DNA of 64,000 nt, taken from contig NZ_LT799838.1 in assembly GCF_900168255.1 (NCBI RefSeq), positions 62,001 to 126,000 of the forward strand, in the 5' to 3' direction. Under the pieces are notes generated by a model. That model worked only from the letters and a program-made list of their open reading frames with translations, was not told where the DNA came from and ran no database searches. Positions 1 to 64,000 of the stretch are shown here, piece by piece; within the stretch, counting starts at the first letter, position 1, and every line of letters starts with the position of its first letter. The translations under genes and the position numbers were made by a program. The stretch is from Psychrobacter sp. DAB_AL43B. GTDB lineage: Bacteria > Pseudomonadota > Gammaproteobacteria > Pseudomonadales > Moraxellaceae.

Positions 1-241
1 AAGTATTGATTTAAAAGAAAATTAATTTTTCAAGAAGGGTGTTAGGAACAGTTCAAGCAAGGTTTTCTTATGGCTTAGCCCTTATACAAGGCGCTTACCG
101 CTAGATTCTAGCTAACTCTATCGGAACGGTTTAACGCTGCCATAGTTGTGACAAAAAATTAAGCAAAAAGTCATGTAAATAAAACTTGCTATACTCTTAC
201 GATTTTGTAATATGCGTAAGATTAAACATTATTTCATAGTA
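1..241. other. Intergenic leader before DUF4105 gene
   Basis: No gene is visible. The stretch 70-130 weakly resembles the tail of the 107-bp dispersed repeat described at 37653 (a GCTTAGCC block, then TAGCTA, CTCTA and GGAACGGT), so it may be a strongly decayed third copy; this is tentative. A TATACT box near 190-195 could be the -10 of a promoter for the gene at 293, but no good -35 is present. Confidence 0.3.
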
Positions 242-295
242 TTTGAATGAATATTTATAATAAGTTTGAATGAATATTTATAATAAATTTGAATG
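242..295. repeat. 23-bp tandem repeat, 2.3 copies
   Basis: The unit runs from TTTGAATGAATATT through TATAATAAG. Copies begin at 242, 265 and 288, and the third is cut off after TTTGAATG. Each copy contributes an ATG (247, 270, 293). Because 23 is not a multiple of 3, the three ATGs lie in different frames; only 293 opens the signal-peptide frame. The repeat occupies the place of a ribosome binding site. Confidence 0.85.
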
Positions 296-2323
296 CAAAA
301 AATATTTTTGTGCGTGGTTTTTTTTGCTGTCTCTACTGCTTATGCAGCCGAAATCTATAACGTAGATTCGGTGGTGACTGAAGAAGAAGACAGTAATCCA
401 TTTATTAATAATGAAACTGCTGAAATGCCCGTGCTTGTTAGTGGACTCGATACTTCGCCAGCAGAAGAGCATGGCGTACAACCGCTTAATGATAAAGATA
501 CACTTGAGCCAAAACGAAAGCATAATAAAGACCTAGCTATCGCTCCCGAAAAGCTAAAAGCATTGGCTAAGCAGGCTAAGCAGGCTCAGTGGTAACATTT
601 ATTATTCTATAAAAATGGCAAAGCTGAAGTTATTTCACCAAATTTCTATTTAACCAACCCAAAATCACGCTCAAAACGCAACTTCGATCCTTATGCAGAG
701 CTGATGGCAACGATAGAGCAGGCAAGTAACGAGAGCGTTGTCTGCAAATATCCAGCCAGATATTTATGGCTCAATCACCATTTACCTGAATTGAATATCA
801 GTTTCAAAAACTGCGCACAGTTGCCAGATCCAACCCAAGAAATAAGCCTCATCTTAGTCAGTAATTACTTAAAAAATCCCACCTCTTCGTTCGGTCATGT
901 ATTGGTCAAAACCAGTATGCCAACAGACGATAAAGACAGTACTATTAAAGAAGTGAGAGAGCTTTCAAGCGAGAATTTGCTCAATAACCCCTATAACTTT
1001 GGCGCGCGTATTCCAGCCAATGAAAATGGTGCAATGTATGCTATCAAAGGGCTTTTTGGACTGTATGATGCTGGATTTTCGGAGACAGAGTTTTTTAAAC
1101 AAGATGCTGTGTACTCTAAGAATGAGCAACGAGATATGTGGGAGTATGTCCTCAATCTTGAAGCGTTTGAAACGCAGTTATTGAACTACCATTTATACGA
1201 AGCAAAATTAGCCCGATTTGATTATTACTTCATCAAGCAAAATTGTGGCTATCGTTCAGGCGAGATATTAGAGTTGATTAGCGATGTAAAAACGACTGAG
1301 CGTATAGGCCCGTGGTACGCACCAGATTATGTGTTTGACCAGTTGTTAGAACACGATAATGGCACAGAGCCATTAGTAGCTTCGGTACGTTATTTACCTT
1401 CTGAGCAAACGCAGCTGCGAGAGAAGTTTGTACAACTGTCCAAGCCAATACAAAGTATTATTAATGGGATCATTATTACAGAGGATACCACTTCGCTTGC
1501 CACTTTGAATGCCGATGATAGAGCGCTTGCACTGGATTTTTTGATTTTGCATCGCACCTATCAAATATCACAAGAGCATACGCCACATCAGCAAGCATTA
1601 AAAAATGAATTGTTGAGTCAACGTTTTACGCTACCAGCCAGTAACCGTTTAGCTAAGCTGGTTGTGCCTAATAAAGCGTCACCCGCATTGAGTAGTAAAA
1701 CCACGCAAACTAAAGTGATTTTATATGATGACAAAGCGGAGGTAGGGCTATCACTATTTGTGAAAGATCCGCTCAACGCTTACACTGATATTGATAAGCG
1801 GTTTGAAGCAGTACAAGTCTCTTTGGGCTATGATTTTGATGATAGTAAGTGGACGCTGACAGACTTCGTCTTTTTAGACATGCAGCAGATTGAAGACCTT
1901 AGACAACCGTTATCAGGCGAGCCCAAATTATCTTGGCAATTAAAAACAGGTGCTCGCACCGACTTGTTTACAGGTAATCATCACAGCCCTTATGCGCAAG
2001 CTGGCATGGGAGCGGGTGCAAAATTTGGTCAGCACCTACTTGGCTATGGTATGGTAAATGCGACTGTTCACGATCAAGACCGACATGCCGATATCGGTAT
2101 CGAGTTTGGTTTGCGCGCTAAGCGTGACCAACAAAGTGCTGAGTTGTCTTATATTGCTTCTAAACGAGAGGGTCGTGCATCTATTGCCCTCACCAAATTG
2201 ACATTACGTCAACAGTTATCAAAGAATAATGATGCCAGAATCGTAGTGACACATGCCAATAATGCGGCTTTAAGCGATTTAGACAGTTCAGCGGCGAGTC
2301 TCGCTTGGCATCATTACTGGTAA
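293..2323 (+). pseudogene. DUF4105 (Lnb-type) periplasmic protein, interrupted by in-frame TAA
   Basis: One reading frame of 676 codons is interrupted by TAA at 593-595. The first 100 codons give a clear signal peptide (MQKIFLCVVFFAVSTAYA, cleaved before AEI) and an acidic linker ending QAQW. After the stop the same frame continues at once with HLLFYKNGKAEVISPNFYLT, the segment expected to follow that Trp in DUF4105 proteins. It then shows the family blocks: NPTSSFGHVLVK, a GLFGLYDAGFSE loop, and FIKQNCGYRSGEILELI with the conserved Asn-Cys pair. The C-terminal 200 residues look like beta strands of an outer-membrane-type domain. A single C-to-T change (CAA to TAA) would explain the stop. Downstream, an ATG at 704 could start a product of 539 residues without a signal peptide, which would not be exported. 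Either a recent nonsense mutation, a sequencing error or readthrough; I favour the first two. Confidence 0.8.
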
Positions 2324-2362
2324 CACCTTATTAATTACAGCAGCAAGCGAAAAAATGAAATA

Positions 2363-2392
2363 TTGACTTATTATCCCCATATTATGTATTAA
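2363..2392 (+). promoter_or_regulatory. Sigma70-type promoter of cbpA
   Basis: TTGACT (2363-2368) and TATTAA (2387-2392) are separated by 18 bases. They lie 39 bases before the cbpA start, which has an AAGGA ribosome binding site. No heat-shock-type promoter was recognised. Confidence 0.45.
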
Positions 2393-2431
2393 CTGAAGTT
2401 ATTAGAAATAAATACGATAAGGAAAAACAAT

Positions 2432-3415
2432 ATGGCAGAGAAAAACTACTATGACATTTTAGGGGTCAAAAAAGACGCCTCGGACGCAGATATCAAGAAA
2501 AAATATCGTAAGCTCGTTCGTCAATTTCATCCGGATGTTAGTGACGATCCAGATGCTGACAATAAGATTGCTGAGATTAATAACGCTTACGAGACCATCA
2601 GAGATAAAGACAAGCGCGCTGAATATGACGCGATGCTAAACAATCCGTTTGCCGGTCAAGGCGGTGGTTTTGGTGGCAGCTCTAATAGGCAGGCTGGCGG
2701 TGGACAACGCTGGGAAGATATGAAAGGTCAATTTGGTGAAGGCGAAGCCTATGGTGACGGAGGTTTTCGCTTCGATGATATTTTTTCTGCTTTTGGTCGC
2801 GGGGCGCGTGGACAAGCTGGTGGTCAAACGCAGTACGGTGATTTTGGCGCGCAAAATAGCAAAGGTCAAGATCAGCATGCAGAGATTACCGTTGATTTGG
2901 CCTCGGTTTATAGTGGCGACGACTACAGTATCAAGTTAAACGTGCCGGTTCGTCAGCCTAACGGTAGCGTAGAGTATGAGAATAAAACCCTTAAAATTAA
3001 AATTCCTAAAGGCATTACCGATGGCAAGCAAATTCGCCTAGCTGGGCAGGGCGCGGCTGGTAGCGGTAGTGGTAAAAATGGCGATTTATTTTTAAAGGTT
3101 AAGATTCGTCATGCGGCCAACATTCGTGTCGAAGGTGCGGATGTCTATCAAACCGTTAATATAACGCCATGGGAAGCGGCATTGGGTGAGAAAATTAACG
3201 TCAGTACACCAGCAGGTACACTAGGTGTAACGATTCCTAAAAACAGCAAATCAGGCAGCAACTTACGTCTAAAAGGTAAGGGTATCCCAGCCAAGCAAGC
3301 GGGTGATTTATACTTAACCTTAAATATTGTCAATCCTAGTATCAATAGCGAAGCGGAAACCCAAGCTTATGAGGCGTTAAAACAAGCCTTTGCTGATACC
3401 AGTATCGACCGTTAA
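2432..3415 (+). CDS. cbpA: Curved DNA-binding protein / DnaJ-family co-chaperone CbpA
   Basis: A J-domain co-chaperone that stimulates the ATPase of DnaK and in E. coli also binds curved DNA in stationary phase. Residues 1-67 are the J domain with the HPD tripeptide at 33-35. Residues about 70-140 are rich in Gly, Phe and Gln. The C-terminal substrate-binding beta domains follow without the CXXCXGXG zinc-finger repeats of DnaJ, so this is a type II J protein of CbpA type. The length of 327 is slightly above the roughly 306 of E. coli because of the Gly-rich linker. The next gene encodes its known modulator CbpM, 108 bases downstream on the same strand, which supports the name. Confidence 0.93.
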   Translation: MAEKNYYDILGVKKDASDADIKKKYRKLVRQFHPDVSDDPDADNKIAEINNAYETIRDKDKRAEYDAMLNNPFAGQGGGFGGSSNRQAGGGQRWEDMKGQFGEGEAYGDGGFRFDDIFSAFGRGARGQAGGQTQYGDFGAQNSKGQDQHAEITVDLASVYSGDDYSIKLNVPVRQPNGSVEYENKTLKIKIPKGITDGKQIRLAGQGAAGSGSGKNGDLFLKVKIRHAANIRVEGADVYQTVNITPWEAALGEKINVSTPAGTLGVTIPKNSKSGSNLRLKGKGIPAKQAGDLYLTLNIVNPSINSEAETQAYEALKQAFADTSIDR

Positions 3416-3523
3416 ATGAAGTCATTAATAACAGTTATTTATCACCGCAATAAGCAATAAAGAGTACAGATGAATACGATAACGATGAAATGATGAAATA
3501 AAGCGCAAACGAGGATAATAGCT

Positions 3524-3835
3524 ATGAAACATTCGCCTGAATTTACCGACATTATCATGAGCTTAGATGAGCTAGTCTCTGCCTGTGGTCAAGAGCGTCA
3601 ATGGGTTATCGAATTGATTGAAGAAGATATCATTGAGTACGATGTGCCTGAACACGAGCAATTCACTGGTTATCAGCTGACGATCGTGCGCCGTGCTTCA
3701 CGCCTCAGTCGCGACTTTGAAGCCAGCGTCCCTGCTATTGGTTTGATACTTGAGCTATTAGAGGAGGTCGAGCAATTACGCCAACTAAAACATCAGCTAG
3801 ATAGTCAGAAACCTGTCATTGAAGTAGATATCTAG
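3524..3835 (+). CDS. cbpM: Chaperone modulator CbpM
   Basis: A small MerR-like protein of 103 residues. In the CbpA/CbpM pair it binds the J domain and inhibits both the co-chaperone and the DNA-binding activity of CbpA. The N-terminal part (LDELVSACGQERQWVIELIEE) reads as a helix-turn-helix. The C-terminal part (VEQLRQLKHQLDSQ) reads as an amphipathic helix. The ATG is preceded by GAGGAT. Position directly after cbpA is the strongest support. Confidence 0.85.
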   Translation: MKHSPEFTDIIMSLDELVSACGQERQWVIELIEEDIIEYDVPEHEQFTGYQLTIVRRASRLSRDFEASVPAIGLILELLEEVEQLRQLKHQLDSQKPVIEVDI

Positions 3836-3848
3836 CATTTGAAATAGT

Positions 3849-3955
3849 GATACCAAATCTAAAAAATACACTTAGCGGTATCAAACTCGCTTAGCCTACT
3901 AGACGTAGTACTAACACACGTTTCCCTAGCTACTCTAGCTTTTGGGCAGGGTATT
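3849..3955 (+). mobile_element. 107-bp MITE-like dispersed repeat, copy A
   Basis: Colinear with the reverse complement of 37653-37759, with the same length of 107 bases and by eye about 70-75 percent identity. Shared blocks are AAAAAATACA, AACTCGCTTAGCCT, TAGTA and CTAGCTACTCTA. The ends are imperfect inverted repeats: GATACCaaatctAAAAAATA on one side and, read inward from the other, AATACCctgcccAAAAGCTA. No coding capacity. It lies between cbpM and its terminator. Confidence 0.65.
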
Positions 3956-3981
3956 AGATAAATAGCAAAACGTAGACAATA

Positions 3982-4007
3982 AAAAAGAGCCCTGATGGGC
4001 TCTTTTT
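3982..4007. terminator. Bidirectional intrinsic terminator between cbpM and sstT
   Basis: Stem AAAAAGAGCCC / GGGCTCTTTTT with a TGAT loop. A- and T-runs on both sides allow it to serve the convergent cbpM and sstT transcripts. Confidence 0.85.
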
Positions 4008-4044
4008 GTCTGAAAAAAATATCTTATAAATGTCTTATAAAAGA

Positions 4045-5247
4045 TTAACGCGCATATTTTGGATCAGCAGCAGCGGTAAATAACACGTCTGTTGACGAGT
4101 TCAAAGCTGTTTCTGCCGAGTCTTGTATGACGCCGATGATAAAGCCAATGGCAACTACTTGCATGGCGATGTCGTTTGGGATACTAAATAAACTGGCAGC
4201 AAGCGGAATCAGCAGCAATGAACCACCAGCGACACCCGACGCACCGCAAGCACTAATCGTTGCCACCAAACTCAATAACAGCGCTGATGCAAACGTCACT
4301 TCGATACCGAGCGTATGAGCAGCAGCAAGGGTTAAGACGTTAATAGTAATCGCTGCCCCCGCCATATTAATGGTTGCACCCAAGGGAATGGTCACTGAAT
4401 AAGTGTCTTCGTGTAGACCTAATTTGCGTGCAAGATTCATGTTGACCGGAATGTTAGCCGCTGAACTGCGAGTAAAGAATGCGGTAATGCCTGACTCACG
4501 TAGGCAAATGAAAACCAGTGGATAAGGATTCTTACCCGTCTTAACAAGGACAATGAGTGGGTTGACCACCAACGCTATAAATAACATACAGCCGACCAGC
4601 ACCATCAAGATACGGGCATAACCTGCCAAAGCGGCAAAACCTGTCTCAGCAACTGTATTGGCAACCAAGCCCAAAATACCGAAAGGCGCTAAGGCAATGA
4701 CCCATTTTACCACTTGTGAGATGGCATCAGAAAAATCACTGACCACGGTACGAGCGGTATCACTGGCTTGACGCAGTGCAAAACCAATGATGATTGCCCA
4801 CGCTAAAATACCAATATAATTGGCTTCAGCGATCGCACCGACGGGGTTCGCTACTAGACTTAGCAGAAGGTTGGTCAACACTTCTTTGAGGTTGGCCGGT
4901 GGAACTTGCTCAATAACCGCATTGATTAAGACCAACTTTGTTGGAAATAAGAAGCTTGCACCTACGGCAGTCAGTGCAGCCAAAAAGGTGCCAAACATAT
5001 ACATAATCAGCACTGGTTTGACAAAAACTTCATTGCCACTGCGGTGTTGGCTAATGGCTGCCATGACCAAGATAAATACCAAAATTGGGGCAACAGCTTT
5101 TAGGGCCCCAACAAATAGCGTTCCTAATAATCCTAAGGCAATACCAACACTTGGTGCTAACCAACCAATCAACACGCCTAATATTAAACCGATAATAATG
5201 AGCGGCACCAGCCCTATACGCTGGTACATCGCAATCAATGAACGCAT
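4045..5247 (-). CDS. sstT: Sodium/serine-threonine symporter SstT
   Basis: An inner-membrane carrier of the dicarboxylate/amino acid:cation symporter family that imports serine and threonine with sodium. At 400 residues it follows E. coli SstT closely from end to end: [18 protein letters not shown] near residue 40, the re-entrant-loop signature [14 protein letters not shown], the [13 protein letters not shown] block, [18 protein letters not shown], and the terminal [19 protein letters not shown]. Eight or more hydrophobic segments are visible. Monocistronic, convergent with cbpM, with no RNA control element recognised upstream. Confidence 0.95.
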
Positions 5248-5442
5248 CTATACACCCTCGACTTAGTCAATAAATAAGAAAATTATAACGAAAACGGAAA
5301 ATTAATCGAAGGATGGTAGCATTTTTTCAGATAAGCGCCTACCTTTAACCCACACCTGAATGGGCTTATGGGGCTAAGAGGGAGGCGTCGTATAAGGAAA
5401 ATAGGAAGGTTTTTATCATGAAAAATAAAGAGGTTTGTTGCA

Positions 5443-5943
5443 TTAAACTTTGAAATGGGTCAGCTCATAGTCTAATTGTTGATAGCTTTTATACTTATGA
5501 CGACCTTCTTGCATGCTAGTTTCGTCAGGTTTTATCAGCTCAAGTACCCGAGTAGGTTGAGCATTATTGGTTGCTGCCATAAAGGTGTTCACGGGATGTA
5601 TCGTGGTATTAAGTACGATGCCTTTGAAGTCGGCTGGCATATAGCTGCCAAGCAACACTGGTGCTAATGCTTTATTATTAATATCAGCATTAGAAAAACC
5701 AGTATTAGTCACATTAGTATTAGCAACATCAGTATCAGCGCCTAAGAGGCATTGATGTGGTATAAAGCTAGTTGCCTCTTGTGCCCATAATGCCTTATCA
5801 AGCGTCGACAGCAATTCATCATCGTCGATAAGAATCAACAAGGACTGATTGCTTTTATTGAGCGCCGTTTGGGTGAGCTGACAAATAAAGCCCAAGAAAT
5901 CTTGGGCTTTACTCTCAGTTAATACATAAAAGCTAACTTTCAT
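5443..5943 (-). CDS. holC: DNA polymerase III chi subunit
   Basis: Part of the clamp-loader complex, where chi links polymerase III holoenzyme to SSB through psi. The N-terminus (KVSFYVLTESKAQDFLGFICQLTQTAL) and the central DDELLSTLDKALWAQEATSFIPHQ segment match the HolC fold. At 166 residues it is about 20 longer than E. coli chi; the excess is an Asn/Thr/Ala-rich stretch near residues 85-105. It sits 36 bases downstream of pepA on the same strand, the usual pepA-holC arrangement. Confidence 0.85.
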   Translation of the reverse strand: MKVSFYVLTESKAQDFLGFICQLTQTALNKSNQSLLILIDDDELLSTLDKALWAQEATSFIPHQCLLGADTDVANTNVTNTGFSNADINNKALAPVLLGSYMPADFKGIVLNTTIHPVNTFMAATNNAQPTRVLELIKPDETSMQEGRHKYKSYQQLDYELTHFKV

Positions 5944-5979
5944 AGACTGAGTTTCATTGATTGGTTATTCATCAATATA

Positions 5980-7674
5980 TTATGCCATATTTGCATGGTT
6001 TTTTAGGTATTGCATGAATAATGGCACTGGACGACCAGTCGCTGCTTTGTCTTGACCTGAAATCCATGCCGTACCAGCAATGTCTAAATGCGCCCATGCT
6101 TGACCTTCTTCTATAAAGCGCGATAAGAAACAGGCAGCAGTCACAGCGCCAGCACCTTTACCACCGATATTTTGTATATCAGCGATAGGCGAGTCAATCT
6201 GCGCTTGATACTCGTCATCCATCGGCATATGCCAGATAAGATCACCAGATAAATGACTGGCGTTTTCTAAGTCAAACAACACATCTTCGTCATTACTAAA
6301 GACCGCTGAGCGGACGTGACCCAATGCAACCACACAAGCACCGGTCAAGGTTGCGACATCGATGATGGCTTTTGGCTGATAATACTTTTGTACGTAGCAC
6401 AAGGTATCGCACAATACTAAACGACCTTCAGCGTCGGTATTTAGGATTTCAACTGACTTACCGTTCATTGCTCTGATAATATCGCCTGGACGCGTTGCCT
6501 CGCCTGATGGCATATTTTCAGCACAAGCTAGCGCACCGACGACGTTAATGGGTAGGCGCGCTTCACATAGTGCTTTTAGGGTACCGAGTACCGCAGCAGA
6601 GCCACCCATATCAAATTTCATCTCATCCATCGCCGCACCCGGTTTGATTGAGATACCACCTGAATCGAAGGTAACACCTTTACCGACAAGCACGATAGGC
6701 GCATCATCATTTGCAGCAGGGGCATTATTAGTTTGAGCACTGTCTTCGCTATTTTGTTCAGATTTTTTAGCGGCTTTCTTGCTAGCAGATTTGGTTGGTA
6801 ATTTATCAGCCAACGCTTTTAGACCACCAGCCACTTTTGCGCTGTTGGTAGTGGCTTTGCTAGTATCGCCATCAGCATTGACACTAAAATTAGACTGACC
6901 ACGATATTCCATTAGTACAAGTTTGCCTTCTTTGGTAGAGCCTTGCGCGACCGATAAGAAGCAGTTCATACCCAGTGCAGACATCTCTTTCTCACCTAAT
7001 ACGGTGACTTTTAATAGGTCAGGATAAGTGGCTGCCAATTCCTGTGCTTGCTCAGCCATATAAGCTGGGAAACAAATATTGCCCGGCTCATTGGCGACAT
7101 CACGGGTCAAGCTTTGACCAGTAAAGACCGCTTGTGCAAAGTCTAATGACTCTTCTAAAGACGGCTCTGCCAATAAGTAGATGTCCGTTAAAACAGGCGT
7201 TTGCTGCTCAGATTTGTACTTGTCAAAACGATAGCTTGCTGCCAGCAGACTTAAGGAAAATTGACCAAACTGGTTTTCTTCTAACGCATCACCCAAGGCC
7301 ACAGTGATAGAGTCAACACGCTTTTGGGTGCTCTTATAAATGGTATTAGCAATTTTTTCTAGGACGCTATGACGCAATTTATCAATATTACCCACACCGA
7401 CCAATAACAGCTGTACTGGATTTTCTTTGGTGGTTTTTTTATCGCCAGCCAGCGCATAGTCAGCTACGGTTTCACAAGCTTTACCATTAAAGTGCGACAC
7501 TTCAATCAATTGCTCAATACGGGTTTGATAGTCGCTCAATACCGACTCAGCTAAGATATTTTTTTTATCATCGATTAAGACGACGAGGCAGGCGGCGTCT
7601 TTACTTTTGGCTTCTTTTTTAAGAATTTTTTGTGTATGGGTTTTTGGTAGAGTTTGCGTTAATTTAATATTCAT
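5980..7674 (-). CDS. pepA: Leucyl aminopeptidase PepA (M17)
   Basis: A cytosolic two-metal aminopeptidase that releases N-terminal residues from peptides; in E. coli it also acts in Xer recombination and pyrimidine regulation. The catalytic domain shows GKGVTFDSGG (331-340) and the M17 signature NTDAEGRL (412-419). Start at ATG 7674 with AAGGA upstream. At 564 residues it is about 60 longer than E. coli PepA. The excess is a low-complexity Ala/Lys/Ser/Asn insert at residues about 260-325, exactly at the junction of the N-terminal and catalytic domains. Divergent from lptF as in many gammaproteobacteria, but here one extra gene lies between. Confidence 0.95.
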   Translation of the reverse strand: MNIKLTQTLPKTHTQKILKKEAKSKDAACLVVLIDDKKNILAESVLSDYQTRIEQLIEVSHFNGKACETVADYALAGDKKTTKENPVQLLLVGVGNIDKLRHSVLEKIANTIYKSTQKRVDSITVALGDALEENQFGQFSLSLLAASYRFDKYKSEQQTPVLTDIYLLAEPSLEESLDFAQAVFTGQSLTRDVANEPGNICFPAYMAEQAQELAATYPDLLKVTVLGEKEMSALGMNCFLSVAQGSTKEGKLVLMEYRGQSNFSVNADGDTSKATTNSAKVAGGLKALADKLPTKSASKKAAKKSEQNSEDSAQTNNAPAANDDAPIVLVGKGVTFDSGGISIKPGAAMDEMKFDMGGSAAVLGTLKALCEARLPINVVGALACAENMPSGEATRPGDIIRAMNGKSVEILNTDAEGRLVLCDTLCYVQKYYQPKAIIDVATLTGACVVALGHVRSAVFSNDEDVLFDLENASHLSGDLIWHMPMDDEYQAQIDSPIADIQNIGGKGAGAVTAACFLSRFIEEGQAWAHLDIAGTAWISGQDKAATGRPVPLFMQYLKNHANMA

Positions 7675-7909
7675 ATATTGTTATCCTTATTAGATGAATG
7701 CATTATTTTAAAAGCGTGAATACAGTAAGGTATTAAATTTAAACTGCTAACGTGTTTGAATCGATATTGTGTTTAAGCTGCTACCTATCTTAAATAGGCA
7801 CGCCTATCAAGCAAGCGTAGTAGTGTAGCATATCAGCGTACAGTACGCAGTTAGCAAGGGTTAGGTAATGTTTCTGAAGCTATTTCCTGCATTATATTAG
7901 CATCTACCG

Positions 7910-8509
7910 TTAGCCATTAATTAATTTATCAGTCGCTACTAGAGCGGCAAATCTATCCTGAAGCGCTGCCATTGCACTATCATGCACAGTGCTTGCCTTT
8001 ATAACTTGCCCTGTCACGCTAGGCAGGTCGCGAGTGGCACAAGCATCATGACATACAAAATTCTGGAAACCTAAGTCAAACGCTGCTCTAACGCTTGAAC
8101 TGACGCACATATGACTCATAAAACCGGCAAAAATAATCTGCTGTTTGTCAGTAGATTCTATAAGCTCTTGTAGCTCGGTATCATAAAAGGCATTAGGGTG
8201 CATTTTGGTGATGATTTTTTCATCGTTCATTGGCTGTAAGCTATCAACAATGGCAACATTAGCAGAGGATGGATCAAAAATTTGCTCATTGCCGTGATGA
8301 GCGATGTGAAAAATAGGGATGTCTTGCTGACGGGCTTTATCAAGGAGTAGGCGTGCGTTTTCAATAGCTTTAGTACCTGCTTGTCCTAAAGGCATTGCAC
8401 CATCAACGTATTCGTTTTGATAGTCGATAAGGACGATTACGCAATTTGACCAATCAAGCGTATCAAATTTACCACCAGCGAGTTCGAGTAAGGTAGAAGG
8501 CGTAGACAT
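7910..8509 (-). CDS. Cysteine hydrolase, isochorismatase-like family
   Basis: The 199-residue protein has the alpha/beta fold and triad of isochorismatase/nicotinamidase-type hydrolases: D29 in VIVLIDYQNEY, K102 in TKMHPNAF and C135 in GFMSHMCVSSSVRAA. The substrate cannot be told from sequence; the cis-peptide-type motif (FAGFMSHMC) is typical of the general family. I chose ATG 8509 because GGAG lies just upstream. An upstream in-frame extension to 8614 has no ribosome binding site and a YSYSYR low-complexity stretch. It stands alone between pepA and lptF. Confidence 0.82.
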   Translation of the reverse strand: MSTPSTLLELAGGKFDTLDWSNCVIVLIDYQNEYVDGAMPLGQAGTKAIENARLLLDKARQQDIPIFHIAHHGNEQIFDPSSANVAIVDSLQPMNDEKIITKMHPNAFYDTELQELIESTDKQQIIFAGFMSHMCVSSSVRAAFDLGFQNFVCHDACATRDLPSVTGQVIKASTVHDSAMAALQDRFAALVATDKLING

Positions 8510-8989
8510 GGTGTGCTCCGTTATGCGGTATGAATATGAATATGAATTCTGAGGCTTTATCAGTCTAGCAATTAATATGGCAGATGCACGGGCAATGATA
8601 CGAACGACAAACAAACTTTTCTAAACGCAATATAGCAAAAACTTTATTTAAGAAGCTTGCTTAACCTAATGCTGTTTTATGCTTTATTGTCTCTTTATCC
8701 TTTCTTTAATGTAGCTACCATCAGTCCATATTACTACGCCATCAGCAAGATCGACGCAATGTTTCCAAACACATTTTACGGTCATTTTTTAGCAAAATAT
8801 GCTAGGATTAGCGGTTATCTTTATCGTTAATATTTATAGTAGGGTATCGCTAATAAGTGACTCAGTTCTTAAACGACTAAGCCATTAAATTGCTTTTACG
8901 CCTGTTCGAATATCTGACTGAGCAGCGCTGCGTCTATAATACTTAGCTGTCGCGCTAGCATTTATCAATCATCTGTCAATAAGCCGGTG
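8510..8989. other. Intergenic region upstream of lptF
   Basis: About 480 bases between the divergent hydrolase and lptF genes. No ORF, repeat or RNA gene was recognised. Presumably it holds the promoter of the lptFG operon (AT-rich stretch around 8790-8850), but I could not fix -35 and -10 boxes. Confidence 0.3.
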
Positions 8990-10339
8990 ATGAATTGTAC
9001 GAATACCAACCCTTTTTTAAGAGTGCCTATTGTGATATTACGCCGCTACATGACCCAACAAGTTGCTTCTACTACCGCTTTGGTATTGGGTTTTTTAGTG
9101 GTGATGATGCTTGGCGGTCGTTTGATCCGTTACTTTGGCATCGCGGCTGAAGGCAATCTTGATATCAGCTTGTTATTTACCATTATTGGTTATAATTTGC
9201 CGTATTTTTTAGAGTTGATTCTACCGTTAGCATTTTTTATCGCCTTAATGTTGGTATTTGGGCGGCTGTATGTTGACCAAGAAATGGCGGTGATCAATGC
9301 CAGTGGCGTGTCGCGCGGTAGACTTGGGCGTTTGATGACCCCATTGATTCTGGCATTGTTTGTCGGTGAAGCGGCTTTATCCATCGTTGGAAAACCGTGG
9401 GGGGTGCGTTCATCCGAGAGTGTTTGGCAGCAGCAAGCCTTGACCAGCGCTTTTGATTTAATTCGGCCCAATCAATTTATCAGCAGTGGTAATTATCATC
9501 TATATGTGGGCAGTTTGAGTGATGATAAAAAACAATTGCAAGATGTGATATTGATCCAAAGTGAACCTGAGAAAAAGGGCGGTTCAGCTAAAAATAATAC
9601 TGTTAAAGATGCTGCCATGGATGTTAAAAACAACATCGATCCTGAAACTGCCGAGCAATTAAATATTCCAGAGCTGCCAAAGGCGCTTATAAACAATAGC
9701 AACATTAGCAAAGACACCATTACGCTTGCCAAACGTGCTGAGCAAGTAGAGACGGGTAATAGCGGCGTGACTCAATTGGATTTATTCCAAGGTCGCCGTT
9801 ATGAAGTCGGCGCTGGTAGTCTAAAATACAATCAAGTGGGCTTTGATCGTTATCGCATCACCTTGACGGAACCCTCCGAAGCAGTCATTACCGAAGACAA
9901 TATTGAAACGCAAGCGATTGGACCGTTATGGCAAGCGGCTACGGGTAGCTCACAAGTCGGCAGTAACAATGCAATGCGTGCGGCACAAGGTGAGCTTGGT
10001 TATCGCTTGGCGTTACCCTGGCTGATGATTATTGCGCCGATGCTGGCGGTGCCACTGGCGCAAGTACGTCCGCGTCAAGGTCGCTGGTTACGTCTATTTC
10101 CCTCTATTTTATTATTTGTCAGCTGTGCGCTCGGTATCATTTCGCTTAAAAATGCAGTCGGTAAAGGTAGCGTTAGCGTTTGGGCGTATGCATGGCTTAT
10201 CTTAGGGTTTATGGCATTAGCCCTTTATATGAATTGGGGCAGCCGTGTGCAACATCGGTTGCGCTTTCGCAAACAAGAGCATGAGCCTTTAATAGTTAAT
10301 AATAATCAAAATAGTGGCTCACAAGGAGGGCAGTCATAA
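8990..10339 (+). CDS. lptF: LPS export ABC transporter permease LptF
   Basis: With LptG and two LptB ATPases this inner-membrane permease extracts lipopolysaccharide and feeds it to the LptC-A-D bridge. YjgP/YjgQ family: three hydrophobic helices at the N-terminus (to about residue 120, with GRLYVDQEMAVINASGVSR as the coupling-helix region), a periplasmic jellyroll domain (about 150-310), then three C-terminal helices starting at LALPWLMIIAPMLAVPLAQVRPRQGRW. A charged Lys/Asn-rich insert (about 195-250) enlarges the periplasmic domain. The start is uncertain: ATG 8990 lacks a clear ribosome binding site, while GTG 9032, preceded by AAGAG at 8 bases, would give MILRRYMTQQ, like the E. coli N-terminus. 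Ends in a 1-base overlap with lptG. Confidence 0.92.
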   Translation: MNCTNTNPFLRVPIVILRRYMTQQVASTTALVLGFLVVMMLGGRLIRYFGIAAEGNLDISLLFTIIGYNLPYFLELILPLAFFIALMLVFGRLYVDQEMAVINASGVSRGRLGRLMTPLILALFVGEAALSIVGKPWGVRSSESVWQQQALTSAFDLIRPNQFISSGNYHLYVGSLSDDKKQLQDVILIQSEPEKKGGSAKNNTVKDAAMDVKNNIDPETAEQLNIPELPKALINNSNISKDTITLAKRAEQVETGNSGVTQLDLFQGRRYEVGAGSLKYNQVGFDRYRITLTEPSEAVITEDNIETQAIGPLWQAATGSSQVGSNNAMRAAQGELGYRLALPWLMIIAPMLAVPLAQVRPRQGRWLRLFPSILLFVSCALGIISLKNAVGKGSVSVWAYAWLILGFMALALYMNWGSRVQHRLRFRKQEHEPLIVNNNQNSGSQGGQS

Positions 10340-11547
10340 TGCGCTCCTTATTTGCAAAATCTCCAGCGACTCATCACTTGGCTGCAAAACCTACCAACTT
10401 AAAAGTGCTTAGCCGCTATGTGAAACTCAATGCCTTGCTGGCGATTATCGCTGCGGTCATAGGCTTGTGGGCATTACAGCTGATATTTTCTTATTTATCA
10501 GAGCTTGATTCGTTAGATGACAACTATACGATGGGAGAGGCGATTAAATATATCTTTTATCGCTCGCCCTACTTCTTAGAGCAGTTTATGCCAACTGGCG
10601 CGTTACTTGGTGCAGTGGTAGGCTTGGGCTTGTTGGCTAATAATAGTGAGCTGGTGGTGATGCGCGCCGCAGGGGTCAGCGTCTATCGTATCGTCGGTTG
10701 GGTATTACAGCCTGCGTTGATTTTTGTGATATTAGCATTATTCATTAACCAATTCGTTTTACCACACACCAATCAATTGGCGAAAGCCATTAATAGTGAA
10801 GATAACAGCTCATTAGTCACCTCAGTACGCGGTTATTGGACAGTGCAACCACGCTTTGAGAATACAAAAGATGGCAGTACAAAACCGGATGGCAGCGATA
10901 TTTTATATATCGATTATGCCGATGTTAAAGGCAATATTGGTCAGGTAAAGCGTTGGCACTTGGATAATAATGGCAACTTGCAAACTGCCATTCATGCGGA
11001 AGGCGGGCAATATATCGGGCGCGAGCCGCTTGATACTACGAGCAGCAAACCGAGCGAGCAGTATCGTTACGAGTGGCAGCTGAACAATATGACCAAGCTC
11101 ACTATCAATCAAGGCTTTGAAAGCAGCCAAGCCATATCGCCCACAGACACATTAAGTTTACCGTTTGCACCTGAATCTGTGTATTTGCTAACGCGCCAAG
11201 CTGAGGATTTATCGTTGACCCAGCTATATGAGCACCGTCAGTTTATGCGCCAACAAGGTCAGCGTTCTTTAAGTCATGAGCTGGCATTTTGGCAAAAGCT
11301 GTTATCACCGTTGTCCATCTTATCGCTGGTGATTGTCGCCTGCTCATTCGTCTTTGGCTCGCTACGAACACATAGCTTAGGTTTGCGTATTGTCGTCGCG
11401 TTATTGTTTGGCCTGCTATTTAGTTACGTTCAGGATTTGGTTGGCTTTGTCTCGCTCGCTACTGGCTTGTCGCCGTTACTGATGGTGCTATTACCGATTA
11501 TCGCTAGTGCGATATTGGGTGGATATTTACTGAAACGGCAAATGTAA
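10339..11547 (+). CDS. lptG: LPS export ABC transporter permease LptG
   Basis: Partner permease of LptF in the LptB2FG complex. The 402-residue protein has the same 3 + 3 helix layout with a periplasmic beta domain between (about residues 150-290). LLANNSELVVMRAAGVSVYRIVGW is the cytoplasmic coupling-helix signature, and SVVIVACSFVFG-like packing occurs in the last helices. The lptF stop and the lptG start overlap as TAATG, indicating translational coupling. A strong terminator follows at 11583. Confidence 0.93.
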   Translation: MRSLFAKSPATHHLAAKPTNLKVLSRYVKLNALLAIIAAVIGLWALQLIFSYLSELDSLDDNYTMGEAIKYIFYRSPYFLEQFMPTGALLGAVVGLGLLANNSELVVMRAAGVSVYRIVGWVLQPALIFVILALFINQFVLPHTNQLAKAINSEDNSSLVTSVRGYWTVQPRFENTKDGSTKPDGSDILYIDYADVKGNIGQVKRWHLDNNGNLQTAIHAEGGQYIGREPLDTTSSKPSEQYRYEWQLNNMTKLTINQGFESSQAISPTDTLSLPFAPESVYLLTRQAEDLSLTQLYEHRQFMRQQGQRSLSHELAFWQKLLSPLSILSLVIVACSFVFGSLRTHSLGLRIVVALLFGLLFSYVQDLVGFVSLATGLSPLLMVLLPIIASAILGGYLLKRQM

Positions 11548-11582
11548 TTCTAAAAATGCTGTCATTCTAAAAATTTAGCCAT

Positions 11583-11623
11583 AAAAAAGCACGCTAAATC
11601 ATAATGATCTAGCGTGCTTTTTT
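11583..11623. terminator. Bidirectional terminator between lptG and methyltransferase gene
   Basis: Stem AAAAAAGCACGCTA / TAGCGTGCTTTTTT with an AT-rich loop. T-runs on both strands suit the two convergent genes. Confidence 0.85.
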
Positions 11624-11642
11624 GTTTGTCTAATTCTAGCGT

Positions 11643-12251
11643 TTAATCTTTGGTTGCCATGGTAATGGTATAAGTCTTGCCCTGTTTTACTTTTTCGCTA
11701 TTACCAAACACTTCGGTAAATGAGCGTTTCATAAATTGACGTAAGCCATTAATCGTCACCACATAAAAGCGTCCACCTTTACGCATCCGCGCATGTGCAT
11801 CGAGGAAATAGAGATAATGCTGCTCTTTTCCTACCTTTGCTGGCAAGTTCGACATCACAAGGCTAAAATCTTTCGCTTTAGCCACATGATTAAAGCCGTT
11901 TGATAAATGTACATCGACATTATTTAGACCGTTTTTCTCACAATTACGGCGTGCATATTCTACTGCCATAAAGTCTTTATCAATTAAAGTATGTTGACCA
12001 TTTGGACATTCGCGCGCTGCTGCCATACCTAGCACACCATAGCCACAGCCTAAATCTATCGAGTCATCATCCTGCTCAAAATCAATATAATCGAGTAGCA
12101 TCAAGCTACCGTCATCGAGCTTTTGCGGGGAGAAAATGCCCCACGTGGTTGCAAAGTCGAAAGGCTTGCCCAGCACATCTTGACGAAAATTAATGTCTTC
12201 GCGCCAGTGTTTTGCTTTTTCTAATAGGTCAGCAGGAGGTCTATGGCTCAT
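11643..12251 (-). CDS. RsmC-like class I SAM-dependent methyltransferase
   Basis: A single-domain methyltransferase of 202 residues related to the C-terminal half of rRNA guanine-N2 methyltransferases of RsmC/RlmG type (MTS family). Visible are DFATTWGIFSPQKLDDGS, SAM motif I as DLGCGYGVLG, acidic LIDKD after strand 2, and a motif IV reading SNLPAK where the family normally has an N-P-P-F type sequence. That last change leaves the substrate open. I set the start at ATG 12251 (MSHRPP), where homology begins; the frame stays open upstream to 12455 but that stretch is unlike the family. Likely target rRNA, by inference only. Confidence 0.75.
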   Translation of the reverse strand: MSHRPPADLLEKAKHWREDINFRQDVLGKPFDFATTWGIFSPQKLDDGSLMLLDYIDFEQDDDSIDLGCGYGVLGMAAARECPNGQHTLIDKDFMAVEYARRNCEKNGLNNVDVHLSNGFNHVAKAKDFSLVMSNLPAKVGKEQHYLYFLDAHARMRKGGRFYVVTINGLRQFMKRSFTEVFGNSEKVKQGKTYTITMATKD

Positions 12252-12394
12252 GGGATTCTCAGATAATAGATAATTAAGAGGGCAGTATGTCGATAAATTC
12301 GGCTTACATATTATGATGGGTATTGTAACGAGAAAAGAGGAGGTTTGCAGCATCCTATTGATAGAATTATATGGCGCGACGTTGTATTGCGTCA

Positions 12395-12620
12395 ATTGTA
12401 ATGGGAGCCAATCGCGCCTTCTGTTTGTATCTGTATCTCCGAGCGGGGCGGTCACTATTGGCTGAGGGCATTCCTGCTCAGCGATACTGCTCTCAGTAAA
12501 GCAGCCCGCTCAGATGCAAAGGATACCGCGGCAGTCACGGCCAAAAAGCCTAGTTTGACTCAGGTTGAGTATATTTTTAACTGGAACTTTAGGAGGATGC
12601 GTCTTACGCATAGATAGTGA
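12395..12620 (+). other. ORF-like, hairpin-rich relic patch
   Basis: This patch looks richer in G and C than the DNA around it. One plus-strand frame stays open from about 12402 to TAG near 12613 without any ATG until its last six codons, reading ...HYWLRAFLLSDTALSKAARSD... and ending ...NFRRMRLTHR. It contains short inverted repeats (GCTGAG...CTCAGC near 12460-12482 and CTGCT...AGCAG near 12486-12505). It could be the tail of a lost gene, part of a dispersed repeat or a structured RNA. I cannot assign it. Confidence 0.3.
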
Positions 12621-12669
12621 AGTGCAAGACGGACTTTACAATTAAAAATAACAATATCAAAATACAAGT

Positions 12670-15600
12670 TTATTTATCGTACTTAGATAGCATAGAGCTA
12701 TCAAAACTTCTGAACTCTTTGCTTCTTTCTCTGGCTTCTCTCCACTCACTGTTATCCTGCATTTTTTTATCTATCGTTTCCACTAGGCTATTATAAAGTT
12801 GCGCTATTTTTTCTCGCTTAATTTCTTTGTTTGTTTCTTTTTTCTTGTTCCATACTGCATCAATGATTGCATCAAGGGATTCAGTTGTAACGACCTTTAA
12901 TTTATCATTGTCAAAAGCTAAGAAAGGAATTAATAAGGAGTTATTTGAGGGGTCGCTATTGTTCCCAAAATAGTTTTTATGAAGCTCACTATAACAAGCC
13001 AGTTCTGAAAACTGTTTCAATTCATCAATGTTTTTAACTTTATCGGAGACAATAAACAGTCTGTTTTTATTGTCTGACTTCAAAATTCCTTTTAAATATA
13101 ATAGTAGTGAGTTATCGAAATTAAGTTTTTTGTTTCTAATAAAGTTCATTTGAATATGTTTTTCACATTGAGTAACCTCATGACTTCCACCCATTTCATA
13201 CCATTCATCAATAAATAGTTTTATAAAAAAATCACTTCCAGATATGCTCGTCAATATTTCTGTATCTCCGATTTCTAAATCGTTCTTAGTAAGGTTGCTA
13301 ATTCCACCTCTTTGATCGAACTTTATAACTAACTTATCAACATTAAGCAGCTTTTCAAAAGTATTTTTCTTAAGTAGTTTTTTTCCAAACATAGCTTTAT
13401 TTTCGTTGAAGAATTTTAATTTTTTCCATGAGCTATCATTTTTATAACTCTTGGCTTCGAATCCGTACATCCGGTTATAAGCACTAATAACTTTTGTGTT
13501 TTTAAATTTATTCTCAATCAGGTCGGCATGTTTATTAACTAAATCTTCAAAAAGGTGTTTGAAATAATTTTCATCAATAAGTTTTTGTGAAAACTGTTCC
13601 TGCCATTTGTTTCTATCAATTTGTAGAGCTTCTTTAGCGTTAAATCCGTAAAAGTCTATTGTTCCTGGAACAAAATTGATATTCATAAAGCTTACTTTCT
13701 GCCCACGGAAAAGGCCTTGCATTTCGACATGTAAATCAGTCAACGAGATATCAATCGGATGTAACTTAATATCTATATAAAGATTTTTATTCTCATCCCA
13801 AATGCGATTTTTAGTATCTTTACTATTATTGTTTAACTCATCCCACCTGTTATTTAAAATAACAACAGCAGGTGTTTGACTTATAATGGAGTTAGATACT
13901 TTTTCCATGTAATAATTCGCATTTGCATAATCAAAAACTGGACCTTTCAGACTGTCGAATCTATCATGTAATTCAAATCCAAATTTATTTAAGTAAGACG
14001 TTTTTTTAGAAAAAGAAACCTTTACAGTCAACTTAGTTCCATAATCTTTACTCATGTTATCTGGTAGCTCTTCAATGAAACAGAAACCACTTTGCTTGGT
14101 CAATGGGGAGTTTAATTCAATACTATATGATTTATTATCTTTCTTGCTTTTAGTTTCTAAGATAATTTTTTTATCTATATCAGGTAAACCTTCCATTAAT
14201 AGAAAAGCACTATTCATACCAATACCAAACTCACCTGATGGTCTCATCCATAAAGGCATAGTTTTAATTATTCGGTATTTTTCAATATTACGACTTGAAC
14301 CTGCTATTTGTTGCATATATTGTAAGTCTTTGAGACTGATACCTAATCCTCTGTCTAATACTGAAAACTCCCAAACACTTATTTCATTATCTTCATTGTC
14401 AGATATCTTCGCTAAGTCAACTTCGATAGGATACTTTGAAAGAACTTCTTGTGTAGTCTTGTGAAAGGGGTGCATATATGAGTGTATGGTTTTAGTTTCA
14501 CTTATTTCACCGTGTTCAATCCACGCTCTTAGTAGAGTAGAATCTACCGCATTTTGGATAAGCTCACGAAAAATGTTTGTTTTATCATCATATAGGTTTT
14601 TACCTTGTAATAGTTCAATAGCATTTTTTTCATCAATGCTGAACTTCATCGGTTTATCGTTAATTAGTTTTTTAGTAGTTGTCATTTCAACTGCTAGCTT
14701 TTCGACCGTAGGTAATAAACCAAAGCTTCTGTGAGGAACTATGTTTTTCCATTGAGACATCTGGTCTTGAAGCTCTTCTTTTATCCAACCAAACCATAGT
14801 TGTGTTTCGATATATGCGCTTTCATTATTACATTCAGCAGTAATACTGACTGTTTGGTTATCTAATTGAAACTCTCTTATGGACTTATGTTTGTCAAAAT
14901 GTGCTTGACTCAAAGACGGAGTATCATAGACCTGTTTAGCCATGACAGGGCAGAATCGATTGTCATCAATATCAAATATATCTCCTAAACGTAATAGACA
15001 CGCTACAAATCGAGGATGACAGTTTTCTGTACCTAGACCAGTTTGTCTAAAGGGAAGTTCTGTCATAACACGTTGAAAGCTTGTTCCATGAGCAAGGCAA
15101 ATTTGACCTAAATAAGTGTATATTCTGTTCGGAAAAAGCTCAGTTCTTGGGGAACTAATACCTAATTCATTAAAAGGGTCTCTAATAATTTTTTTTGAGT
15201 TTTCTTGATGGTGCTTTCTGAACCATTCAGCTATCATCTGTCGGTACTGCTCAATACCTATTTGAGGATGCTCATAGTTACTTAATGCTGTTTTCCAACC
15301 TTTATTTAAATAATTAGTTGCAAACTCATATAAATCAGTAGATTTGTCATTCGCTAAAGATTCAACAAATTCTTTAAACTCATCTGATTCTGTTACTTTA
15401 ATTGCTTCTTTAGCATCGAATAACATACCAATATCATGCCAGTATGCCGATTCAAGTATAAGCCATGTATCAGTAGCACTAAGCAGTTTTAAGTTTTCAC
15501 CTAAAAGTCTTTCAATATTTATCAGTATTTGCTTTGAATGAGAAGAGTTGTGACTACTAAAATGTGGAAAATAACCAGCAATATTTTCTAACGACTTGCT

Positions 15601-15699
15601 AACTAATTTTTCATCAAAACTCCATTGTGCGAGTAGAATTGATGTATTGGAATCTTCTGCGGCTTTGTTTTCTAAATGTTTAATTAGTTGAGTGCTCAT
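12670..15699 (-). CDS. HD-domain plus Hsp90-like GHKL ATPase protein
   Basis: A protein of 1009 residues, unlike its neighbours in AT-rich codon use. Residues about 40-250 carry an HD-type metal phosphohydrolase pattern: H50/H54, the H88-D89 doublet in ESAYWHDIGML, H204 in LAHGTSF, and D240 in LLRLGDIFDIDDNRF. Residues about 355-560 are an Hsp90-type GHKL ATP site: N-box FRELIQNAVDS (E379, N383, D386), G1 box VLDRGLGIS (449-454), and GEFGIGMNSAFL (489-500), which closely parallels the GQFGVGFYSAFL of Hsp90. The C-terminal 400 residues are unassigned, Lys/Asn/Asp-rich. Possibly a stand-alone conflict or defence protein, by analogy with other large stand-alone HD/ATPase fusions; no partner gene is adjacent except the small gene at 16145. 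Start ATG 15699 with GGA eight bases upstream. Confidence 0.8.
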   Translation of the reverse strand: MSTQLIKHLENKAAEDSNTSILLAQWSFDEKLVSKSLENIAGYFPHFSSHNSSHSKQILINIERLLGENLKLLSATDTWLILESAYWHDIGMLFDAKEAIKVTESDEFKEFVESLANDKSTDLYEFATNYLNKGWKTALSNYEHPQIGIEQYRQMIAEWFRKHHQENSKKIIRDPFNELGISSPRTELFPNRIYTYLGQICLAHGTSFQRVMTELPFRQTGLGTENCHPRFVACLLRLGDIFDIDDNRFCPVMAKQVYDTPSLSQAHFDKHKSIREFQLDNQTVSITAECNNESAYIETQLWFGWIKEELQDQMSQWKNIVPHRSFGLLPTVEKLAVEMTTTKKLINDKPMKFSIDEKNAIELLQGKNLYDDKTNIFRELIQNAVDSTLLRAWIEHGEISETKTIHSYMHPFHKTTQEVLSKYPIEVDLAKISDNEDNEISVWEFSVLDRGLGISLKDLQYMQQIAGSSRNIEKYRIIKTMPLWMRPSGEFGIGMNSAFLLMEGLPDIDKKIILETKSKKDNKSYSIELNSPLTKQSGFCFIEELPDNMSKDYGTKLTVKVSFSKKTSYLNKFGFELHDRFDSLKGPVFDYANANYYMEKVSNSIISQTPAVVILNNRWDELNNNSKDTKNRIWDENKNLYIDIKLHPIDISLTDLHVEMQGLFRGQKVSFMNINFVPGTIDFYGFNAKEALQIDRNKWQEQFSQKLIDENYFKHLFEDLVNKHADLIENKFKNTKVISAYNRMYGFEAKSYKNDSSWKKLKFFNENKAMFGKKLLKKNTFEKLLNVDKLVIKFDQRGGISNLTKNDLEIGDTEILTSISGSDFFIKLFIDEWYEMGGSHEVTQCEKHIQMNFIRNKKLNFDNSLLLYLKGILKSDNKNRLFIVSDKVKNIDELKQFSELACYSELHKNYFGNNSDPSNNSLLIPFLAFDNDKLKVVTTESLDAIIDAVWNKKKETNKEIKREKIAQLYNSLVETIDKKMQDNSEWREARERSKEFRSFDSSMLSKYDK

Positions 15700-15778
15700 A
15701 TTCGGTGTCCATTCTTAATATAATTATATTTTGTAATAGTAACGTATTAATTAGTTTTATTATGATTTAAAACCTAAT

Positions 15779-15835
15779 CCCTTACATGATGCTCCACATG
15801 CAACTTCTACAATTTAGACGTCGCCACGTAGTTGT
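15779..15835 (-). pseudogene. Decayed copy of the xerD 3' end
   Basis: Read on the minus strand, this stretch translates as YNYVATSKL-stop-KLHVEHHVR, aligned with the XerD C-terminus IYTHVATARLQKLHAEHHPRG encoded at 16782-16850. At the DNA level CCCTT, ATGATG, AACTTCT, CAAT and CGTCGCCAC are shared at the same spacing. It has the same orientation as the intact xerD about 1 kb away and carries an internal TAG. It flanks the small orphan gene at 16145 and lies just upstream of the HD/Hsp90 gene, so it looks like a scar of an integration or duplication event. Confidence 0.7.
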
Positions 15836-16144
15836 AAATAAAAATTAGTTTAGAATTCCCTAAAGGCTAAATAAGGCTATTCAATTATCGCATAGATGAT
15901 AAACAAGTCGAATTACCTTTCACATGTGTTTTTCAGCTATTTAAAATCACTTATTTACGCATTTATATCGCAAATGCTATAGCATACTTATTGAAGCTAT
16001 GGAATACTTAGAAAGCTAACTCATTGGTCAACTATTCATTATAGTGACGTTTTAGGATGAGGGCTTCCTGTCATAATAGGAGGTATACCAGCTCACTAAG
16101 CTTACATTGGCTAAGCTTTACTTAAAAAGAAAGGATGCTTAAAT

Positions 16145-16579
16145 ATGAAGTCTAAGAAAATAAATCCAGCACAAGAAACGTTTATTCATATCGTACATAG
16201 TAAGCGCATTAAGCCCCTCAAGAAACAGCCGGGTGTCAAATGTGTTGAAGCGGTAAAAACCATTGATAAAGCTTACCTCGCTGAGTTGTCTGGTTCTGAT
16301 GAATATGTGTCTATCGCTTTTTGTTATAAAAACTATAATGAAGAGACAAAACCACGTCTTAGTGAAAATGAAAGCTGCGCGGTTATTAGTGTGGCAAAAG
16401 CTAAAGAATTACTACACACTGAAGAGTTGGCTGAAGAGGCATTGTCTGCTGTCAGTATTATTCTGTTTAGCGCTGTATCGCAAACGTTTGGTGGTTTCCT
16501 GACCGATGGTGAAACCAATAAGCGTTATGTGCTGTCAAAAGGCACCGAATACGCAAACTTATCCTCATTATCACTATAA
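16145..16579 (+). CDS. Hypothetical protein, 144 aa
   Basis: I do not recognise this protein. It starts at ATG 16145 with AAAGGA upstream. It is mixed alpha/beta in appearance, with a basic N-terminus (KSKKINPAQETFIHIVHSKRIKPLKKQ), a central KAYLAELSGSDEYVSIAFCYKNY strand-like part, a helix AKAKELLHTEELAEEALSAVSIILFSAVSQ and a Gly-rich turn TFGGFLTDGETNKRYVLSKG near the end. No signal peptide and no convincing membrane helix. It stands between the xerD relic and intact xerD, is transcribed against both, and ends at its own terminator (16657). This placement suggests acquired cargo. Confidence 0.7.
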   Translation: MKSKKINPAQETFIHIVHSKRIKPLKKQPGVKCVEAVKTIDKAYLAELSGSDEYVSIAFCYKNYNEETKPRLSENESCAVISVAKAKELLHTEELAEEALSAVSIILFSAVSQTFGGFLTDGETNKRYVLSKGTEYANLSSLSL

Positions 16580-16656
16580 AAATATAAGTCAGAAGTTAGG
16601 ACAGTTGTCTTAAATATGAATAAGATCACGTTTCTAATAGCTATTCTCATAACCAT

Positions 16657-16693
16657 AAAAAACGGCAGTATTATCATAATACTGCCGTTTTTT
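16657..16693 (+). terminator. Intrinsic terminator of the 144-aa gene (and xerD)
   Basis: Perfect stem AAAAAACGGCAGTAT / ATACTGCCGTTTTTT with a short ATCATA-type loop. It is symmetrical and so can also end the convergent xerD transcript. Confidence 0.88.
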
Positions 16694-16781
16694 GCTTTAA
16701 TTTATAAGCTGTCAGTTTTTATAGGCATATTATTAAATCAATATAAGTTGCTTGTCTTAATACCATCATCCAATAACAGCC

Positions 16782-17765
16782 TCATCCCCTTGGATGATGT
16801 TCAGCATGTAACTTCTGCAATCTTGCCGTCGCCACATGGGTATATATCTGCGTGGTTGATAAATCACTATGCCCGAGCAATAGCTGTACGCTACGCAAAT
16901 CCGCGCCATGATTCAATAGATGCGTGGCAAAGGCGTGACGTAAGGTATGCGGCGATAAATCTTTATCAATACTGGCAACTTTGGCGTATTTCTTTAGCAG
17001 ATACCAAAAGTTTTGCCGCGTCATGTAGCCGCCTTGCGCGGTTAGAAACACCGCTTGGCAATTTCCTGCTTTTAGATGCGCAATTAAATCGCCGCGACCA
17101 TGCGTTAGATAATCCTCTAACGCGTCTGCTGCGTATTCTCCTAATGGCACCAGTCGTGTTTTATTGCCTTTACCGGTAATTTGTAGCCAGCCTGAGTTTA
17201 GATTCACTTGTTCTAACGATAAATTCACCAACTCACTGACCCGCAGACCACAGGCATATAGTACCTCTAGCATGGCTTTATCACGTAGTCCGAGCGCAGT
17301 GCTACTATCAGGCGCAGCAAGCAAGTTATCGACATCAGCTTCTGCTAAGTCTTTTGGTAGTGGGCGACCAAGCTTTGGGCTTTTGATACGCTCGCAAGGA
17401 TTGTCTTCACGTAGATTACTGGCAATCATCCAGAGATAAAACTGGCGCAGACTTGAGAGCATTCGTGCTTGGGTGCGTGGGGTTTTGCCATCTTGAGTGA
17501 GTATAGATAAACAATGCAGCACTTCATCGGGTTGCCAAAGTGTCAGTGCTGTATGACTGGTTAGCTCGCAAGAGCGCAAATCGCGCACATAAGCATTACG
17601 GGTACGCGTTGCCAAACCACGCGCCAGCATCGCTTGACGAAATTCAGTCATATAAGCCGGTTCGTCATCTACGGCTAGCGCTTTTGGCTGTCGCTGCTGT
17701 ACGGCGCGATCACGGCTCATAAGACAATACTCGGTAGTGGTATAGGAAAGGATGGGTTGGCTCAT
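16782..17765 (-). CDS. xerD: Site-specific tyrosine recombinase XerD
   Basis: Resolves chromosome dimers at dif together with XerC under FtsK control. Full catalytic set: R175 (ACGLRVSEL), K199 (ITGKGNK), H273 and R276 (SPHTLRHAFATHLLNHGAD), H299 (LLGHSDLS) and the nucleophile Y308 (TTQIYTHV). SPKLGRPLPKDLAEADV and the tail LQKLHAEHHPRG are XerD rather than XerC traits. It has an N-terminal extension of about 15-30 residues compared with the 298 of E. coli; a second in-frame ATG lies at codon 16. Last gene of the recN-to-xerD run; a decayed copy of its 3' end lies 1 kb away at 15779. Confidence 0.93.
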   Translation of the reverse strand: MSQPILSYTTTEYCLMSRDRAVQQRQPKALAVDDEPAYMTEFRQAMLARGLATRTRNAYVRDLRSCELTSHTALTLWQPDEVLHCLSILTQDGKTPRTQARMLSSLRQFYLWMIASNLREDNPCERIKSPKLGRPLPKDLAEADVDNLLAAPDSSTALGLRDKAMLEVLYACGLRVSELVNLSLEQVNLNSGWLQITGKGNKTRLVPLGEYAADALEDYLTHGRGDLIAHLKAGNCQAVFLTAQGGYMTRQNFWYLLKKYAKVASIDKDLSPHTLRHAFATHLLNHGADLRSVQLLLGHSDLSTTQIYTHVATARLQKLHAEHHPRG

Positions 17766-17844
17766 TTAAACGTTTATCACTTGATAATGCTAAGTAATTT
17801 TTACTAAATGACTTTTATGCTTCAGGTGCTATTTAGGTATTACT

Positions 17845-19053
17845 TCAACTATCAAAAGGCACTAAACACCATAATGAGGTAATTTCCGCACTACGCGCAG
17901 CAAACAGTGGATCTGTATTGTCTTGGCTGCGACCATGTTTAGGTCGGGTGTCGAGACGGTATTTTACTTTCAAACCGCTATCTACAAACCAGCCTAATAA
18001 CTCATCACGACTACGCAGCTGTAAATGTTCAGCCAAATCCGACAGAATCAACCAGACCTCTCCTTGCTTGGCTAAGTGTTGTTTTGCGCCCTGCAAAAAA
18101 CCACGCAACATTGTGCTATTGGCATCATAGACGGCATATTCGAGTGGCGAGCTTGGTTTAGCAGGCAACCAAGGTGGATTACAGACAATTAGATTCGCGA
18201 GTGGCACATCAGTCGGAAACAAATCTGCTTGCTGCAACTGTACGGTAGATAAGTCTAAACGTGTAAAGTTGTCATTGGAACAGGCTAAAGCACGCGGGTT
18301 TAAGTCTGTCGCAATCACCTGTTTCACACCGCGTTGCGCTAAGATAATGGCCAGCAAACCGGTGCCGGTACCAATATCAAAAGCGACATCACAAGTATCT
18401 GGCAGCGGCACATCGAGTAGCAGTTGCACATATTCATGACGGGTTGGCGCAAAGACGCCATAATGAGGGAAAACCGATAAACCTAAACCTGTAATTGGCA
18501 CACCTTTCTCGCGCCATCCCTCTGCGCCTAATGCCCCTTGTAGGTCACGAAACGACAGCACACATGTCTCATCTATCGCCTTATCCAACTTGCCAAAAGC
18601 CGCAGTACAGGCAGCACTAACATCAGGGGCACGGCGTAATTGGCTGATATATCCAGCATCAAGCTCTAATAGTAAGCGGCTTAATATACGCGAACGCTGG
18701 GCTTGCATTTGGCGTTGCTGATGGAACAGGTTGGGTATTTCTTTAGGAGTAACCGATTTATTGGCCGCAGACTTATTCGCGGCTTTTTTTAATTTACGCT
18801 GCTCAGAGCGCTCATTAGTGCGATCAATGCGCCGACCAAGCGCTTGTAGCAATTGCCTTGCATTATGAAAATCACCGTGCCACAGCATTGAAGTACCTTC
18901 ACAAGCCAAGCGGTAAGCCTCATCTGCGGTCATTTTGTCATCGACTAAAATAATACGCGTGGGCGGTACTTGATTGCTTTGGGACAACCAGCGGGCATGA
19001 TGTAAGGTTTCGTTTTCGTGCCACTGTACATACTGCTTTTCTATTGCTAACAC
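17845..19053 (-). CDS. Class I SAM-dependent methyltransferase (NPPW type)
   Basis: The 402-residue protein has a C-terminal MTS-type methyltransferase domain: motif I FDIGTGTGLLAIILA, ATDLNPRALACS after strand 2 and motif IV IVCNPPWLPAK, as found in enzymes that methylate an amide or base nitrogen (PrmC, RsmC, RlmG types). The N-terminal half is not like PrmC; it has a basic Lys/Arg linker (about residues 75-105) and a helical segment. Target unknown. The start is GTG 19053, preceded by AGGCAGGCAGC. It lies 52 bases downstream of tusA and 79 upstream of xerD, presumably in one transcript. Confidence 0.75.
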   Translation of the reverse strand: MLAIEKQYVQWHENETLHHARWLSQSNQVPPTRIILVDDKMTADEAYRLACEGTSMLWHGDFHNARQLLQALGRRIDRTNERSEQRKLKKAANKSAANKSVTPKEIPNLFHQQRQMQAQRSRILSRLLLELDAGYISQLRRAPDVSAACTAAFGKLDKAIDETCVLSFRDLQGALGAEGWREKGVPITGLGLSVFPHYGVFAPTRHEYVQLLLDVPLPDTCDVAFDIGTGTGLLAIILAQRGVKQVIATDLNPRALACSNDNFTRLDLSTVQLQQADLFPTDVPLANLIVCNPPWLPAKPSSPLEYAVYDANSTMLRGFLQGAKQHLAKQGEVWLILSDLAEHLQLRSRDELLGWFVDSGLKVKYRLDTRPKHGRSQDNTDPLFAARSAEITSLWCLVPFDS

Positions 19054-19105
19054 GCTGCCTGCCTTTAAGTTATGGATGAGATATTGCCTATAACACTACC
19101 ACCTA

Positions 19106-19366
19106 TTAAGCGCTCTTCTTCTTAACCAAATAGCGATAGGTTGGTGCATCATCTAGCGTTTCTTGCTGGACAAGCGTATGCCCTAAATGACGACAAAAAT
19201 TAGGGATGTCGCGCGTAGTCGCCGGATCAGTGGCTAATATTTCGATAATATCGCCGCCGTCAGCTTTACGAATAGTCTTATGCAACATCATCACTGGCTC
19301 AGGGCAAATAAGCCCTTGCGTGTCCAAATGATGGTTAATAGATGTGTCTAATGTCGAAGTTGTCAT
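19106..19366 (-). CDS. tusA: Sulfur carrier protein TusA
   Basis: A small sulfur-relay protein that takes persulfide from IscS and passes it towards tRNA 2-thiouridine formation and other sinks. The 86-residue sequence has the family signature LDTQGLICPEPVMMLHKTIRK with the persulfide cysteine C21, and the later ATDPATTRDIPNFCRHLGH motif. It is unambiguous by family pattern. Located within the minus-strand run between a membrane protein and a methyltransferase. Confidence 0.92.
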   Translation of the reverse strand: MTTSTLDTSINHHLDTQGLICPEPVMMLHKTIRKADGGDIIEILATDPATTRDIPNFCRHLGHTLVQQETLDDAPTYRYLVKKKSA

Positions 19367-19441
19367 AGTTTTGATTTTATAAACCTAATAGATAAGCTTG
19401 GTTGCGGATAGTATGTTTATTCAGGTTTTTTATTCACGCTC

Positions 19442-19966
19442 TTATAAGGGCGTATTTTCTGCTTCAGAGGCAGTATCAATATCTGCTGCTAACGCTTCAT
19501 TAGCTTCAGGTAAGTCTGCCACTTCTAAAAAATTAAAGAAACGCTTAAAGCTCACTTTAAATAAAAATGCCACGCCAAGCCATGAGGCCAAGCCGAGCCA
19601 AGCGGTATCAGCAAATAATAGCCCGCCAATAAGGATAATACTCGAGACGCCAATCGTCATTACAACCATTGAGGCCTGATTGAGACGATAGCGATAAATA
19701 ATAAATGCATCGTATAGCGTCAGTGGAATGGTGAGAGCAATTAGGGCATACGGTAGATTAAAAAATAACCGGTAGAGTAGCTGGTTATCATGAAACATCT
19801 TTATGCTGGCAATCGTACCAAACACCATAAACGCAATAATCGCTGCATAAATGAGGTAAATCGCTATTTGATTTGCTCGCTGTGCGCCCTTAATTCGAGC
19901 GATAGCTAACGGCGAAAAACCATGTTGCGAGTTATTTGGCAAGGATTGGTTTAAAGCAGTGGTCAT
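19442..19966 (-). CDS. Conserved membrane protein, 174 aa, function unknown
   Basis: Not recognised. Four hydrophobic segments are visible at about residues 33-55, 67-85, 97-118 and 122-140. The hydrophilic N-terminus (about 30 residues) has several positive charges (ARIKGAQRANQ) and the C-terminal tail is acidic and Ala/Glu-rich. No enzyme motif was seen. It sits between ruvX and tusA with 75-77-base gaps on each side, so probable co-transcription is the only context clue. Confidence 0.7.
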   Translation of the reverse strand: MTTALNQSLPNNSQHGFSPLAIARIKGAQRANQIAIYLIYAAIIAFMVFGTIASIKMFHDNQLLYRLFFNLPYALIALTIPLTLYDAFIIYRYRLNQASMVVMTIGVSSIILIGGLLFADTAWLGLASWLGVAFLFKVSFKRFFNFLEVADLPEANEALAADIDTASEAENTPL

Positions 19967-20043
19967 AGTAATCAGTCATTTGTTCGTTTGGATTGATGAT
20001 ATATCAGAAAGTGATGATCATTTGAAGTAACGTTATCGCTTAA

Positions 20044-20598
20044 TTAATCGGCTTTGATCGCGTCAATGGCGATACTGCTATTAGGATCAGCAAAGTAGGT
20101 CGACATTAGAATACAGGCAGAGATATCATCAATTGGGTCGCGCTCATTCTGAATCCAGCCGTTGTCCCATGCTATCTCACGCGCTGCGACGGATGTTAAG
20201 CGCTCATCGCATAGAAATACAGTCACAGGTAAATGCTGTTCCATTATTCTATGTGCTAGACGACGGGCAAATTTATGCGCACGCTTAGAAAGCATTGAAC
20301 TGCTGCCGTCCATATTTAGCGGCAGTCCAACCACTACCTTCGCCACGCCCCAAACTTTGATAATACCCAGTAGATTATCCCAATCAGGCTGACCATTATT
20401 CATCGCCAAGATATCAAAAGCGCGCGCTGTCTCGGTAATACTATTACCCAGCGCCATGCCCATTTTTTTAACCCCATAATCTAAGGCCAAAATAAGATGC
20501 GGCTTAACGGCTGGTTCAGTAGCGCTAGTATCAGCACCGTTATCGACGTCATCATTTATCAAATCTGTACTATCTGTTATAAGAGGGCTATCTACCAT
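20044..20598 (-). CDS. ruvX: Holliday junction resolvase-like protein RuvX/YqgF
   Basis: An RNase H-fold nuclease of the YqgF family, needed for processing of pre-16S rRNA 5' ends in E. coli. Motifs: LALDYGVKKMGMALGN (first catalytic Asp), VVGLPLNMDGSSS, FLCDERLTSVAAREI (Glu) and DDISACILMSTYF (Asp). The first 30 residues form an acidic extension not found in E. coli (138 residues there, 184 here). Preceded by yqgE, 63 bases upstream, the usual yqgE-yqgF pairing. Confidence 0.93.
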   Translation of the reverse strand: MVDSPLITDSTDLINDDVDNGADTSATEPAVKPHLILALDYGVKKMGMALGNSITETARAFDILAMNNGQPDWDNLLGIIKVWGVAKVVVGLPLNMDGSSSMLSKRAHKFARRLAHRIMEQHLPVTVFLCDERLTSVAAREIAWDNGWIQNERDPIDDISACILMSTYFADPNSSIAIDAIKAD

Positions 20599-20661
20599 AG
20601 TAATAGGTATTCCTGTTTTTATTTCTGTACACGTTGAGCATATGATGTTCAGTATATAACG

Positions 20662-21225
20662 CTAAGCATGACCTATGTCGCTGCTTAGATAATCAAAATT
20701 AACACCAATTTTATCGGCGGCAATTTGCCAGCGCTCTTCAAATGGCGTATCAAATAATAAGTTTAAATCAGCAGGGCATACCAGCCAGTCGCCGTTATCA
20801 AGCTCACGCTCGAGCTGTTTTTTACCCCAACTGGCATGACCCAAGCACAGCTGATAATGACCAACGCCTTGACCTGCGGCAATACGTTTGAGGATATCTT
20901 GGCTGGTAGTAATACAGACATTTTCTGAAATACCAAATGATGACGCCCATTCTGGTTGCCCTGTATGCAGCACAAAGCCAACTTCAGGATACATAGGGCC
21001 ACCTTCTAATGCCAGATCTTCCATCACCTGCGCATCGGTCACTTCAATATCTAAATCTTCTAGCAATTTACCCACACGAGATTGCTCTAAGGGGCGGTTG
21101 ACCATCAGACCGAGCGCACCGTGTTTGTCATGACGACAGATATAAATCAGCGCCTGCTCAAACCGTGGGTCTGACAGCTCTGGTGCTGCAATTAAGAAAT
21201 GATGGGTTAAATTAGCTTTAGACAT
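20662..21225 (-). CDS. yqgE: YqgE/AlgH family protein
   Basis: Conserved protein of unknown molecular role (UPF0301), named AlgH in Pseudomonas. The 187 residues contain [40 protein letters not shown], the family hallmark block, and later [25 protein letters not shown] start at ATG 21225 ([10 protein letters not shown]), matching the family start. A GTG four codons upstream (21237) is possible; AGG lies about 17 bases before the ATG, so neither start has an ideal ribosome binding site. Directly upstream of ruvX. Confidence 0.9.
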
Positions 21226-21342
21226 AGAGACAAGCACAACCTACTAACAAAGGTGAGAGACCACTATATGGCGATAATGAGTATAAAATCAACTAAAGCA
21301 AATATTTAGCAGCTATTAGACACATTTAGGAACTTCTAACGC

Positions 21343-23022
21343 TTATTTCACATCGGTCAATAAACTACGAGCATGATCACGGGTGACGTCGGTGATGATC
21401 ACACCGCCAGACATGCGTGCCAGTTCATCGATTTGTGCGCTATTGGTTAAGATTAACAGCTCACTCTCAGTCTGCTGGTCATGGTGTTTTTGCACCAAGA
21501 TATGCTGATGTGCTTGCGCTGCTACTTGGGCTTGGTGAGTAATAGCGAGCAATTGCTGCGTTTGCCCAAGTGCGCGTAGTAGCTCACCGACCACTTGTGC
21601 CGTACCACCACTGATACCAACGTCGACTTCGTCAAATACCAGCATAGGTTTTGCCGCATTATTATCAGCATTGGTCGCTTGCAGGACTTGCATAACTAGC
21701 GCCATGCGTGACAGCTCACCGCCTGAGGCGATTTTATGTAACGGCTGCATGGGCATGCCGACATTAGCGCTAAATAATAAATCAATATCATAGCAACCTT
21801 GCGCATTATATTGGCTAGGTTCTATTTTCTTGGTAAAAACAAATTCGCAGCGTGCATTGGGTAAGGCAAGGGGTTGTAATTGCTTAATCAGCTGTTTGCT
21901 GACAGTCGGTGCTGCTTTAGAGCGCTCTTTATTTAGCTGCGTTGCTAGTGCGAGATAATCTTGCCAAGCCTGCTCTATTTGCGCCGCCATCGCATCACTG
22001 CTCGGCTCATTTTCTAACTGCTCTAATTGCGCTTGCCACGCCTTTGCTTCATTGATCAAATCGCCAGCTGGCAAATTGTGTTTACGTGATAAGCGATGAC
22101 CCAAGCTGATTAAACTGTCTAATGACTGCAAGCGCTCAGGATCAGGCAGTTGCTGCTCAGCATAATCTGATAATAAGCCCGTCACCTCAATTATTTGCTG
22201 CTGCGCTAAATGCAACTGTTCAGAAGCTTGCTCAAAGGTTTGACTGACGCCTAGTTGGTTATCACAAAGTTTAATCGCTTGTCCTAGCATGGTCATCACA
22301 TCTGGCTCGTCAGTATCATTGTCGAGTAAATGTAAGCCATGACTGGCTTCTTGCATTAGCGCTTCAATATTGGATAATTCTTCATGCTCCGCTTCGACTT
22401 CCGTATAATCAACGACCAGTAACGGCGCAATATCGGCAAGTTGGCTGTGCAGTAATTGAATTCTATCCTGACGTTGAGCCTCGCGGTTAGCGATATCATC
22501 GGCACGGCGTTTGAGCTGTTGATAGTTTTGATAACTGCTTGCCGTCTGCTTAGCAAGAGAAGTTATCTGCGCCATCTCATCAAGCCATTGCACCACAAAC
22601 TGCGGTTTTAGCAAAGCTTGTTGAGCGTGCTGACTATGAATATTGACCAGCAACGACCCTAAGCTTTTTAGCTCAGCCAAACTGACAGGTGTACCATTTA
22701 GCCATGCTTTTGAGCGCCCAGTATTACTGAGTTGACGGCGAATCAATACTTCTGGTTCTTCTAGCGGTCTATCGTTTTTTGCGAACCACTCAGCGACGAC
22801 GCTATTGTTTTCCACATCAAATTGCGCGTATATATCGGCATGCGCAGCGCCATGTCTGACCATCGCACTGTCGGCGCGCTCGCCTGCACATAAGGATAAC
22901 GCATCAAGTAATAGCGACTTGCCAGCACCCGTTTCACCGGTGATGACATTGAAGCCTTCAGCCACACTCAGCTCATGCTGAGCAATCAACGCAAACTGAT
23001 GTAAAGTTAATGATATTAGCAT
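21343..23022 (-). CDS. recN: DNA repair protein RecN
   Basis: An SMC-like ATPase acting early in double-strand break repair. Residues 29-36 are the Walker A GETGAGKS, followed by LLLDALSLCAGERAD. The centre (about 150-370) is coiled coil rich in Gln, Leu and Glu. The C-terminal head has KIASGGELSRMALVMQ (ABC signature) and PMLVFDEVDVGISGGTA (Walker B and D-loop). Start ATG 23022; an in-frame TTG one codon earlier is unlikely. It heads the recN-to-xerD run. No LexA-type operator was recognised near the start, in line with the absence of a classical LexA in Moraxellaceae. Confidence 0.95.
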   Translation of the reverse strand: MLISLTLHQFALIAQHELSVAEGFNVITGETGAGKSLLLDALSLCAGERADSAMVRHGAAHADIYAQFDVENNSVVAEWFAKNDRPLEEPEVLIRRQLSNTGRSKAWLNGTPVSLAELKSLGSLLVNIHSQHAQQALLKPQFVVQWLDEMAQITSLAKQTASSYQNYQQLKRRADDIANREAQRQDRIQLLHSQLADIAPLLVVDYTEVEAEHEELSNIEALMQEASHGLHLLDNDTDEPDVMTMLGQAIKLCDNQLGVSQTFEQASEQLHLAQQQIIEVTGLLSDYAEQQLPDPERLQSLDSLISLGHRLSRKHNLPAGDLINEAKAWQAQLEQLENEPSSDAMAAQIEQAWQDYLALATQLNKERSKAAPTVSKQLIKQLQPLALPNARCEFVFTKKIEPSQYNAQGCYDIDLLFSANVGMPMQPLHKIASGGELSRMALVMQVLQATNADNNAAKPMLVFDEVDVGISGGTAQVVGELLRALGQTQQLLAITHQAQVAAQAHQHILVQKHHDQQTESELLILTNSAQIDELARMSGGVIITDVTRDHARSLLTDVK

Positions 23023-23591
23023 CAACGCCTCTCATGACAGACAATAAACCTCACATACAATGCAATGCTGGGAGGTCATCTCTACAATAGGGTAAATAAA
23101 GGAGTGGAATGGTTCATTTAGTACTGCTAAATATATAAATGCGATTGGCAAATAGTATGGTGGCAAAAAGCCTTAAATACAAATTTTAAAGGTAATCAAT
23201 AACATCCATCATTGCTTTAATAATAAGCGCAACTTTCATAGTCGCTGTAACAAACTTTATAGATATAATGTGGTAGCATAATCTCACATAATGATAAACT
23301 CTTACTACCAGATTTTCATACATCCTAGTACATAGCATGTATCTCATACCTGATTATGCAAAGCTATCCATAAGTAAGTGTCAGTAATAATTCATTATTT
23401 TAGAAAAATCTAACTTGGTCTGTATATACAGTCAACGTATAGCGGTGTAAGCCTGATATAGAACAGATGGCTAAAAGAGATGTATGACAACTGTAATCTA
23501 TCCAGTTACTTATTTTTCAGTTAAGTTTTTCAACTCGGTTTTTCACTTTGGTTCTTTAGTTTGGCAATAATTATTTGATAAGGAAGCCACT
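23023..23591. other. Long intergenic region between recN and ppnP
   Basis: 569 bases, AT-rich, between divergent genes. The only structure seen is a 12-bp palindrome CTGTATATACAG at 23420-23431, roughly 160 bases before ppnP. It has a CTG-N6-CAG layout, shorter than a LexA box, and its role is unknown. A ribosome binding site (AAGGAAG) precedes ppnP. No ORF of note. Confidence 0.35.
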
Positions 23592-23927
23592 ATGACAGCG
23601 GCGCAATTTACCAATGTAACAGTCAATGCCCAAGCCACGATATCATACGATGGACGTTGCTCAAGCCATACCATTATGTTCGAGGACGGTCGCCATAAAA
23701 CCTTAGGGGTTATCTTGCCTTGCGACAATTTGGTCGAACATTATCATTTTAGCACCAACACTTCTGAACGTATCGAAATCATCAGCGGTGAGTGTGAAGT
23801 CAAAATAAACGGTGACGAAGAATTCAGCTACTACCGCGCCGGACAATCATTCGTGGTTGAAGGCAATAGTGGCTTTAACTTACGCACAGAAGAAATCGTC
23901 CAGTATATCTGTCACTTAGAAGGTTAA
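23592..23927 (+). CDS. ppnP: Pyrimidine/purine nucleoside phosphorylase PpnP
   Basis: A small cupin-fold phosphorylase (formerly UPF0345/DUF1255) that splits nucleosides with phosphate. The 111 residues show HTIMFEDGRHKTLGVILP, the block STNTSERIEIISGECEVKING (the cupin core, parallel to E. coli TAEPEEMTVISGALNVLL), YRAGQSFVVEGNSGFNL and a C-terminal IVQYICHLEG. It is slightly longer than E. coli PpnP (94) at the N-terminus. Followed by its own terminator at 23992. Confidence 0.88.
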   Translation: MTAAQFTNVTVNAQATISYDGRCSSHTIMFEDGRHKTLGVILPCDNLVEHYHFSTNTSERIEIISGECEVKINGDEEFSYYRAGQSFVVEGNSGFNLRTEEIVQYICHLEG

Positions 23928-23991
23928 TAGTGTTATTAATAGTGTTAAAGGTGTCATTAGATGGTTTATGACACCTAGCAACCTATCATTT

Positions 23992-24038
23992 AAAAAGAAA
24001 TAAACCCTGTCGGTTGGATAAGGTTTATTTCTTTTTTT
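23992..24038 (+). terminator. Intrinsic terminator of ppnP
   Basis: Long stem AAAAAGAAATAAACC / GGTTTATTTCTTTTT with a 15-base loop and a T-run. A second small hairpin (GGTGTCAT / ATGACACC, 23950-23975) precedes it. Confidence 0.8.
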
Positions 24039-24145
24039 ATTATCTTATCGATATGAAATTATTGATTTGTTGCTACAATGATCGTCATATCTTTTTCTAT
24101 TCTATCGCATGACGCGATATCCACTTTATAATCAGCAGGCCTATT

Positions 24146-24916
24146 ATGGCAAAACCCACCTATTTCTATGGCATTCATGCAATTGATGCTTTGCTCGAAC
24201 ATCGCCCTCTTGATGGGCTTAGTTTATTTGTGCAGCAAGGACGTGAAAGCGATAGCAGTGTACAGGCTATTATGGCGCAAGCAAGCGCTAATGGCATTAG
24301 TATTCAACCGACCCAAAAAGACAACCTCACTCAACTTTGTGGCAGCCCGCAACACCAAGGTGTGGTGCTTAACGCTCGTCCGTTAGGCTTTGCTGATGAA
24401 GGCTTGCTTGACATCATTGCTGGGCGCGATGAGTGTTTGCTGCTGGTACTAGATCAAATCACCGACGCACATAACTTCGGTGCGTGCTTGCGTACAGCAG
24501 TGGCGATGGGCGTTGATGCTGTTATTTGTCCAAAGCACCATGCGGCAAGCCTGACCCCGACGGTTGCCAAAGTATCGGTCGGCGCGGCAGAGATGATGCC
24601 TATTATTAGCGTGACCAATTTGGCACGTACACTGTCGAAGATTAAAAATGCCGGGGTATTTGTATTTGGCACCGCCCTCAATGCGGACGCTAAACCAATA
24701 CATGCAGCAGATTTGACTGGCAAAACAGCTATCATTATGGGTTCAGAAGGAGAGGGGATGCGCCGCCTGACAACGGAAAGCTGTGATGAGCTGGTTTATA
24801 TTCCGATGTCAGGGAATGAGCATGGCAATCTACAGAGCCTAAATGTGAGTGTTGCTACCGGCATGGCTTTATACGAGATTAATCGGCAGCGAACTTTAGC
24901 TGCTGGGCAAGCATAA
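24146..24916 (+). CDS. rlmB: 23S rRNA (Gm2251) 2'-O-methyltransferase RlmB
   Basis: A SPOUT-class methyltransferase that modifies G2251 in the peptidyltransferase P loop. The 256 residues start with an L30e-like substrate domain (FYGIHAIDALLEHRP). The knotted domain has DQITDAHNFGACLRTAVAMG, IIMGSEGEGMRRL and IPMSGNEHGNLQSLNVSVATGMALYE, the three SPOUT motifs. The last 38 bases overlap the end of coaE on the other strand, so the two transcripts converge with no room for a terminator between. Confidence 0.94.
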   Translation: MAKPTYFYGIHAIDALLEHRPLDGLSLFVQQGRESDSSVQAIMAQASANGISIQPTQKDNLTQLCGSPQHQGVVLNARPLGFADEGLLDIIAGRDECLLLVLDQITDAHNFGACLRTAVAMGVDAVICPKHHAASLTPTVAKVSVGAAEMMPIISVTNLARTLSKIKNAGVFVFGTALNADAKPIHAADLTGKTAIIMGSEGEGMRRLTTESCDELVYIPMSGNEHGNLQSLNVSVATGMALYEINRQRTLAAGQA

Positions 24917-25571
24917 GATAGTTTTGATGCAGTGGCTCTAGTTGTAAATATAGAGCCGCAAGATCATTCTCGTTTAACACTACATCATCAGCATGACGAT
25001 TACGCTCTTCACGACTCAGCTGATTCACCATAATGGCTTTAATCTTCTGTACGCTTTGAGCATCACGCTGACTGGCACGCGCAAGCTGGGTGTCTTCGGT
25101 GGCATCCATTACCAATATACGCTGGCATAAATTAGCTAAGCCGGCTTCTGCTGCTTCAATCAGTAAAGGGGCTGACAACACCACATAAGGTGACTTACTC
25201 TCTGCCAACTGTATTTTTGCTGCTTCACGTATTGCAGGATGGGTAATTGACTCAAGCTCAATTAAAGCTTCAGGGTGGGTGAATACATGCGTTCGTACCG
25301 CTGCACGGTCCATCTCTCCATCGGCATTCAGCACCCAGTTACCAAATTTTCTCTGGATTTTGCGCAGGGATGAGCTGCCTTTAGCAACCACTTCATGAGC
25401 AATCACATCCGCATCAATAATATCAATCCCTTGCTGGGCAAACCAGTCACTGGCAGCAGATTTGCCACTGCCGATACCGCCGGTCAAACCTACTACTAGA
25501 GTCTTACTTTTGGTTTGATGAAGTTGTGGTTGATGCGAATAAGGTGAGGGTGTTTCTGCATATTTTGACAT
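24879..25571 (-). CDS. coaE: Dephospho-CoA kinase
   Basis: Last step of coenzyme A synthesis: ATP-dependent phosphorylation of the ribose 3'-OH of dephospho-CoA. P-loop GLTGGIGSGKS (28-38), DIIDADVIAHEVV, RRAVRTHVF-type CoA-binding region (AAVRTHVFTHPEAL) and LLIEAAEAGLANLCQRILVMDATEDTQLARASQRD. An N-terminal extension of about 24 residues rich in Ser, Pro and Gln precedes the core. It is the last gene of pilB-pilC-pilD-coaE, the arrangement known from Pseudomonas. Its 3' end overlaps rlmB by 38 bases. Confidence 0.95.
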   Translation of the reverse strand: MSKYAETPSPYSHQPQLHQTKSKTLVVGLTGGIGSGKSAASDWFAQQGIDIIDADVIAHEVVAKGSSSLRKIQRKFGNWVLNADGEMDRAAVRTHVFTHPEALIELESITHPAIREAAKIQLAESKSPYVVLSAPLLIEAAEAGLANLCQRILVMDATEDTQLARASQRDAQSVQKIKAIMVNQLSREERNRHADDVVLNENDLAALYLQLEPLHQNYLMLAQQLKFAAD

Positions 25572-25724
25572 AATAAGGACTTATCTGACCGATAGAAGGA
25601 TAATGGTATTAATAAACCATAAACCTGAAAAATGGTTATTAAAGGTTAAAGATAATTATGGAGAAATAGCTAATTTGCTCGCTTAATTATACAGGTCAAA
25701 GTGTACATGCTTAGGTATAAATGC

Positions 25725-26624
25725 TTAAGTATACATACCTAAATACCAGCTGACGATATCTGAGCCGTACAGTAAAGCCACAATACCGGCAATAGCGATA
25801 TAAGGGCCAAAGGCAAAAGGTCTGCTTTCGCCTTGTTTCTTCATGAGAATGATTCCAACGATTGAGCCGAGCAAGGATGATAATAGAATAATTAGCGGCA
25901 ACATCATGGGTCCAAGCCAAGCACCCAATACTGCTAATAATTTAAAGTCTCCTTGTCCCATACCATGTTTTTTAGTGATTAAATAGAACACCTTAACCAC
26001 TATCCACAATGATAGAAACCCAAGCAATAAGCCCCAAATTGACTGAGTTGGCGATACAAACCAACCCTGCGAGTTTACGGCCAATCCTAACCCTGCTAAT
26101 GGGAACGTTAAGCGGTCAGGTAGTAGCTGCGTATCAAAATCAATACCGGTTAACGCAACGAGTGTCCATACTAAAACTAATGCTGATGTTCCAGCTGCAC
26201 TGACGCCAAATTTATAAATGACCAATACAGAGAGAAGTGCAGTAACCAGCTCAACAATGGGATAACGCAGTCCGATAGCGGCTTTACAATCTGAGCAGCG
26301 TCCGCGTAATACCATCCAGCTAATTAAAGGTATATTTTCGTACCACTTAATTTTATGTGCGCAGTGAGGACAGCGTGATGCCGGTCTACTTAAAGTAATA
26401 GGTGTATCAGTGGCGACGATATCGGCTAGAGGCACAGTATGTTCATGCGGCATATCTGCTTGTTGAGACATAAACTGGCTACATTCTTGTCGCCAAGCAG
26501 AGATCATCATGAGCGGAATACGGTGAATGACCACATTTAAAAAACTGCCCACACAAAGACCTAGCAGACCAAATATGATTAAAGCTAAAGCCATATTTTC
26601 TTGTAATAATTGTATAAACTGCAT
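25725..26624 (-). CDS. pilD: Type IV prepilin peptidase PilD
   Basis: A membrane aspartyl protease and N-methylase that processes type IV prepilins and pseudopilins. The 299 residues begin with a hydrophobic helix, followed by a cytoplasmic zinc-binding loop with CPHC and CSDC pairs. Six to seven further helices follow. The catalytic aspartates are in GIDFDTQLLPDRLT and in GMGQGDFKLLAVLGAWLG. It lies 25 bases after pilC. Confidence 0.95.
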   Translation of the reverse strand: MQFIQLLQENMALALIIFGLLGLCVGSFLNVVIHRIPLMMISAWRQECSQFMSQQADMPHEHTVPLADIVATDTPITLSRPASRCPHCAHKIKWYENIPLISWMVLRGRCSDCKAAIGLRYPIVELVTALLSVLVIYKFGVSAAGTSALVLVWTLVALTGIDFDTQLLPDRLTFPLAGLGLAVNSQGWFVSPTQSIWGLLLGFLSLWIVVKVFYLITKKHGMGQGDFKLLAVLGAWLGPMMLPLIILLSSLLGSIVGIILMKKQGESRPFAFGPYIAIAGIVALLYGSDIVSWYLGMYT

Positions 26625-26649
26625 TAATTAGCTGTCCTTTAATTAGCCG

Positions 26650-27873
26650 TTATCCTACCACTGCACCCATTTGGAAAATTGGCAAATACATAGCAATGAC
26701 TAAGCCACCGATTAATACCCCTAACACTGCCATAATCATTGGCTCCATTAAGCTGGTCAGACCATCAACGGCGTTATCAACTTCGTTTTCGTAATAGACT
26801 GCTACTTTATCTAGCATCTCTTCTAAGCTACCAGACTCTTCACCGATACCGACCATTTGAATAGCTAAACTTGGAAACAAATTGGTTGAGCGCATTGAAA
26901 ACTGTAATTGTTGACCCGTAGAGACATCATTTTTAATTTGCTGAATAGCGTTATAAAAAACTACGTTGTTGGCCGCACCAGCGGTAGAGTCTAGAGCATC
27001 AAGTAGTGGTACACCAGCAGCAAAAGTAGTCGATAGCGTACGAGAGAAACGTGCAATAACCGCTTGATAAGCAATATTACCAAATATTGGTGCCTTCAAT
27101 ACCGCACGGTCTAAAACATCACGAAATTTCTTCGAGCGCTTTTTAGCTTCTGAAAAACTAATGATGGTACCACCAATAATAATAAGCAAAAGGAACCACC
27201 ATGCTTGCATCCACTCAGACATACCCACCACCATTTGGGTAAAAGCAGGCAATTCTGCACCAAAAGACTCGAATAATCCAGAAAACACTGGAACCACTTT
27301 AACCAGTAGAATAATAGTAACAATAAGAGCGACCACCACGACGGCGATAGGATATTTCATAGCTTTCTTTATTTTTGCTTTAAGCAGTTCACTTTTTTCT
27401 TTATAAGTCGCTACTCGCTCTAACATGGTTTCTAATGCACCTGACTGCTCACCGGATTCAACAAGGGAACAAAATAGATCATCGAAATAGCGTGGGTGTC
27501 TACGTAATGCCGAAGCAAAAGTACCACCGGCTTCAATATCTGCTTTTATTTGTAGCACCAAATCTTTCATACTAGGGTTATCAAGGGAGTCAGCAACAAT
27601 CTCAAAGGATTGTGTTAACGGCACCCCAGCTTTCATCATCGTTGCCAATTGACGGGCAAAAATAGCAATATCGATAGGCTTAATGGATTTTTTGAAGGTG
27701 TATAAGGGTTTCGGTTTTTTCTTAATCCCTTTAACGGTGATACCTTGTTTGCGCAAAGTGGCTTTTGCTAGCTCTAAGCTACGACTGGTCGTCTCGCCTT
27801 TTACCTTTTGCCCACGCCGGTTTACCCCATCATAGACAAAGTCTAATAGCATGTCGGTCTTAGCTTTTGCCAT
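26650..27873 (-). CDS. pilC: Type IV pilus inner-membrane platform protein PilC
   Basis: The polytopic platform that couples the PilB motor to pilin assembly. The 407 residues have two GspF/PilC cytoplasmic repeats: IDIAIFARQLATMMKAGVPLTQSFEIV... and, after the central helix, ARFSRTLSTTFAAGVPLLDALDSTA.... Three membrane helices lie near 210-240, 260-280 and 375-400. Start ATG 27873 (MAKAK) has an excellent GGAAGGAAC ribosome binding site. An in-frame extension to 27948 lacks one. Confidence 0.95.
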   Translation of the reverse strand: MAKAKTDMLLDFVYDGVNRRGQKVKGETTSRSLELAKATLRKQGITVKGIKKKPKPLYTFKKSIKPIDIAIFARQLATMMKAGVPLTQSFEIVADSLDNPSMKDLVLQIKADIEAGGTFASALRRHPRYFDDLFCSLVESGEQSGALETMLERVATYKEKSELLKAKIKKAMKYPIAVVVVALIVTIILLVKVVPVFSGLFESFGAELPAFTQMVVGMSEWMQAWWFLLLIIIGGTIISFSEAKKRSKKFRDVLDRAVLKAPIFGNIAYQAVIARFSRTLSTTFAAGVPLLDALDSTAGAANNVVFYNAIQQIKNDVSTGQQLQFSMRSTNLFPSLAIQMVGIGEESGSLEEMLDKVAVYYENEVDNAVDGLTSLMEPMIMAVLGVLIGGLVIAMYLPIFQMGAVVG

Positions 27874-28103
27874 GTTCCTTCCCTCAAAAAATTGTCTTAT
27901 ATAGTCGAATATAGATAATGCAAGCTCATAAAAATATACCTGATTCATCTTTCGAAAAATTCTTACTTCATTTTAGCGTAAAAAACCAGTATATATCTGT
28001 TTTATTTTCTATCACGACTAATTGTTTTTTACTGTTGGTAAAGAAGCAAGATATAAACTTTCTGTTTTTAGCATTATTTTTGCTTACTTTTAAGCTATGC
28101 ATA

Positions 28104-29813
28104 TTATTCAGAGGTGACGCGCATCATTTCTTGAATACTGGTGACGCCCTGTAAAACTTTTAAAATACCAGAACGGCGTAAGTCTCTAAAACCATTTTTA
28201 ACTGCGGCATCTTTGATATCTATCGCGTTACCGTCTTCCATGATGATACGTGAAATATCAGGGCTGACTTTCATGACTTCATAAATACCGACACGGCCCT
28301 TGTAGCCTTCGCGGCATTCATTACAGCCTACGGGTTCATAAATAGTATGGTCTGGATTGTCCAAGTCAGCATCGTTAAAGCCAAGCTCAAGCAAGCTTTG
28401 ACGTGGGATATTGATAGGCTTTTTACAGTTCTTACATAAGCGTCGTGCTAGCCGCTGGGCAATGACCAAATTCACGGAAGTCGCGATATTAAAAGAAGCC
28501 ACGCCCATATTGCGTAGACGCGTTAAGGTCTCTGGCGCAGAGTTAGTATGAAGGGTTGAGAGTACCATATGGCCTGTTTGCGCGGCTTTGATAGCAATCT
28601 CGGCCGTTTCAAGGTCACGAATCTCACCAACCATTACGATATCGGGATCTTGGCGTAAGAATGACTTAAGGGCGCTAGAAAAAGTCAGTCCCACTTTCGG
28701 GTTAACGTTGACTTGGTTAATCCCTTCAAGGTTAATTTCGACGGGATCTTCAGCGGTTGAGATATTAGTATCACCGGTATTAAGTATGTTAATCCCTGTA
28801 TATAAAGAAACCGTTTTACCAGAACCTGTTGGCCCAGTAATGAGGAGCATTCCTTGCGGTTTATGCAACGCCTCTAAAAACATCTCTTTTTGATCGGGCT
28901 CATAACCGAGCGCTTCAATACCCAACATGGCTGATGAGGGATCTAAGATACGTAGGACAAGTTTTTCACCAAATAGGGTAGGTAGACAGCTTACCCGAAA
29001 GTCGATGGCTTTATCTTTAGATATTTTAAGTTTGATACGTCCATCTTGCGGTACACGGCGCTCTGAGATGTCCATTTGTGACATCACTTTTAGGCGTGCA
29101 GCAATTTTACCAGCAAGCTGTACGGGTGGGTTGGCCATTTTTTGCATCACACCGTCGACACGAAAACGGACCCGATAACTCTTTTCATAGGGCTCGAAAT
29201 GTAAGTCAGAGGCTCCCATACGAATGGCATCAACCAGCATTTTATTGACAAATTTTACTACCGGTGCTTCCTCGACACTATCAGAGAGTTTGGTTTCGCC
29301 TTCCTCTTCTTCGCCTTCATCAAAGCCAATATTTAAATCACTATCAGAAAAGCTATCGAAATTCTGCATCGTATCAGCGTAAAGGCTCTCAATACGCCTT
29401 TTCAACTTATCTTCTTCGACCACAACGGTTTCAATAGATAAGCGTGAGTTAAAGGCAATAGCGTCGATAGCGTCGATACGTGTTGGATCACTTAATGCCA
29501 CAAACAAGCGCTGTCCACGCTTAAAGATTGGCAAAGCATTAAATTTGCGGATAATTTTCTCATCAACCAAATCTTTTGGGATGACATCTGAGCTTAGCGC
29601 ATCAAGATCAAATAAAGGATCGCCAAAAGCTTGCGACAGCATCTGTGCCAATTGATAAGCGTTGGCAAGTTTATGCTCTACTAGATAAGACACCAGCCCT
29701 ATTTGCTGCTGCTGCGACTCAGTCTGCGCCGCTTTCATATGTGCTTCGCTCACGATACCTTCGCTGATCAACTGCTGCGCTAAGCCACCGTATTTACTGG
29801 TTGTGATAGACAT
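28104..29813 (-). CDS. pilB: Type IV pilus assembly ATPase PilB
   Basis: A hexameric traffic ATPase powering pilus extension. The 569 residues have an N-terminal MshEN domain (about 1-160), an acidic linker (DEGEEEEGETK), and the secretion ATPase core with Walker A ITGPTGSGKT, an Asp box, Walker B DIVMVGEIRD and the His box QTGHMVLSTLHTNSA. A tetracysteine zinc site (CKNC...CNEC) lies near the C-terminus. First gene of the pilBCD-coaE group; the 230-base gap to pilC has no terminator that I can see. Confidence 0.96.
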   Translation of the reverse strand: MSITTSKYGGLAQQLISEGIVSEAHMKAAQTESQQQQIGLVSYLVEHKLANAYQLAQMLSQAFGDPLFDLDALSSDVIPKDLVDEKIIRKFNALPIFKRGQRLFVALSDPTRIDAIDAIAFNSRLSIETVVVEEDKLKRRIESLYADTMQNFDSFSDSDLNIGFDEGEEEEGETKLSDSVEEAPVVKFVNKMLVDAIRMGASDLHFEPYEKSYRVRFRVDGVMQKMANPPVQLAGKIAARLKVMSQMDISERRVPQDGRIKLKISKDKAIDFRVSCLPTLFGEKLVLRILDPSSAMLGIEALGYEPDQKEMFLEALHKPQGMLLITGPTGSGKTVSLYTGINILNTGDTNISTAEDPVEINLEGINQVNVNPKVGLTFSSALKSFLRQDPDIVMVGEIRDLETAEIAIKAAQTGHMVLSTLHTNSAPETLTRLRNMGVASFNIATSVNLVIAQRLARRLCKNCKKPINIPRQSLLELGFNDADLDNPDHTIYEPVGCNECREGYKGRVGIYEVMKVSPDISRIIMEDGNAIDIKDAAVKNGFRDLRRSGILKVLQGVTSIQEMMRVTSE

Positions 29814-30256
29814 TAAGACTTCTCCTTACTCGATACCGAATATGCGATATATTTACCTAAACCACAGGCTATCTGTTTATCACGTTCAATCTGTTTATCA
29901 CGTTCAAATAACAGCCAATCTAGCGATGATGTTTAAGCGATTTTTTTAAGATGTGTATGTTGGGGTATTCATTTAAAGGTATTGATTTTAAAAAATAGTT
30001 TGAGATATAGAAATAACTAATTGTCTGCACTTTATCCTATATTGATAGCATCATATAGGAATTTACGTGAGCTTAAAGGTTTTATAGGGGTAAAGGGCTT
30101 TTGAGCAGTTAAAAATATCCGCTTAGCGAAATCTACTAAACAAGCTGTTAAAACTCAGTTTTGATTTTGGACGCACTATACTATAGCACTTGCGAAATAT
30201 TTGTTATACTTGCGCGCATATTAGCCACATTGGCAGTCATACATAAGAGAAGGTAG
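29814..30256. other. Intergenic region between pilB and tpiA
   Basis: 443 bases between divergent genes. It carries an exact 18-bp direct repeat (ATCTGTTTATCACGTTCA at 29871-29888 and 29889-29906), about 60-95 bases upstream of pilB. It could be a duplicated regulator site or replication slippage. Near tpiA are AT-rich promoter-like boxes and a strong AGAGAAGG ribosome binding site. Confidence 0.5.
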
Positions 30257-31072
30257 ATGAGAATGCAAGCTTGGATAATTGGAAATTGGAAGCAGAATCC
30301 AGCGACGATCCATGATGTCAATGCGCTACTAGATGACTTACTTACTACCATGAATGCGACAGAGCAAGCTAATACAGCGTTTACCGCTCGCTGTCAGTTA
30401 ATGTTAGCGCCAAGTTTTATTCATTTAACTACTGTCAGTGCTCGTTTAAAAGGCACCTTAGCACTGTGCGCGGCGCAGGATATTAGTGCTCATAGTTCTA
30501 CTGTTGGCGCATATACAGGTGATTGTTCAGCGCAACAAATAGCTGACGCTGGCGCAACGTGGACAATCCTTGGTCACTCTGAGCGTCGTCAGTATCATCA
30601 AGAGTCTCATGAGGACTTATTGCAAAAAGTGACTCACGCACTAACGCAAGACTTGGGCGTCGTATTCTGTATCGGTGAGACCCAAGCACAATATGATGCT
30701 CAGCAAACGTTGGAAGTCATCGACAGCCAGTTATCGGTCATCAAAGACTTACTCGCGCAGCAGCCAAAACTTATTGATTCGTTATCGACTCGTTTAATCA
30801 TTGCCTACGAGCCGGTATGGGCAATTGGGACTGGCAAAGTGCCTACCGTGGCAGAGGTTAGCGCGACTCACCAACATATCAAGCAATCGGTTGCAGGCTT
30901 TGCGGAGTCGCTATCTGCTATTACTGTCTTATATGGTGGTAGTGTCAATGCTGATAATGCCGATAGTTTTGCTGCAGATTCTATGATTGACGGAGCCTTG
31001 GTTGGCGGCGCTTCACTAAAAGCAGAGAGCTTTTTAGCGATTGCCAACGCCTTTAGTCGAGCCAATACTTAA
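30257..31072 (+). CDS. tpiA: Triosephosphate isomerase
   Basis: Interconverts dihydroxyacetone phosphate and glyceraldehyde 3-phosphate. The 271 residues include the substrate Asn/Lys (IGNWKQNP), the electrophilic His in [11 protein letters not shown], the catalytic Glu in [15 protein letters not shown] with loop 6, and the phosphate-binding [12 protein letters not shown]. Start ATG 30257 with GAGAAGG. Followed by secG, as in many gammaproteobacteria, but a separate promoter precedes secG. Confidence 0.96.
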
Positions 31073-31146
31073 TAAGTAAAAAAAGGATTAAAGACTAATT
31101 ATTTGCTTTATCCGTAAAATGTCTTTATCAGTTGGCAAAAGTGGCT

Positions 31147-31175
31147 TTAACAGTGCCCTTGCAATCGTGTACAAT
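31147..31175 (+). promoter_or_regulatory. Sigma70 promoter upstream of secG
   Basis: TTAACA (31147-31152), a 17-base spacer and TACAAT (31170-31175), 114 bases before the secG start. Confidence 0.55.
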
Positions 31176-31288
31176 GCGCCTTATTTATAGCATTGGTTTG
31201 GCGTCATCACACGCTGATCTTTATCACTATTAAACCTTACGATTTATTTTTCGTTATCAGTCGTCATTACGCGGCAAAAGAGGCCACC

Positions 31289-31597
31289 ATGTATACGTTT
31301 ATATTAGCCCTGCATATTATCGTGGCAATAGCCATGATTGGCTTGATTTTGATACAGCATGGCAAAGGGGCAGATGCGGGGGCTTCTTTTGGCGCAGGCT
31401 CTTCTGGCACAGTATTCGGCGCAGCAGGCACAGCAAACTTCCTAACTCGTGCGACAGCCGTGCTGACCCTCATATTTTTTATCACCAGTATGACGCTCGC
31501 CGTCCATGCTCGTAAGCAAGCGGAAGATCAGTTTCGTCTAGATGCGCCAGTTTCAGCACCACAAACGCCGCGTCCTTTGACTCAAAATCCTCAGTAG
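31289..31597 (+). CDS. secG: Preprotein translocase subunit SecG
   Basis: Accessory subunit of SecYEG. The 102 residues have two membrane helices (about 3-24 and 52-72) joined by the conserved loop LIQHGKGADAGASFGAGSSGTVFGAAGTANFLTR. Start ATG 31289 with AAAGAGG upstream matches the family N-terminus; the frame is open further upstream but without a ribosome binding site. It precedes tRNA-Leu, the typical secG-leuU-metY-rimP order. Confidence 0.95.
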   Translation: MYTFILALHIIVAIAMIGLILIQHGKGADAGASFGAGSSGTVFGAAGTANFLTRATAVLTLIFFITSMTLAVHARKQAEDQFRLDAPVSAPQTPRPLTQNPQ

Positions 31598-31756
31598 CCG
31601 TCTTTAAACAGCGTTTTCTAAGCAGGCAGCTCTTGCTATTTTAAGACGTTACATTTACAATGCTTTTCTGTTTTTATAAGTCTTTGTCTATCGATGCCTA
31701 CCTTAAGCATCAATTATGATAGATGAGATGTCAGAAAACAGAGCAGTCAGAAAAAT

Positions 31757-31841
31757 GCGATTGTGGTGGAATTGGTAGACACGCCATCTTGAGGGGGTGG
31801 TGGCGCAAGCTGTGGGGGTTCAAGTCCCCCCAATCGCACCA
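31757..31841 (+). tRNA. tRNA-Leu (anticodon GAG)
   Basis: An 85-base cloverleaf with encoded CCA. Acceptor GCGATTG pairs with CAATCGC. The anticodon stem CCATC / GGTGG encloses the loop TTGAGGG, giving GAG. A long variable arm (class II) and the T arm GGGGGTTCAAGTCCCCC follow. Confidence 0.96.
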
Positions 31842-31917
31842 ATTTTTAAAGTTGTATCGTATTAAATGAGTGGTTATATAGGTAAAATTTTTATTTTAAG
31901 TTATTTTCAAATAAAGA

Positions 31918-31946
31918 TTGACAGTTCTATAAAACCTCCCTATAAT
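31918..31946 (+). promoter_or_regulatory. Consensus sigma70 promoter of tRNA-fMet
   Basis: Exact TTGACA (31918-31923), 17-base spacer, exact TATAAT (31941-31946). The distance of 16 bases to the mature tRNA suggests a very short 5' leader. Confidence 0.9.
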
Positions 31947-31962
31947 ACGCGTTCTAGATTGA

Positions 31963-32039
<77 letters not shown>

Positions 32040-32086
32040 CTTTTTATACTGATATTTTGTACACTAAATCTGTCAGTGCCAATTAG

Positions 32087-32114
32087 CCCACCATTATGCT
32101 TGTGGGTTTTTTTG
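32087..32114 (+). terminator. Terminator after tRNA-fMet
   Basis: Short stem CCCAC / GTGGG followed by seven T. It lies 47 bases after the tRNA and may be partial, since E. coli metY reads through into rimP-nusA. Confidence 0.6.
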
Positions 32115-32458
32115 TATCTGAAAGTCGGTGTTATCGCGGTATCTATCCTATTTATGCTAAGCTCTATGCCTATAGAGTACGTTGATATCCGCTATTTGCG
32201 CGATTGATCGTAAGCAACACTATCTTCTACTTCATACTCTTTTGCTGATAGTTTTGCTTTATGAATAATAATAGCACTAATCTTTTGAGCTTGATATCTA
32301 TTGGTTGTGCCCTTATAAAGAAGCAAAATCCATATAATATCGGGTTAGGTTTGTAGTAAAAATAATACAATATACAACGATTATACTGCCTGTTATAGAT
32401 ATACGATTAAGACGATGCATCTACAACAGATAGGTAAATAGGACATTATTAATAGATT
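32115..32458. other. Intergenic region upstream of rimP
   Basis: About 340 AT-rich bases before rimP with no ORF or RNA gene recognised. A promoter for the rimP-nusA-infB transcript is expected here but not resolved. Confidence 0.3.
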
Positions 32459-32959
32459 ATGAAACTTTCTACCAAAGTTACAGAGTTAACCAGTATTATT
32501 GCCCCTGCGGTCGCTGCTTGTGATGTAGCGTTGTGGGGCATAGAATTTGCACCACAAGGCAATCGCTCTTTGTTGCGTATTTATATTGAGGCGTTGCCAG
32601 AAGAGCAAGCCCAGAATAAGCAGGTAACGATTGAAAATTGCGCAGCAGTGAATCACCAAGTAAGTGGTATTCTTGAGGTTCATGATCCGATTGCTGGTGA
32701 GTTTATTTTAGAAGTATCTTCACCTGGTTTTGACCGTGCCTTTTTCTCAGATGAACAGATGCATGGCTATGTGGGTCAAACAGTGAGTTTGCGTTTGATA
32801 CAAGCGATTGGCGAGGGTGACAAAAAACGCCGTAAAGCCACGGGAAGATTAGATAGCATAGATGCCGTCTCTTTAAAGCTGACTGCCACCGACGGTGAGC
32901 AGTTCGAGATTGCATTAAGTAATATCGATAAAGCCAATTTAATTTATGAAGATGCTTAG
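32459..32959 (+). CDS. rimP: Ribosome maturation factor RimP
   Basis: Assists maturation of the 30S subunit. The 166 residues show LWGIEFAPQGNRSLLRIYIE, the conserved ENCAAVNHQVSGILEVHDPIAGEFILEVSSPGFDRAFF block, and the C-terminal SH3-like part ending DIDKANL-type (NIDKANLIYEDA). First gene of the rimP-nusA-infB group. Confidence 0.95.
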   Translation: MKLSTKVTELTSIIAPAVAACDVALWGIEFAPQGNRSLLRIYIEALPEEQAQNKQVTIENCAAVNHQVSGILEVHDPIAGEFILEVSSPGFDRAFFSDEQMHGYVGQTVSLRLIQAIGEGDKKRRKATGRLDSIDAVSLKLTATDGEQFEIALSNIDKANLIYEDA

Positions 32960-33137
32960 CTAATTAAAATGTTTAATTTATAAACATGGATAGTTTAATT
33001 TGATAGGTTAAGTCGCTCATTATAAATTGGTATTTTACGTTACGCTCCAAATAGCTTAGATAGCTGATGGTGAAAATATACAGTAATACACAAATTATAA
33101 AATTTAAGTCAATTAAAAATGATAGGACAGGTATAGC

Positions 33138-34622
33138 ATGAGTCGTGAAATCTTAACGGTAGTAGAAACTGTCAGTAATGAAAAGGGCTTAAATCCTGAA
33201 GATATCTTTGAAGCAATTGAAGAGGCTTTAGTGGTTTCGACCAAGAAAAAAGTATATACCGAACAGCCAGAAGTGGCCGTGCGGGTTGCCATCGATCGTA
33301 CGACTGGCGATTATGATACTTATCGTTACTGGACAGTGGTTGCAGACGAAGACCATGAAATGCCTGCTTGTCAGCTTGCTATTACTGATCTTGATCAAGA
33401 TGAATGGTCAATTGGTGATATAAAAGAAGAGCAAATTGAGTCGATCGAATTCGGTCGTATTGCGGCCACACAAGCCAAACAAGTTATCATCCAAAAAATC
33501 CGTGAAGCTGAGCGTGCGCTTGTCGCTGATGCTTTTGAGCCACGTGTTGGTGAGATGATGTATGGCGAAGTAAAAAAACAGACACGCGATGGTTATATCA
33601 TCGATTTAGGTGACAACGCAGAAGGTTATCTTTCACGCGATCAAATGTTGCCACGTGAGCAGCTACGTGCAAAGTCACGTATCAACGCCATCTTATATCA
33701 TGTGAACCGTGAAAATCGCGGCGCACAGTTGCTATTGTCGCGTACCCATCCTGAGATGCTCTCGGCACTGATGCAAAAAGAAGTGCCTGAGATTGCAGAA
33801 CAAATCATTGAAATTCGTAATGTCGCTCGCTTGCCGGGTACTCGTGCTAAAATAGCCGTGAAGACCAACGATCATCGTATCGATCCTGTTGGCGCTTGTA
33901 TTGGTATGCGTGGTACGCGTATCCAAGCAGTACAGCAAGAGCTTGATGGTGAGCGTATTGATGTGGTGGTTTGGTCAGATGACCCAGCCCAATTTATCAT
34001 CAGCTCTTTAGAGCCCGCTGACGTTAGCAGTATTATTTTAGATGAAGATACCAAAACCGCTGATATTATCTTTAGCACCAATGATCAGTTGGCGCGCGCG
34101 ATTGGCTCACAAGGTCAAAACGTACGTTTGGCTTCTGAGCTGACCGGCTATAAGCTTAATATGATGCTAGAAGAAGAGTATCAGCAGCGTCAAGAAAACG
34201 AATCTAAAGCCTTTATCGAATTATTCTATGAACGTCTAGAAGTGGATAAAGACTTAGCACAAGCGCTTGTCGATATTGGTTTTACCAGTATTGAAGAAGT
34301 GGCTTATGTGCCAGTTGAAACCTTTTATGATATCGAAGGTTTAGACGATGAAGCGATTGATATGATTCAAGAGCGTGCTAAAGAAGTGGTCATCGCTGAC
34401 GAATTAGTCAAACAACAAAACATGAAAGAGCCAAGTCAAGAACTACAAGATCTTGAAGGAATGACGGTCAGTTGGGCTTATAAAATGGCACAAAAAGACA
34501 TCATTACGGTTGATGACTTGGCAGAACAAGCCGTCTTCGATTTAGAAGATATCGAAGGCTTAGATACCGAAACCGCAGGAAAACTCATCATGAAAGCTCG
34601 GGAATCTTGGTTCAATGAATAA
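33138..34622 (+). CDS. nusA: Transcription termination/antitermination factor NusA
   Basis: RNA polymerase-associated factor for pausing, termination and rRNA antitermination. The 494 residues consist of the N-terminal polymerase-binding domain (1-130), S1 (YGEVKKQTRDGYIIDLGDNAEGYL, from about 135), two KH domains (the GACIGMRGTRIQAV and IGSQGQNVRLASELTGY motifs) and two C-terminal acidic repeats (ALVDIGFTSIEEVAYVP and a second, LEGMTVSWAYKMAQKDI). Full length compared with 495 in E. coli. Confidence 0.97.
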   Translation: MSREILTVVETVSNEKGLNPEDIFEAIEEALVVSTKKKVYTEQPEVAVRVAIDRTTGDYDTYRYWTVVADEDHEMPACQLAITDLDQDEWSIGDIKEEQIESIEFGRIAATQAKQVIIQKIREAERALVADAFEPRVGEMMYGEVKKQTRDGYIIDLGDNAEGYLSRDQMLPREQLRAKSRINAILYHVNRENRGAQLLLSRTHPEMLSALMQKEVPEIAEQIIEIRNVARLPGTRAKIAVKTNDHRIDPVGACIGMRGTRIQAVQQELDGERIDVVVWSDDPAQFIISSLEPADVSSIILDEDTKTADIIFSTNDQLARAIGSQGQNVRLASELTGYKLNMMLEEEYQQRQENESKAFIELFYERLEVDKDLAQALVDIGFTSIEEVAYVPVETFYDIEGLDDEAIDMIQERAKEVVIADELVKQQNMKEPSQELQDLEGMTVSWAYKMAQKDIITVDDLAEQAVFDLEDIEGLDTETAGKLIMKARESWFNE

Positions 34623-34773
34623 GCGGTAACTGCATATCGCTGTCTTTTGGTGATATGCTATCGATAATAAAGTGCTGGTATGACTGCAATACAAATACTA
34701 GCCTTACCCCAATCATTTGTAGCCAACAACTGAATTGAACATATAGCAAATAATAGACAGTAGGTGATAATAA

Positions 34774-37500
34774 ATGGCAGATAAGACCGTCAAAGAACTG
34801 GCAGATATGGTAGGCAAAACCGCAAGTGCTGTAAAACAGCAACTGGTAGATGCTGGACTGCCTGCTCGCGCAGAGGATGACCTAGTCACCGAGCTTGAGC
34901 AGGAAAAGTTGGTGACGTATTTAAAGCAAAGTCATGGTCAGCAAGACAAGCGTCGTATTAGTCTTAAGTCTAAGACGACTAGTACCGCGCGCGTGACTGG
35001 CTCTTCAGGTAAATCTAAGAGCGTCAATGTTGAAGTGCGTAAAAAGAAAGTATTCGAAAAGCCTGATCCAGAAAAGATGGCTGAAGATTTGGCTGCACGC
35101 GAGCAAGCGATGATTGAGTCGCAAGAGCGTGCTGCTAAAGATGCTGAAGACCGTGCTGCTACTAAGAAAAAATCTGAAGATCGTCAGGCGGCTACTCTAG
35201 CCGCGATGCGCGCAAGTTTAGGCTCTAGCAAAAAGTCTGATGATAAGAACGACGATATCTCAACGTCAGTGGTTGTGAAAAAAGGCGGTAAGACCACAGT
35301 TGAGATCAAGCCGAAAGAACAACCTAAGAAGAAAGTCGCTGCGACCAAACCAAAAGTTGAAACGGCAGCGGAGCGTAAAGCTCGCGAAGTGCGTGAGAAA
35401 GAAGAAGCTCGTTTACGCGAGATTGAAACAGAAACACGTCGTACCCAAGCTGAAGAAGCACAAAAACGTACGCTTGAACAAATGCGTAAAATGGCCGGTC
35501 AATATACGGATCAGCCTGCTGCTGAAGTTCGTAAAGACGAACCATTGGCAGAAGGTTTGGTGGGTGATGCGCTAGAAGAATCGTTTGAAAAAGAGCGTCG
35601 TGAAATCAAGCGCGGTGCAAGTAGTACTAGTGCCCGTGGCCGTGGTCGTCGTAAGAATCAAGACGAGCGTGAAATTAAAAACCGTAAAAACGGTTTACGT
35701 TCAAGCCAGTCGGCACAGCATAAGTTTGAAAAGCCTGTCGAAAAAATCGTTTATGATGTAGAAATCAGCGAACAAATCACTGTTTCTGATCTTGCTCAAC
35801 GTATGGCAGTGAAAGCCCGTGAAGTAACCAAGTTGCTCATGAAAATGGGTGAGATTGCTCGCGAAAACGATACGATTGATCAAGCAACAGCCAGTCTAAT
35901 CGTAGAAGAGATGGGTCACAATCCAGTACCAGTTAGTGATACTAAAGTTGAAGACGACTTACAAGATGCCGTTGATGAGCGCAGCAGTAACGTGCAAACG
36001 CGTCCACCGGTTGTCACTATCATGGGTCACGTTGACCATGGTAAAACATCACTGTTAGATAAAATTCGCGCAACGAAGGTCGCGACTGGCGAAGCGGGCG
36101 GTATTACCCAGCATATCGGTGCTTACCATGTGAAAACAGATCGCGGTGTTATCACGTTCCTTGATACCCCAGGTCACGCGGCCTTTAGTGCAATGCGTTC
36201 ACGTGGTGCTCAAGCAACGGATATCGTTGTAATCGTTGTCGCTGCTGATGACGGTATGATGCCACAAACTGCAGAAGCGATTGATCATGCTCGCGCCGCT
36301 GGTACACCTATCATTGTTGCTATCAACAAAATGGATAAGCCTAGTGCTGATCCTGATCGCGTACTGAATGAATTAACTGCTAAAGAAGTGGTTTCAGAAG
36401 AGTGGGGCGGCGATACCCCGATGGCCCGCATCTCAGCCAAAACCGGTGACGGTATTGACGAGCTTTTAGAACTCATCAGCCTACAAGCTGAGCTTATGGA
36501 GCTAGAAGCGCCGTTAGATGGTGCAGCTCAAGGTGTGGTTATCGAGTCAAGACTTGAGAAAGGTCGCGGTCCTGTTGTTAGTGTCCTAGTTAAAAAAGGA
36601 ACGTTAAAACAAGGCGATCTAGTCTTAGCCGGTGAGCATTATGGTAAAGTCCGTGCGATGACTGATGAACACGGTCAGCGTATTAAATCAGCTGGTCCTT
36701 CAATCCCTGTAGAGATCTTAGGTTTACCTGAAACACCAGCTGCTGGTAGCGAATTCTTAGTCGTCACTGATGAGAAAAAAGCCCGTGAAGTTGCGGACTT
36801 TAGAACCAACCGTGAGCGTGAGCGTCAGCTGGAACGCCAGAATGCGATGCGTTTAGAGAGTATGTTCGATCAGATGGAACAAGGTAATGTGTCATTCTTA
36901 AACATTGTCCTAAAAACAGATGTTCGTGGTTCACTTGAAGCGTTACTTGCAGCATTGAACGAATTATCAACGGATGAAGTTAAAGTCAGGGTCATTAGCT
37001 CAGGTGTTGGTCCTATCTCTGAGTCTGATGTGACATTAGCAGAATCTAGTGAAGCTGTATTGTTAGGTTTCAACGTCCGTGCAGATGCAACCGCACGCCG
37101 TAAAGCAGATGCAGCTAACATGGATATTCGCTATTATAGTGTTATCTATGGCTTGATTGATGATGTGAAAGCGGCCATGAGCGGTATGTTGGCACCTGAA
37201 CATCGTGAGAAAATCTTGGGTGTCGCGGATGTTCGTGAAGTATTCCGCTCTAGTAAGTTTGGTGCAGCTGCCGGTTGTATGGTGGTTGAAGGTACCATTT
37301 ATCGCAACAAGCCTATCCGTGTATTACGTAATGACCAAGTTATCTTTACTGGTCAATTACAATCATTACGTCGCTACAAAGAAGACGTCAATGAAGTACG
37401 TACTGGTATGGAATGTGGTCTAGCCGTTCGTGGCTATGATGTAGAAGATGGCGATAAAATCGAAGTCTTTGAGATCCAAGAGTTCGCACGTACTATCTAA
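34774..37500 (+). CDS. infB: Translation initiation factor IF-2
   Basis: GTPase that brings fMet-tRNA to the 30S subunit and promotes subunit joining. 908 residues: IF2N repeat at the start ([23 protein letters not shown]), a long Lys/Glu/Arg-rich helix (about 90-290), a second IF2N domain ([23 protein letters not shown]), then the G domain with [12 protein letters not shown] near residue 418, DTPGHAAF and [11 protein letters not shown], and domains II-IV to the end. A downstream start inside the gene (IF2-beta type) cannot be judged from sequence. Followed by a terminator at 37590. Confidence 0.97.
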
Positions 37501-37589
37501 AGTTGCTGTTCGATAGAATGGTATTCGATGATGCAATACGCCTAACTAGCTAAGCATGTCCGATATCCTCTTAATATCCAGCTGTACTT

Positions 37590-37623
37590 AGGCCTAACAG
37601 GTACACCCTGCTAGGCCTTTTTT
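37590..37623 (+). terminator. Intrinsic terminator after infB
   Basis: Stem AGGCCTAaCAGG / CCCTGcTAGGCCT followed by a run of T. It splits infB from rbfA. Confidence 0.8.
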
Positions 37624-37652
37624 AACAAATATTATTCATTCAATCTATTAAG

Positions 37653-37759
37653 AATACCGTTCCCAAAAATTAGAGTAGCTAGTAAAATAAGTGTAGGTAC
37701 TACTCTTTACAGGCTAAGCGAGTTGCACACAGCTCATTGTATTTTTTGGGTTCAGTATC
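37653..37759 (-). mobile_element. 107-bp MITE-like dispersed repeat, copy B
   Basis: In reverse complement it matches 3849-3955 over the full 107 bases. Its ends form an imperfect inverted repeat (AATACCGTTCCCAAAAATTA against GATACTGAACCCAAAAAATA). It lies between the infB terminator and rbfA, so it fills most of the rbfA upstream region. No ORF. Flanking duplications are not obvious. Confidence 0.68.
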
Positions 37760-37795
37760 AATAAAGATAAGCCATATTAAAAACAAGGTAATACC

Positions 37796-38200
37796 ATGAA
37801 CCAACGTTTACAACGTTTAGCTGATCAGATTCAGCGTGAGCTTGCTGTCCTTATCCGTGACGCCGTCAATGATCCGCGTCTGACTGGTTTTGTCACCATC
37901 TCCAGTGTTAAAGTCAGCCCAGACCTAGGTTATGCTGATATTTATGTCACTATTATGGAGCCAGAGCTCAATGATGCCATGACCAAGTCTAATCATGAAG
38001 AGAGTATTAAAGTCCTTAATAAGGCAGCAGGCTTTTTGCGTACTGAACTAAGTCATAGTCTAAAAACTCGTACGACGCCGCGTTTGCGTTTTCATTATGA
38101 TGAAGTCACTGCTCGTGGTAATTATATGATGGATTTAATTAGTAAAGCCGTCACCAAAACTGAGCTAAATGAGTCTGACGAGCAAGAAAACCAAGAGTAA
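37796..38200 (+). CDS. rbfA: 30S ribosome-binding factor RbfA
   Basis: A cold-shock-related KH-fold protein that binds immature 30S subunits. The 134 residues show RLADQIQRELAVLIRDAVNDPRLTGFVTISSVKVSPDLGYADIYVT and the C-terminal LRTELSHSLKTRTTPRLRFHYDE. The tail is acidic. It ends 18 bases before truB. The repeat at 37653 sits 36 bases upstream of its start. Confidence 0.95.
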   Translation: MNQRLQRLADQIQRELAVLIRDAVNDPRLTGFVTISSVKVSPDLGYADIYVTIMEPELNDAMTKSNHEESIKVLNKAAGFLRTELSHSLKTRTTPRLRFHYDEVTARGNYMMDLISKAVTKTELNESDEQENQE

Positions 38201-38218
38201 AAGGGTAAAAAAGCCATT

Positions 38219-39298
38219 ATGTCGATTGTCTCTACAAAAGCCTCTACGCAAGCTGATAAGAATGCCAATAAAACGCTCACTAAAACCAAAGTGTCGGGCG
38301 TTATATTAGTAGATAAGCCTCAGGGTATGACCTCACAGCAAGTGGTATCAAAGGTGAAATATTTATTTAAATCACCAAATCATGACAGTAAAAAAGCTGG
38401 TCATACGGGCACGCTTGACCCAATGGCAACCGGTTTACTGCCTATTTGTTTGGGTGAAGCGACTAAATTTAGTCATTACCAACTTGATGCTGATAAATCT
38501 TATCAAGCGACTATTTTACTTGGTAGCCAAACTGATACTGGTGATGCCGATGGTAAAATTGTTGCACAGGCTGTAATACCAACGTTTGATGAGGTACTAT
38601 TAAAAAAAGTTGCTCAGCAATTTTTAGGGGCTCAGCAGCAAATTCCGCCGATGTACTCTGCTTTAAAAAAAGACGGTAAAAAGCTATATGAATATGCACG
38701 TGCGGGTATAGAGATTGAGCGCGCGCCAAGAGATATTGTACTCAAAGCAATCGACCTAAAAGCTATCGATGATAAGCAGATTCAGTTGACGGTGACTTGT
38801 TCCAAGGGCACCTATGTACGTGTATTAGCAGAAGATATCGCTAAAACGCTGCACACGCTAGGACATTTGACTGCATTGCGCCGTCTACAAGTTGGTGATT
38901 TCAAAATAGACGAAGCAATTGCTTTGGCGGATTTAGAAGCGCTAACATTAGCGAGTCGTCAGACACATTTATTGCCAGTGGATGCTTGTGTCAATATTGA
39001 TGCTGAGCTTACGTTGTCAGCAGAACAGTGTGAACGTGTACAAATGGGTCAACGCTTAAATGTATTTGAGCAGCTGACTGATGATTTGCAAAGCTATATT
39101 AAAATGACTATCGATCAACAGCCATGTATTGATGACAATAAACAAAATATTGATGATAGTAAAAATGATACAGAAGCACCATTATTGCATGAGATAGCGG
39201 TAGATATCTGTCTCATAAATGAGCAGGGACAATTTATTGGTCTCGGCGCTGTGAGTCTCAATGGTCGATTGCAACCTAAAAAATTGATTCAGTTATAA
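38219..39298 (+). CDS. truB: tRNA pseudouridine(55) synthase TruB
   Basis: Makes the universal pseudouridine in the T arm of tRNA. The catalytic Asp is D67 in KAGHTGTLDPMATGLLPICLGEATKF; VSGVILVDKPQGMTSQ and SCSKGTYVRVLAEDI-type (TCSKGTYVRVLAED) blocks are present. 359 residues against 314 in E. coli; the excess is a Lys/Thr-rich N-terminus and an Asp/Asn-rich insert (near residues 300-325) in the C-terminal PUA-like part. The group rbfA-truB ends at the terminator 39390. Confidence 0.95.
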   Translation: MSIVSTKASTQADKNANKTLTKTKVSGVILVDKPQGMTSQQVVSKVKYLFKSPNHDSKKAGHTGTLDPMATGLLPICLGEATKFSHYQLDADKSYQATILLGSQTDTGDADGKIVAQAVIPTFDEVLLKKVAQQFLGAQQQIPPMYSALKKDGKKLYEYARAGIEIERAPRDIVLKAIDLKAIDDKQIQLTVTCSKGTYVRVLAEDIAKTLHTLGHLTALRRLQVGDFKIDEAIALADLEALTLASRQTHLLPVDACVNIDAELTLSAEQCERVQMGQRLNVFEQLTDDLQSYIKMTIDQQPCIDDNKQNIDDSKNDTEAPLLHEIAVDICLINEQGQFIGLGAVSLNGRLQPKKLIQL

Positions 39299-39389
39299 TA
39301 TTGTCTACTGGATTTACCCTATTTTTATAACTGAAAGTCTGTAAAACTTACTAAGAATTCACACTAATCACATATCGTCACATTTTATT

Positions 39390-39423
39390 GCAGGTTTCAC
39401 CTATAGTGAAACCTGCTTTTTTT
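39390..39423 (+). terminator. Intrinsic terminator after truB
   Basis: Perfect 11-bp stem GCAGGTTTCAC / GTGAAACCTGC, CTATA loop, then seven T. It is followed by about 220 very AT-rich bases before the next gene. Confidence 0.92.
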
Positions 39424-39644
39424 GTATCTTAGTTTAGTCAGCTAGGGAAAGCGTGAGACAGAAAGGAGATAATAAGAAAGCAAAATATAAAAATAGCGCT
39501 AATAATAAAAAATGGATTTAATATAATTTAGGTAGGAAGATTAAATAAAAATAAAAATATATTAACTAATATAAAGTAAGTTTATAAACATAAGAAAATT
39601 TTTTAATAAGAAATTTATTCAATAGATAGAGTATAGGGAATATT

Positions 39645-40169
39645 ATGAAAACTATTGCTTTTTTATTACACAATAATTTTGAACAAGCAGAATATGAAGA
39701 AGTTAATAATCAGCTAAAAGATAAAGGCTACAAGACGCTTCTTATTACTACTGATAAAAATAAAGAAGTTCAAGGCATGAAGCAAGATGTCAACAAAGGC
39801 GATACTTTCAGCGCCGATATATTTGCTAAAGACGCAAAAGTTGCTGATTACGATGCTTTAGTGTTGCCAGGTGGTACGGTAAATGCGGATACCATACGCG
39901 GCAATAAAGAAGCGCATGGCATCATTAATGCTATTAACGATGCCGGAAAGCCATTAGCTGTAATCTGCCACGCCCCTTGGGCGCTTATTAATACAGGCAT
40001 TGCAAAAGGAAAAACACTGACAGCTTATCAGACATTACAGATTGATTTAGAAAATGCTGGGGCAAAATTTGTAGACAAAACGGTGCAAATTGATGGTAAT
40101 TTGATTACCTCACGCAACCCAGACGATATTAAAAATTTCGTCGAAGCTATCGATAAAGCTCTATCATAA
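39645..40169 (+). CDS. DJ-1/PfpI family protein (YhbO-like)
   Basis: A class I glutamine-amidotransferase-fold protein of the PfpI/YhbO type, linked to stress protection and proposed deglycase activity. The 174 residues carry the nucleophile elbow AVICHAPWAL with C108 and H109, an acidic partner in NNFEQAEYEE (E13 or E16), and the LVLPGGTVNADTIR loop. It lies between truB and rpsO, flanked by terminators, so it is a separate unit inserted in the translation cluster. Two tiny charged proteins follow on the same strand. Confidence 0.88.
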   Translation: MKTIAFLLHNNFEQAEYEEVNNQLKDKGYKTLLITTDKNKEVQGMKQDVNKGDTFSADIFAKDAKVADYDALVLPGGTVNADTIRGNKEAHGIINAINDAGKPLAVICHAPWALINTGIAKGKTLTAYQTLQIDLENAGAKFVDKTVQIDGNLITSRNPDDIKNFVEAIDKALS

Positions 40170-40226
40170 TTTCAATTATCATTATTGATTTTCATAGCCA
40201 ATTACAATCATAAAAAGGAAAATAAT

Positions 40227-40397
40227 ATGTCAAATTCTAATCCAAATGATACTAAGCTCGAACAACAACGTTCTGACGCAGCTGAAGCCTCATTAAAAAA
40301 CCAAACTGAAAGTAATTATACAAAAGAGTCTGACGCAGCAGCAGATCGTATCGCTAATAACGCAGAAGAAGCTAAAAAAGATAAAAAGGATAAATAG
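40227..40397 (+). CDS. Small charged hydrophilic protein, 56 aa
   Basis: Not recognised. ATG 40227 follows AAAAAGGAAAAT. The 56 residues contain no hydrophobic core: many Asn, Asp, Glu, Lys, Ala and Ser, with the segments SDAAEASLKNQTES and SDAAADRIANNAEE and a Lys/Asp tail. It looks intrinsically disordered, similar in style to small stress or desiccation proteins, but that is only a resemblance. 57 bases downstream of the DJ-1 gene, probably the same transcript. Confidence 0.6.
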   Translation: MSNSNPNDTKLEQQRSDAAEASLKNQTESNYTKESDAAADRIANNAEEAKKDKKDK

Positions 40398-40448
40398 AAC
40401 TTGATCTAGGTTCGATGTGTGTTCTAAAATTTTTTTTAGTAAACTAAA

Positions 40449-40476
40449 AATGCTAACTGCTCAAACAGTTAGCATT
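40449..40476. terminator. Hairpin after the 56-aa gene
   Basis: Perfect 11-bp stem AATGCTAACTG / CAGTTAGCATT with a CTCAAA loop. On the plus strand no T-run follows; on the minus strand one does. As a plus-strand terminator it is therefore weak and may instead act as an RNA 3' stabiliser. Confidence 0.55.
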
Positions 40477-40556
40477 CCTAATAATATACTTCACATTTAA
40501 ATTTATTAAGATTATTTAATTTTGAATTCTAATATTAATATACTAGGAGAGCTATT

Positions 40557-40742
40557 ATGGATAAATCACAGAAAGATATGGATAAGCAAGAACAAAAGAT
40601 ACAAAAACTAGCTGACGATATCAATCCTAGCCAAGACGTAATTCCTGATAGTTTAGCGGAAGCAACCACAGTACCGTTAGATGATGATGCACTTGGTGGC
40701 AACGCGACTGAAGATGACGTTAAGAAAAATAAACATAAATAA
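40557..40742 (+). CDS. Small acidic hydrophilic protein, 61 aa
   Basis: Not recognised. ATG 40557 has AGGAG upstream. The sequence is charged throughout: an N-terminal Lys/Asp/Gln helix (DKSQKDMDKQEQKIQKLADD), an acidic centre (VPLDDDALGGNATEDD) and a Lys-rich end. No hydrophobic segment. In character it resembles the preceding 56-residue protein, although there is no clear alignment. Ends at the terminator 40804. Confidence 0.6.
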   Translation: MDKSQKDMDKQEQKIQKLADDINPSQDVIPDSLAEATTVPLDDDALGGNATEDDVKKNKHK

Positions 40743-40803
40743 GGCTTTTGTAAACAAATTATCAAGCTAAGTTTATTTCTTAAAACTGTTGAAACTAATA
40801 CGG

Positions 40804-40831
40804 AAAACTGCTGTTAGTTCAGCAGTTTTTT
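40804..40831 (+). terminator. Terminator overlapping the rpsO promoter region
   Basis: Stem AAAACTGCTG / CAGCAGTTTT with a TTAGTT loop and T-run. A perfect TATAAT follows at 40834-40839. Confidence 0.85.
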
Positions 40832-40839
40832 GTTATAAT
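40811..40839 (+). promoter_or_regulatory. Candidate rpsO promoter
   Basis: TATAAT at 40834-40839 with a weak -35 (CTGTTA, 40811-40816) at 17 bases, inside the terminator stem of the previous unit. It lies 160 bases before rpsO, leaving a long 5' leader. Confidence 0.5.
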
Positions 40840-40999
40840 CGCTTTCAAGTTAAACAACGTGTTTGTCGACCACTAGGTCAACTCTAGTAATGCAGGGTTG
40901 TCCCGAATGTCATACAGACTATTTTATTTATTCTATCATTTTACACTCATTAAAATTTATTGATGCATTGTAGAATGTTTAGCATTGCCGGAGAGATTT

Positions 41000-41266
41000 A
41001 TGCTAACTAATGCCGATCGCGAACAAATCATTGCTCAATACCAACGTGGCGAAAATGACACAGGCTCACCAGAAGTTCAAGTAGCCTTGTTAAGCGCTCG
41101 TATCAACGATTTGCAAAACCATTTTAAAGCGCACAAAGCTGATCACCACAGCCGCCGCGGTCTTATCCGTATGGTTAATACCCGCCGTAAACTGCTTGAT
41201 TACCTAAAAGGTAAAGATCTTGGTCGCTATACCACCCTTATTAGCCAGTTAGGTCTACGTCGTTAA
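41000..41266 (+). CDS. rpsO: 30S ribosomal protein S15
   Basis: The 88-residue S15 binds the central domain of 16S rRNA. It is full length with the family blocks [34 protein letters not shown] and [16 protein letters not shown]. Start ATG 41000 with GGAGAG seven bases upstream; upstream in-frame codons belong to the leader. It precedes pnp as in E. coli, but a strong terminator and over 600 bases separate the two here. Confidence 0.97.
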
Positions 41267-41387
41267 TTTGACGACAGTAGTACAAGTGGTCGCTAAAACA
41301 AAATATGCTTTAATAAGGCAATATTTCGAATTTTTGGTCAAACCATTTGGAACTTGCTTGTTGATATCGATAAAATAGATTTTTTCT

Positions 41388-41421
41388 AAAACGGTGTGGA
41401 ATAGTTTCACGCCGTTTTTTT
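41388..41421 (+). terminator. Intrinsic terminator after rpsO
   Basis: Stem AAAACGGTGTG / CACGCCGTTTT with a nine-base loop and T-run. It separates rpsO from pnp. Confidence 0.82.
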
Positions 41422-42067
41422 ATGCTTATTATTGTGGTTAAGTTAGCTTACAGGCTCCAAGCTCATATCATATGATTATTGCAGCGTAAGTGCTAAAGAT
41501 GCAGAGTTAAATTATGATGGCTTGCGCTAAACCTCAGTAGTCATTATTAATAAAGAATTGTTATTGATAAATATTTACTATCAATAAATAGGCAGCTTTG
41601 CATTTAATTGGTCAATGGTCATAAATCACTGTAAAATAATGCCTTGTAAGTTTTATCGCGCTATTAGTTATACAGCTGATCGTTATATGGCTAACTATCT
41701 ATCAAATAGCTACTTATAAAGTATCTATGCTAAGCATTAATGTTTTATTAAAGAAAGTAACCAGTATCATGCATGCATGGTTTCGACTTGGTAGCGTTTT
41801 TGGTGTCACTTTTGATAGTACTTATATAAAACCGAATTCGAAAAAATGAACACACGTAAAAGTATTGTGCTCATGATAGGTAAATGCATAGACAGGCAAA
41901 TACATAAGATAAATAGGTAAGGATATTAGCCCTAATTGACGCGATTTTTTAATCGACTAATGGTTAATTAGGGGCTATGTACAAAGAAATACAAAGAATT
42001 TTTAATGACAGGTATCAGCTTTTATAACGCTGATATTACTTTCGTCAGTCAATATTAGGAAAATTAT
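41422..42067 (+). promoter_or_regulatory. pnp upstream region with a large stem-loop
   Basis: No gene is seen in about 650 bases. At 41927-41977 a branched hairpin is encoded: outer stem TAGCCCTAATT / AATTAGGGGCTA with one bulged G, and inner stem CGATT / AATCG around four T. It lies 90-140 bases before the pnp start. In E. coli a pnp leader hairpin is cut by RNase III and then used by PNPase for autocontrol; a like role here is inference. Confidence 0.55.
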
Positions 42068-44170
42068 ATGACAATGTTTAATACCATTAAGCGTGAATTC
42101 CAATACGGCAACCAACAGGTTGTGATCGAAACAGGTCGTATCGCTCGCCAAGCCAACTCTATTTTAGTTCATATGGGCGGCGTAACTGTACTAGTAGCAG
42201 CCGTTGTTAAGTCGGAAGCGAAAGAAGGTCAAAACTTCTTCCCTTTGACAGTTAACTATCAAGAAAAAATGTATGCAGCGGGTAAAATTCCAGGTGCTTA
42301 TGGCAAACGTGAAGGCCGTGCGAGTGAGTCTGAAACCTTAACCTCGCGCTTGATTGACCGTCCGATTCGTCCACTTTTTCCTGAAGGCTATTTGAACGAA
42401 ATTCAAATCACGGCGACGGTTGTATCATCAGATAAAAGTCAGTCGGCAGATATCGCGGCATTGATTGGTGCATCAGCTGCGCTAGCTATCTCTGACGCTC
42501 CATTTAATGGACCTGTTGCCGGTGCACGCGTTGGCTTTATTAATGGTGAATATGTTTTAAACCCGACTCTTGAAGAACTTAAAGAGAGTGATCTTGACTT
42601 GATCGTTGCTGGTACTAAATCGGCAGTATTGATGGTTGAGTCAGAAGCCAAAGAGTTGTCAGAAGATCAAATGTTAGGCGCAGTATTGTACGGTCATCAG
42701 CAGCAGCAAATCGTTATTGATAACATTGCCTCACTAGCAGCAGAAGTAGGTACCGCTAAGCAGCAGTTCACTTCTCCTAAGCGTGACGAAGCATTATCGA
42801 ACGGCATGAAAGAGCAGTTCGGTGCGCAGGTTTCTGATGCCTATACCATTACTGATAAGCAAGAGCGTTATACCAAGCTTGATGAAGTTAAACAAGCTGC
42901 TCTTGCTGCGCTTGCTGGTGATGCAGAATCAGAAACTTATAGCGATACAGTATCTGAGCTTAAAGAAATTTATAACGATCTAAAATATCGTACGGTTCGT
43001 GACAATATCTTGTCTGGTAAGCCACGTATTGATGGTCGTGATCTTGAAACAGTTCGTGCCATTGATGTGCAAGTAGGTGTATTACCATTTACTCATGGTT
43101 CAGCGCTATTTACCCGCGGTGAAACTCAGGCTTTGGTAACGACTACTCTAGGTAACAGCCGTGACGTCAATATGATTGACTCGCTAGCGGGTACGATTCG
43201 TGACCATTTCATGTTGCATTATAACTTCCCACATTTCTCAGTAGGCGAGACTGGTCGTGAAGGTATTCCTAAACGTCGCGAAATTGGCCATGGTCGCCTA
43301 GCGCGCCGTGGTGTACAAGCGATGCTTCCTGATAGCGAACGCTTTCCGTATGTCATCCGTGTGGTATCGGAAATCACTGAATCAAACGGTTCATCGTCTA
43401 TGGCTTCAGTTTGCGGCGCAAGCTTGGCATTGATGGACGCTGGCGTACCAATCAAAGCACCCGTTGCTGGTATCGCAATGGGTCTGGTCAAAGAAGGCGA
43501 GCGCTTTGCCGTATTGTCTGACATCTTAGGTGATGAAGATCATCTTGGCGATATGGACTTTAAAGTTGCTGGTTCTAAAGATGGTATCACCGCCCTTCAG
43601 ATGGATATCAAAATCGAAGGTATTACGCCAGATATCATGGAGCAAGCGTTAAAACAAGCCCATGCTGGTCGTATCCATATCTTAGACGCGATGAATAAAG
43701 TATTGCCTGAGAGCCGTACTGAAATTAATGCGCATGCGCCTAACTATGCCGTTATCGAAATCAATCCTGACAAAATCCGTGATGTTATCGGTAAAGGCGG
43801 TGCAACTATCCGTCAGCTAACGGAAGAAACTGGTGCGGTTATTGATATCGATGATGCTGGTACGATTCGTATCTTTGGCGAAAATAAAGCAGCAACCAAA
43901 GCGGCTATCGGTAAAATCGAAGCCTTAACTGCTGAGGTTGAAGTGGGCAAAACCTATGAAGGTACGGTTGCTCGTATCGTTGACTTTGGTGCCTTCATTA
44001 ACGTCTTACCAAACACTGATGGTCTAGTGCATATCTCACAAATCGCAGATGAGCGCGTAGAGAATGTATCTGACTATCTAAAAGAAGGTCAAATCGTTAA
44101 AGTATTGGTACAAGACGTTGATAACCGTGGTCGCATTAAATTGACTATGAAAGGTATTGAGCAAAGCTAA
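42068..44170 (+). CDS. pnp: Polyribonucleotide nucleotidyltransferase (PNPase)
   Basis: Phosphorolytic 3'-5' exoribonuclease, partner of RNase E and important for cold growth. 700 residues: two RNase PH domains (the first with [21 protein letters not shown], the second with [41 protein letters not shown]), the [23 protein letters not shown] block, a KH domain with [22 protein letters not shown] (about 573-594) and S1 ([17 protein letters not shown]). Full length compared with 711 in E. coli. Terminator at 44198. Confidence 0.97.
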
Positions 44171-44197
44171 GGCTCGATATTTGATGTAATAAGAAAT

Positions 44198-44246
44198 AAA
44201 AAACCGCTTTGAGTCACTTAACATTAGTGCTCAAGGCGGTTTTTTT
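44198..44246. terminator. Terminator after pnp
   Basis: Stem AAACCGCtTTGAG / CTCAAgGCGGTTT, 16-base loop, T-run of seven. The A-run on the other side may also serve the convergent gene at 44284. Confidence 0.85.
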
Positions 44247-44283
44247 ATGGCTTTAAAAAAGAGCGTACAAGATAGGAAGGTAA

Positions 44284-44847
44284 TTAAAGAGTGATATCTT
44301 TAGGAAGATGAATATCGATGCGAAGCTTAGGTAAATCTTGTAACTTCTGCGTCAGTAGCGGTAAGCAATCGGCATACCAATCTAGAGGAACTAGATTTTC
44401 TAGGCTAGATTCATCGCTCGTATCTTGTCGCGGATGATTAAAAATAAGTGGACGTGATAGCAGCGCAACTCTACGAATACCTTGATAGCGTATCAGCGGT
44501 ATAAGCTGCTGCTGTAAATCAACCAAAGCTGCCGTTAACCAGCGCAATCTTGTCGGATGATAAGGATGGTCTGAGATGACGAGGTTGGCAATATAACTGG
44601 GTTGGTTACCATTGCTACTAACAGCCAGCCCCGCTTGCTCACGGGAGCGCTTATGAAGTAAACAGCTACCGACTTCTAAGCTACCATCACGGCAAGCACG
44701 ATAGTAGCGTTGGTAATTATCTGGATATAGACGCTTGGTTCGCGTAAGGATAGGGTCTAAAAGCACACCTGCGGTATTGACTGGCAGAATTAATAGCTGC
44801 GCACTGCTATTTAAAACAGGGGCATGAGTGAGTTGCAACGTTGCCAT
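44284..44847 (-). CDS. Divergent macrodomain-like protein
   Basis: The 187-residue protein is not in a family I can name with certainty, but its order of motifs follows the DarG-type macrodomain (ADP-ribose-binding) fold. LLILPVNTAGVLLDPILTRTKRLYPDNYQRYYRACRDG parallels the usual N-x-V-N-x-x-G-V-M-G-K-G-I-A-x-x-F-K-x-x-Y-P-x-N-F block. SYIANLVISDH occupies the place of the I-I-N-F-P-T-K strand, followed by a helix RLRWLTAALVDLQQQL and RRVALLSRPLI. The Gly-Lys-Gly loop that contacts ADP-ribose is replaced by LLDP, so binding may be lost or altered. No ADP-ribosyltransferase toxin gene is next to it. Of three ATGs in tandem I chose 44847, spaced 6 bases from AAGGGG. Confidence 0.6.
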   Translation of the reverse strand: MATLQLTHAPVLNSSAQLLILPVNTAGVLLDPILTRTKRLYPDNYQRYYRACRDGSLEVGSCLLHKRSREQAGLAVSSNGNQPSYIANLVISDHPYHPTRLRWLTAALVDLQQQLIPLIRYQGIRRVALLSRPLIFNHPRQDTSDESSLENLVPLDWYADCLPLLTQKLQDLPKLRIDIHLPKDITL

Positions 44848-44873
44848 CATCATCCCCTTGATAAAAATTTATG

Positions 44874-45407
44874 TTATTTAGCGCTGGTTTTAGCGTTTGT
44901 ATCTGCCTCTAACTGAGCGATTTGCTGTTCGAGCAATTCGATTTGCTCAGCTTTCATCTCTGTCAGTTGCTTAGTCATAGTAATCTGTTCAGTGGCTATC
45001 TTTTCCTGTTCAGCCAAGCGTTTACGTTCGTCCTCTAAGCGATCAATCTCTTCTTTAGCTAAGCTATCCGTTTCTGGTAGAGGCGCATTTAAGATAGTCT
45101 CGGGGTCAGGTGCTTCAGTATCTGTAACAGCAGCGATAGCTTGGCTGTCATCTAAAGTACCCTCTTTTACCACATTGTCTAATGATGTAGCAGTAGACGG
45201 TACAGCCTCAGTTTGTTCAGTAGTCGCCGGCAAGCTTTCTACAGCGGTCGTGTTAGCTGCCGGTAGAGAGTTTTTCCAAACCAAATAACCAATCAATAAC
45301 GCTATCAATATAATAGCAAACCACCATTTTTGGCGTAGCTTAGCAGGATTGGCAGATTTGTTTTTTGATACTTTAGCAGATATAGGACGCATTTTTTTGT
45401 TTTTCAT
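44874..45407 (-). CDS. Membrane-anchored coiled-coil protein, 177 aa
   Basis: Not recognised. A basic N-terminus (MKNKKMRPISAKVSKNKS) precedes one membrane helix (about 29-45, WWFAIILIALLIGYLVW), then an Ala/Thr/Glu-rich low-complexity periplasmic linker, and a C-terminal coiled coil (about 115-170) with heptad-like EEIDRLEDERKRLAEQEKI and MKAEQIELLEQQIAQLEAD. This is the layout of envelope spacer or scaffold proteins. 26 bases upstream of the macrodomain-like gene, so likely co-transcribed. Confidence 0.65.
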   Translation of the reverse strand: MKNKKMRPISAKVSKNKSANPAKLRQKWWFAIILIALLIGYLVWKNSLPAANTTAVESLPATTEQTEAVPSTATSLDNVVKEGTLDDSQAIAAVTDTEAPDPETILNAPLPETDSLAKEEIDRLEDERKRLAEQEKIATEQITMTKQLTEMKAEQIELLEQQIAQLEADTNAKTSAK

Positions 45408-45463
45408 ACCACAGTCAATTCATGTAAAAAATATAAGTAGCCATACTATAGCAAACTCAAAAT

Positions 45464-45491
45464 AAAAAGCCTATCTATTGCTAGATAGGCT
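45464..45491 (-). terminator. Terminator after yheV (minus strand)
   Basis: Stem AGCCTATCTA / TAGATAGGCT with a TTGC-type loop; on the minus strand it is followed by a T-rich run. It ends the prlC-yheV transcript. Confidence 0.8.
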
Positions 45492-45548
45492 GAAAATACT
45501 ATTAATAAGTGACGCAAACATGATGCTCTAAATAGTGATGTTAAACGC

Positions 45549-45806
45549 TCATAACTTAAACTTTACTGTACCACTAGTGCCAGTTGCCATCGCATCACGA
45601 GTTAGCTGATCCTCAGCATGGTTTTTGGCACTGATAGCATCAGGGTCAGGGCGATGCTCGGTATGACCACACTGAGTACATTCGATATATTCATCAGGCG
45701 TTGGCTCGGAGATATTTACTTGCACTACCGCATCCATTGTCTGACATTTGGGGCAGCGTACCCCTGCTAAGAATTGCCGCTTTGGTCGTGACGACTGATA
45801 ACGCAT
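45549..45806 (-). CDS. yheV: YheV-family zinc-ribbon protein
   Basis: A small protein (85 residues) with two Cys pairs, C18/C21 (RCPKCQTMD) and C43/C46 (ECTQCGHTE), forming a probable zinc ribbon; the family (DUF2387) has no known function. The ATG follows directly on the stop of prlC (TAAATG), which implies translational coupling. The same prlC neighbourhood is common for this family. Confidence 0.85.
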   Translation of the reverse strand: MRYQSSRPKRQFLAGVRCPKCQTMDAVVQVNISEPTPDEYIECTQCGHTEHRPDPDAISAKNHAEDQLTRDAMATGTSGTVKFKL

Positions 45807-48002
45807 TTAGATGACCTCGTGTGTCGTTTGGGCATTTGCAGCATCAATGTTTTTGCCATTGCTAAAACCGCTGTGACGTAATAAAGCATCAATACTGGCG
45901 CTACGACCACGGAAGTTCTCAAAATTGGTCTTGGCTGGGAAGCTACCGCCAACGGACAAAATAGTCTCACGGAACGCTTTACCGGTTACTGGATTAAAAA
46001 TACCGTCTTCTTCAAACTTACTAAAAGCGTCTGCAGATAATAGCTCCGCCCATTTATAGGAATAATAGCCTGCTGCATAACCACCGGCGAAGATATGGCT
46101 AAAGCCATTGGCAAAGCGGTTATAGTCAGGCGTTTGCATAATAGCAATGTCGCTACGCACGGTATTTAAAGTTGCTAATACACCTTCGTAATCAAGTGCT
46201 GGCGTATGCGCATGAATTAATAAATCAAATAAGGCGAACTCGATTTGGCGTAACGTTTGTAATCCGCTTTGGAAGTTTTTTACTGCCAGCAGTGCATCGA
46301 GTTTGTCTGTGGGCAAGGGTTCGCCTGTTTCGACATGGCTACTGATAAGGGCGATACCTTCCGCATCCCACGCCCAGTTTTCCATAAATTGGCTGGGCAG
46401 CTCAACCGCATCCCACTCCACGCCATTGACACCAGCAACGTCGCCGACGGTCACTTGGGTCAATAGGTGATGGAGACCATGACCGAATTCATGAAACAAG
46501 GTCAGCACTTCATCATGCGTCAATAAGCTTGGCTTGCCATCGAGTGCTGGCGTGAAATTACCCACCATAAAGCACACAGGTAGCTGCTGATGGTCTTGCG
46601 CGTCATAAGTATAACGCGACTGAAAACCACTCATCCATGCGCCGCCGCGTTTACCGCTACGGGCAAATAAATCAAAGTAAAAGCCGCCAAGCAAGTTATC
46701 TTCAGCATCAAATAATTGATAAAAACGTACGTCATCATGCCAGCGTGATACAGATTGATTGCCTGTATCATCACGGCTTTGTTCTAGTGCTTTGATACCG
46801 TACAAACGCTCTACGATAGCAAATAGACCACTAATCACTTTTGGCAATGGAAAGTAAGGGCGAATCTCTTCTTGCGATAAACTAAACTCGTTTTGTTTTA
46901 CTTTTTCAGCGATATAGGCACTGTCCCATGGCTGCAAATCTTTAATACCATAATCCTGCGCATACTTTTGCAACTGCGCTAAGTCGTTTTTAGCGGTTGG
47001 AGCCGCTTGCACAGCCAAATCACGTAAGAAAGTTTCAACTTCAGCCACACTATCTGCCATTTTAGTTGATAGCGATACTTCAGCGTAATGATTAAAGCCT
47101 AATAACTTGGCTTTTTGCTCACGTAATTTCAGGATATCACTCATGAGATTGGCATTGTTTAATGACTCGCCTTTGGCATTGGTATGCTCGTCAAATTCAG
47201 AAGCACGAGTAACATAAGCGCGATATAGCGTCTCACGTAGACGGCGATCGTCAGCATGAGTCATAACCGCAAGGTATACAGGAATATTTAAGCTTGCCAC
47301 ATAATGAGGGGTTGGCAGAGCATCAATCTCAGCTTGTGTGAGCGCACCGCTGGCAAACTCACGGGCTTTATACTGTTCACCGGCATCTGCCAATAGCGCC
47401 AAACCACTGTCGGTTAAGCCCGCTAATTGCTCGTCATTAAGCGGAAGCGCATAGGCTTGGGTGGCATCTAATACATGATCAGAAAATGTCGCTGATAAAG
47501 TAGATAGCTTGCTTTGGATAGCCGCAAACTTGTCTTGCTCTGCTTTAGGTAACGCCACGCCTGATAGCTCAAAGCTTCGTAATGCAAGTTCGATGGCACG
47601 CGTACGTGCTGGCTCAAGCGCTGTAAAAAATGCTTTATCATTAATAATTGTCTGATATCGCTTAAATAGCGGCTGATGCTGTCCTACTCGTGTGCCGTAA
47701 GCAGACAGTTTAGGTAGTAGTTCATGATGGACATGGCGGATCTCATCGTTACTCATCACGCTATTGAGGTGCGATAAAATACCCCAGCTGCGATCCAATG
47801 CCAAATTAATATGGTCAAAGCTCATGATATCGACTAAGGCTTGCTTAGCGTTGAGCTCAAAAGCATTATTATCGCTCTTTGCTGTCATCTCATCTAAAAA
47901 AGTATTGGCAGCATCGATAGCGTTAACGACTTGGCTTTGTAAGGTATTTGGCGTGGCACTAGCAAAATCGACAAGGCGTAAATCTGGAGCAATGGAAGTC
48001 AT
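45807..48002 (-). CDS. prlC: Oligopeptidase A
   Basis: An M3 zinc metallopeptidase of the cytosol that degrades short peptides, including cleaved signal peptides. At 731 residues it is slightly longer than the 680 of E. coli. Zinc site LFHEFGHGLHHLL (HEXXH), the downstream Glu in GVEWDAVELPSQFMENW, and the substrate region FAGGYAAGYYSYKWAELLSADAF. Forms an operon with yheV. Its promoter region contains an 8-bp tandem repeat (48135). Confidence 0.95.
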   Translation of the reverse strand: MTSIAPDLRLVDFASATPNTLQSQVVNAIDAANTFLDEMTAKSDNNAFELNAKQALVDIMSFDHINLALDRSWGILSHLNSVMSNDEIRHVHHELLPKLSAYGTRVGQHQPLFKRYQTIINDKAFFTALEPARTRAIELALRSFELSGVALPKAEQDKFAAIQSKLSTLSATFSDHVLDATQAYALPLNDEQLAGLTDSGLALLADAGEQYKAREFASGALTQAEIDALPTPHYVASLNIPVYLAVMTHADDRRLRETLYRAYVTRASEFDEHTNAKGESLNNANLMSDILKLREQKAKLLGFNHYAEVSLSTKMADSVAEVETFLRDLAVQAAPTAKNDLAQLQKYAQDYGIKDLQPWDSAYIAEKVKQNEFSLSQEEIRPYFPLPKVISGLFAIVERLYGIKALEQSRDDTGNQSVSRWHDDVRFYQLFDAEDNLLGGFYFDLFARSGKRGGAWMSGFQSRYTYDAQDHQQLPVCFMVGNFTPALDGKPSLLTHDEVLTLFHEFGHGLHHLLTQVTVGDVAGVNGVEWDAVELPSQFMENWAWDAEGIALISSHVETGEPLPTDKLDALLAVKNFQSGLQTLRQIEFALFDLLIHAHTPALDYEGVLATLNTVRSDIAIMQTPDYNRFANGFSHIFAGGYAAGYYSYKWAELLSADAFSKFEEDGIFNPVTGKAFRETILSVGGSFPAKTNFENFRGRSASIDALLRHSGFSNGKNIDAANAQTTHEVI

Positions 48003-48134
48003 AAAGGTATCCGGTATAAATAGTTTGGAGAGAAAACAGAGTGTAAATGAGTGTCATACATCAATTATTTTATTTTGGCGCTACTATTGAGAAGCCTTAG
48101 TGTGAAGGGTGTTAGTGGTTACACGCTCATCAAA

Positions 48135-48171
48135 ATGTATCAATGTATCAATGTATCAATGTATCAATGTA
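48135..48171. repeat. 8-bp tandem repeat (ATGTATCA), about 4.6 copies
   Basis: Four exact units at 48135, 48143, 48151 and 48159 and a partial fifth. It lies 133 bases upstream of prlC and 345 upstream of the Balon gene in their shared divergent control region. Such a repeat can change copy number by slippage. Confidence 0.92.
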
Positions 48172-48515
48172 ATAGTGATAAATAAGGCTGATATTTTTGG
48201 TTGATTTTATAGAGACTATTTAAAAGATGGGTCTTACTTAGCGAAAATACAACCCAGTTATCTAGCATTATCATATTAATACTTAGGTTACGCTTATTAA
48301 AGCTGCTGTAGCTTGTTAAAGCACCACTTACAAAGCGTCATCATTTGCTTGCAAATTAACCCTATAGCTAATGAAGTTAAGTTGATAGGGTAATAGTAAC
48401 GATTGGTAATTATTACAGTTACTTATCATATATTAAAAATTTCAAACGAGTAATAGCTAACTAATACCAAAAGAAGTACTAGAAACTAATGATAATAAAA
48501 TAAGGAGCAGTATTT
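48172..48515 (+). promoter_or_regulatory. Upstream region of the Balon gene
   Basis: AT-rich, no ORF. A hairpin ACCCTAT / ATAGGGT with a 19-base loop lies at 48359-48391. A GGAG ribosome binding site stands eight bases before the ATG. Promoter boxes cannot be fixed. Balon is reported as abundant in cold and stationary phase, so control signals are expected here. Confidence 0.35.
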
Positions 48516-49628
48516 ATGAAAGCAACTCTTAAAAGCTTACGTGAGACTAAAGCAAATCCAGCAGTCAGTATTTTTGTTAAGACTCACCGTGAGCATCCTG
48601 CCAACGAAAAAGATCCTATTGCCCTAAAAAATCAATTGAAAGTTGTCGAAGAACGCTTAACTAACGAATTTGATAAGCGGACGGCGACTACTATTTTGGA
48701 AAATATTCACGCTAAAACCAAAGAACTTAATCATAACTATAATTTGGATACGTTAGCGATATTTGCCAGCACTGATGATGTTCAGATTGTCCGTATGCCT
48801 ATTGATACCACAGAACGTGTTGTCATCTCAGACAGCTTTGCTACGCGTGACTTGGTCCGTGATATGGCAAGCGCGGTTCATTATTATACCGTGGTGTTAA
48901 CCCGTGACAGTGCGCGCCTGATAGAAGCTTCTAACGATCGCGTCGTGCGTGAGTTTGATAAAGACGATAAAGCGCAAAATAATATGGAAAACATTCCATT
49001 CCCTATTGAGAATAATGGCTTGTATACGACGGGTGATGCCGGTTCTGATCGTTCAGCCAACAATGAAAGCAGTTATTTAAAAGAGTTCTTTAACCAAGTG
49101 GATAAGAGCGTTCAAGAGCTGTGGGGCGAGCATAAAATGCCGCTTGTCATTGTTGGGGATGCAAAAAATATCGGTTATTATAAAGATGCCTGCGACCGTC
49201 CAGAAAATATCATTGCTACCGTATCAAATGCGACCAATTTGGAAGCAGGTAGTGCACAGCATATCGTTGATAGTGTTCAAGAAGCAGTAGAAGGTTATCG
49301 TACGTCGCTACATCAAGCTGCCTTGGGTGAGATTGATAAAGCCCGCGGTGCAAACATGCTGCAGACTGATCTACAAGAAGTCTACCGCAGTGCTTTCCAA
49401 GGCGTAGGCGAGACGCTATATGTCCGCCGTGGTTACATGCAACCTGCCAAGATTGATGAAGCAGCGCAAACCTTAAGCATGGCTGATGATGCTACTGCAG
49501 AAGGCGTCACTGATGATGCGATTGGTGAAATTATTGAGCATGTCATTCATAATGGCGGCAAAGCAGTATTTATGCCGCAAGATATTATGGCTGAAGACCA
49601 ACCAATTGCTCTAGTAACTCGTTACTAA
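48516..49628 (+). CDS. balon: Ribosome hibernation factor Balon (bacterial aeRF1/Pelota homologue)
   Basis: The 370-residue protein matches, as I recall it, the Psychrobacter urativorans protein AOC03_06830, named Balon. That factor occupies the ribosomal A site of dormant ribosomes together with EF-Tu and is homologous to archaeal-eukaryotic release factor 1 and Pelota (baeRF family). Three parts are visible. An N-terminal alpha/beta domain (1 to about 115). A central domain from about 120, opening with the strand YYTVVLTRDSARLIEAS and containing YLKEFFNQVDKSVQELW and MPLVIVGDAKNIGYYKDAC. A C-terminal domain from about 265 with VGETLYVRRGYMQ and GEIIEHVIHNGGKAVFM. The GGQ peptide-release motif and the NIKS codon-recognition motif of eRF1 are both absent, as expected for a hibernation factor. 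Monocistronic with its own terminator; divergent from prlC. Name is from memory; the fold family is the firmer call. Confidence 0.85.
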   Translation: MKATLKSLRETKANPAVSIFVKTHREHPANEKDPIALKNQLKVVEERLTNEFDKRTATTILENIHAKTKELNHNYNLDTLAIFASTDDVQIVRMPIDTTERVVISDSFATRDLVRDMASAVHYYTVVLTRDSARLIEASNDRVVREFDKDDKAQNNMENIPFPIENNGLYTTGDAGSDRSANNESSYLKEFFNQVDKSVQELWGEHKMPLVIVGDAKNIGYYKDACDRPENIIATVSNATNLEAGSAQHIVDSVQEAVEGYRTSLHQAALGEIDKARGANMLQTDLQEVYRSAFQGVGETLYVRRGYMQPAKIDEAAQTLSMADDATAEGVTDDAIGEIIEHVIHNGGKAVFMPQDIMAEDQPIALVTRY

Positions 49629-49682
49629 TCGATGGCTGATATTCATGAATGAATTAGCCATTGGTAGCACATAGGTATAATA

Positions 49683-49719
49683 TGAGAGCATTGGTTCGAT
49701 ACGAATCAATGCTCTTTTT
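49683..49719 (+). terminator. Intrinsic terminator of the Balon gene
   Basis: Stem GAGCATTGgTTCG / CGAAtCAATGCTC with a short ATA-type loop, then T-run. Ends the monocistronic transcript. Confidence 0.88.
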
Positions 49720-49877
49720 ATATCTATAATGGTAATGAATAGCTATTTTTTAAAGCTATTTACGATTATTTAATCGCTACGACCAACAATTAAATGAGAA
49801 GCATGGCTTATTTTTAGGCTTGATATTTTTGTTTAATACCCATCGTTTTTAACGCTTACTCTATCAATACTGAGTTT

Positions 49878-50651
49878 ATGACTAATAAAATTATGACTAA
49901 TACCACCTCTTTTGTTTTAACCAGCTACAACATTCATAAAGGCATGTCGCCGATGAATCGCCAAGTCAAAATACAGGGTATCGCCCAAGCACTCGATATT
50001 ATTGGCTCAGACATACTTTGTCTACAAGAAGTACAGGGTCAGAATCTCAAACGCAATATGCAATACAACGAGTATCCTGACCAATCACAGCATGAATGGT
50101 TTGGTGAGTATCTGCAGCTGCAAAATAGCTACGGCAAAAACTCAGAGTATGAAAACGGTCATCATGGTAATGCGGTGTTGAGTCGTTTCCCGTTAGATCC
50201 CAAGCATAACGTTAATATTACGGTCAATAAACTTGAGCAGCGTGGTGTCTTGCACTGTGAAGTGCAGCCGATAGGCTGGGAGACGCCAGTCGTCGTACTG
50301 TGTGCGCATTTAAACTTGTTTGAGCGCGATCGCATTAAGCAATACGAAGCTATTGCTAATTACGTCCGTAATGAGATTGCACCTGACCAGCCATTGATTT
50401 TGGCAGGCGACTTTAATGACTGGAAAAAAATGTCTTGCGATAAACTCGCCGCTAATTTAGGTATGACGGAAGCTTTTAAACACTGTCATGGTAAGTTGCT
50501 CCCAACGTTTCCCGCAAAGCTACCTGTGCTTAGCTTAGACCGTATCTACGTACGTAATCTGAGAATAAAAGACGCTTGGGTACATACGGGCAAGCCGTGG
50601 TCAACGTTATCGGATCATCTGCCTTTGAGTGCAGAGTTGGCATTGCCCTAG
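49878..50651 (+). CDS. Endonuclease/exonuclease/phosphatase family hydrolase
   Basis: The 257-residue protein of the EEP superfamily (DNase I / AP endonuclease / phosphodiesterase fold). Motifs: TSYNIHKG, metal-binding Glu in ILCLQEVQGQ, HHGNAVLSRFPL, LILAGDFNDW (Asp/Asn) and the final SDHLPLSAEL (Asp-His). No signal peptide, so cytosolic. The substrate could be nucleic acid or a phospholipid headgroup; sequence does not decide. Second in-frame ATG at 49893 (the MTNKIMTNTT repeat makes the start ambiguous). Confidence 0.85.
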   Translation: MTNKIMTNTTSFVLTSYNIHKGMSPMNRQVKIQGIAQALDIIGSDILCLQEVQGQNLKRNMQYNEYPDQSQHEWFGEYLQLQNSYGKNSEYENGHHGNAVLSRFPLDPKHNVNITVNKLEQRGVLHCEVQPIGWETPVVVLCAHLNLFERDRIKQYEAIANYVRNEIAPDQPLILAGDFNDWKKMSCDKLAANLGMTEAFKHCHGKLLPTFPAKLPVLSLDRIYVRNLRIKDAWVHTGKPWSTLSDHLPLSAELALP

Positions 50652-50720
50652 AATAACGAAGCCACGAAGTAGCAATTCAATGAACGAAGAAATATTAGAA
50701 TAATAAAAGGATAATAAATC

Positions 50721-51716
50721 ATGTCTGATAAGCAAATACCTACCACTCAACACGCCGTACTCATACGGGAGTTTGGTGAACCTGAAGTAATGATGTATCA
50801 AGATGACGTAGCTATTCCTGAGTTAAAAGATAATCAAGTATTAGTAAAAGTTGCTTATGCTGGTATCAATCCTGTCGATTATAAAACTCGCCAAGGTAAA
50901 GGTTGGGGTGCTGATGGCATTCAAAAAAATAAATTCGATCACGATCAGCCTGCCATTTTAGGCTTTGATGTGGCTGGCGAGGTAGTTAAAAGTAATAACG
51001 ATCAATTTTATATTGGTGATAACGTCGCTGCTCTGAGCTTTGATGGTAGCTGTTACGCTGAGTATGTGGCAGTTGATGCCAAGCTGCTAGCAAAAGTACC
51101 AGAGTGTGTCATATTGGAGCAGGCAGGCGCGCTACCTTGTATCGGACAAACGGCGCTACAGTTTGTAGAGTTTGCTGATATCAAAAAAGGTGAGCACGTC
51201 GTGATGAACGCCCCAGCTGGCGGTGTTGGTCATTTAGTTATTCAGCTATTGATTGATAAAGTGGCGCAAAATGATATCAAGGTAACGGTTATTTGCTCGC
51301 CAGAAAAATATGCTAAGCTTGATTGTTTAATCGATAAAAGCAAGCTGGCAGGCTGGATTGACTATACTAAAGAGGACACCTTCCCTGATTTGCAAGCCGA
51401 TGTGCTACTGGACTTAGTTGGTAATGATGCTGGTGTGCGTGCGCTTAGCGTGCTCAAGTCGGATGGACGTGTCAACGTGCTGCCAACGATTTGGGTTGAT
51501 AAGCTTAAAGAGGCTAGTGGTGACAGAGATCTGAGCGTGGAAGGCTATGCAGTCAAGCCAAATGGTCAAGATATGGCAAGAGCACTACAACAGGTGGCCG
51601 ATGGTAAGCTAAAATTGCATATTCAGCAAACGTATCCGCTATCTGCGGTGGTAGAGGCACACCGCGAGCTACAAAAAGGTGATACCTTTGGTAAGATTGT
51701 TTTAAAACTAAACTAA
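50721..51716 (+). CDS. NADP-dependent quinone oxidoreductase-like MDR protein
   Basis: The 331-residue protein of the zinc-independent quinone oxidoreductase branch of the medium-chain dehydrogenase/reductase superfamily. N-terminal GroES-like domain (YAGINPVDYKTRQGKG, GFDVAGEVV), then the Rossmann domain with VVMNAPAGGVGHLVIQLL as the nucleotide-binding glycine motif. No structural-zinc cysteines. Start ATG 50721 with AAAAGGAT. The physiological substrate is not evident. Confidence 0.85.
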   Translation: MSDKQIPTTQHAVLIREFGEPEVMMYQDDVAIPELKDNQVLVKVAYAGINPVDYKTRQGKGWGADGIQKNKFDHDQPAILGFDVAGEVVKSNNDQFYIGDNVAALSFDGSCYAEYVAVDAKLLAKVPECVILEQAGALPCIGQTALQFVEFADIKKGEHVVMNAPAGGVGHLVIQLLIDKVAQNDIKVTVICSPEKYAKLDCLIDKSKLAGWIDYTKEDTFPDLQADVLLDLVGNDAGVRALSVLKSDGRVNVLPTIWVDKLKEASGDRDLSVEGYAVKPNGQDMARALQQVADGKLKLHIQQTYPLSAVVEAHRELQKGDTFGKIVLKLN

Positions 51717-51749
51717 GCTAAGCTAGATTTGATTGATTGCCAGATTTGA

Positions 51750-52367
51750 TTAATTACAGGACATCTGTCTAAACGTTAGGCTAATTCGGCCAGTATCTAC
51801 CGTTTTAGTCTTAGTAATGGTGTGCTTCCAAAAGGTCTGGGTATCGCCGTGCATCACGATAAGCTGACCTGACTCAAGATAAAGCTCGACTTTATCTTGA
51901 GTTTTTTTATGCTTAAAGACAAATTTGCGTGTAGTACCCAGTGATAAAGAAGCAATAATCGGCTGAAAACCTAACTCCTTTTCATCATCCGCATGATAGC
52001 CCATACCGTCAGCGCCAGTAGGATAATAGTTGAGTAAGCACGAGTTAAAATTAACTTCGATACCGATATTCAATAGTTGCTGTTCAATATGATGTTTCAC
52101 ATGAAACATCGTATCTGACCATGGAATCGCTTGACGCGAATGACCAGAATATTGGTAACCAATATCACTTTCACCCATCCAAACGATTTGGCGAGTCGTG
52201 ATATGGGTTTTGCCAAATAAAGTCACAACATCAGCTTGCCAAGGTAGCTCGGTCAACAAGCTATAATATAAAGCGCTAGGATAATCAATAATAAGCCCTA
52301 AGTCATTCACCTTACCGTCGTAAGGCAATAGATTGTCAGTCGGTGCAGGGGCAAAAAGATCAGTCAT
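51750..52367 (-). CDS. AlkB-like 2-oxoglutarate/Fe(II) dioxygenase
   Basis: Oxidative demethylase of alkylated bases, of the ALKBH2/3-like bacterial type. The 205 residues have the iron triad H125-x-D127 (MGYHADDEKELG) and H182 (WKHTITKTK), the 2-oxoglutarate arginines R194 and R200 (DTGRISLTFR) and the LLNYYPTGADGMGYH motif. No Ada-type partner is near. It starts 3 bases after the stop of the hydrolase gene, so it is the third gene of the ABC-hydrolase-alkB operon. Confidence 0.88.
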   Translation of the reverse strand: MTDLFAPAPTDNLLPYDGKVNDLGLIIDYPSALYYSLLTELPWQADVVTLFGKTHITTRQIVWMGESDIGYQYSGHSRQAIPWSDTMFHVKHHIEQQLLNIGIEVNFNSCLLNYYPTGADGMGYHADDEKELGFQPIIASLSLGTTRKFVFKHKKTQDKVELYLESGQLIVMHGDTQTFWKHTITKTKTVDTGRISLTFRQMSCN

Positions 52368-52370
52368 ATA

Positions 52371-53267
52371 TTAAGCCTTTTTACTGCTCTGATAATGCTC
52401 ATTGATAACTTGAGCACATAATTCAGGCGCTTCCATCGGTAACAGATGACCATAGTCTAGCAAGGATATAATGCTGTTATCAGGGATAAATTTTTGCCAT
52501 TGTTTGCGCACTTGATGATTGATAAATAACGTTGGCTTGCCCGTAATAAGCGTATAAGGACAGCTGAGCTGCTTAAGGGCTGCATCAATATGAGGCGCAC
52601 CAAAATAGTTGGCCAGCTCTTGCTCTGGCGCAAACATCAATGTATAGCTACCCTCAGGATTTGCCACCAAACTTTGCTCAGCAAACACCCGCAAGTGTGC
52701 ATCGCTGATACGCTTATAGGCACGCTGAGCGCGCAGGCTATCATAATAATCATTGACACTTGCCCAAGTAGATTGCTTGGTCAAAGTGCTTTTAAAAGGC
52801 TCGCGGCTAAGTAGAAACTGACGCGGCAATAGATTGTATATCGTCGCTTGTTTTTTGGTAAATGTCACCGGTTCTATTAGGTATAGCTGTGAGAATAGCT
52901 CTGGGCGCTTCGCTGCAGCCATGGCGGTAGCAGTCGCGCCTTGAGAATGTCCAATACCAACGATAGGCTTATCTTGCGTCTTTTCCAAAAACTCAATAAG
53001 CATATCAGCGTCTTGCTCGCGCGTGAGGCGACGGCTCTGCGGCTTATCATGCCAATAGCCGCGTAGGGCAAGCGAGCTTATATCAAAGTCAGATACCAGC
53101 TCATTTAATAATGGTGCGTAAGTGCCAACGGGAAAACTATTACCACCATAAAAGTGTGCTGGAGGACGTGAAGTAGCATTTAAATCGGCTACCTTGTTAA
53201 GTTCGGCTAGATCGTAATAGCGTGCTCGTTGTCCAGAAATCGTAATATTTTTTGCAAAATCTTCCAT
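52371..53267 (-). CDS. Alpha/beta hydrolase
   Basis: The 298-residue serine hydrolase has the nucleophile elbow GIGHSQG (S108), the oxyanion strand region HFYGGNSFPVGTYAPLLN, and a C-terminal DYGHLLPMEAPELCAQVI with the catalytic His. The acid residue is probably near SIISLLDYG or within ITGKPT; not certain. A helical lid (about 140-200) is Arg/Tyr-rich. Substrate unknown. 48 bases after the ABC transporter gene. Confidence 0.82.
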   Translation of the reverse strand: MEDFAKNITISGQRARYYDLAELNKVADLNATSRPPAHFYGGNSFPVGTYAPLLNELVSDFDISSLALRGYWHDKPQSRRLTREQDADMLIEFLEKTQDKPIVGIGHSQGATATAMAAAKRPELFSQLYLIEPVTFTKKQATIYNLLPRQFLLSREPFKSTLTKQSTWASVNDYYDSLRAQRAYKRISDAHLRVFAEQSLVANPEGSYTLMFAPEQELANYFGAPHIDAALKQLSCPYTLITGKPTLFINHQVRKQWQKFIPDNSIISLLDYGHLLPMEAPELCAQVINEHYQSSKKA

Positions 53268-53315
53268 AATGATGTCACATCCCTGTGTTTTTTGAGTGAG
53301 CGAAGTTATGGCAGT

Positions 53316-55208
53316 CTAGTCGTCTTCACCTAAGAAGCCACCACTTTGACGATGCCATAAGCGTGCATAGACGCCATGTAATGCCAGTAATTCGTCATGA
53401 CTGCCTTGCTCAATGATACGTCCTTTATCCATAACCACTAATCTATCGAGAGCGGCAATAGTAGAGAGGCGATGAGCAATAGCAATAACGGTTTTACCAG
53501 TCATGATGTCGTTTAAGCTTTCGGTAATCGCAAATTCAATTTCAGAATCAAGGGCACTGGTCGCCTCATCAAGCAGTAAAATAGGCGCATTTTTGAGCAT
53601 GACGCGTGCGATAGCAATACGTTGACGTTGACCACCAGAGAGTTTAACGCCGCGTTCACCAACTTGAGTATCGAGCCCCTTATTACCTTTATCATCATAT
53701 AGGTCTTTAATGAATTCCCATGCCTGCGCTTGTTTTGCTGCAAAGACGATTTCATCATCGCTAGCATCAGGGCGACCATAGGCAATATTTTCACGTACCG
53801 TGCGATGTAGCAATGAGGTATCTTGGGTAACCATACCAATTTGCTGACGTAACGATTCTTGGGTCACTTCGTCAATCGCTTGACCATCGATATAAATCTT
53901 GCCGCTATCAACATCAAAAAAACGTAGTAGTAAATTCACCAAAGTAGACTTACCAGCACCTGAACGACCAACCAAGCCAATCTTTTCACCCGGTTTAATA
54001 TTTAAATAAAAATCATCTAATAGTTTTGTGTGCGAGGCGGTAAGGGTAGTGCTAACCGTATCAATTTTTTCACCTTCGATATCGACGCTTTCGTAACTAA
54101 AATCAACATGATCAAAGACAATATTGCCCTCTGTGACAACTAGCGCTTTAGCATTAGGTATGTCTACGATGGTTTGCGGTGCGGATAAGGTACGCATGCC
54201 ATCTTGAACCGTACCGATACTTTCAAATAAGCTGGCGGTTTGCCACATAATCATTTTGGTGAGACCATTTAACCGTAATGCCATGGCGGTTGCCGCGGCA
54301 ATCGCACCGACGCCAACTGCACCACTTTGCCAGAGATATAAGCCAATCCCAGCGGTAGTACCGACTAAGATGACACTAATAGTATGGTTGACAATTTCGA
54401 GTTGCGAGACCCAGCGCATTTGCGAGTGTACCGTTCCTAGAAACTGCCCCATCGCATCTTTAGCATAGCTCAGCTCACGACGTGAATGGCTAAAAAGCTT
54501 AACCGTCATGATATTAGCATAGGCATCGGTGATACGACCAACCATCAATGCACGAGCATCAGCCTGCACAATGGCGGTATGTTTGAGCTTAGGAATAAAA
54601 AACCACATGGTCAGGCCAAATAACACAAACCAAATCACAAACGGAATCAGTAATAAGACGTCTAAGTTAAATAAAATCACCCCAGTGGTGATAAAGTAGA
54701 CGAGGACATACAGCAGCATATCAGTAACGGTCATGACCGTATCACGTACCGCTAGTGCAGTTTGCATGACTTTAGCAGAGACTCGACCAGAGAACTCATC
54801 TTGATAGAATTGCATCGATTGATTGAGCATACGCTGGTGAAAACGCCAGCGCATCTGCATCGGAAAAACGCCTTGAATTGATTGAAAGCGGATCAGTGAG
54901 GACAACGAAATCCAAAAGGGGCTAATAATCAGCACAGCTAGCATCAACAGTAGCATATCGCCTTTTTCAGTCCATAGCGTCTGCGGTGTATAAGTGCCTA
55001 GCCAGTCGACCAGATTACCAATCCATGCAAACAGCATGGCCTCATAGACCCCAATACCAGCGGACAGAATCATAAAAAGAAGTAACCAGCCGCGCAAACC
55101 TTCGGTACACGCCCACAGAAATTTTATCAGCCCATCACGGGGCAGTGGCATTGGGGTATCAGGAAAGGCGGATAGGCGGGATTCAAAAAAGCGAAATAGA
55201 GCGTTCAT
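53316..55208 (-). CDS. ABC exporter, fused permease and ATPase
   Basis: The 630-residue protein is a half-transporter of the MsbA/multidrug exporter type with six membrane helices (about 35-320) and a nucleotide-binding domain with Walker A GLVGRSGAGKS, Q-loop IGMVTQDTSLL, signature LSGGQRQRIAIAR, Walker B ILLLDEATSALD and His switch AIAHRLSTI. Works as a homodimer or with an unknown partner. It differs from MsbA in its longer N-terminus. First gene of the operon with hydrolase and AlkB genes. Confidence 0.88.
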   Translation of the reverse strand: MNALFRFFESRLSAFPDTPMPLPRDGLIKFLWACTEGLRGWLLLFMILSAGIGVYEAMLFAWIGNLVDWLGTYTPQTLWTEKGDMLLLMLAVLIISPFWISLSSLIRFQSIQGVFPMQMRWRFHQRMLNQSMQFYQDEFSGRVSAKVMQTALAVRDTVMTVTDMLLYVLVYFITTGVILFNLDVLLLIPFVIWFVLFGLTMWFFIPKLKHTAIVQADARALMVGRITDAYANIMTVKLFSHSRRELSYAKDAMGQFLGTVHSQMRWVSQLEIVNHTISVILVGTTAGIGLYLWQSGAVGVGAIAAATAMALRLNGLTKMIMWQTASLFESIGTVQDGMRTLSAPQTIVDIPNAKALVVTEGNIVFDHVDFSYESVDIEGEKIDTVSTTLTASHTKLLDDFYLNIKPGEKIGLVGRSGAGKSTLVNLLLRFFDVDSGKIYIDGQAIDEVTQESLRQQIGMVTQDTSLLHRTVRENIAYGRPDASDDEIVFAAKQAQAWEFIKDLYDDKGNKGLDTQVGERGVKLSGGQRQRIAIARVMLKNAPILLLDEATSALDSEIEFAITESLNDIMTGKTVIAIAHRLSTIAALDRLVVMDKGRIIEQGSHDELLALHGVYARLWHRQSGGFLGEDD

Positions 55209-55567
55209 AGGCGGTAGTAATACGTCAATAGCAATACGTCAAGATAAACGCTAGCAAACGTTATCTTGAGTGGTTACTTATGTTAATAAAATAGCATTCT
55301 ATTTTAGCAAAACTTAGCAATCGCGCCTGCATGGTAATTGTAATTTGAATGCTTTTAAACGCTGTAAATCCTTTCTAGTTCAATGTTGCTTGAAAAACTC
55401 TCAATAGAAAACTGAAAATCGTATATATCAGTTGCTGTATATGAAATATATTGTTACATTTAATGGTTTTTTTCTAAATGTTTCAGCTGTGTCATTTACC
55501 AGCAGTGTCCTTTAAATGGTAATCATAATAACAAAGCAAGGCTGCAATTCAATTAAGGTAGAAACTT
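55209..55567. other. Intergenic region between ABC exporter and DMT transporter
   Basis: 359 AT-rich bases between divergent genes. Nothing recognised apart from a ribosome binding site (AAGG) before 55568. Confidence 0.3.
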
Positions 55568-56461
55568 ATGATGTATTTAATGATTGCGGTGTTATGTAGC
55601 GTCGCCGTCTCCGTGCTATTAAAAATATTACGACAAAAAAATATAGATATTCGCCAAACTATCGTTGCTGGTTATCCAGTCGCCTTTTTGCTTACTTGGT
55701 TATTATTAAAGCCTGATGTCAGCAAAATCGGTGAGCTTGGTGGCGCATGGGGGATTATCATTGCGCTTGGTATTTTATTGCCCGCAGTGTTCGTTATTCT
55801 TGGTCGCGCGATTGCGGCGGTTGGCATGGTCGCGACCGATGCTGCTCAGCGTTTATCGCTAATTATTCCAATAATTGCGGCATTTCTCTTATTTGGAGAA
55901 GTGCTAACAGGCACGCGCGTATTTGGTTTAGCATTAGGGTTTTTAGCACTTGGGGCACTGGTGTATCGCCCGCAGCAAAGCGCACTTGTTAATGAGAACG
56001 CTAGTACAGATACTGTGACCAATAACGTGGTTAATAAACAGGCACTACGCACACCGCTGTGGTTATTCGGTGTTTGGGTAGGCTACGGTATTATTGATAT
56101 TTTATTTAAGCAAGTTGCCAAACAAGGCGCTGCATTTCCGCTCACGTTATTTGTCAGCTTTGGCTTAGCAGGTTTGTTGCTGCTTATCTATTTGCTTATC
56201 ACTCGGGTACGCTGGCAAGGTCGAGCGTTGGCAGCTGGATTATTATTAGGTGCGCTGAATATCGGTAATATTTATGCTTATATCCGCGCCCATCAAATAT
56301 TATCTGAGTCGCCAAGCATTGTATTTACTGGCATGAACGTTGGGGTTATTGCGGTGGCGACCATTATTGGTGTTGGCATATTTAAAGAGTCTCTTAACCG
56401 CATCAATATGCTTGGGTTATTATTAGCGATTGGCTGTGTAGCGGTACTGTTTTTAGCATAA
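55568..56461 (+). CDS. EamA/DMT-family transporter
   Basis: The 297-residue membrane protein has ten hydrophobic helices in two EamA-type halves (about 1-140 and 160-297) joined by a Asn/Thr/Val hydrophilic linker. The halves share features such as RLSLIIPIIAAFLLFGEVLTGTRVFGLALGF and MNVGVIAVATIIGVGIFKESLNRINMLGLLLAIG, typical drug/metabolite-transporter repeats. The substrate is unknown. Single gene, not coupled to the following aldolase. Confidence 0.85.
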   Translation: MMYLMIAVLCSVAVSVLLKILRQKNIDIRQTIVAGYPVAFLLTWLLLKPDVSKIGELGGAWGIIIALGILLPAVFVILGRAIAAVGMVATDAAQRLSLIIPIIAAFLLFGEVLTGTRVFGLALGFLALGALVYRPQQSALVNENASTDTVTNNVVNKQALRTPLWLFGVWVGYGIIDILFKQVAKQGAAFPLTLFVSFGLAGLLLLIYLLITRVRWQGRALAAGLLLGALNIGNIYAYIRAHQILSESPSIVFTGMNVGVIAVATIIGVGIFKESLNRINMLGLLLAIGCVAVLFLA

Positions 56462-56646
56462 TAATTTTAACGTAATAATTTTAGCGTAAGAACAAGTTTC
56501 TCTAATTCTTTAACTTACGAGATATAGGCACACAGAGCGTCCTATGGTAAGGTTATCTGCAAACGGACAGACGTGCATAAACTGATAAATATCCGTTTAC
56601 CTTTGTAATATTTGACTTTGATTAATAAAAATAGGATGTACTTTCA

Positions 56647-57537
56647 ATGGAATACGAAAAACAATTACAGCGTATAAAAAACGGTTCAGGATTCATCGCA
56701 GCACTCGACCAAAGTGGCGGCAGCACGCCAAAAGCGCTAGAAAATTATGGCGTCACTAGTAACGATTATGACAACGACGAAGCGATGTTTGATTTGGTAC
56801 ATGAGATGCGTGCCCGTATTATGACTTGCACAGCGTTTGATAATGAGCGCGTCCTTGGAGCAATTTTATTCGAAGATACGATGGAACGTGAAGTAAATGG
56901 CAAGCCGACCGCCAATTATCTATGGGAAGAGAAAAATATCGTCCCATTTTTAAAAGTTGATAAAGGGTTGGCGAAACACATGAATGGCGTGCAAGTGATG
57001 CGCCCGATACCTAATTTAGACCTATTATTAAACAAGGCTAAAAATTATCCGGTATTCGGTACTAAAATGCGCTCAGTCATTTATGAGCCAAACGTCGATG
57101 GTATTGAGTTGGTGGTCCAGCAGCAGTTTGATGTCGCTAAGCAAATTTTATCAAAAGGTCTAATGCCTATCGTCGAGCCAGAAGTTGATATTAATAGTAC
57201 TAAAAAACATGACTGCGAGATAATACTCAAAACCAGTATTTTGCATAACCTGGAGCGTTTAAACGATGAGCAGCAAGTGATGCTCAAGCTGACCTTGCCT
57301 GAAGAAGCTGGTTTTTATAAAGAACTGATCGACCATCCAAAAGTACTTAAAGTCGTAGCGTTATCTGGCGGCTATAGTCGCAGCGACGCTTGCGCTAAAC
57401 TCAAACAAAACCCAGGTATGATTGCCAGCTTTTCACGTGCCTTTACCGAAGGCTTGAGCAAACAGCAAAGTGATGAAGAGTTTGCCGATACTATTAACAC
57501 CTCAATTGATGAGATTTATGAGGCGTCTAAGATTTAA
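56647..57537 (+). CDS. fda: Fructose-bisphosphate aldolase, class I
   Basis: A glycolytic/gluconeogenic Schiff-base aldolase of the bacterial class I (Fda) type. The 296 residues begin IKNGSGFIAALDQSGGSTPKAL, then LFEDTM, FLKVDKGLA, RSVIYEPN, MPIVEPEVDI, VMLKLTLPEEA (Schiff-base Lys) and VVALSGGYSRSDACAKL (phosphate site). No zinc-binding class II motif. Ends at a strong bidirectional terminator. Together with tpiA at 30.2 kb it covers two consecutive triose steps but the genes are far apart. Confidence 0.92.
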   Translation: MEYEKQLQRIKNGSGFIAALDQSGGSTPKALENYGVTSNDYDNDEAMFDLVHEMRARIMTCTAFDNERVLGAILFEDTMEREVNGKPTANYLWEEKNIVPFLKVDKGLAKHMNGVQVMRPIPNLDLLLNKAKNYPVFGTKMRSVIYEPNVDGIELVVQQQFDVAKQILSKGLMPIVEPEVDINSTKKHDCEIILKTSILHNLERLNDEQQVMLKLTLPEEAGFYKELIDHPKVLKVVALSGGYSRSDACAKLKQNPGMIASFSRAFTEGLSKQQSDEEFADTINTSIDEIYEASKI

Positions 57538-57570
57538 AACTTAAGGTTTAAGTTTTAAAATTAAGACTCA

Positions 57571-57615
57571 ACTATAAAAGAGCCTCTGTAATTATTACAG
57601 AGGCTCTTTTATAGT
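57571..57615. terminator. Perfect bidirectional terminator between fda and thiC
   Basis: A 22-bp perfect inverted repeat with a one-base centre: ACTATAAAAGAGCCTCTGTA on the left and its complement on the right. It serves the convergent fda and thiC transcripts. Confidence 0.92.
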
Positions 57616-57642
57616 TAAAATAAGGTAATGAACCTTATAACT

Positions 57643-59658
<2,016 letters not shown>

Positions 59659-59881
59659 TCAACACCGCCAGTAGCTGCGGGGTAAGTCTATGTCATACGG
59701 ACAAATATAATCGTAAGACAAACGCACTATCCGAACGAAATCTAGTGAGTCATCTCTAAAGGATTGATGGGCGCAGCTTATTATTGATAGTCAGGTAGCA
59801 CTATAAAAACTTGCTAGATATTGACGATAATAACAAGGCATTTCTGCGCGCCCTTTGTACTTGTATAACATAAGCTTAAGA

Positions 59882-59980
59882 CTTCCCTGCGTCGGTACTA
59901 ACCGCATCAGGTTCGGCGGGTGATATCTCAGCGAATGTATAAAGGCTTTTAAGCCATAATACACCGCACCCCGAGTCTGT
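59882..59980 (-). promoter_or_regulatory. TPP riboswitch (THI element) of thiC
   Basis: On the minus strand the conserved elements come in order: CTCGGGGTGC, CTGAGATA, ACCC, GAACCTGATGCGGTTAGTACC, GCAGGGAAGT. These are the P2/J3-2 and P4/P5 parts of the THI box. The variable P3a stem (AAGCCTTTTA / TAAAAGCCTTT-like) is between. The element lies upstream of thiC in the correct orientation and is expected to repress it when thiamine pyrophosphate binds. Confidence 0.95.
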
Positions 59981-60083
59981 CAGTGTTGTAAATCACCTTT
60001 ATACTAGCAAACTTCGCTGACAAGTCCTAGTCATTTACCTGTTTGTTGTGGCTTCAACTATTTTAACAATCACGGTCTTAATA

Positions 60084-60374
60084 TTAGCTTTCTGGCGTCC
60101 AGCCCTGCGCGCGCTCATAGTCTTCATTATCCAAAAACTTATCGCGCTGCTCGATTAAGAATTTTTTGGCTTCCGGATCTAGCATGCTTAAGTGATTTTC
60201 GTTAATTAGCATCGTTTGCTGCTCAAGCCATTCTTTCCAAGCCTTCTCAGATACAGTTTCTTGTAGCTCTTGACCTTTTTTATTAGGGAAGGGCGGATGT
60301 GGCATTTTTGGTAATTGTTGCTGATATTTACGGCAAAATACGGTATTGGCTTGAGGATTAAAAGTCTCAGTCAT
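60084..60374 (-). CDS. yggX: Probable Fe(2+)-trafficking protein YggX
   Basis: A small protein (96 residues) that protects iron-sulfur proteins against oxidation. Family blocks [26 protein letters not shown] (conserved Cys in FCRKY) and [36 protein letters not shown] are intact. It has a short N-terminal extension relative to the 91 of E. coli. Separate from argH, whose terminator lies in between. Confidence 0.93.
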
Positions 60375-60496
60375 AGTAAGTTCCTTATTATTGATATTAA
60401 ATTATCGAGTCGAATATTTGCATCCATCTATGATAACGGTCTTAGCAGATTTAGCAAAGGGTATCTGATGTATCATTTGCGGATGGTATTACAATT

Positions 60497-60527
60497 AAAA
60501 ACACCCGCAATGATGGCGGGTGTTTTT
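60497..60527. terminator. Terminator after argH
   Basis: Stem AAAAACACCCGC / GCGGGTGTTTTT around an AATGATG-type loop, symmetrical. Positioned for the minus-strand argH transcript. Confidence 0.85.
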
Positions 60528-60559
60528 CATCGTACGATTTTACTTTTATTCAGTAAATA

Positions 60560-62065
60560 CTAAGCAAACACTTCTAAACGCGTGCGCGCGCGGCTGACCG
60601 CTTGTTTCACTTGATTGGGTGCAGTGCCGCCCAAATGGTCACGCGCTGCTAATGAACCTTCTAACGTTAGATAATCAAAGACATCATCGCCAATCGCATC
60701 GCTAAACTGCTGCAATTGCGCCAAGGACAAATCACTCAAATCTACGCCTTCTTTGATACCCAAAGCGACTGCATTGCCAACGACTTCATGCGCATCGCGG
60801 AACGCAACACCATTGCGTACTAAGTAATCTGCCAAATCAGTCGCTGTGGCATAACCTTTCATGGTGGCAGCGCGCATATTTTCTTTATTTGGCGTGATAT
60901 TCGGTAGCATATCGGCAAAGGCTAATAGCGAGCCCGTCAAGGTATCAACGCAATCAAAAAGCGGCTCTTTGTCCTCTTGGTTGTCTTTATTATAGGCAAG
61001 CGGCTGACTTTTCATTAGGCTAAGTAGCGTCATCAGTTGACCAAAGACGCGTGCCGCTTTACCGCGAACCAACTCTGGTACGTCAGGATTTTTCTTTTGC
61101 GGCATGATAGATGAGCCGGTACAAAAGCGATCGGGGATTTGTACAAAGTTAAACTGTGCGGACATCCACAGAATAATTTCTTCACTCATGCGTGACATAT
61201 GCATCATCAAAATAGAAGCAGCAGAAGTAAATTCAATGGCAAAATCACGATCCGAGACTGCATCAAGTGAATTCTGGCAAATGCCTTCGAACCCTAATAA
61301 CTCAGCGGTAATCGTACGGTCGATTGGAAAGGTGGTACCGGCAAGGGCAGCGCTACCAAGAGGCATCTGATTGATACGGCGGCGCGCATCGACTAGACGT
61401 TCGGTATCACGGTATAACATCTCAAACCATGCCATGACATGATGACCAAAGCTCACTGGCTGTGCGGTTTGCAGATGAGTGAATCCTGGCATAATAGTAT
61501 CGGTATGTTGTTCAGCTAAATCAAGTAAGCCACTTTGCAAGCGCACCAATAAAGCAATGATATTATCGGTTTCTTCGCGTAACCAAAGACGAATATCGGT
61601 CGCTACCTGATCATTACGGCTACGTCCAGTATGCAGCTTTTTGCCAACCGCGCCGACGATATCAGTCAAGCGCGATTCAACGTTCATGTGCACGTCTTCA
61701 AGGGCAATCGACCAGTTAAACTCACCCGCTTCAATTTCACGCAGCACTTGCTGTAGGCCGTCGATAATGGTCGCAACGTCATCAGCTTCTAAGATGCCAC
61801 ATTCTTTGAGCATGGTCGCATGAGCAATCGAGCCTTGAATATCGTGACGCGCAAAGCGTTGGTCGAAGCCGACAGAGGCGGTAAAGGCAGCAACAAAACT
61901 GTCTGTCGCTTCACTAAAGCGTCCGCCCCACATCTGTTGCCCCTGACTACTCGCAGGGCTTTGCGGTGCAGCAGTATTTGTTAGAGAAGCTTCTGTGCTA
62001 GAATCAGAAACAGATGAGTTTTTATTTGAATCAGGATTACTAATATTTGAAGAATTGGCGTTCAT
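60560..62065 (-). CDS. argH: Argininosuccinate lyase
   Basis: Last step of arginine synthesis: splits argininosuccinate into arginine and fumarate. The core begins at [11 protein letters not shown] and shows [46 protein letters not shown] and the superfamily signature [12 protein letters not shown]. From ATG 62065 a Ser/Asn/Ala-rich extension of 43 residues precedes the core; that start has no ribosome binding site. ATG 61933, directly at MWGGRF, has CAGGGG seven bases upstream and may be the true start. Confidence 0.94.
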
Positions 62066-62163
62066 ATCGGTACAAGACAAGTCAAGAGAATAAGAACTCA
62101 AGTATAGCAAATGATGAGGTTGCCTTACTAGCGGAGCGCTTAGAGTTTTTTATACCCAAGTTC

Positions 62164-63198
62164 ATGGAACTCATGAAACCTTGGCAATGGCTGCTGGCAA
62201 TCTTTTTTTGGTCGTTGTTTGTGGCGATAGTTGATCGCTACAGTGTGGCTAATGAAACGCAATTTATCATAAAGTTTATGGCTAGGTTTTTTCAAATCAG
62301 CTTAACGCTGATACCTTCCTTTTATTTAATTGACTATCTGCGCCCTGTTTTTAAACGCCTGCGCATACCGACTGCCAGTATGTATGTTGTGCTAATCCTA
62401 ACAACAAGCACATTAGTAACCCTCACGTTAGTTCTGCTACTCCTGATGAATTCTGGTTTGTTTGAGTACAGTCTTCAGGCATTTAGTTCAGCGCTTGTAT
62501 TTAATATGGTGATTACAGCGGGATTCACCATCGCAGCGTTGTTGTTCTTTTTACGTCGCCATCGTGAGTTAAATGCACTCAAGCAATCGTTTGAGCAAAA
62601 ATTGACTTCGCAAAACGATGTACTTAAAGCCCGTCTCGCGCCGCATTTCTTTTTTAATACTATTAATACCTTAATGTCACTCATTGAATCCAATCCATCT
62701 CGCGCCGCTGATTTATTACAGCACGTTTCAGCATTATTTCGTGCCAGTTTTAATGGGGCGCGTGAGATTAGTTTTGAAGAAGAAGTTGCCCTTTGTGAGC
62801 ATTACTTGGCCATCGAGTCTATTCGATTGGGAGATAAGCTGGTGATAATTTGGCAGCTACCCGATGAGGATGTGATGTATGACATGGTAATCACCGCCTT
62901 GACCTTACAAAGCGTGATTGAAAAAATGCTACTCAATGTGGTTGAGATGACCACGGAAACCATTTATATCGATATTCAAGTTAGGTGGGTTCAGCATCGT
63001 GTTGTAATTACCATCCATGTACAGCTTCCCAAAAAGACATTAATGATTAACCATCATTTACGTCAGCATATGAATTTTTATATTCAAGCGGAGCGCTTAC
63101 GTGCATACTTTGGGCAAAGTAGCGATATCCAAAGCACGGTGACGACGAAACAAATTATCACTATTATTGATTATCCGCTGCAAGATGTCAGTTTATAA
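62164..63198 (+). CDS. algZ: AlgZ/LytS-type sensor histidine kinase, degenerate ATP site
   Basis: Membrane sensor paired with the LytTR regulator at 63537, as AlgZ/FimS with AlgR in Pseudomonas. From ATG 62164 there are four membrane helices (about 10-25, 37-58, 70-95, 108-130), then the His_kinase region RLAPHFFFNTINTLMSLIESNP with H161. The usual N-box reads SVIEKMLLNVVE (no E-N-x-x-x-H), and no D-x-G-x-G motif follows, so ATP binding appears degenerate; the same is reported for Pseudomonas AlgZ. The frame is open back to a TTG at 62047 inside the divergent argH start region; the true start is uncertain because 62164 lacks a ribosome binding site. Confidence 0.8.
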   Translation: MELMKPWQWLLAIFFWSLFVAIVDRYSVANETQFIIKFMARFFQISLTLIPSFYLIDYLRPVFKRLRIPTASMYVVLILTTSTLVTLTLVLLLLMNSGLFEYSLQAFSSALVFNMVITAGFTIAALLFFLRRHRELNALKQSFEQKLTSQNDVLKARLAPHFFFNTINTLMSLIESNPSRAADLLQHVSALFRASFNGAREISFEEEVALCEHYLAIESIRLGDKLVIIWQLPDEDVMYDMVITALTLQSVIEKMLLNVVEMTTETIYIDIQVRWVQHRVVITIHVQLPKKTLMINHHLRQHMNFYIQAERLRAYFGQSSDIQSTVTTKQIITIIDYPLQDVSL

Positions 63199-63536
63199 CC
63201 TTTACTTTTTTGATGGTGCATTACTCTCCCATTAACAGTGGCATATTTATTGCAATATCTATCACAATGTGACCATGATAATGGCTTAGTATTAACGAAT
63301 GTGCTCTGCTAATCTTTAAAGTTGAGTGATTAAATTTTAAAAAGTATCGCCAGACTTTTATATTATGGCAAATATAGGAACACTAAGGCCATATTAACGG
63401 CTTGCAAGCTCTAGCCGTTAGGTTTATAACTTAGATCAGGCGCTATTTTATGCTAAATGATAGGCGGTAAGTGCTAATATGTTATTGATGCTCTTAAAAT
63501 ATTTTCTAAGTATGCCCTTAAAAAAAAGGAGTTTGC
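63199..63536. other. Intergenic region between algZ and algR
   Basis: 338 bases with one hairpin, TAACGGCT / AGCCGTTA around a 10-base loop (63395-63420). No T-run follows, so it is not a typical terminator. The gap is unusually long for a kinase-regulator pair and may contain a separate algR promoter. Confidence 0.4.
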
Positions 63537-64000
63537 ATGCGGATTGTAGTTTGTGATGATGAGCCATTAGCCCGTGAGCGTTTGGTCAGGATTGTCCAAG
63601 AGTCAGGTCATGAGGTCGTTGCTCAAGCAAAAACGGGTATAGCAGCCATTATTGCCGTAAAAACTCAGCAGCCAGACATCATATTGCTAGATATTCGTAT
63701 GCCCGAGATGGATGGCGTAGAGTGTGCTCAAGAGCTTGCGAAGCTTGCACATCCACCAGCAATCATCTTTGTGACGGCTTATGATCATTATGCGATTGCT
63801 GCTTTAAAAGCCAATGCCATAGGTTATCTACTAAAACCTGCCAATAAAGATGAGCTATTAGAAGCGCTACAAAAAGCCACCAACCTAAATGCCGCGCAGT
63901 TAAATGAGATTCGTAAGCTTGAGAATCCAACAGCACGGCCGGTGCGCGAACATATTGCAGCACGTACCCATCGCGGTGTTGAGCTAATTAAACTCAAAGA
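63537..64000 (+). CDS. algR: AlgR-type LytTR response regulator (partial, cut by window end)
   Basis: N-terminal 154 residues of a response regulator. Receiver: acidic pair D7/D8 in VVCDDEPLARERL, phospho-acceptor D52 in IILLDIRMPEMDG, T80 region FVTAYDHYA and K100 in YLLKPANKDEL. A linker follows (about 115-140). The next residues (VREHIAARTHRGVELIKL) fit the first strand of a LytTR DNA-binding domain; the rest is outside the window. ATG 63537 has AAAAGGAG upstream. AlgR in Pseudomonas controls alginate and type IV pilus fimbrial genes; since pilBCD is present here, a link to pili is plausible but not shown. Confidence 0.85.
   Translation, partial: MRIVVCDDEPLARERLVRIVQESGHEVVAQAKTGIAAIIAVKTQQPDIILLDIRMPEMDGVECAQELAKLAHPPAIIFVTAYDHYAIAALKANAIGYLLKPANKDELLEALQKATNLNAAQLNEIRKLENPTARPVREHIAARTHRGVELIKLK

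Follow-up and report, generated by a model that had tools for sequence, protein, structure and literature searches.

Background

Balon is a protein of Psychrobacter urativorans that plugs ribosomes during cold shock and in stationary phase, and AOC03_06830 is its published locus tag (PMC10901736). It is present on practically all stationary-phase ribosomes of that organism and has RaiA as its partner on vacant ribosomes (PMC10901736). After ice treatment, ~44% of the ribosomes carrying Balon also carried EF-Tu, which in stationary phase was present only in traces (PMC10901736). Given these last figures, the contribution of EF-Tu may be limited. The published protein carries neither a GGQ nor a NIKS motif, and it leaves peptidyl-tRNA intact with the nascent chain in place (PMC10901736). 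P. arcticus without Balon grows slightly faster and is slower in its early recovery after three months, with no visible change in rRNA stability (PMC10901736). Stress-gene neighbours and, for homologues in Bacillus and mycobacteria, stress induction have also been reported (PMC10901736), and baeRF proteins had been connected with HPF and a shutdown of translation in a 2019 analysis (PMC6514570).

The discovery of Balon is recent and important, but many Psychrobacter copies of the gene are annotated, and the one described here adds no new type of system. What our analysis adds is solely a conserved promoter-like element in the upstream DNA, a predicted determinant of the timing of Balon production. 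The results part of the Balon report, in its available text, names no promoter or regulator for Psychrobacter balon (PMC10901736), and the element is undescribed in the portions searched of the literature on Balon, baeRF proteins and Psychrobacter ribosome hibernation.

Methods

The window is the whole stretch of 64,000 nucleotides of Psychrobacter sp. DAB_AL43B DNA that was analyzed. Conserved islands in the intergenic region were located with 18-mer tiles matched to 75 related loci with at most four mismatches, and three mononucleotide shuffles were made per tile. Direct alignment of the upstream DNA was too gapped, and a motif-anchored comparison was therefore used. The genus-wide pattern search covered 60 Psychrobacter genomes drawn from a larger group and allowed up to three mismatches.

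Results and discussion

Identity and fold of the encoded protein

By its sequence, the window protein is a full-length Balon ortholog. In a sequence search of solved structures it matched the Balon chain of the P. urativorans ribosome structures over residues 1-370 (8rd8_B, E 6.3e-207), a chain whose depositors' molecule name, 'Methyl-accepting chemotaxis protein', is a misnomer. Residues 5-370 matched positions 1-361 of the 361-position NCBIfam profile NF052287 (AOC03_06830_fam_RHF) with 522.9 bits (cut-off 330; E 5.3e-157), and Pfam PF18845 (baeRF_family3) was matched with 108 bits against a gathering cut-off of 31.5 (E 8.9e-31). These matches are far beyond chance and bear out the proposed relationship to baeRF/eRF1 families. 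A protein search returned 253 relatives at E <= 1e-3, and several of the 120 matches listed are named AOC03_06830 family ribosome hibernation factor. All 75 genome loci encoding a relative are from Psychrobacter, the nearest being that of P. immobilis A-11 (94%).

Relative to the P. urativorans protein (8rd8/8rdv/8rdw), the window protein matches over its full length and shares the fold and the HP motif, with 82-83% identity; it has 370 rather than 369 residues and otherwise differs by ordinary substitutions. The first-pass annotation had named this protein, together with its locus tag, as the counterpart of the window protein, and both were right: the match runs end to end at 82% identity, NF052287 is matched above its cut-off, the predicted model matches Balon, and the tag is the published one (PMC10901736). 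The mycobacterial Balon proteins Msmeg1130 and Rv2629 (8v9j, 8v9l, 8v9k) are far more distant, with 12-17% identity, and form the separate family NF052288, against which the window protein scored only 21.3 bits (cut-off 480).

In the predicted model the window protein has three aeRF1-like domains, which agrees with the three-domain aeRF1/Pelota-like layout first read from the sequence. The model matches Balon, mycobacterial Balon, aRF1/eRF1 and Pelota, and aligns over nearly its full length to Balon, aRF1 and eRF1, its confidence being moderate (best of five mean pLDDT 73.8; others 50.5-68.6) and its rmsd to the Balon chains 6.4-6.5. Single-domain structures of eRF1-N, eRF1-M and Pelota-C were placed on residues 1-119, 117-258 and 264-370, respectively. 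Any counterparts of the lasso loop, the bL27 trap and the EF-Tu-contacting beta-hairpin would fall within the end-to-end sequence alignment with solved Balon, the model being weak in loops, including the HP loop at residues 26-34 where pLDDT is mostly below 50.

A motif search of the 370 residues found neither GGQ nor NIKS, as the first reading had also held. One relative, L044, has a GGQ at residue 347, which is not a catalytic loop since that position lies in the C domain, where the window protein has GGK. An HP motif starts within residues 21-33 in 75 of 76 proteins (the 75 loci plus the window), and P28 never varies in a 48-row alignment, in which H27 is conserved in at least 90% of rows. 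HP is missing only from L060, whose reading frame is disrupted by a frame change; L069, which is also broken, retains it. Frame changes or an in-frame stop break the Balon copies of L060 (Psychrobacter sp. WY6), L069 (JCM 18901), G266 and G274; these may be sequencing errors or recent losses.

Proposed activity and competing functions

Taken together, these data make the window protein a likely translation inhibitor in stressed cells, a full-length Balon ortholog that would act by occupying the A site of the ribosome, in many cases together with RaiA and EF-Tu(GDP); we put the probability of this reading at roughly 0.95. By homology, the protein would need no mRNA reading to enter the A site, and both vacant and elongating ribosomes would be open to it. 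The HP motif of its N domain would touch A1492/A1913 in the decoding centre, the middle domain would lie beside A2602 and trap bL27, the lasso and the bL27 trap would contact the catalytic centre, and the C domain would meet EF-Tu held in its GDP form. Through these contacts vacant and elongating ribosomes alike would be halted without peptide release, and the nascent chain would stay in place.

Two other activities were weighed. The protein shares its overall fold family with Pelota, and in the 2019 analysis baeRF proteins were proposed to relieve stalled ribosomes, either non-catalytically like Dom34 or sometimes by release (PMC6514570), so that the window protein might chiefly be a Pelota/Dom34-like rescue factor that frees stalled ribosomes rather than a hibernation factor. 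We consider this very improbable, as the 82%-identical P. urativorans protein sits on practically all stationary-phase ribosomes, keeps the nascent chain and meets EF-Tu(GDP) on a surface unlike Pelota's; published Balon also lacks loop A (PMC10901736). The overall match of the window protein to Pelota/Dom34 is weaker, and in the structure comparison of the model the closest solved fold was not a Pelota/Dom34 chain. An eRF1-type peptide-releasing factor that retains peptidyl-tRNA hydrolysis would fit the eRF1-like fold, yet the absence of both GGQ and NIKS, in which the window protein departs from aRF1/eRF1 (identity 10-14%), and the intact peptidyl-tRNA left by its published relative (PMC10901736) reduce its likelihood to next to nothing.

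The reading as a Balon-type hibernation factor implies the same physiological role as that of HPF/RaiA and RMF, to whose families the window protein is unrelated. The first-pass annotation had presented it as a class of translation silencer differing from HPF, RMF or RaiA; that class has already been published (PMC10901736), and the protein is hence not a new kind of silencer. The balon finding itself is real, correctly named and already known.

The balon gene and its neighbours

The gene is an intact ORF with exactly the extent first assigned to it (Table 1). It is preceded by a good ribosome-binding site in a conserved region, whose tiles starting at 48483-48495 match 57-64 of the 75 loci, against 4-8 when shuffled. 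Upstream lies a divergent M3-family oligopeptidase gene resembling prlC; this arrangement recurs in 74 of the 75 loci, the remaining locus ending 411 bp upstream. Downstream, an endonuclease/exonuclease/phosphatase gene follows on the same strand, and such a gene is found on the + strand near balon in 67 of the 75 loci (2.5 kb flank). The likely terminator folds at -20.2 kcal/mol, and its stem and T tail agree with the earlier call of a strong terminator. Terminator-like hairpins follow balon in 74 of the 75 related loci by a loose test that had no shuffle control; a consensus scan found one site against 1.2 expected in shuffles, which by itself is no evidence. With a divergently oriented neighbour on its upstream side and, downstream, a T-tailed hairpin ahead of the next + strand gene, balon very likely forms its own, monocistronic transcript, as first proposed.

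Table 1. Features of the balon locus (positions in the window)
Feature	Position	Strand	Remarks
prlC-like gene (M3-family oligopeptidase)	45807..48002	-	divergent from balon
8-bp tandem repeat AATGTATC	48134..48171	.	4.8 perfect copies; this genome only
Island A block TTGYATT...CCCATCTTTTA	48216..48254	-	conserved
Promoter-like element	48328..48391	+	conserved; ~125-190 bp upstream of balon
Element part TTACAAA	48328..48334	+	
Element part TTGCAAA	48349..48355	+	21 bp beyond TTACAAA
Element part CTATAG	48362..48367	+	near -35
Element part extended -10 TG-A-TAGGGT	48383..48391	+	
Ribosome-binding-site region (island C)	48480..48515	+	conserved; AATAAGGAGCAG at 48499
balon (AOC03_06830 family ribosome hibernation factor)	48516..49628	+	ATG start, 370 aa plus stop
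N-terminal (decoding-centre) domain	48516..48872	+	~residues 1-119; HP motif at 27-28
Middle (peptidyl-transferase-centre) domain	48864..49289	+	~residues 117-258; no GGQ
C-terminal (EF-Tu-facing) domain	49305..49625	+	~residues 264-370
Likely intrinsic terminator of balon	49684..49716	+	15-pair stem, loop of 3, T tail
Endonuclease/exonuclease/phosphatase gene	49878..50651	+	

A conserved promoter-like element upstream of balon

The 513-bp intergenic region contains three conserved islands, A (~48207-48263), B (48318-48377) and C, the ribosome-binding-site region, as well as a patch beside the prlC start (48003-48026). Island B stood out, with tiles starting at 48327-48351 matching 62-69 of the 75 loci and at most 2 when shuffled. 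On the + strand it reads TTACAAA-N5-ATCATTTGCTTGCAAA, then CTAYAG and, slightly further, TGnTAnnnT. The core of this element was present in 69 of 76 regions (<= 4 substitutions) and the TG-N-TA offset was the same in 69/69; among 53 distinct segments, the -10 box never differed in its first T, its A or its final T. The core lay at varying distances from the start codon, 147 to 528 bp (70/76 regions, up to 4 edits allowed).

The genus-wide search found the element in 52 of 60 genomes, with 53 matches against 0 for the reversed control: one match in each of 51 genomes and two in a single genome. All except one of these matches (52/53) lie upstream of balon on the same strand, at 171-552 bp as measured to the profile start. 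The element was missing or strongly diverged in 7 of the 76 regions, and in 8 of the 60 genus genomes at the three-mismatch limit. Outside the genus, a pattern search of 14 Moraxellaceae loci from three genera gave no convincing copy: the 18-bp core was matched at 4 substitutions in three loci and at 5 in one, and the longer pattern at 8-9 in three, which we judged, without a control, to be chance. A general promoter scan did not report the element, since that scan demands a -35.

Within its own genome the element has no recognizable siblings. The 18-bp core (<= 3 mismatches) gave 11 matches, including that of balon, against 5 for the reversed control, and the next best match (2 mismatches) lies inside a coding ORF. 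TTRCAAA-N14-TTRCAAA (<= 1 mismatch) gave 20 matches against 7, of which only that at balon is exact. BLAST of the 111-bp region returned four extra short matches (E 0.05 to 3.9), the best of them inside a long ORF that looks SMC-like by eye. Membership in a wider regulon was thus rejected, the other weak sites being indistinguishable from noise. The general stress sigma factor RpoS was likewise dismissed as the regulator: a profile search of the genome found two sigma genes, at 282.9 and 145.8 bits, both under the RpoS cut-off of 378.7.

Interpretation of the element

The element is rigidly spaced inside, lies at no fixed distance from the gene and ends in an extended -10; these traits suggest that it is a promoter joined to an upstream activator site, and thus a dedicated, activator-dependent Balon promoter. 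That it is functional is suggested by its conservation against unconserved DNA around it, to which shared descent also adds. Transcription would then begin near 48398 and yield a leader of ~118 nt. The -35 position is taken by CTAYAG, which is poor as a sigma-70 element, and for want of a consensus -35 the paired TTRCAAA sites would probably be read by a putative activator. We offer only tentatively, and with the odds against it, the fuller reading of a private, genome-unique Psychrobacter balon promoter, built as a rigid 64-bp array (a TTRCAAA pair 21 bp apart and an extended -10 with no consensus -35), at which a dedicated activator would couple cold or starvation directly to Balon synthesis.

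The element stands between two divergent genes, and its distance to the prlC start is also variable (163-479 bp where computed; L060 and L069 are excluded because their computed starts are unreliable); it might accordingly be a second, minus-strand promoter or binding site that serves the prlC-like gene and not balon. This is unlikely in our estimation, because the invariant, fixed-offset TGnTAnnnT reads on the + strand, and because a separate minus-strand block within island A already resembles a heat-shock promoter for the prlC-like gene. On the minus strand island A reads TTGYATT, ~13-14 bp and then CCCATCTTTTA in many loci (rows from 65 of the 75, with poor-looking matches in at least L050, L053 and L072), and it resembles a sigma-32 promoter. 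In E. coli, prlC is a heat-shock gene. If the + strand element is indeed the balon promoter, it would be of modest importance and would provide an exact 64-bp target for testing.

The 8-bp repeat to which the first-pass annotation drew attention is real, but a regulatory role for it found no support. Its exact two-unit pattern occurs at its own locus and in 0 of 106 other loci, overlapping tiles match 0-4 of the 75 loci, no more than shuffles do, and it lies outside all three islands. We rejected it as an operator, and it is probably non-functional.

Copy number, partners and distribution

The genome (3.31 Mb, one contig) has a single balon by profile searches, baeRF family 3 and the AOC03_06830 family each giving one match. 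It also has one short HPF/RaiA gene (C1:310048, 126 aa), ~198 kb from balon and standing behind an ORF that reads by eye like rpoN. Profile searches of the same genome detected no RMF and no acVLRF1 (PF18859), and no Rfam family was found at the balon gene.

Among 299 genomes sampled from the family, 137 had an AOC03_06830 match at E <= 0.001, of which 133 were above the cut-off; by a hand count of rows, 105 of the 137 are from the same genus and 32 from other genera. None of the 20 listed from the 162 genomes without a match belongs to the same genus. Two genomes of another genus of the family gave weak Balon-like matches that contain two in-frame TAG codons (G110:C1:878260-878541 and G143:C88:224940-225221) and are possibly decayed Balon copies; region L137, which holds the weak remnant in G110, gave no tblastn match.

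Elsewhere in the window, a TPP riboswitch was detected at 59867-59983 on the minus strand (62.9 bits; gathering score 54.3), and tRNA-Leu(gag) and tRNA-Met(cat) lie close to each other at 31757-31841 and 31963-32039.
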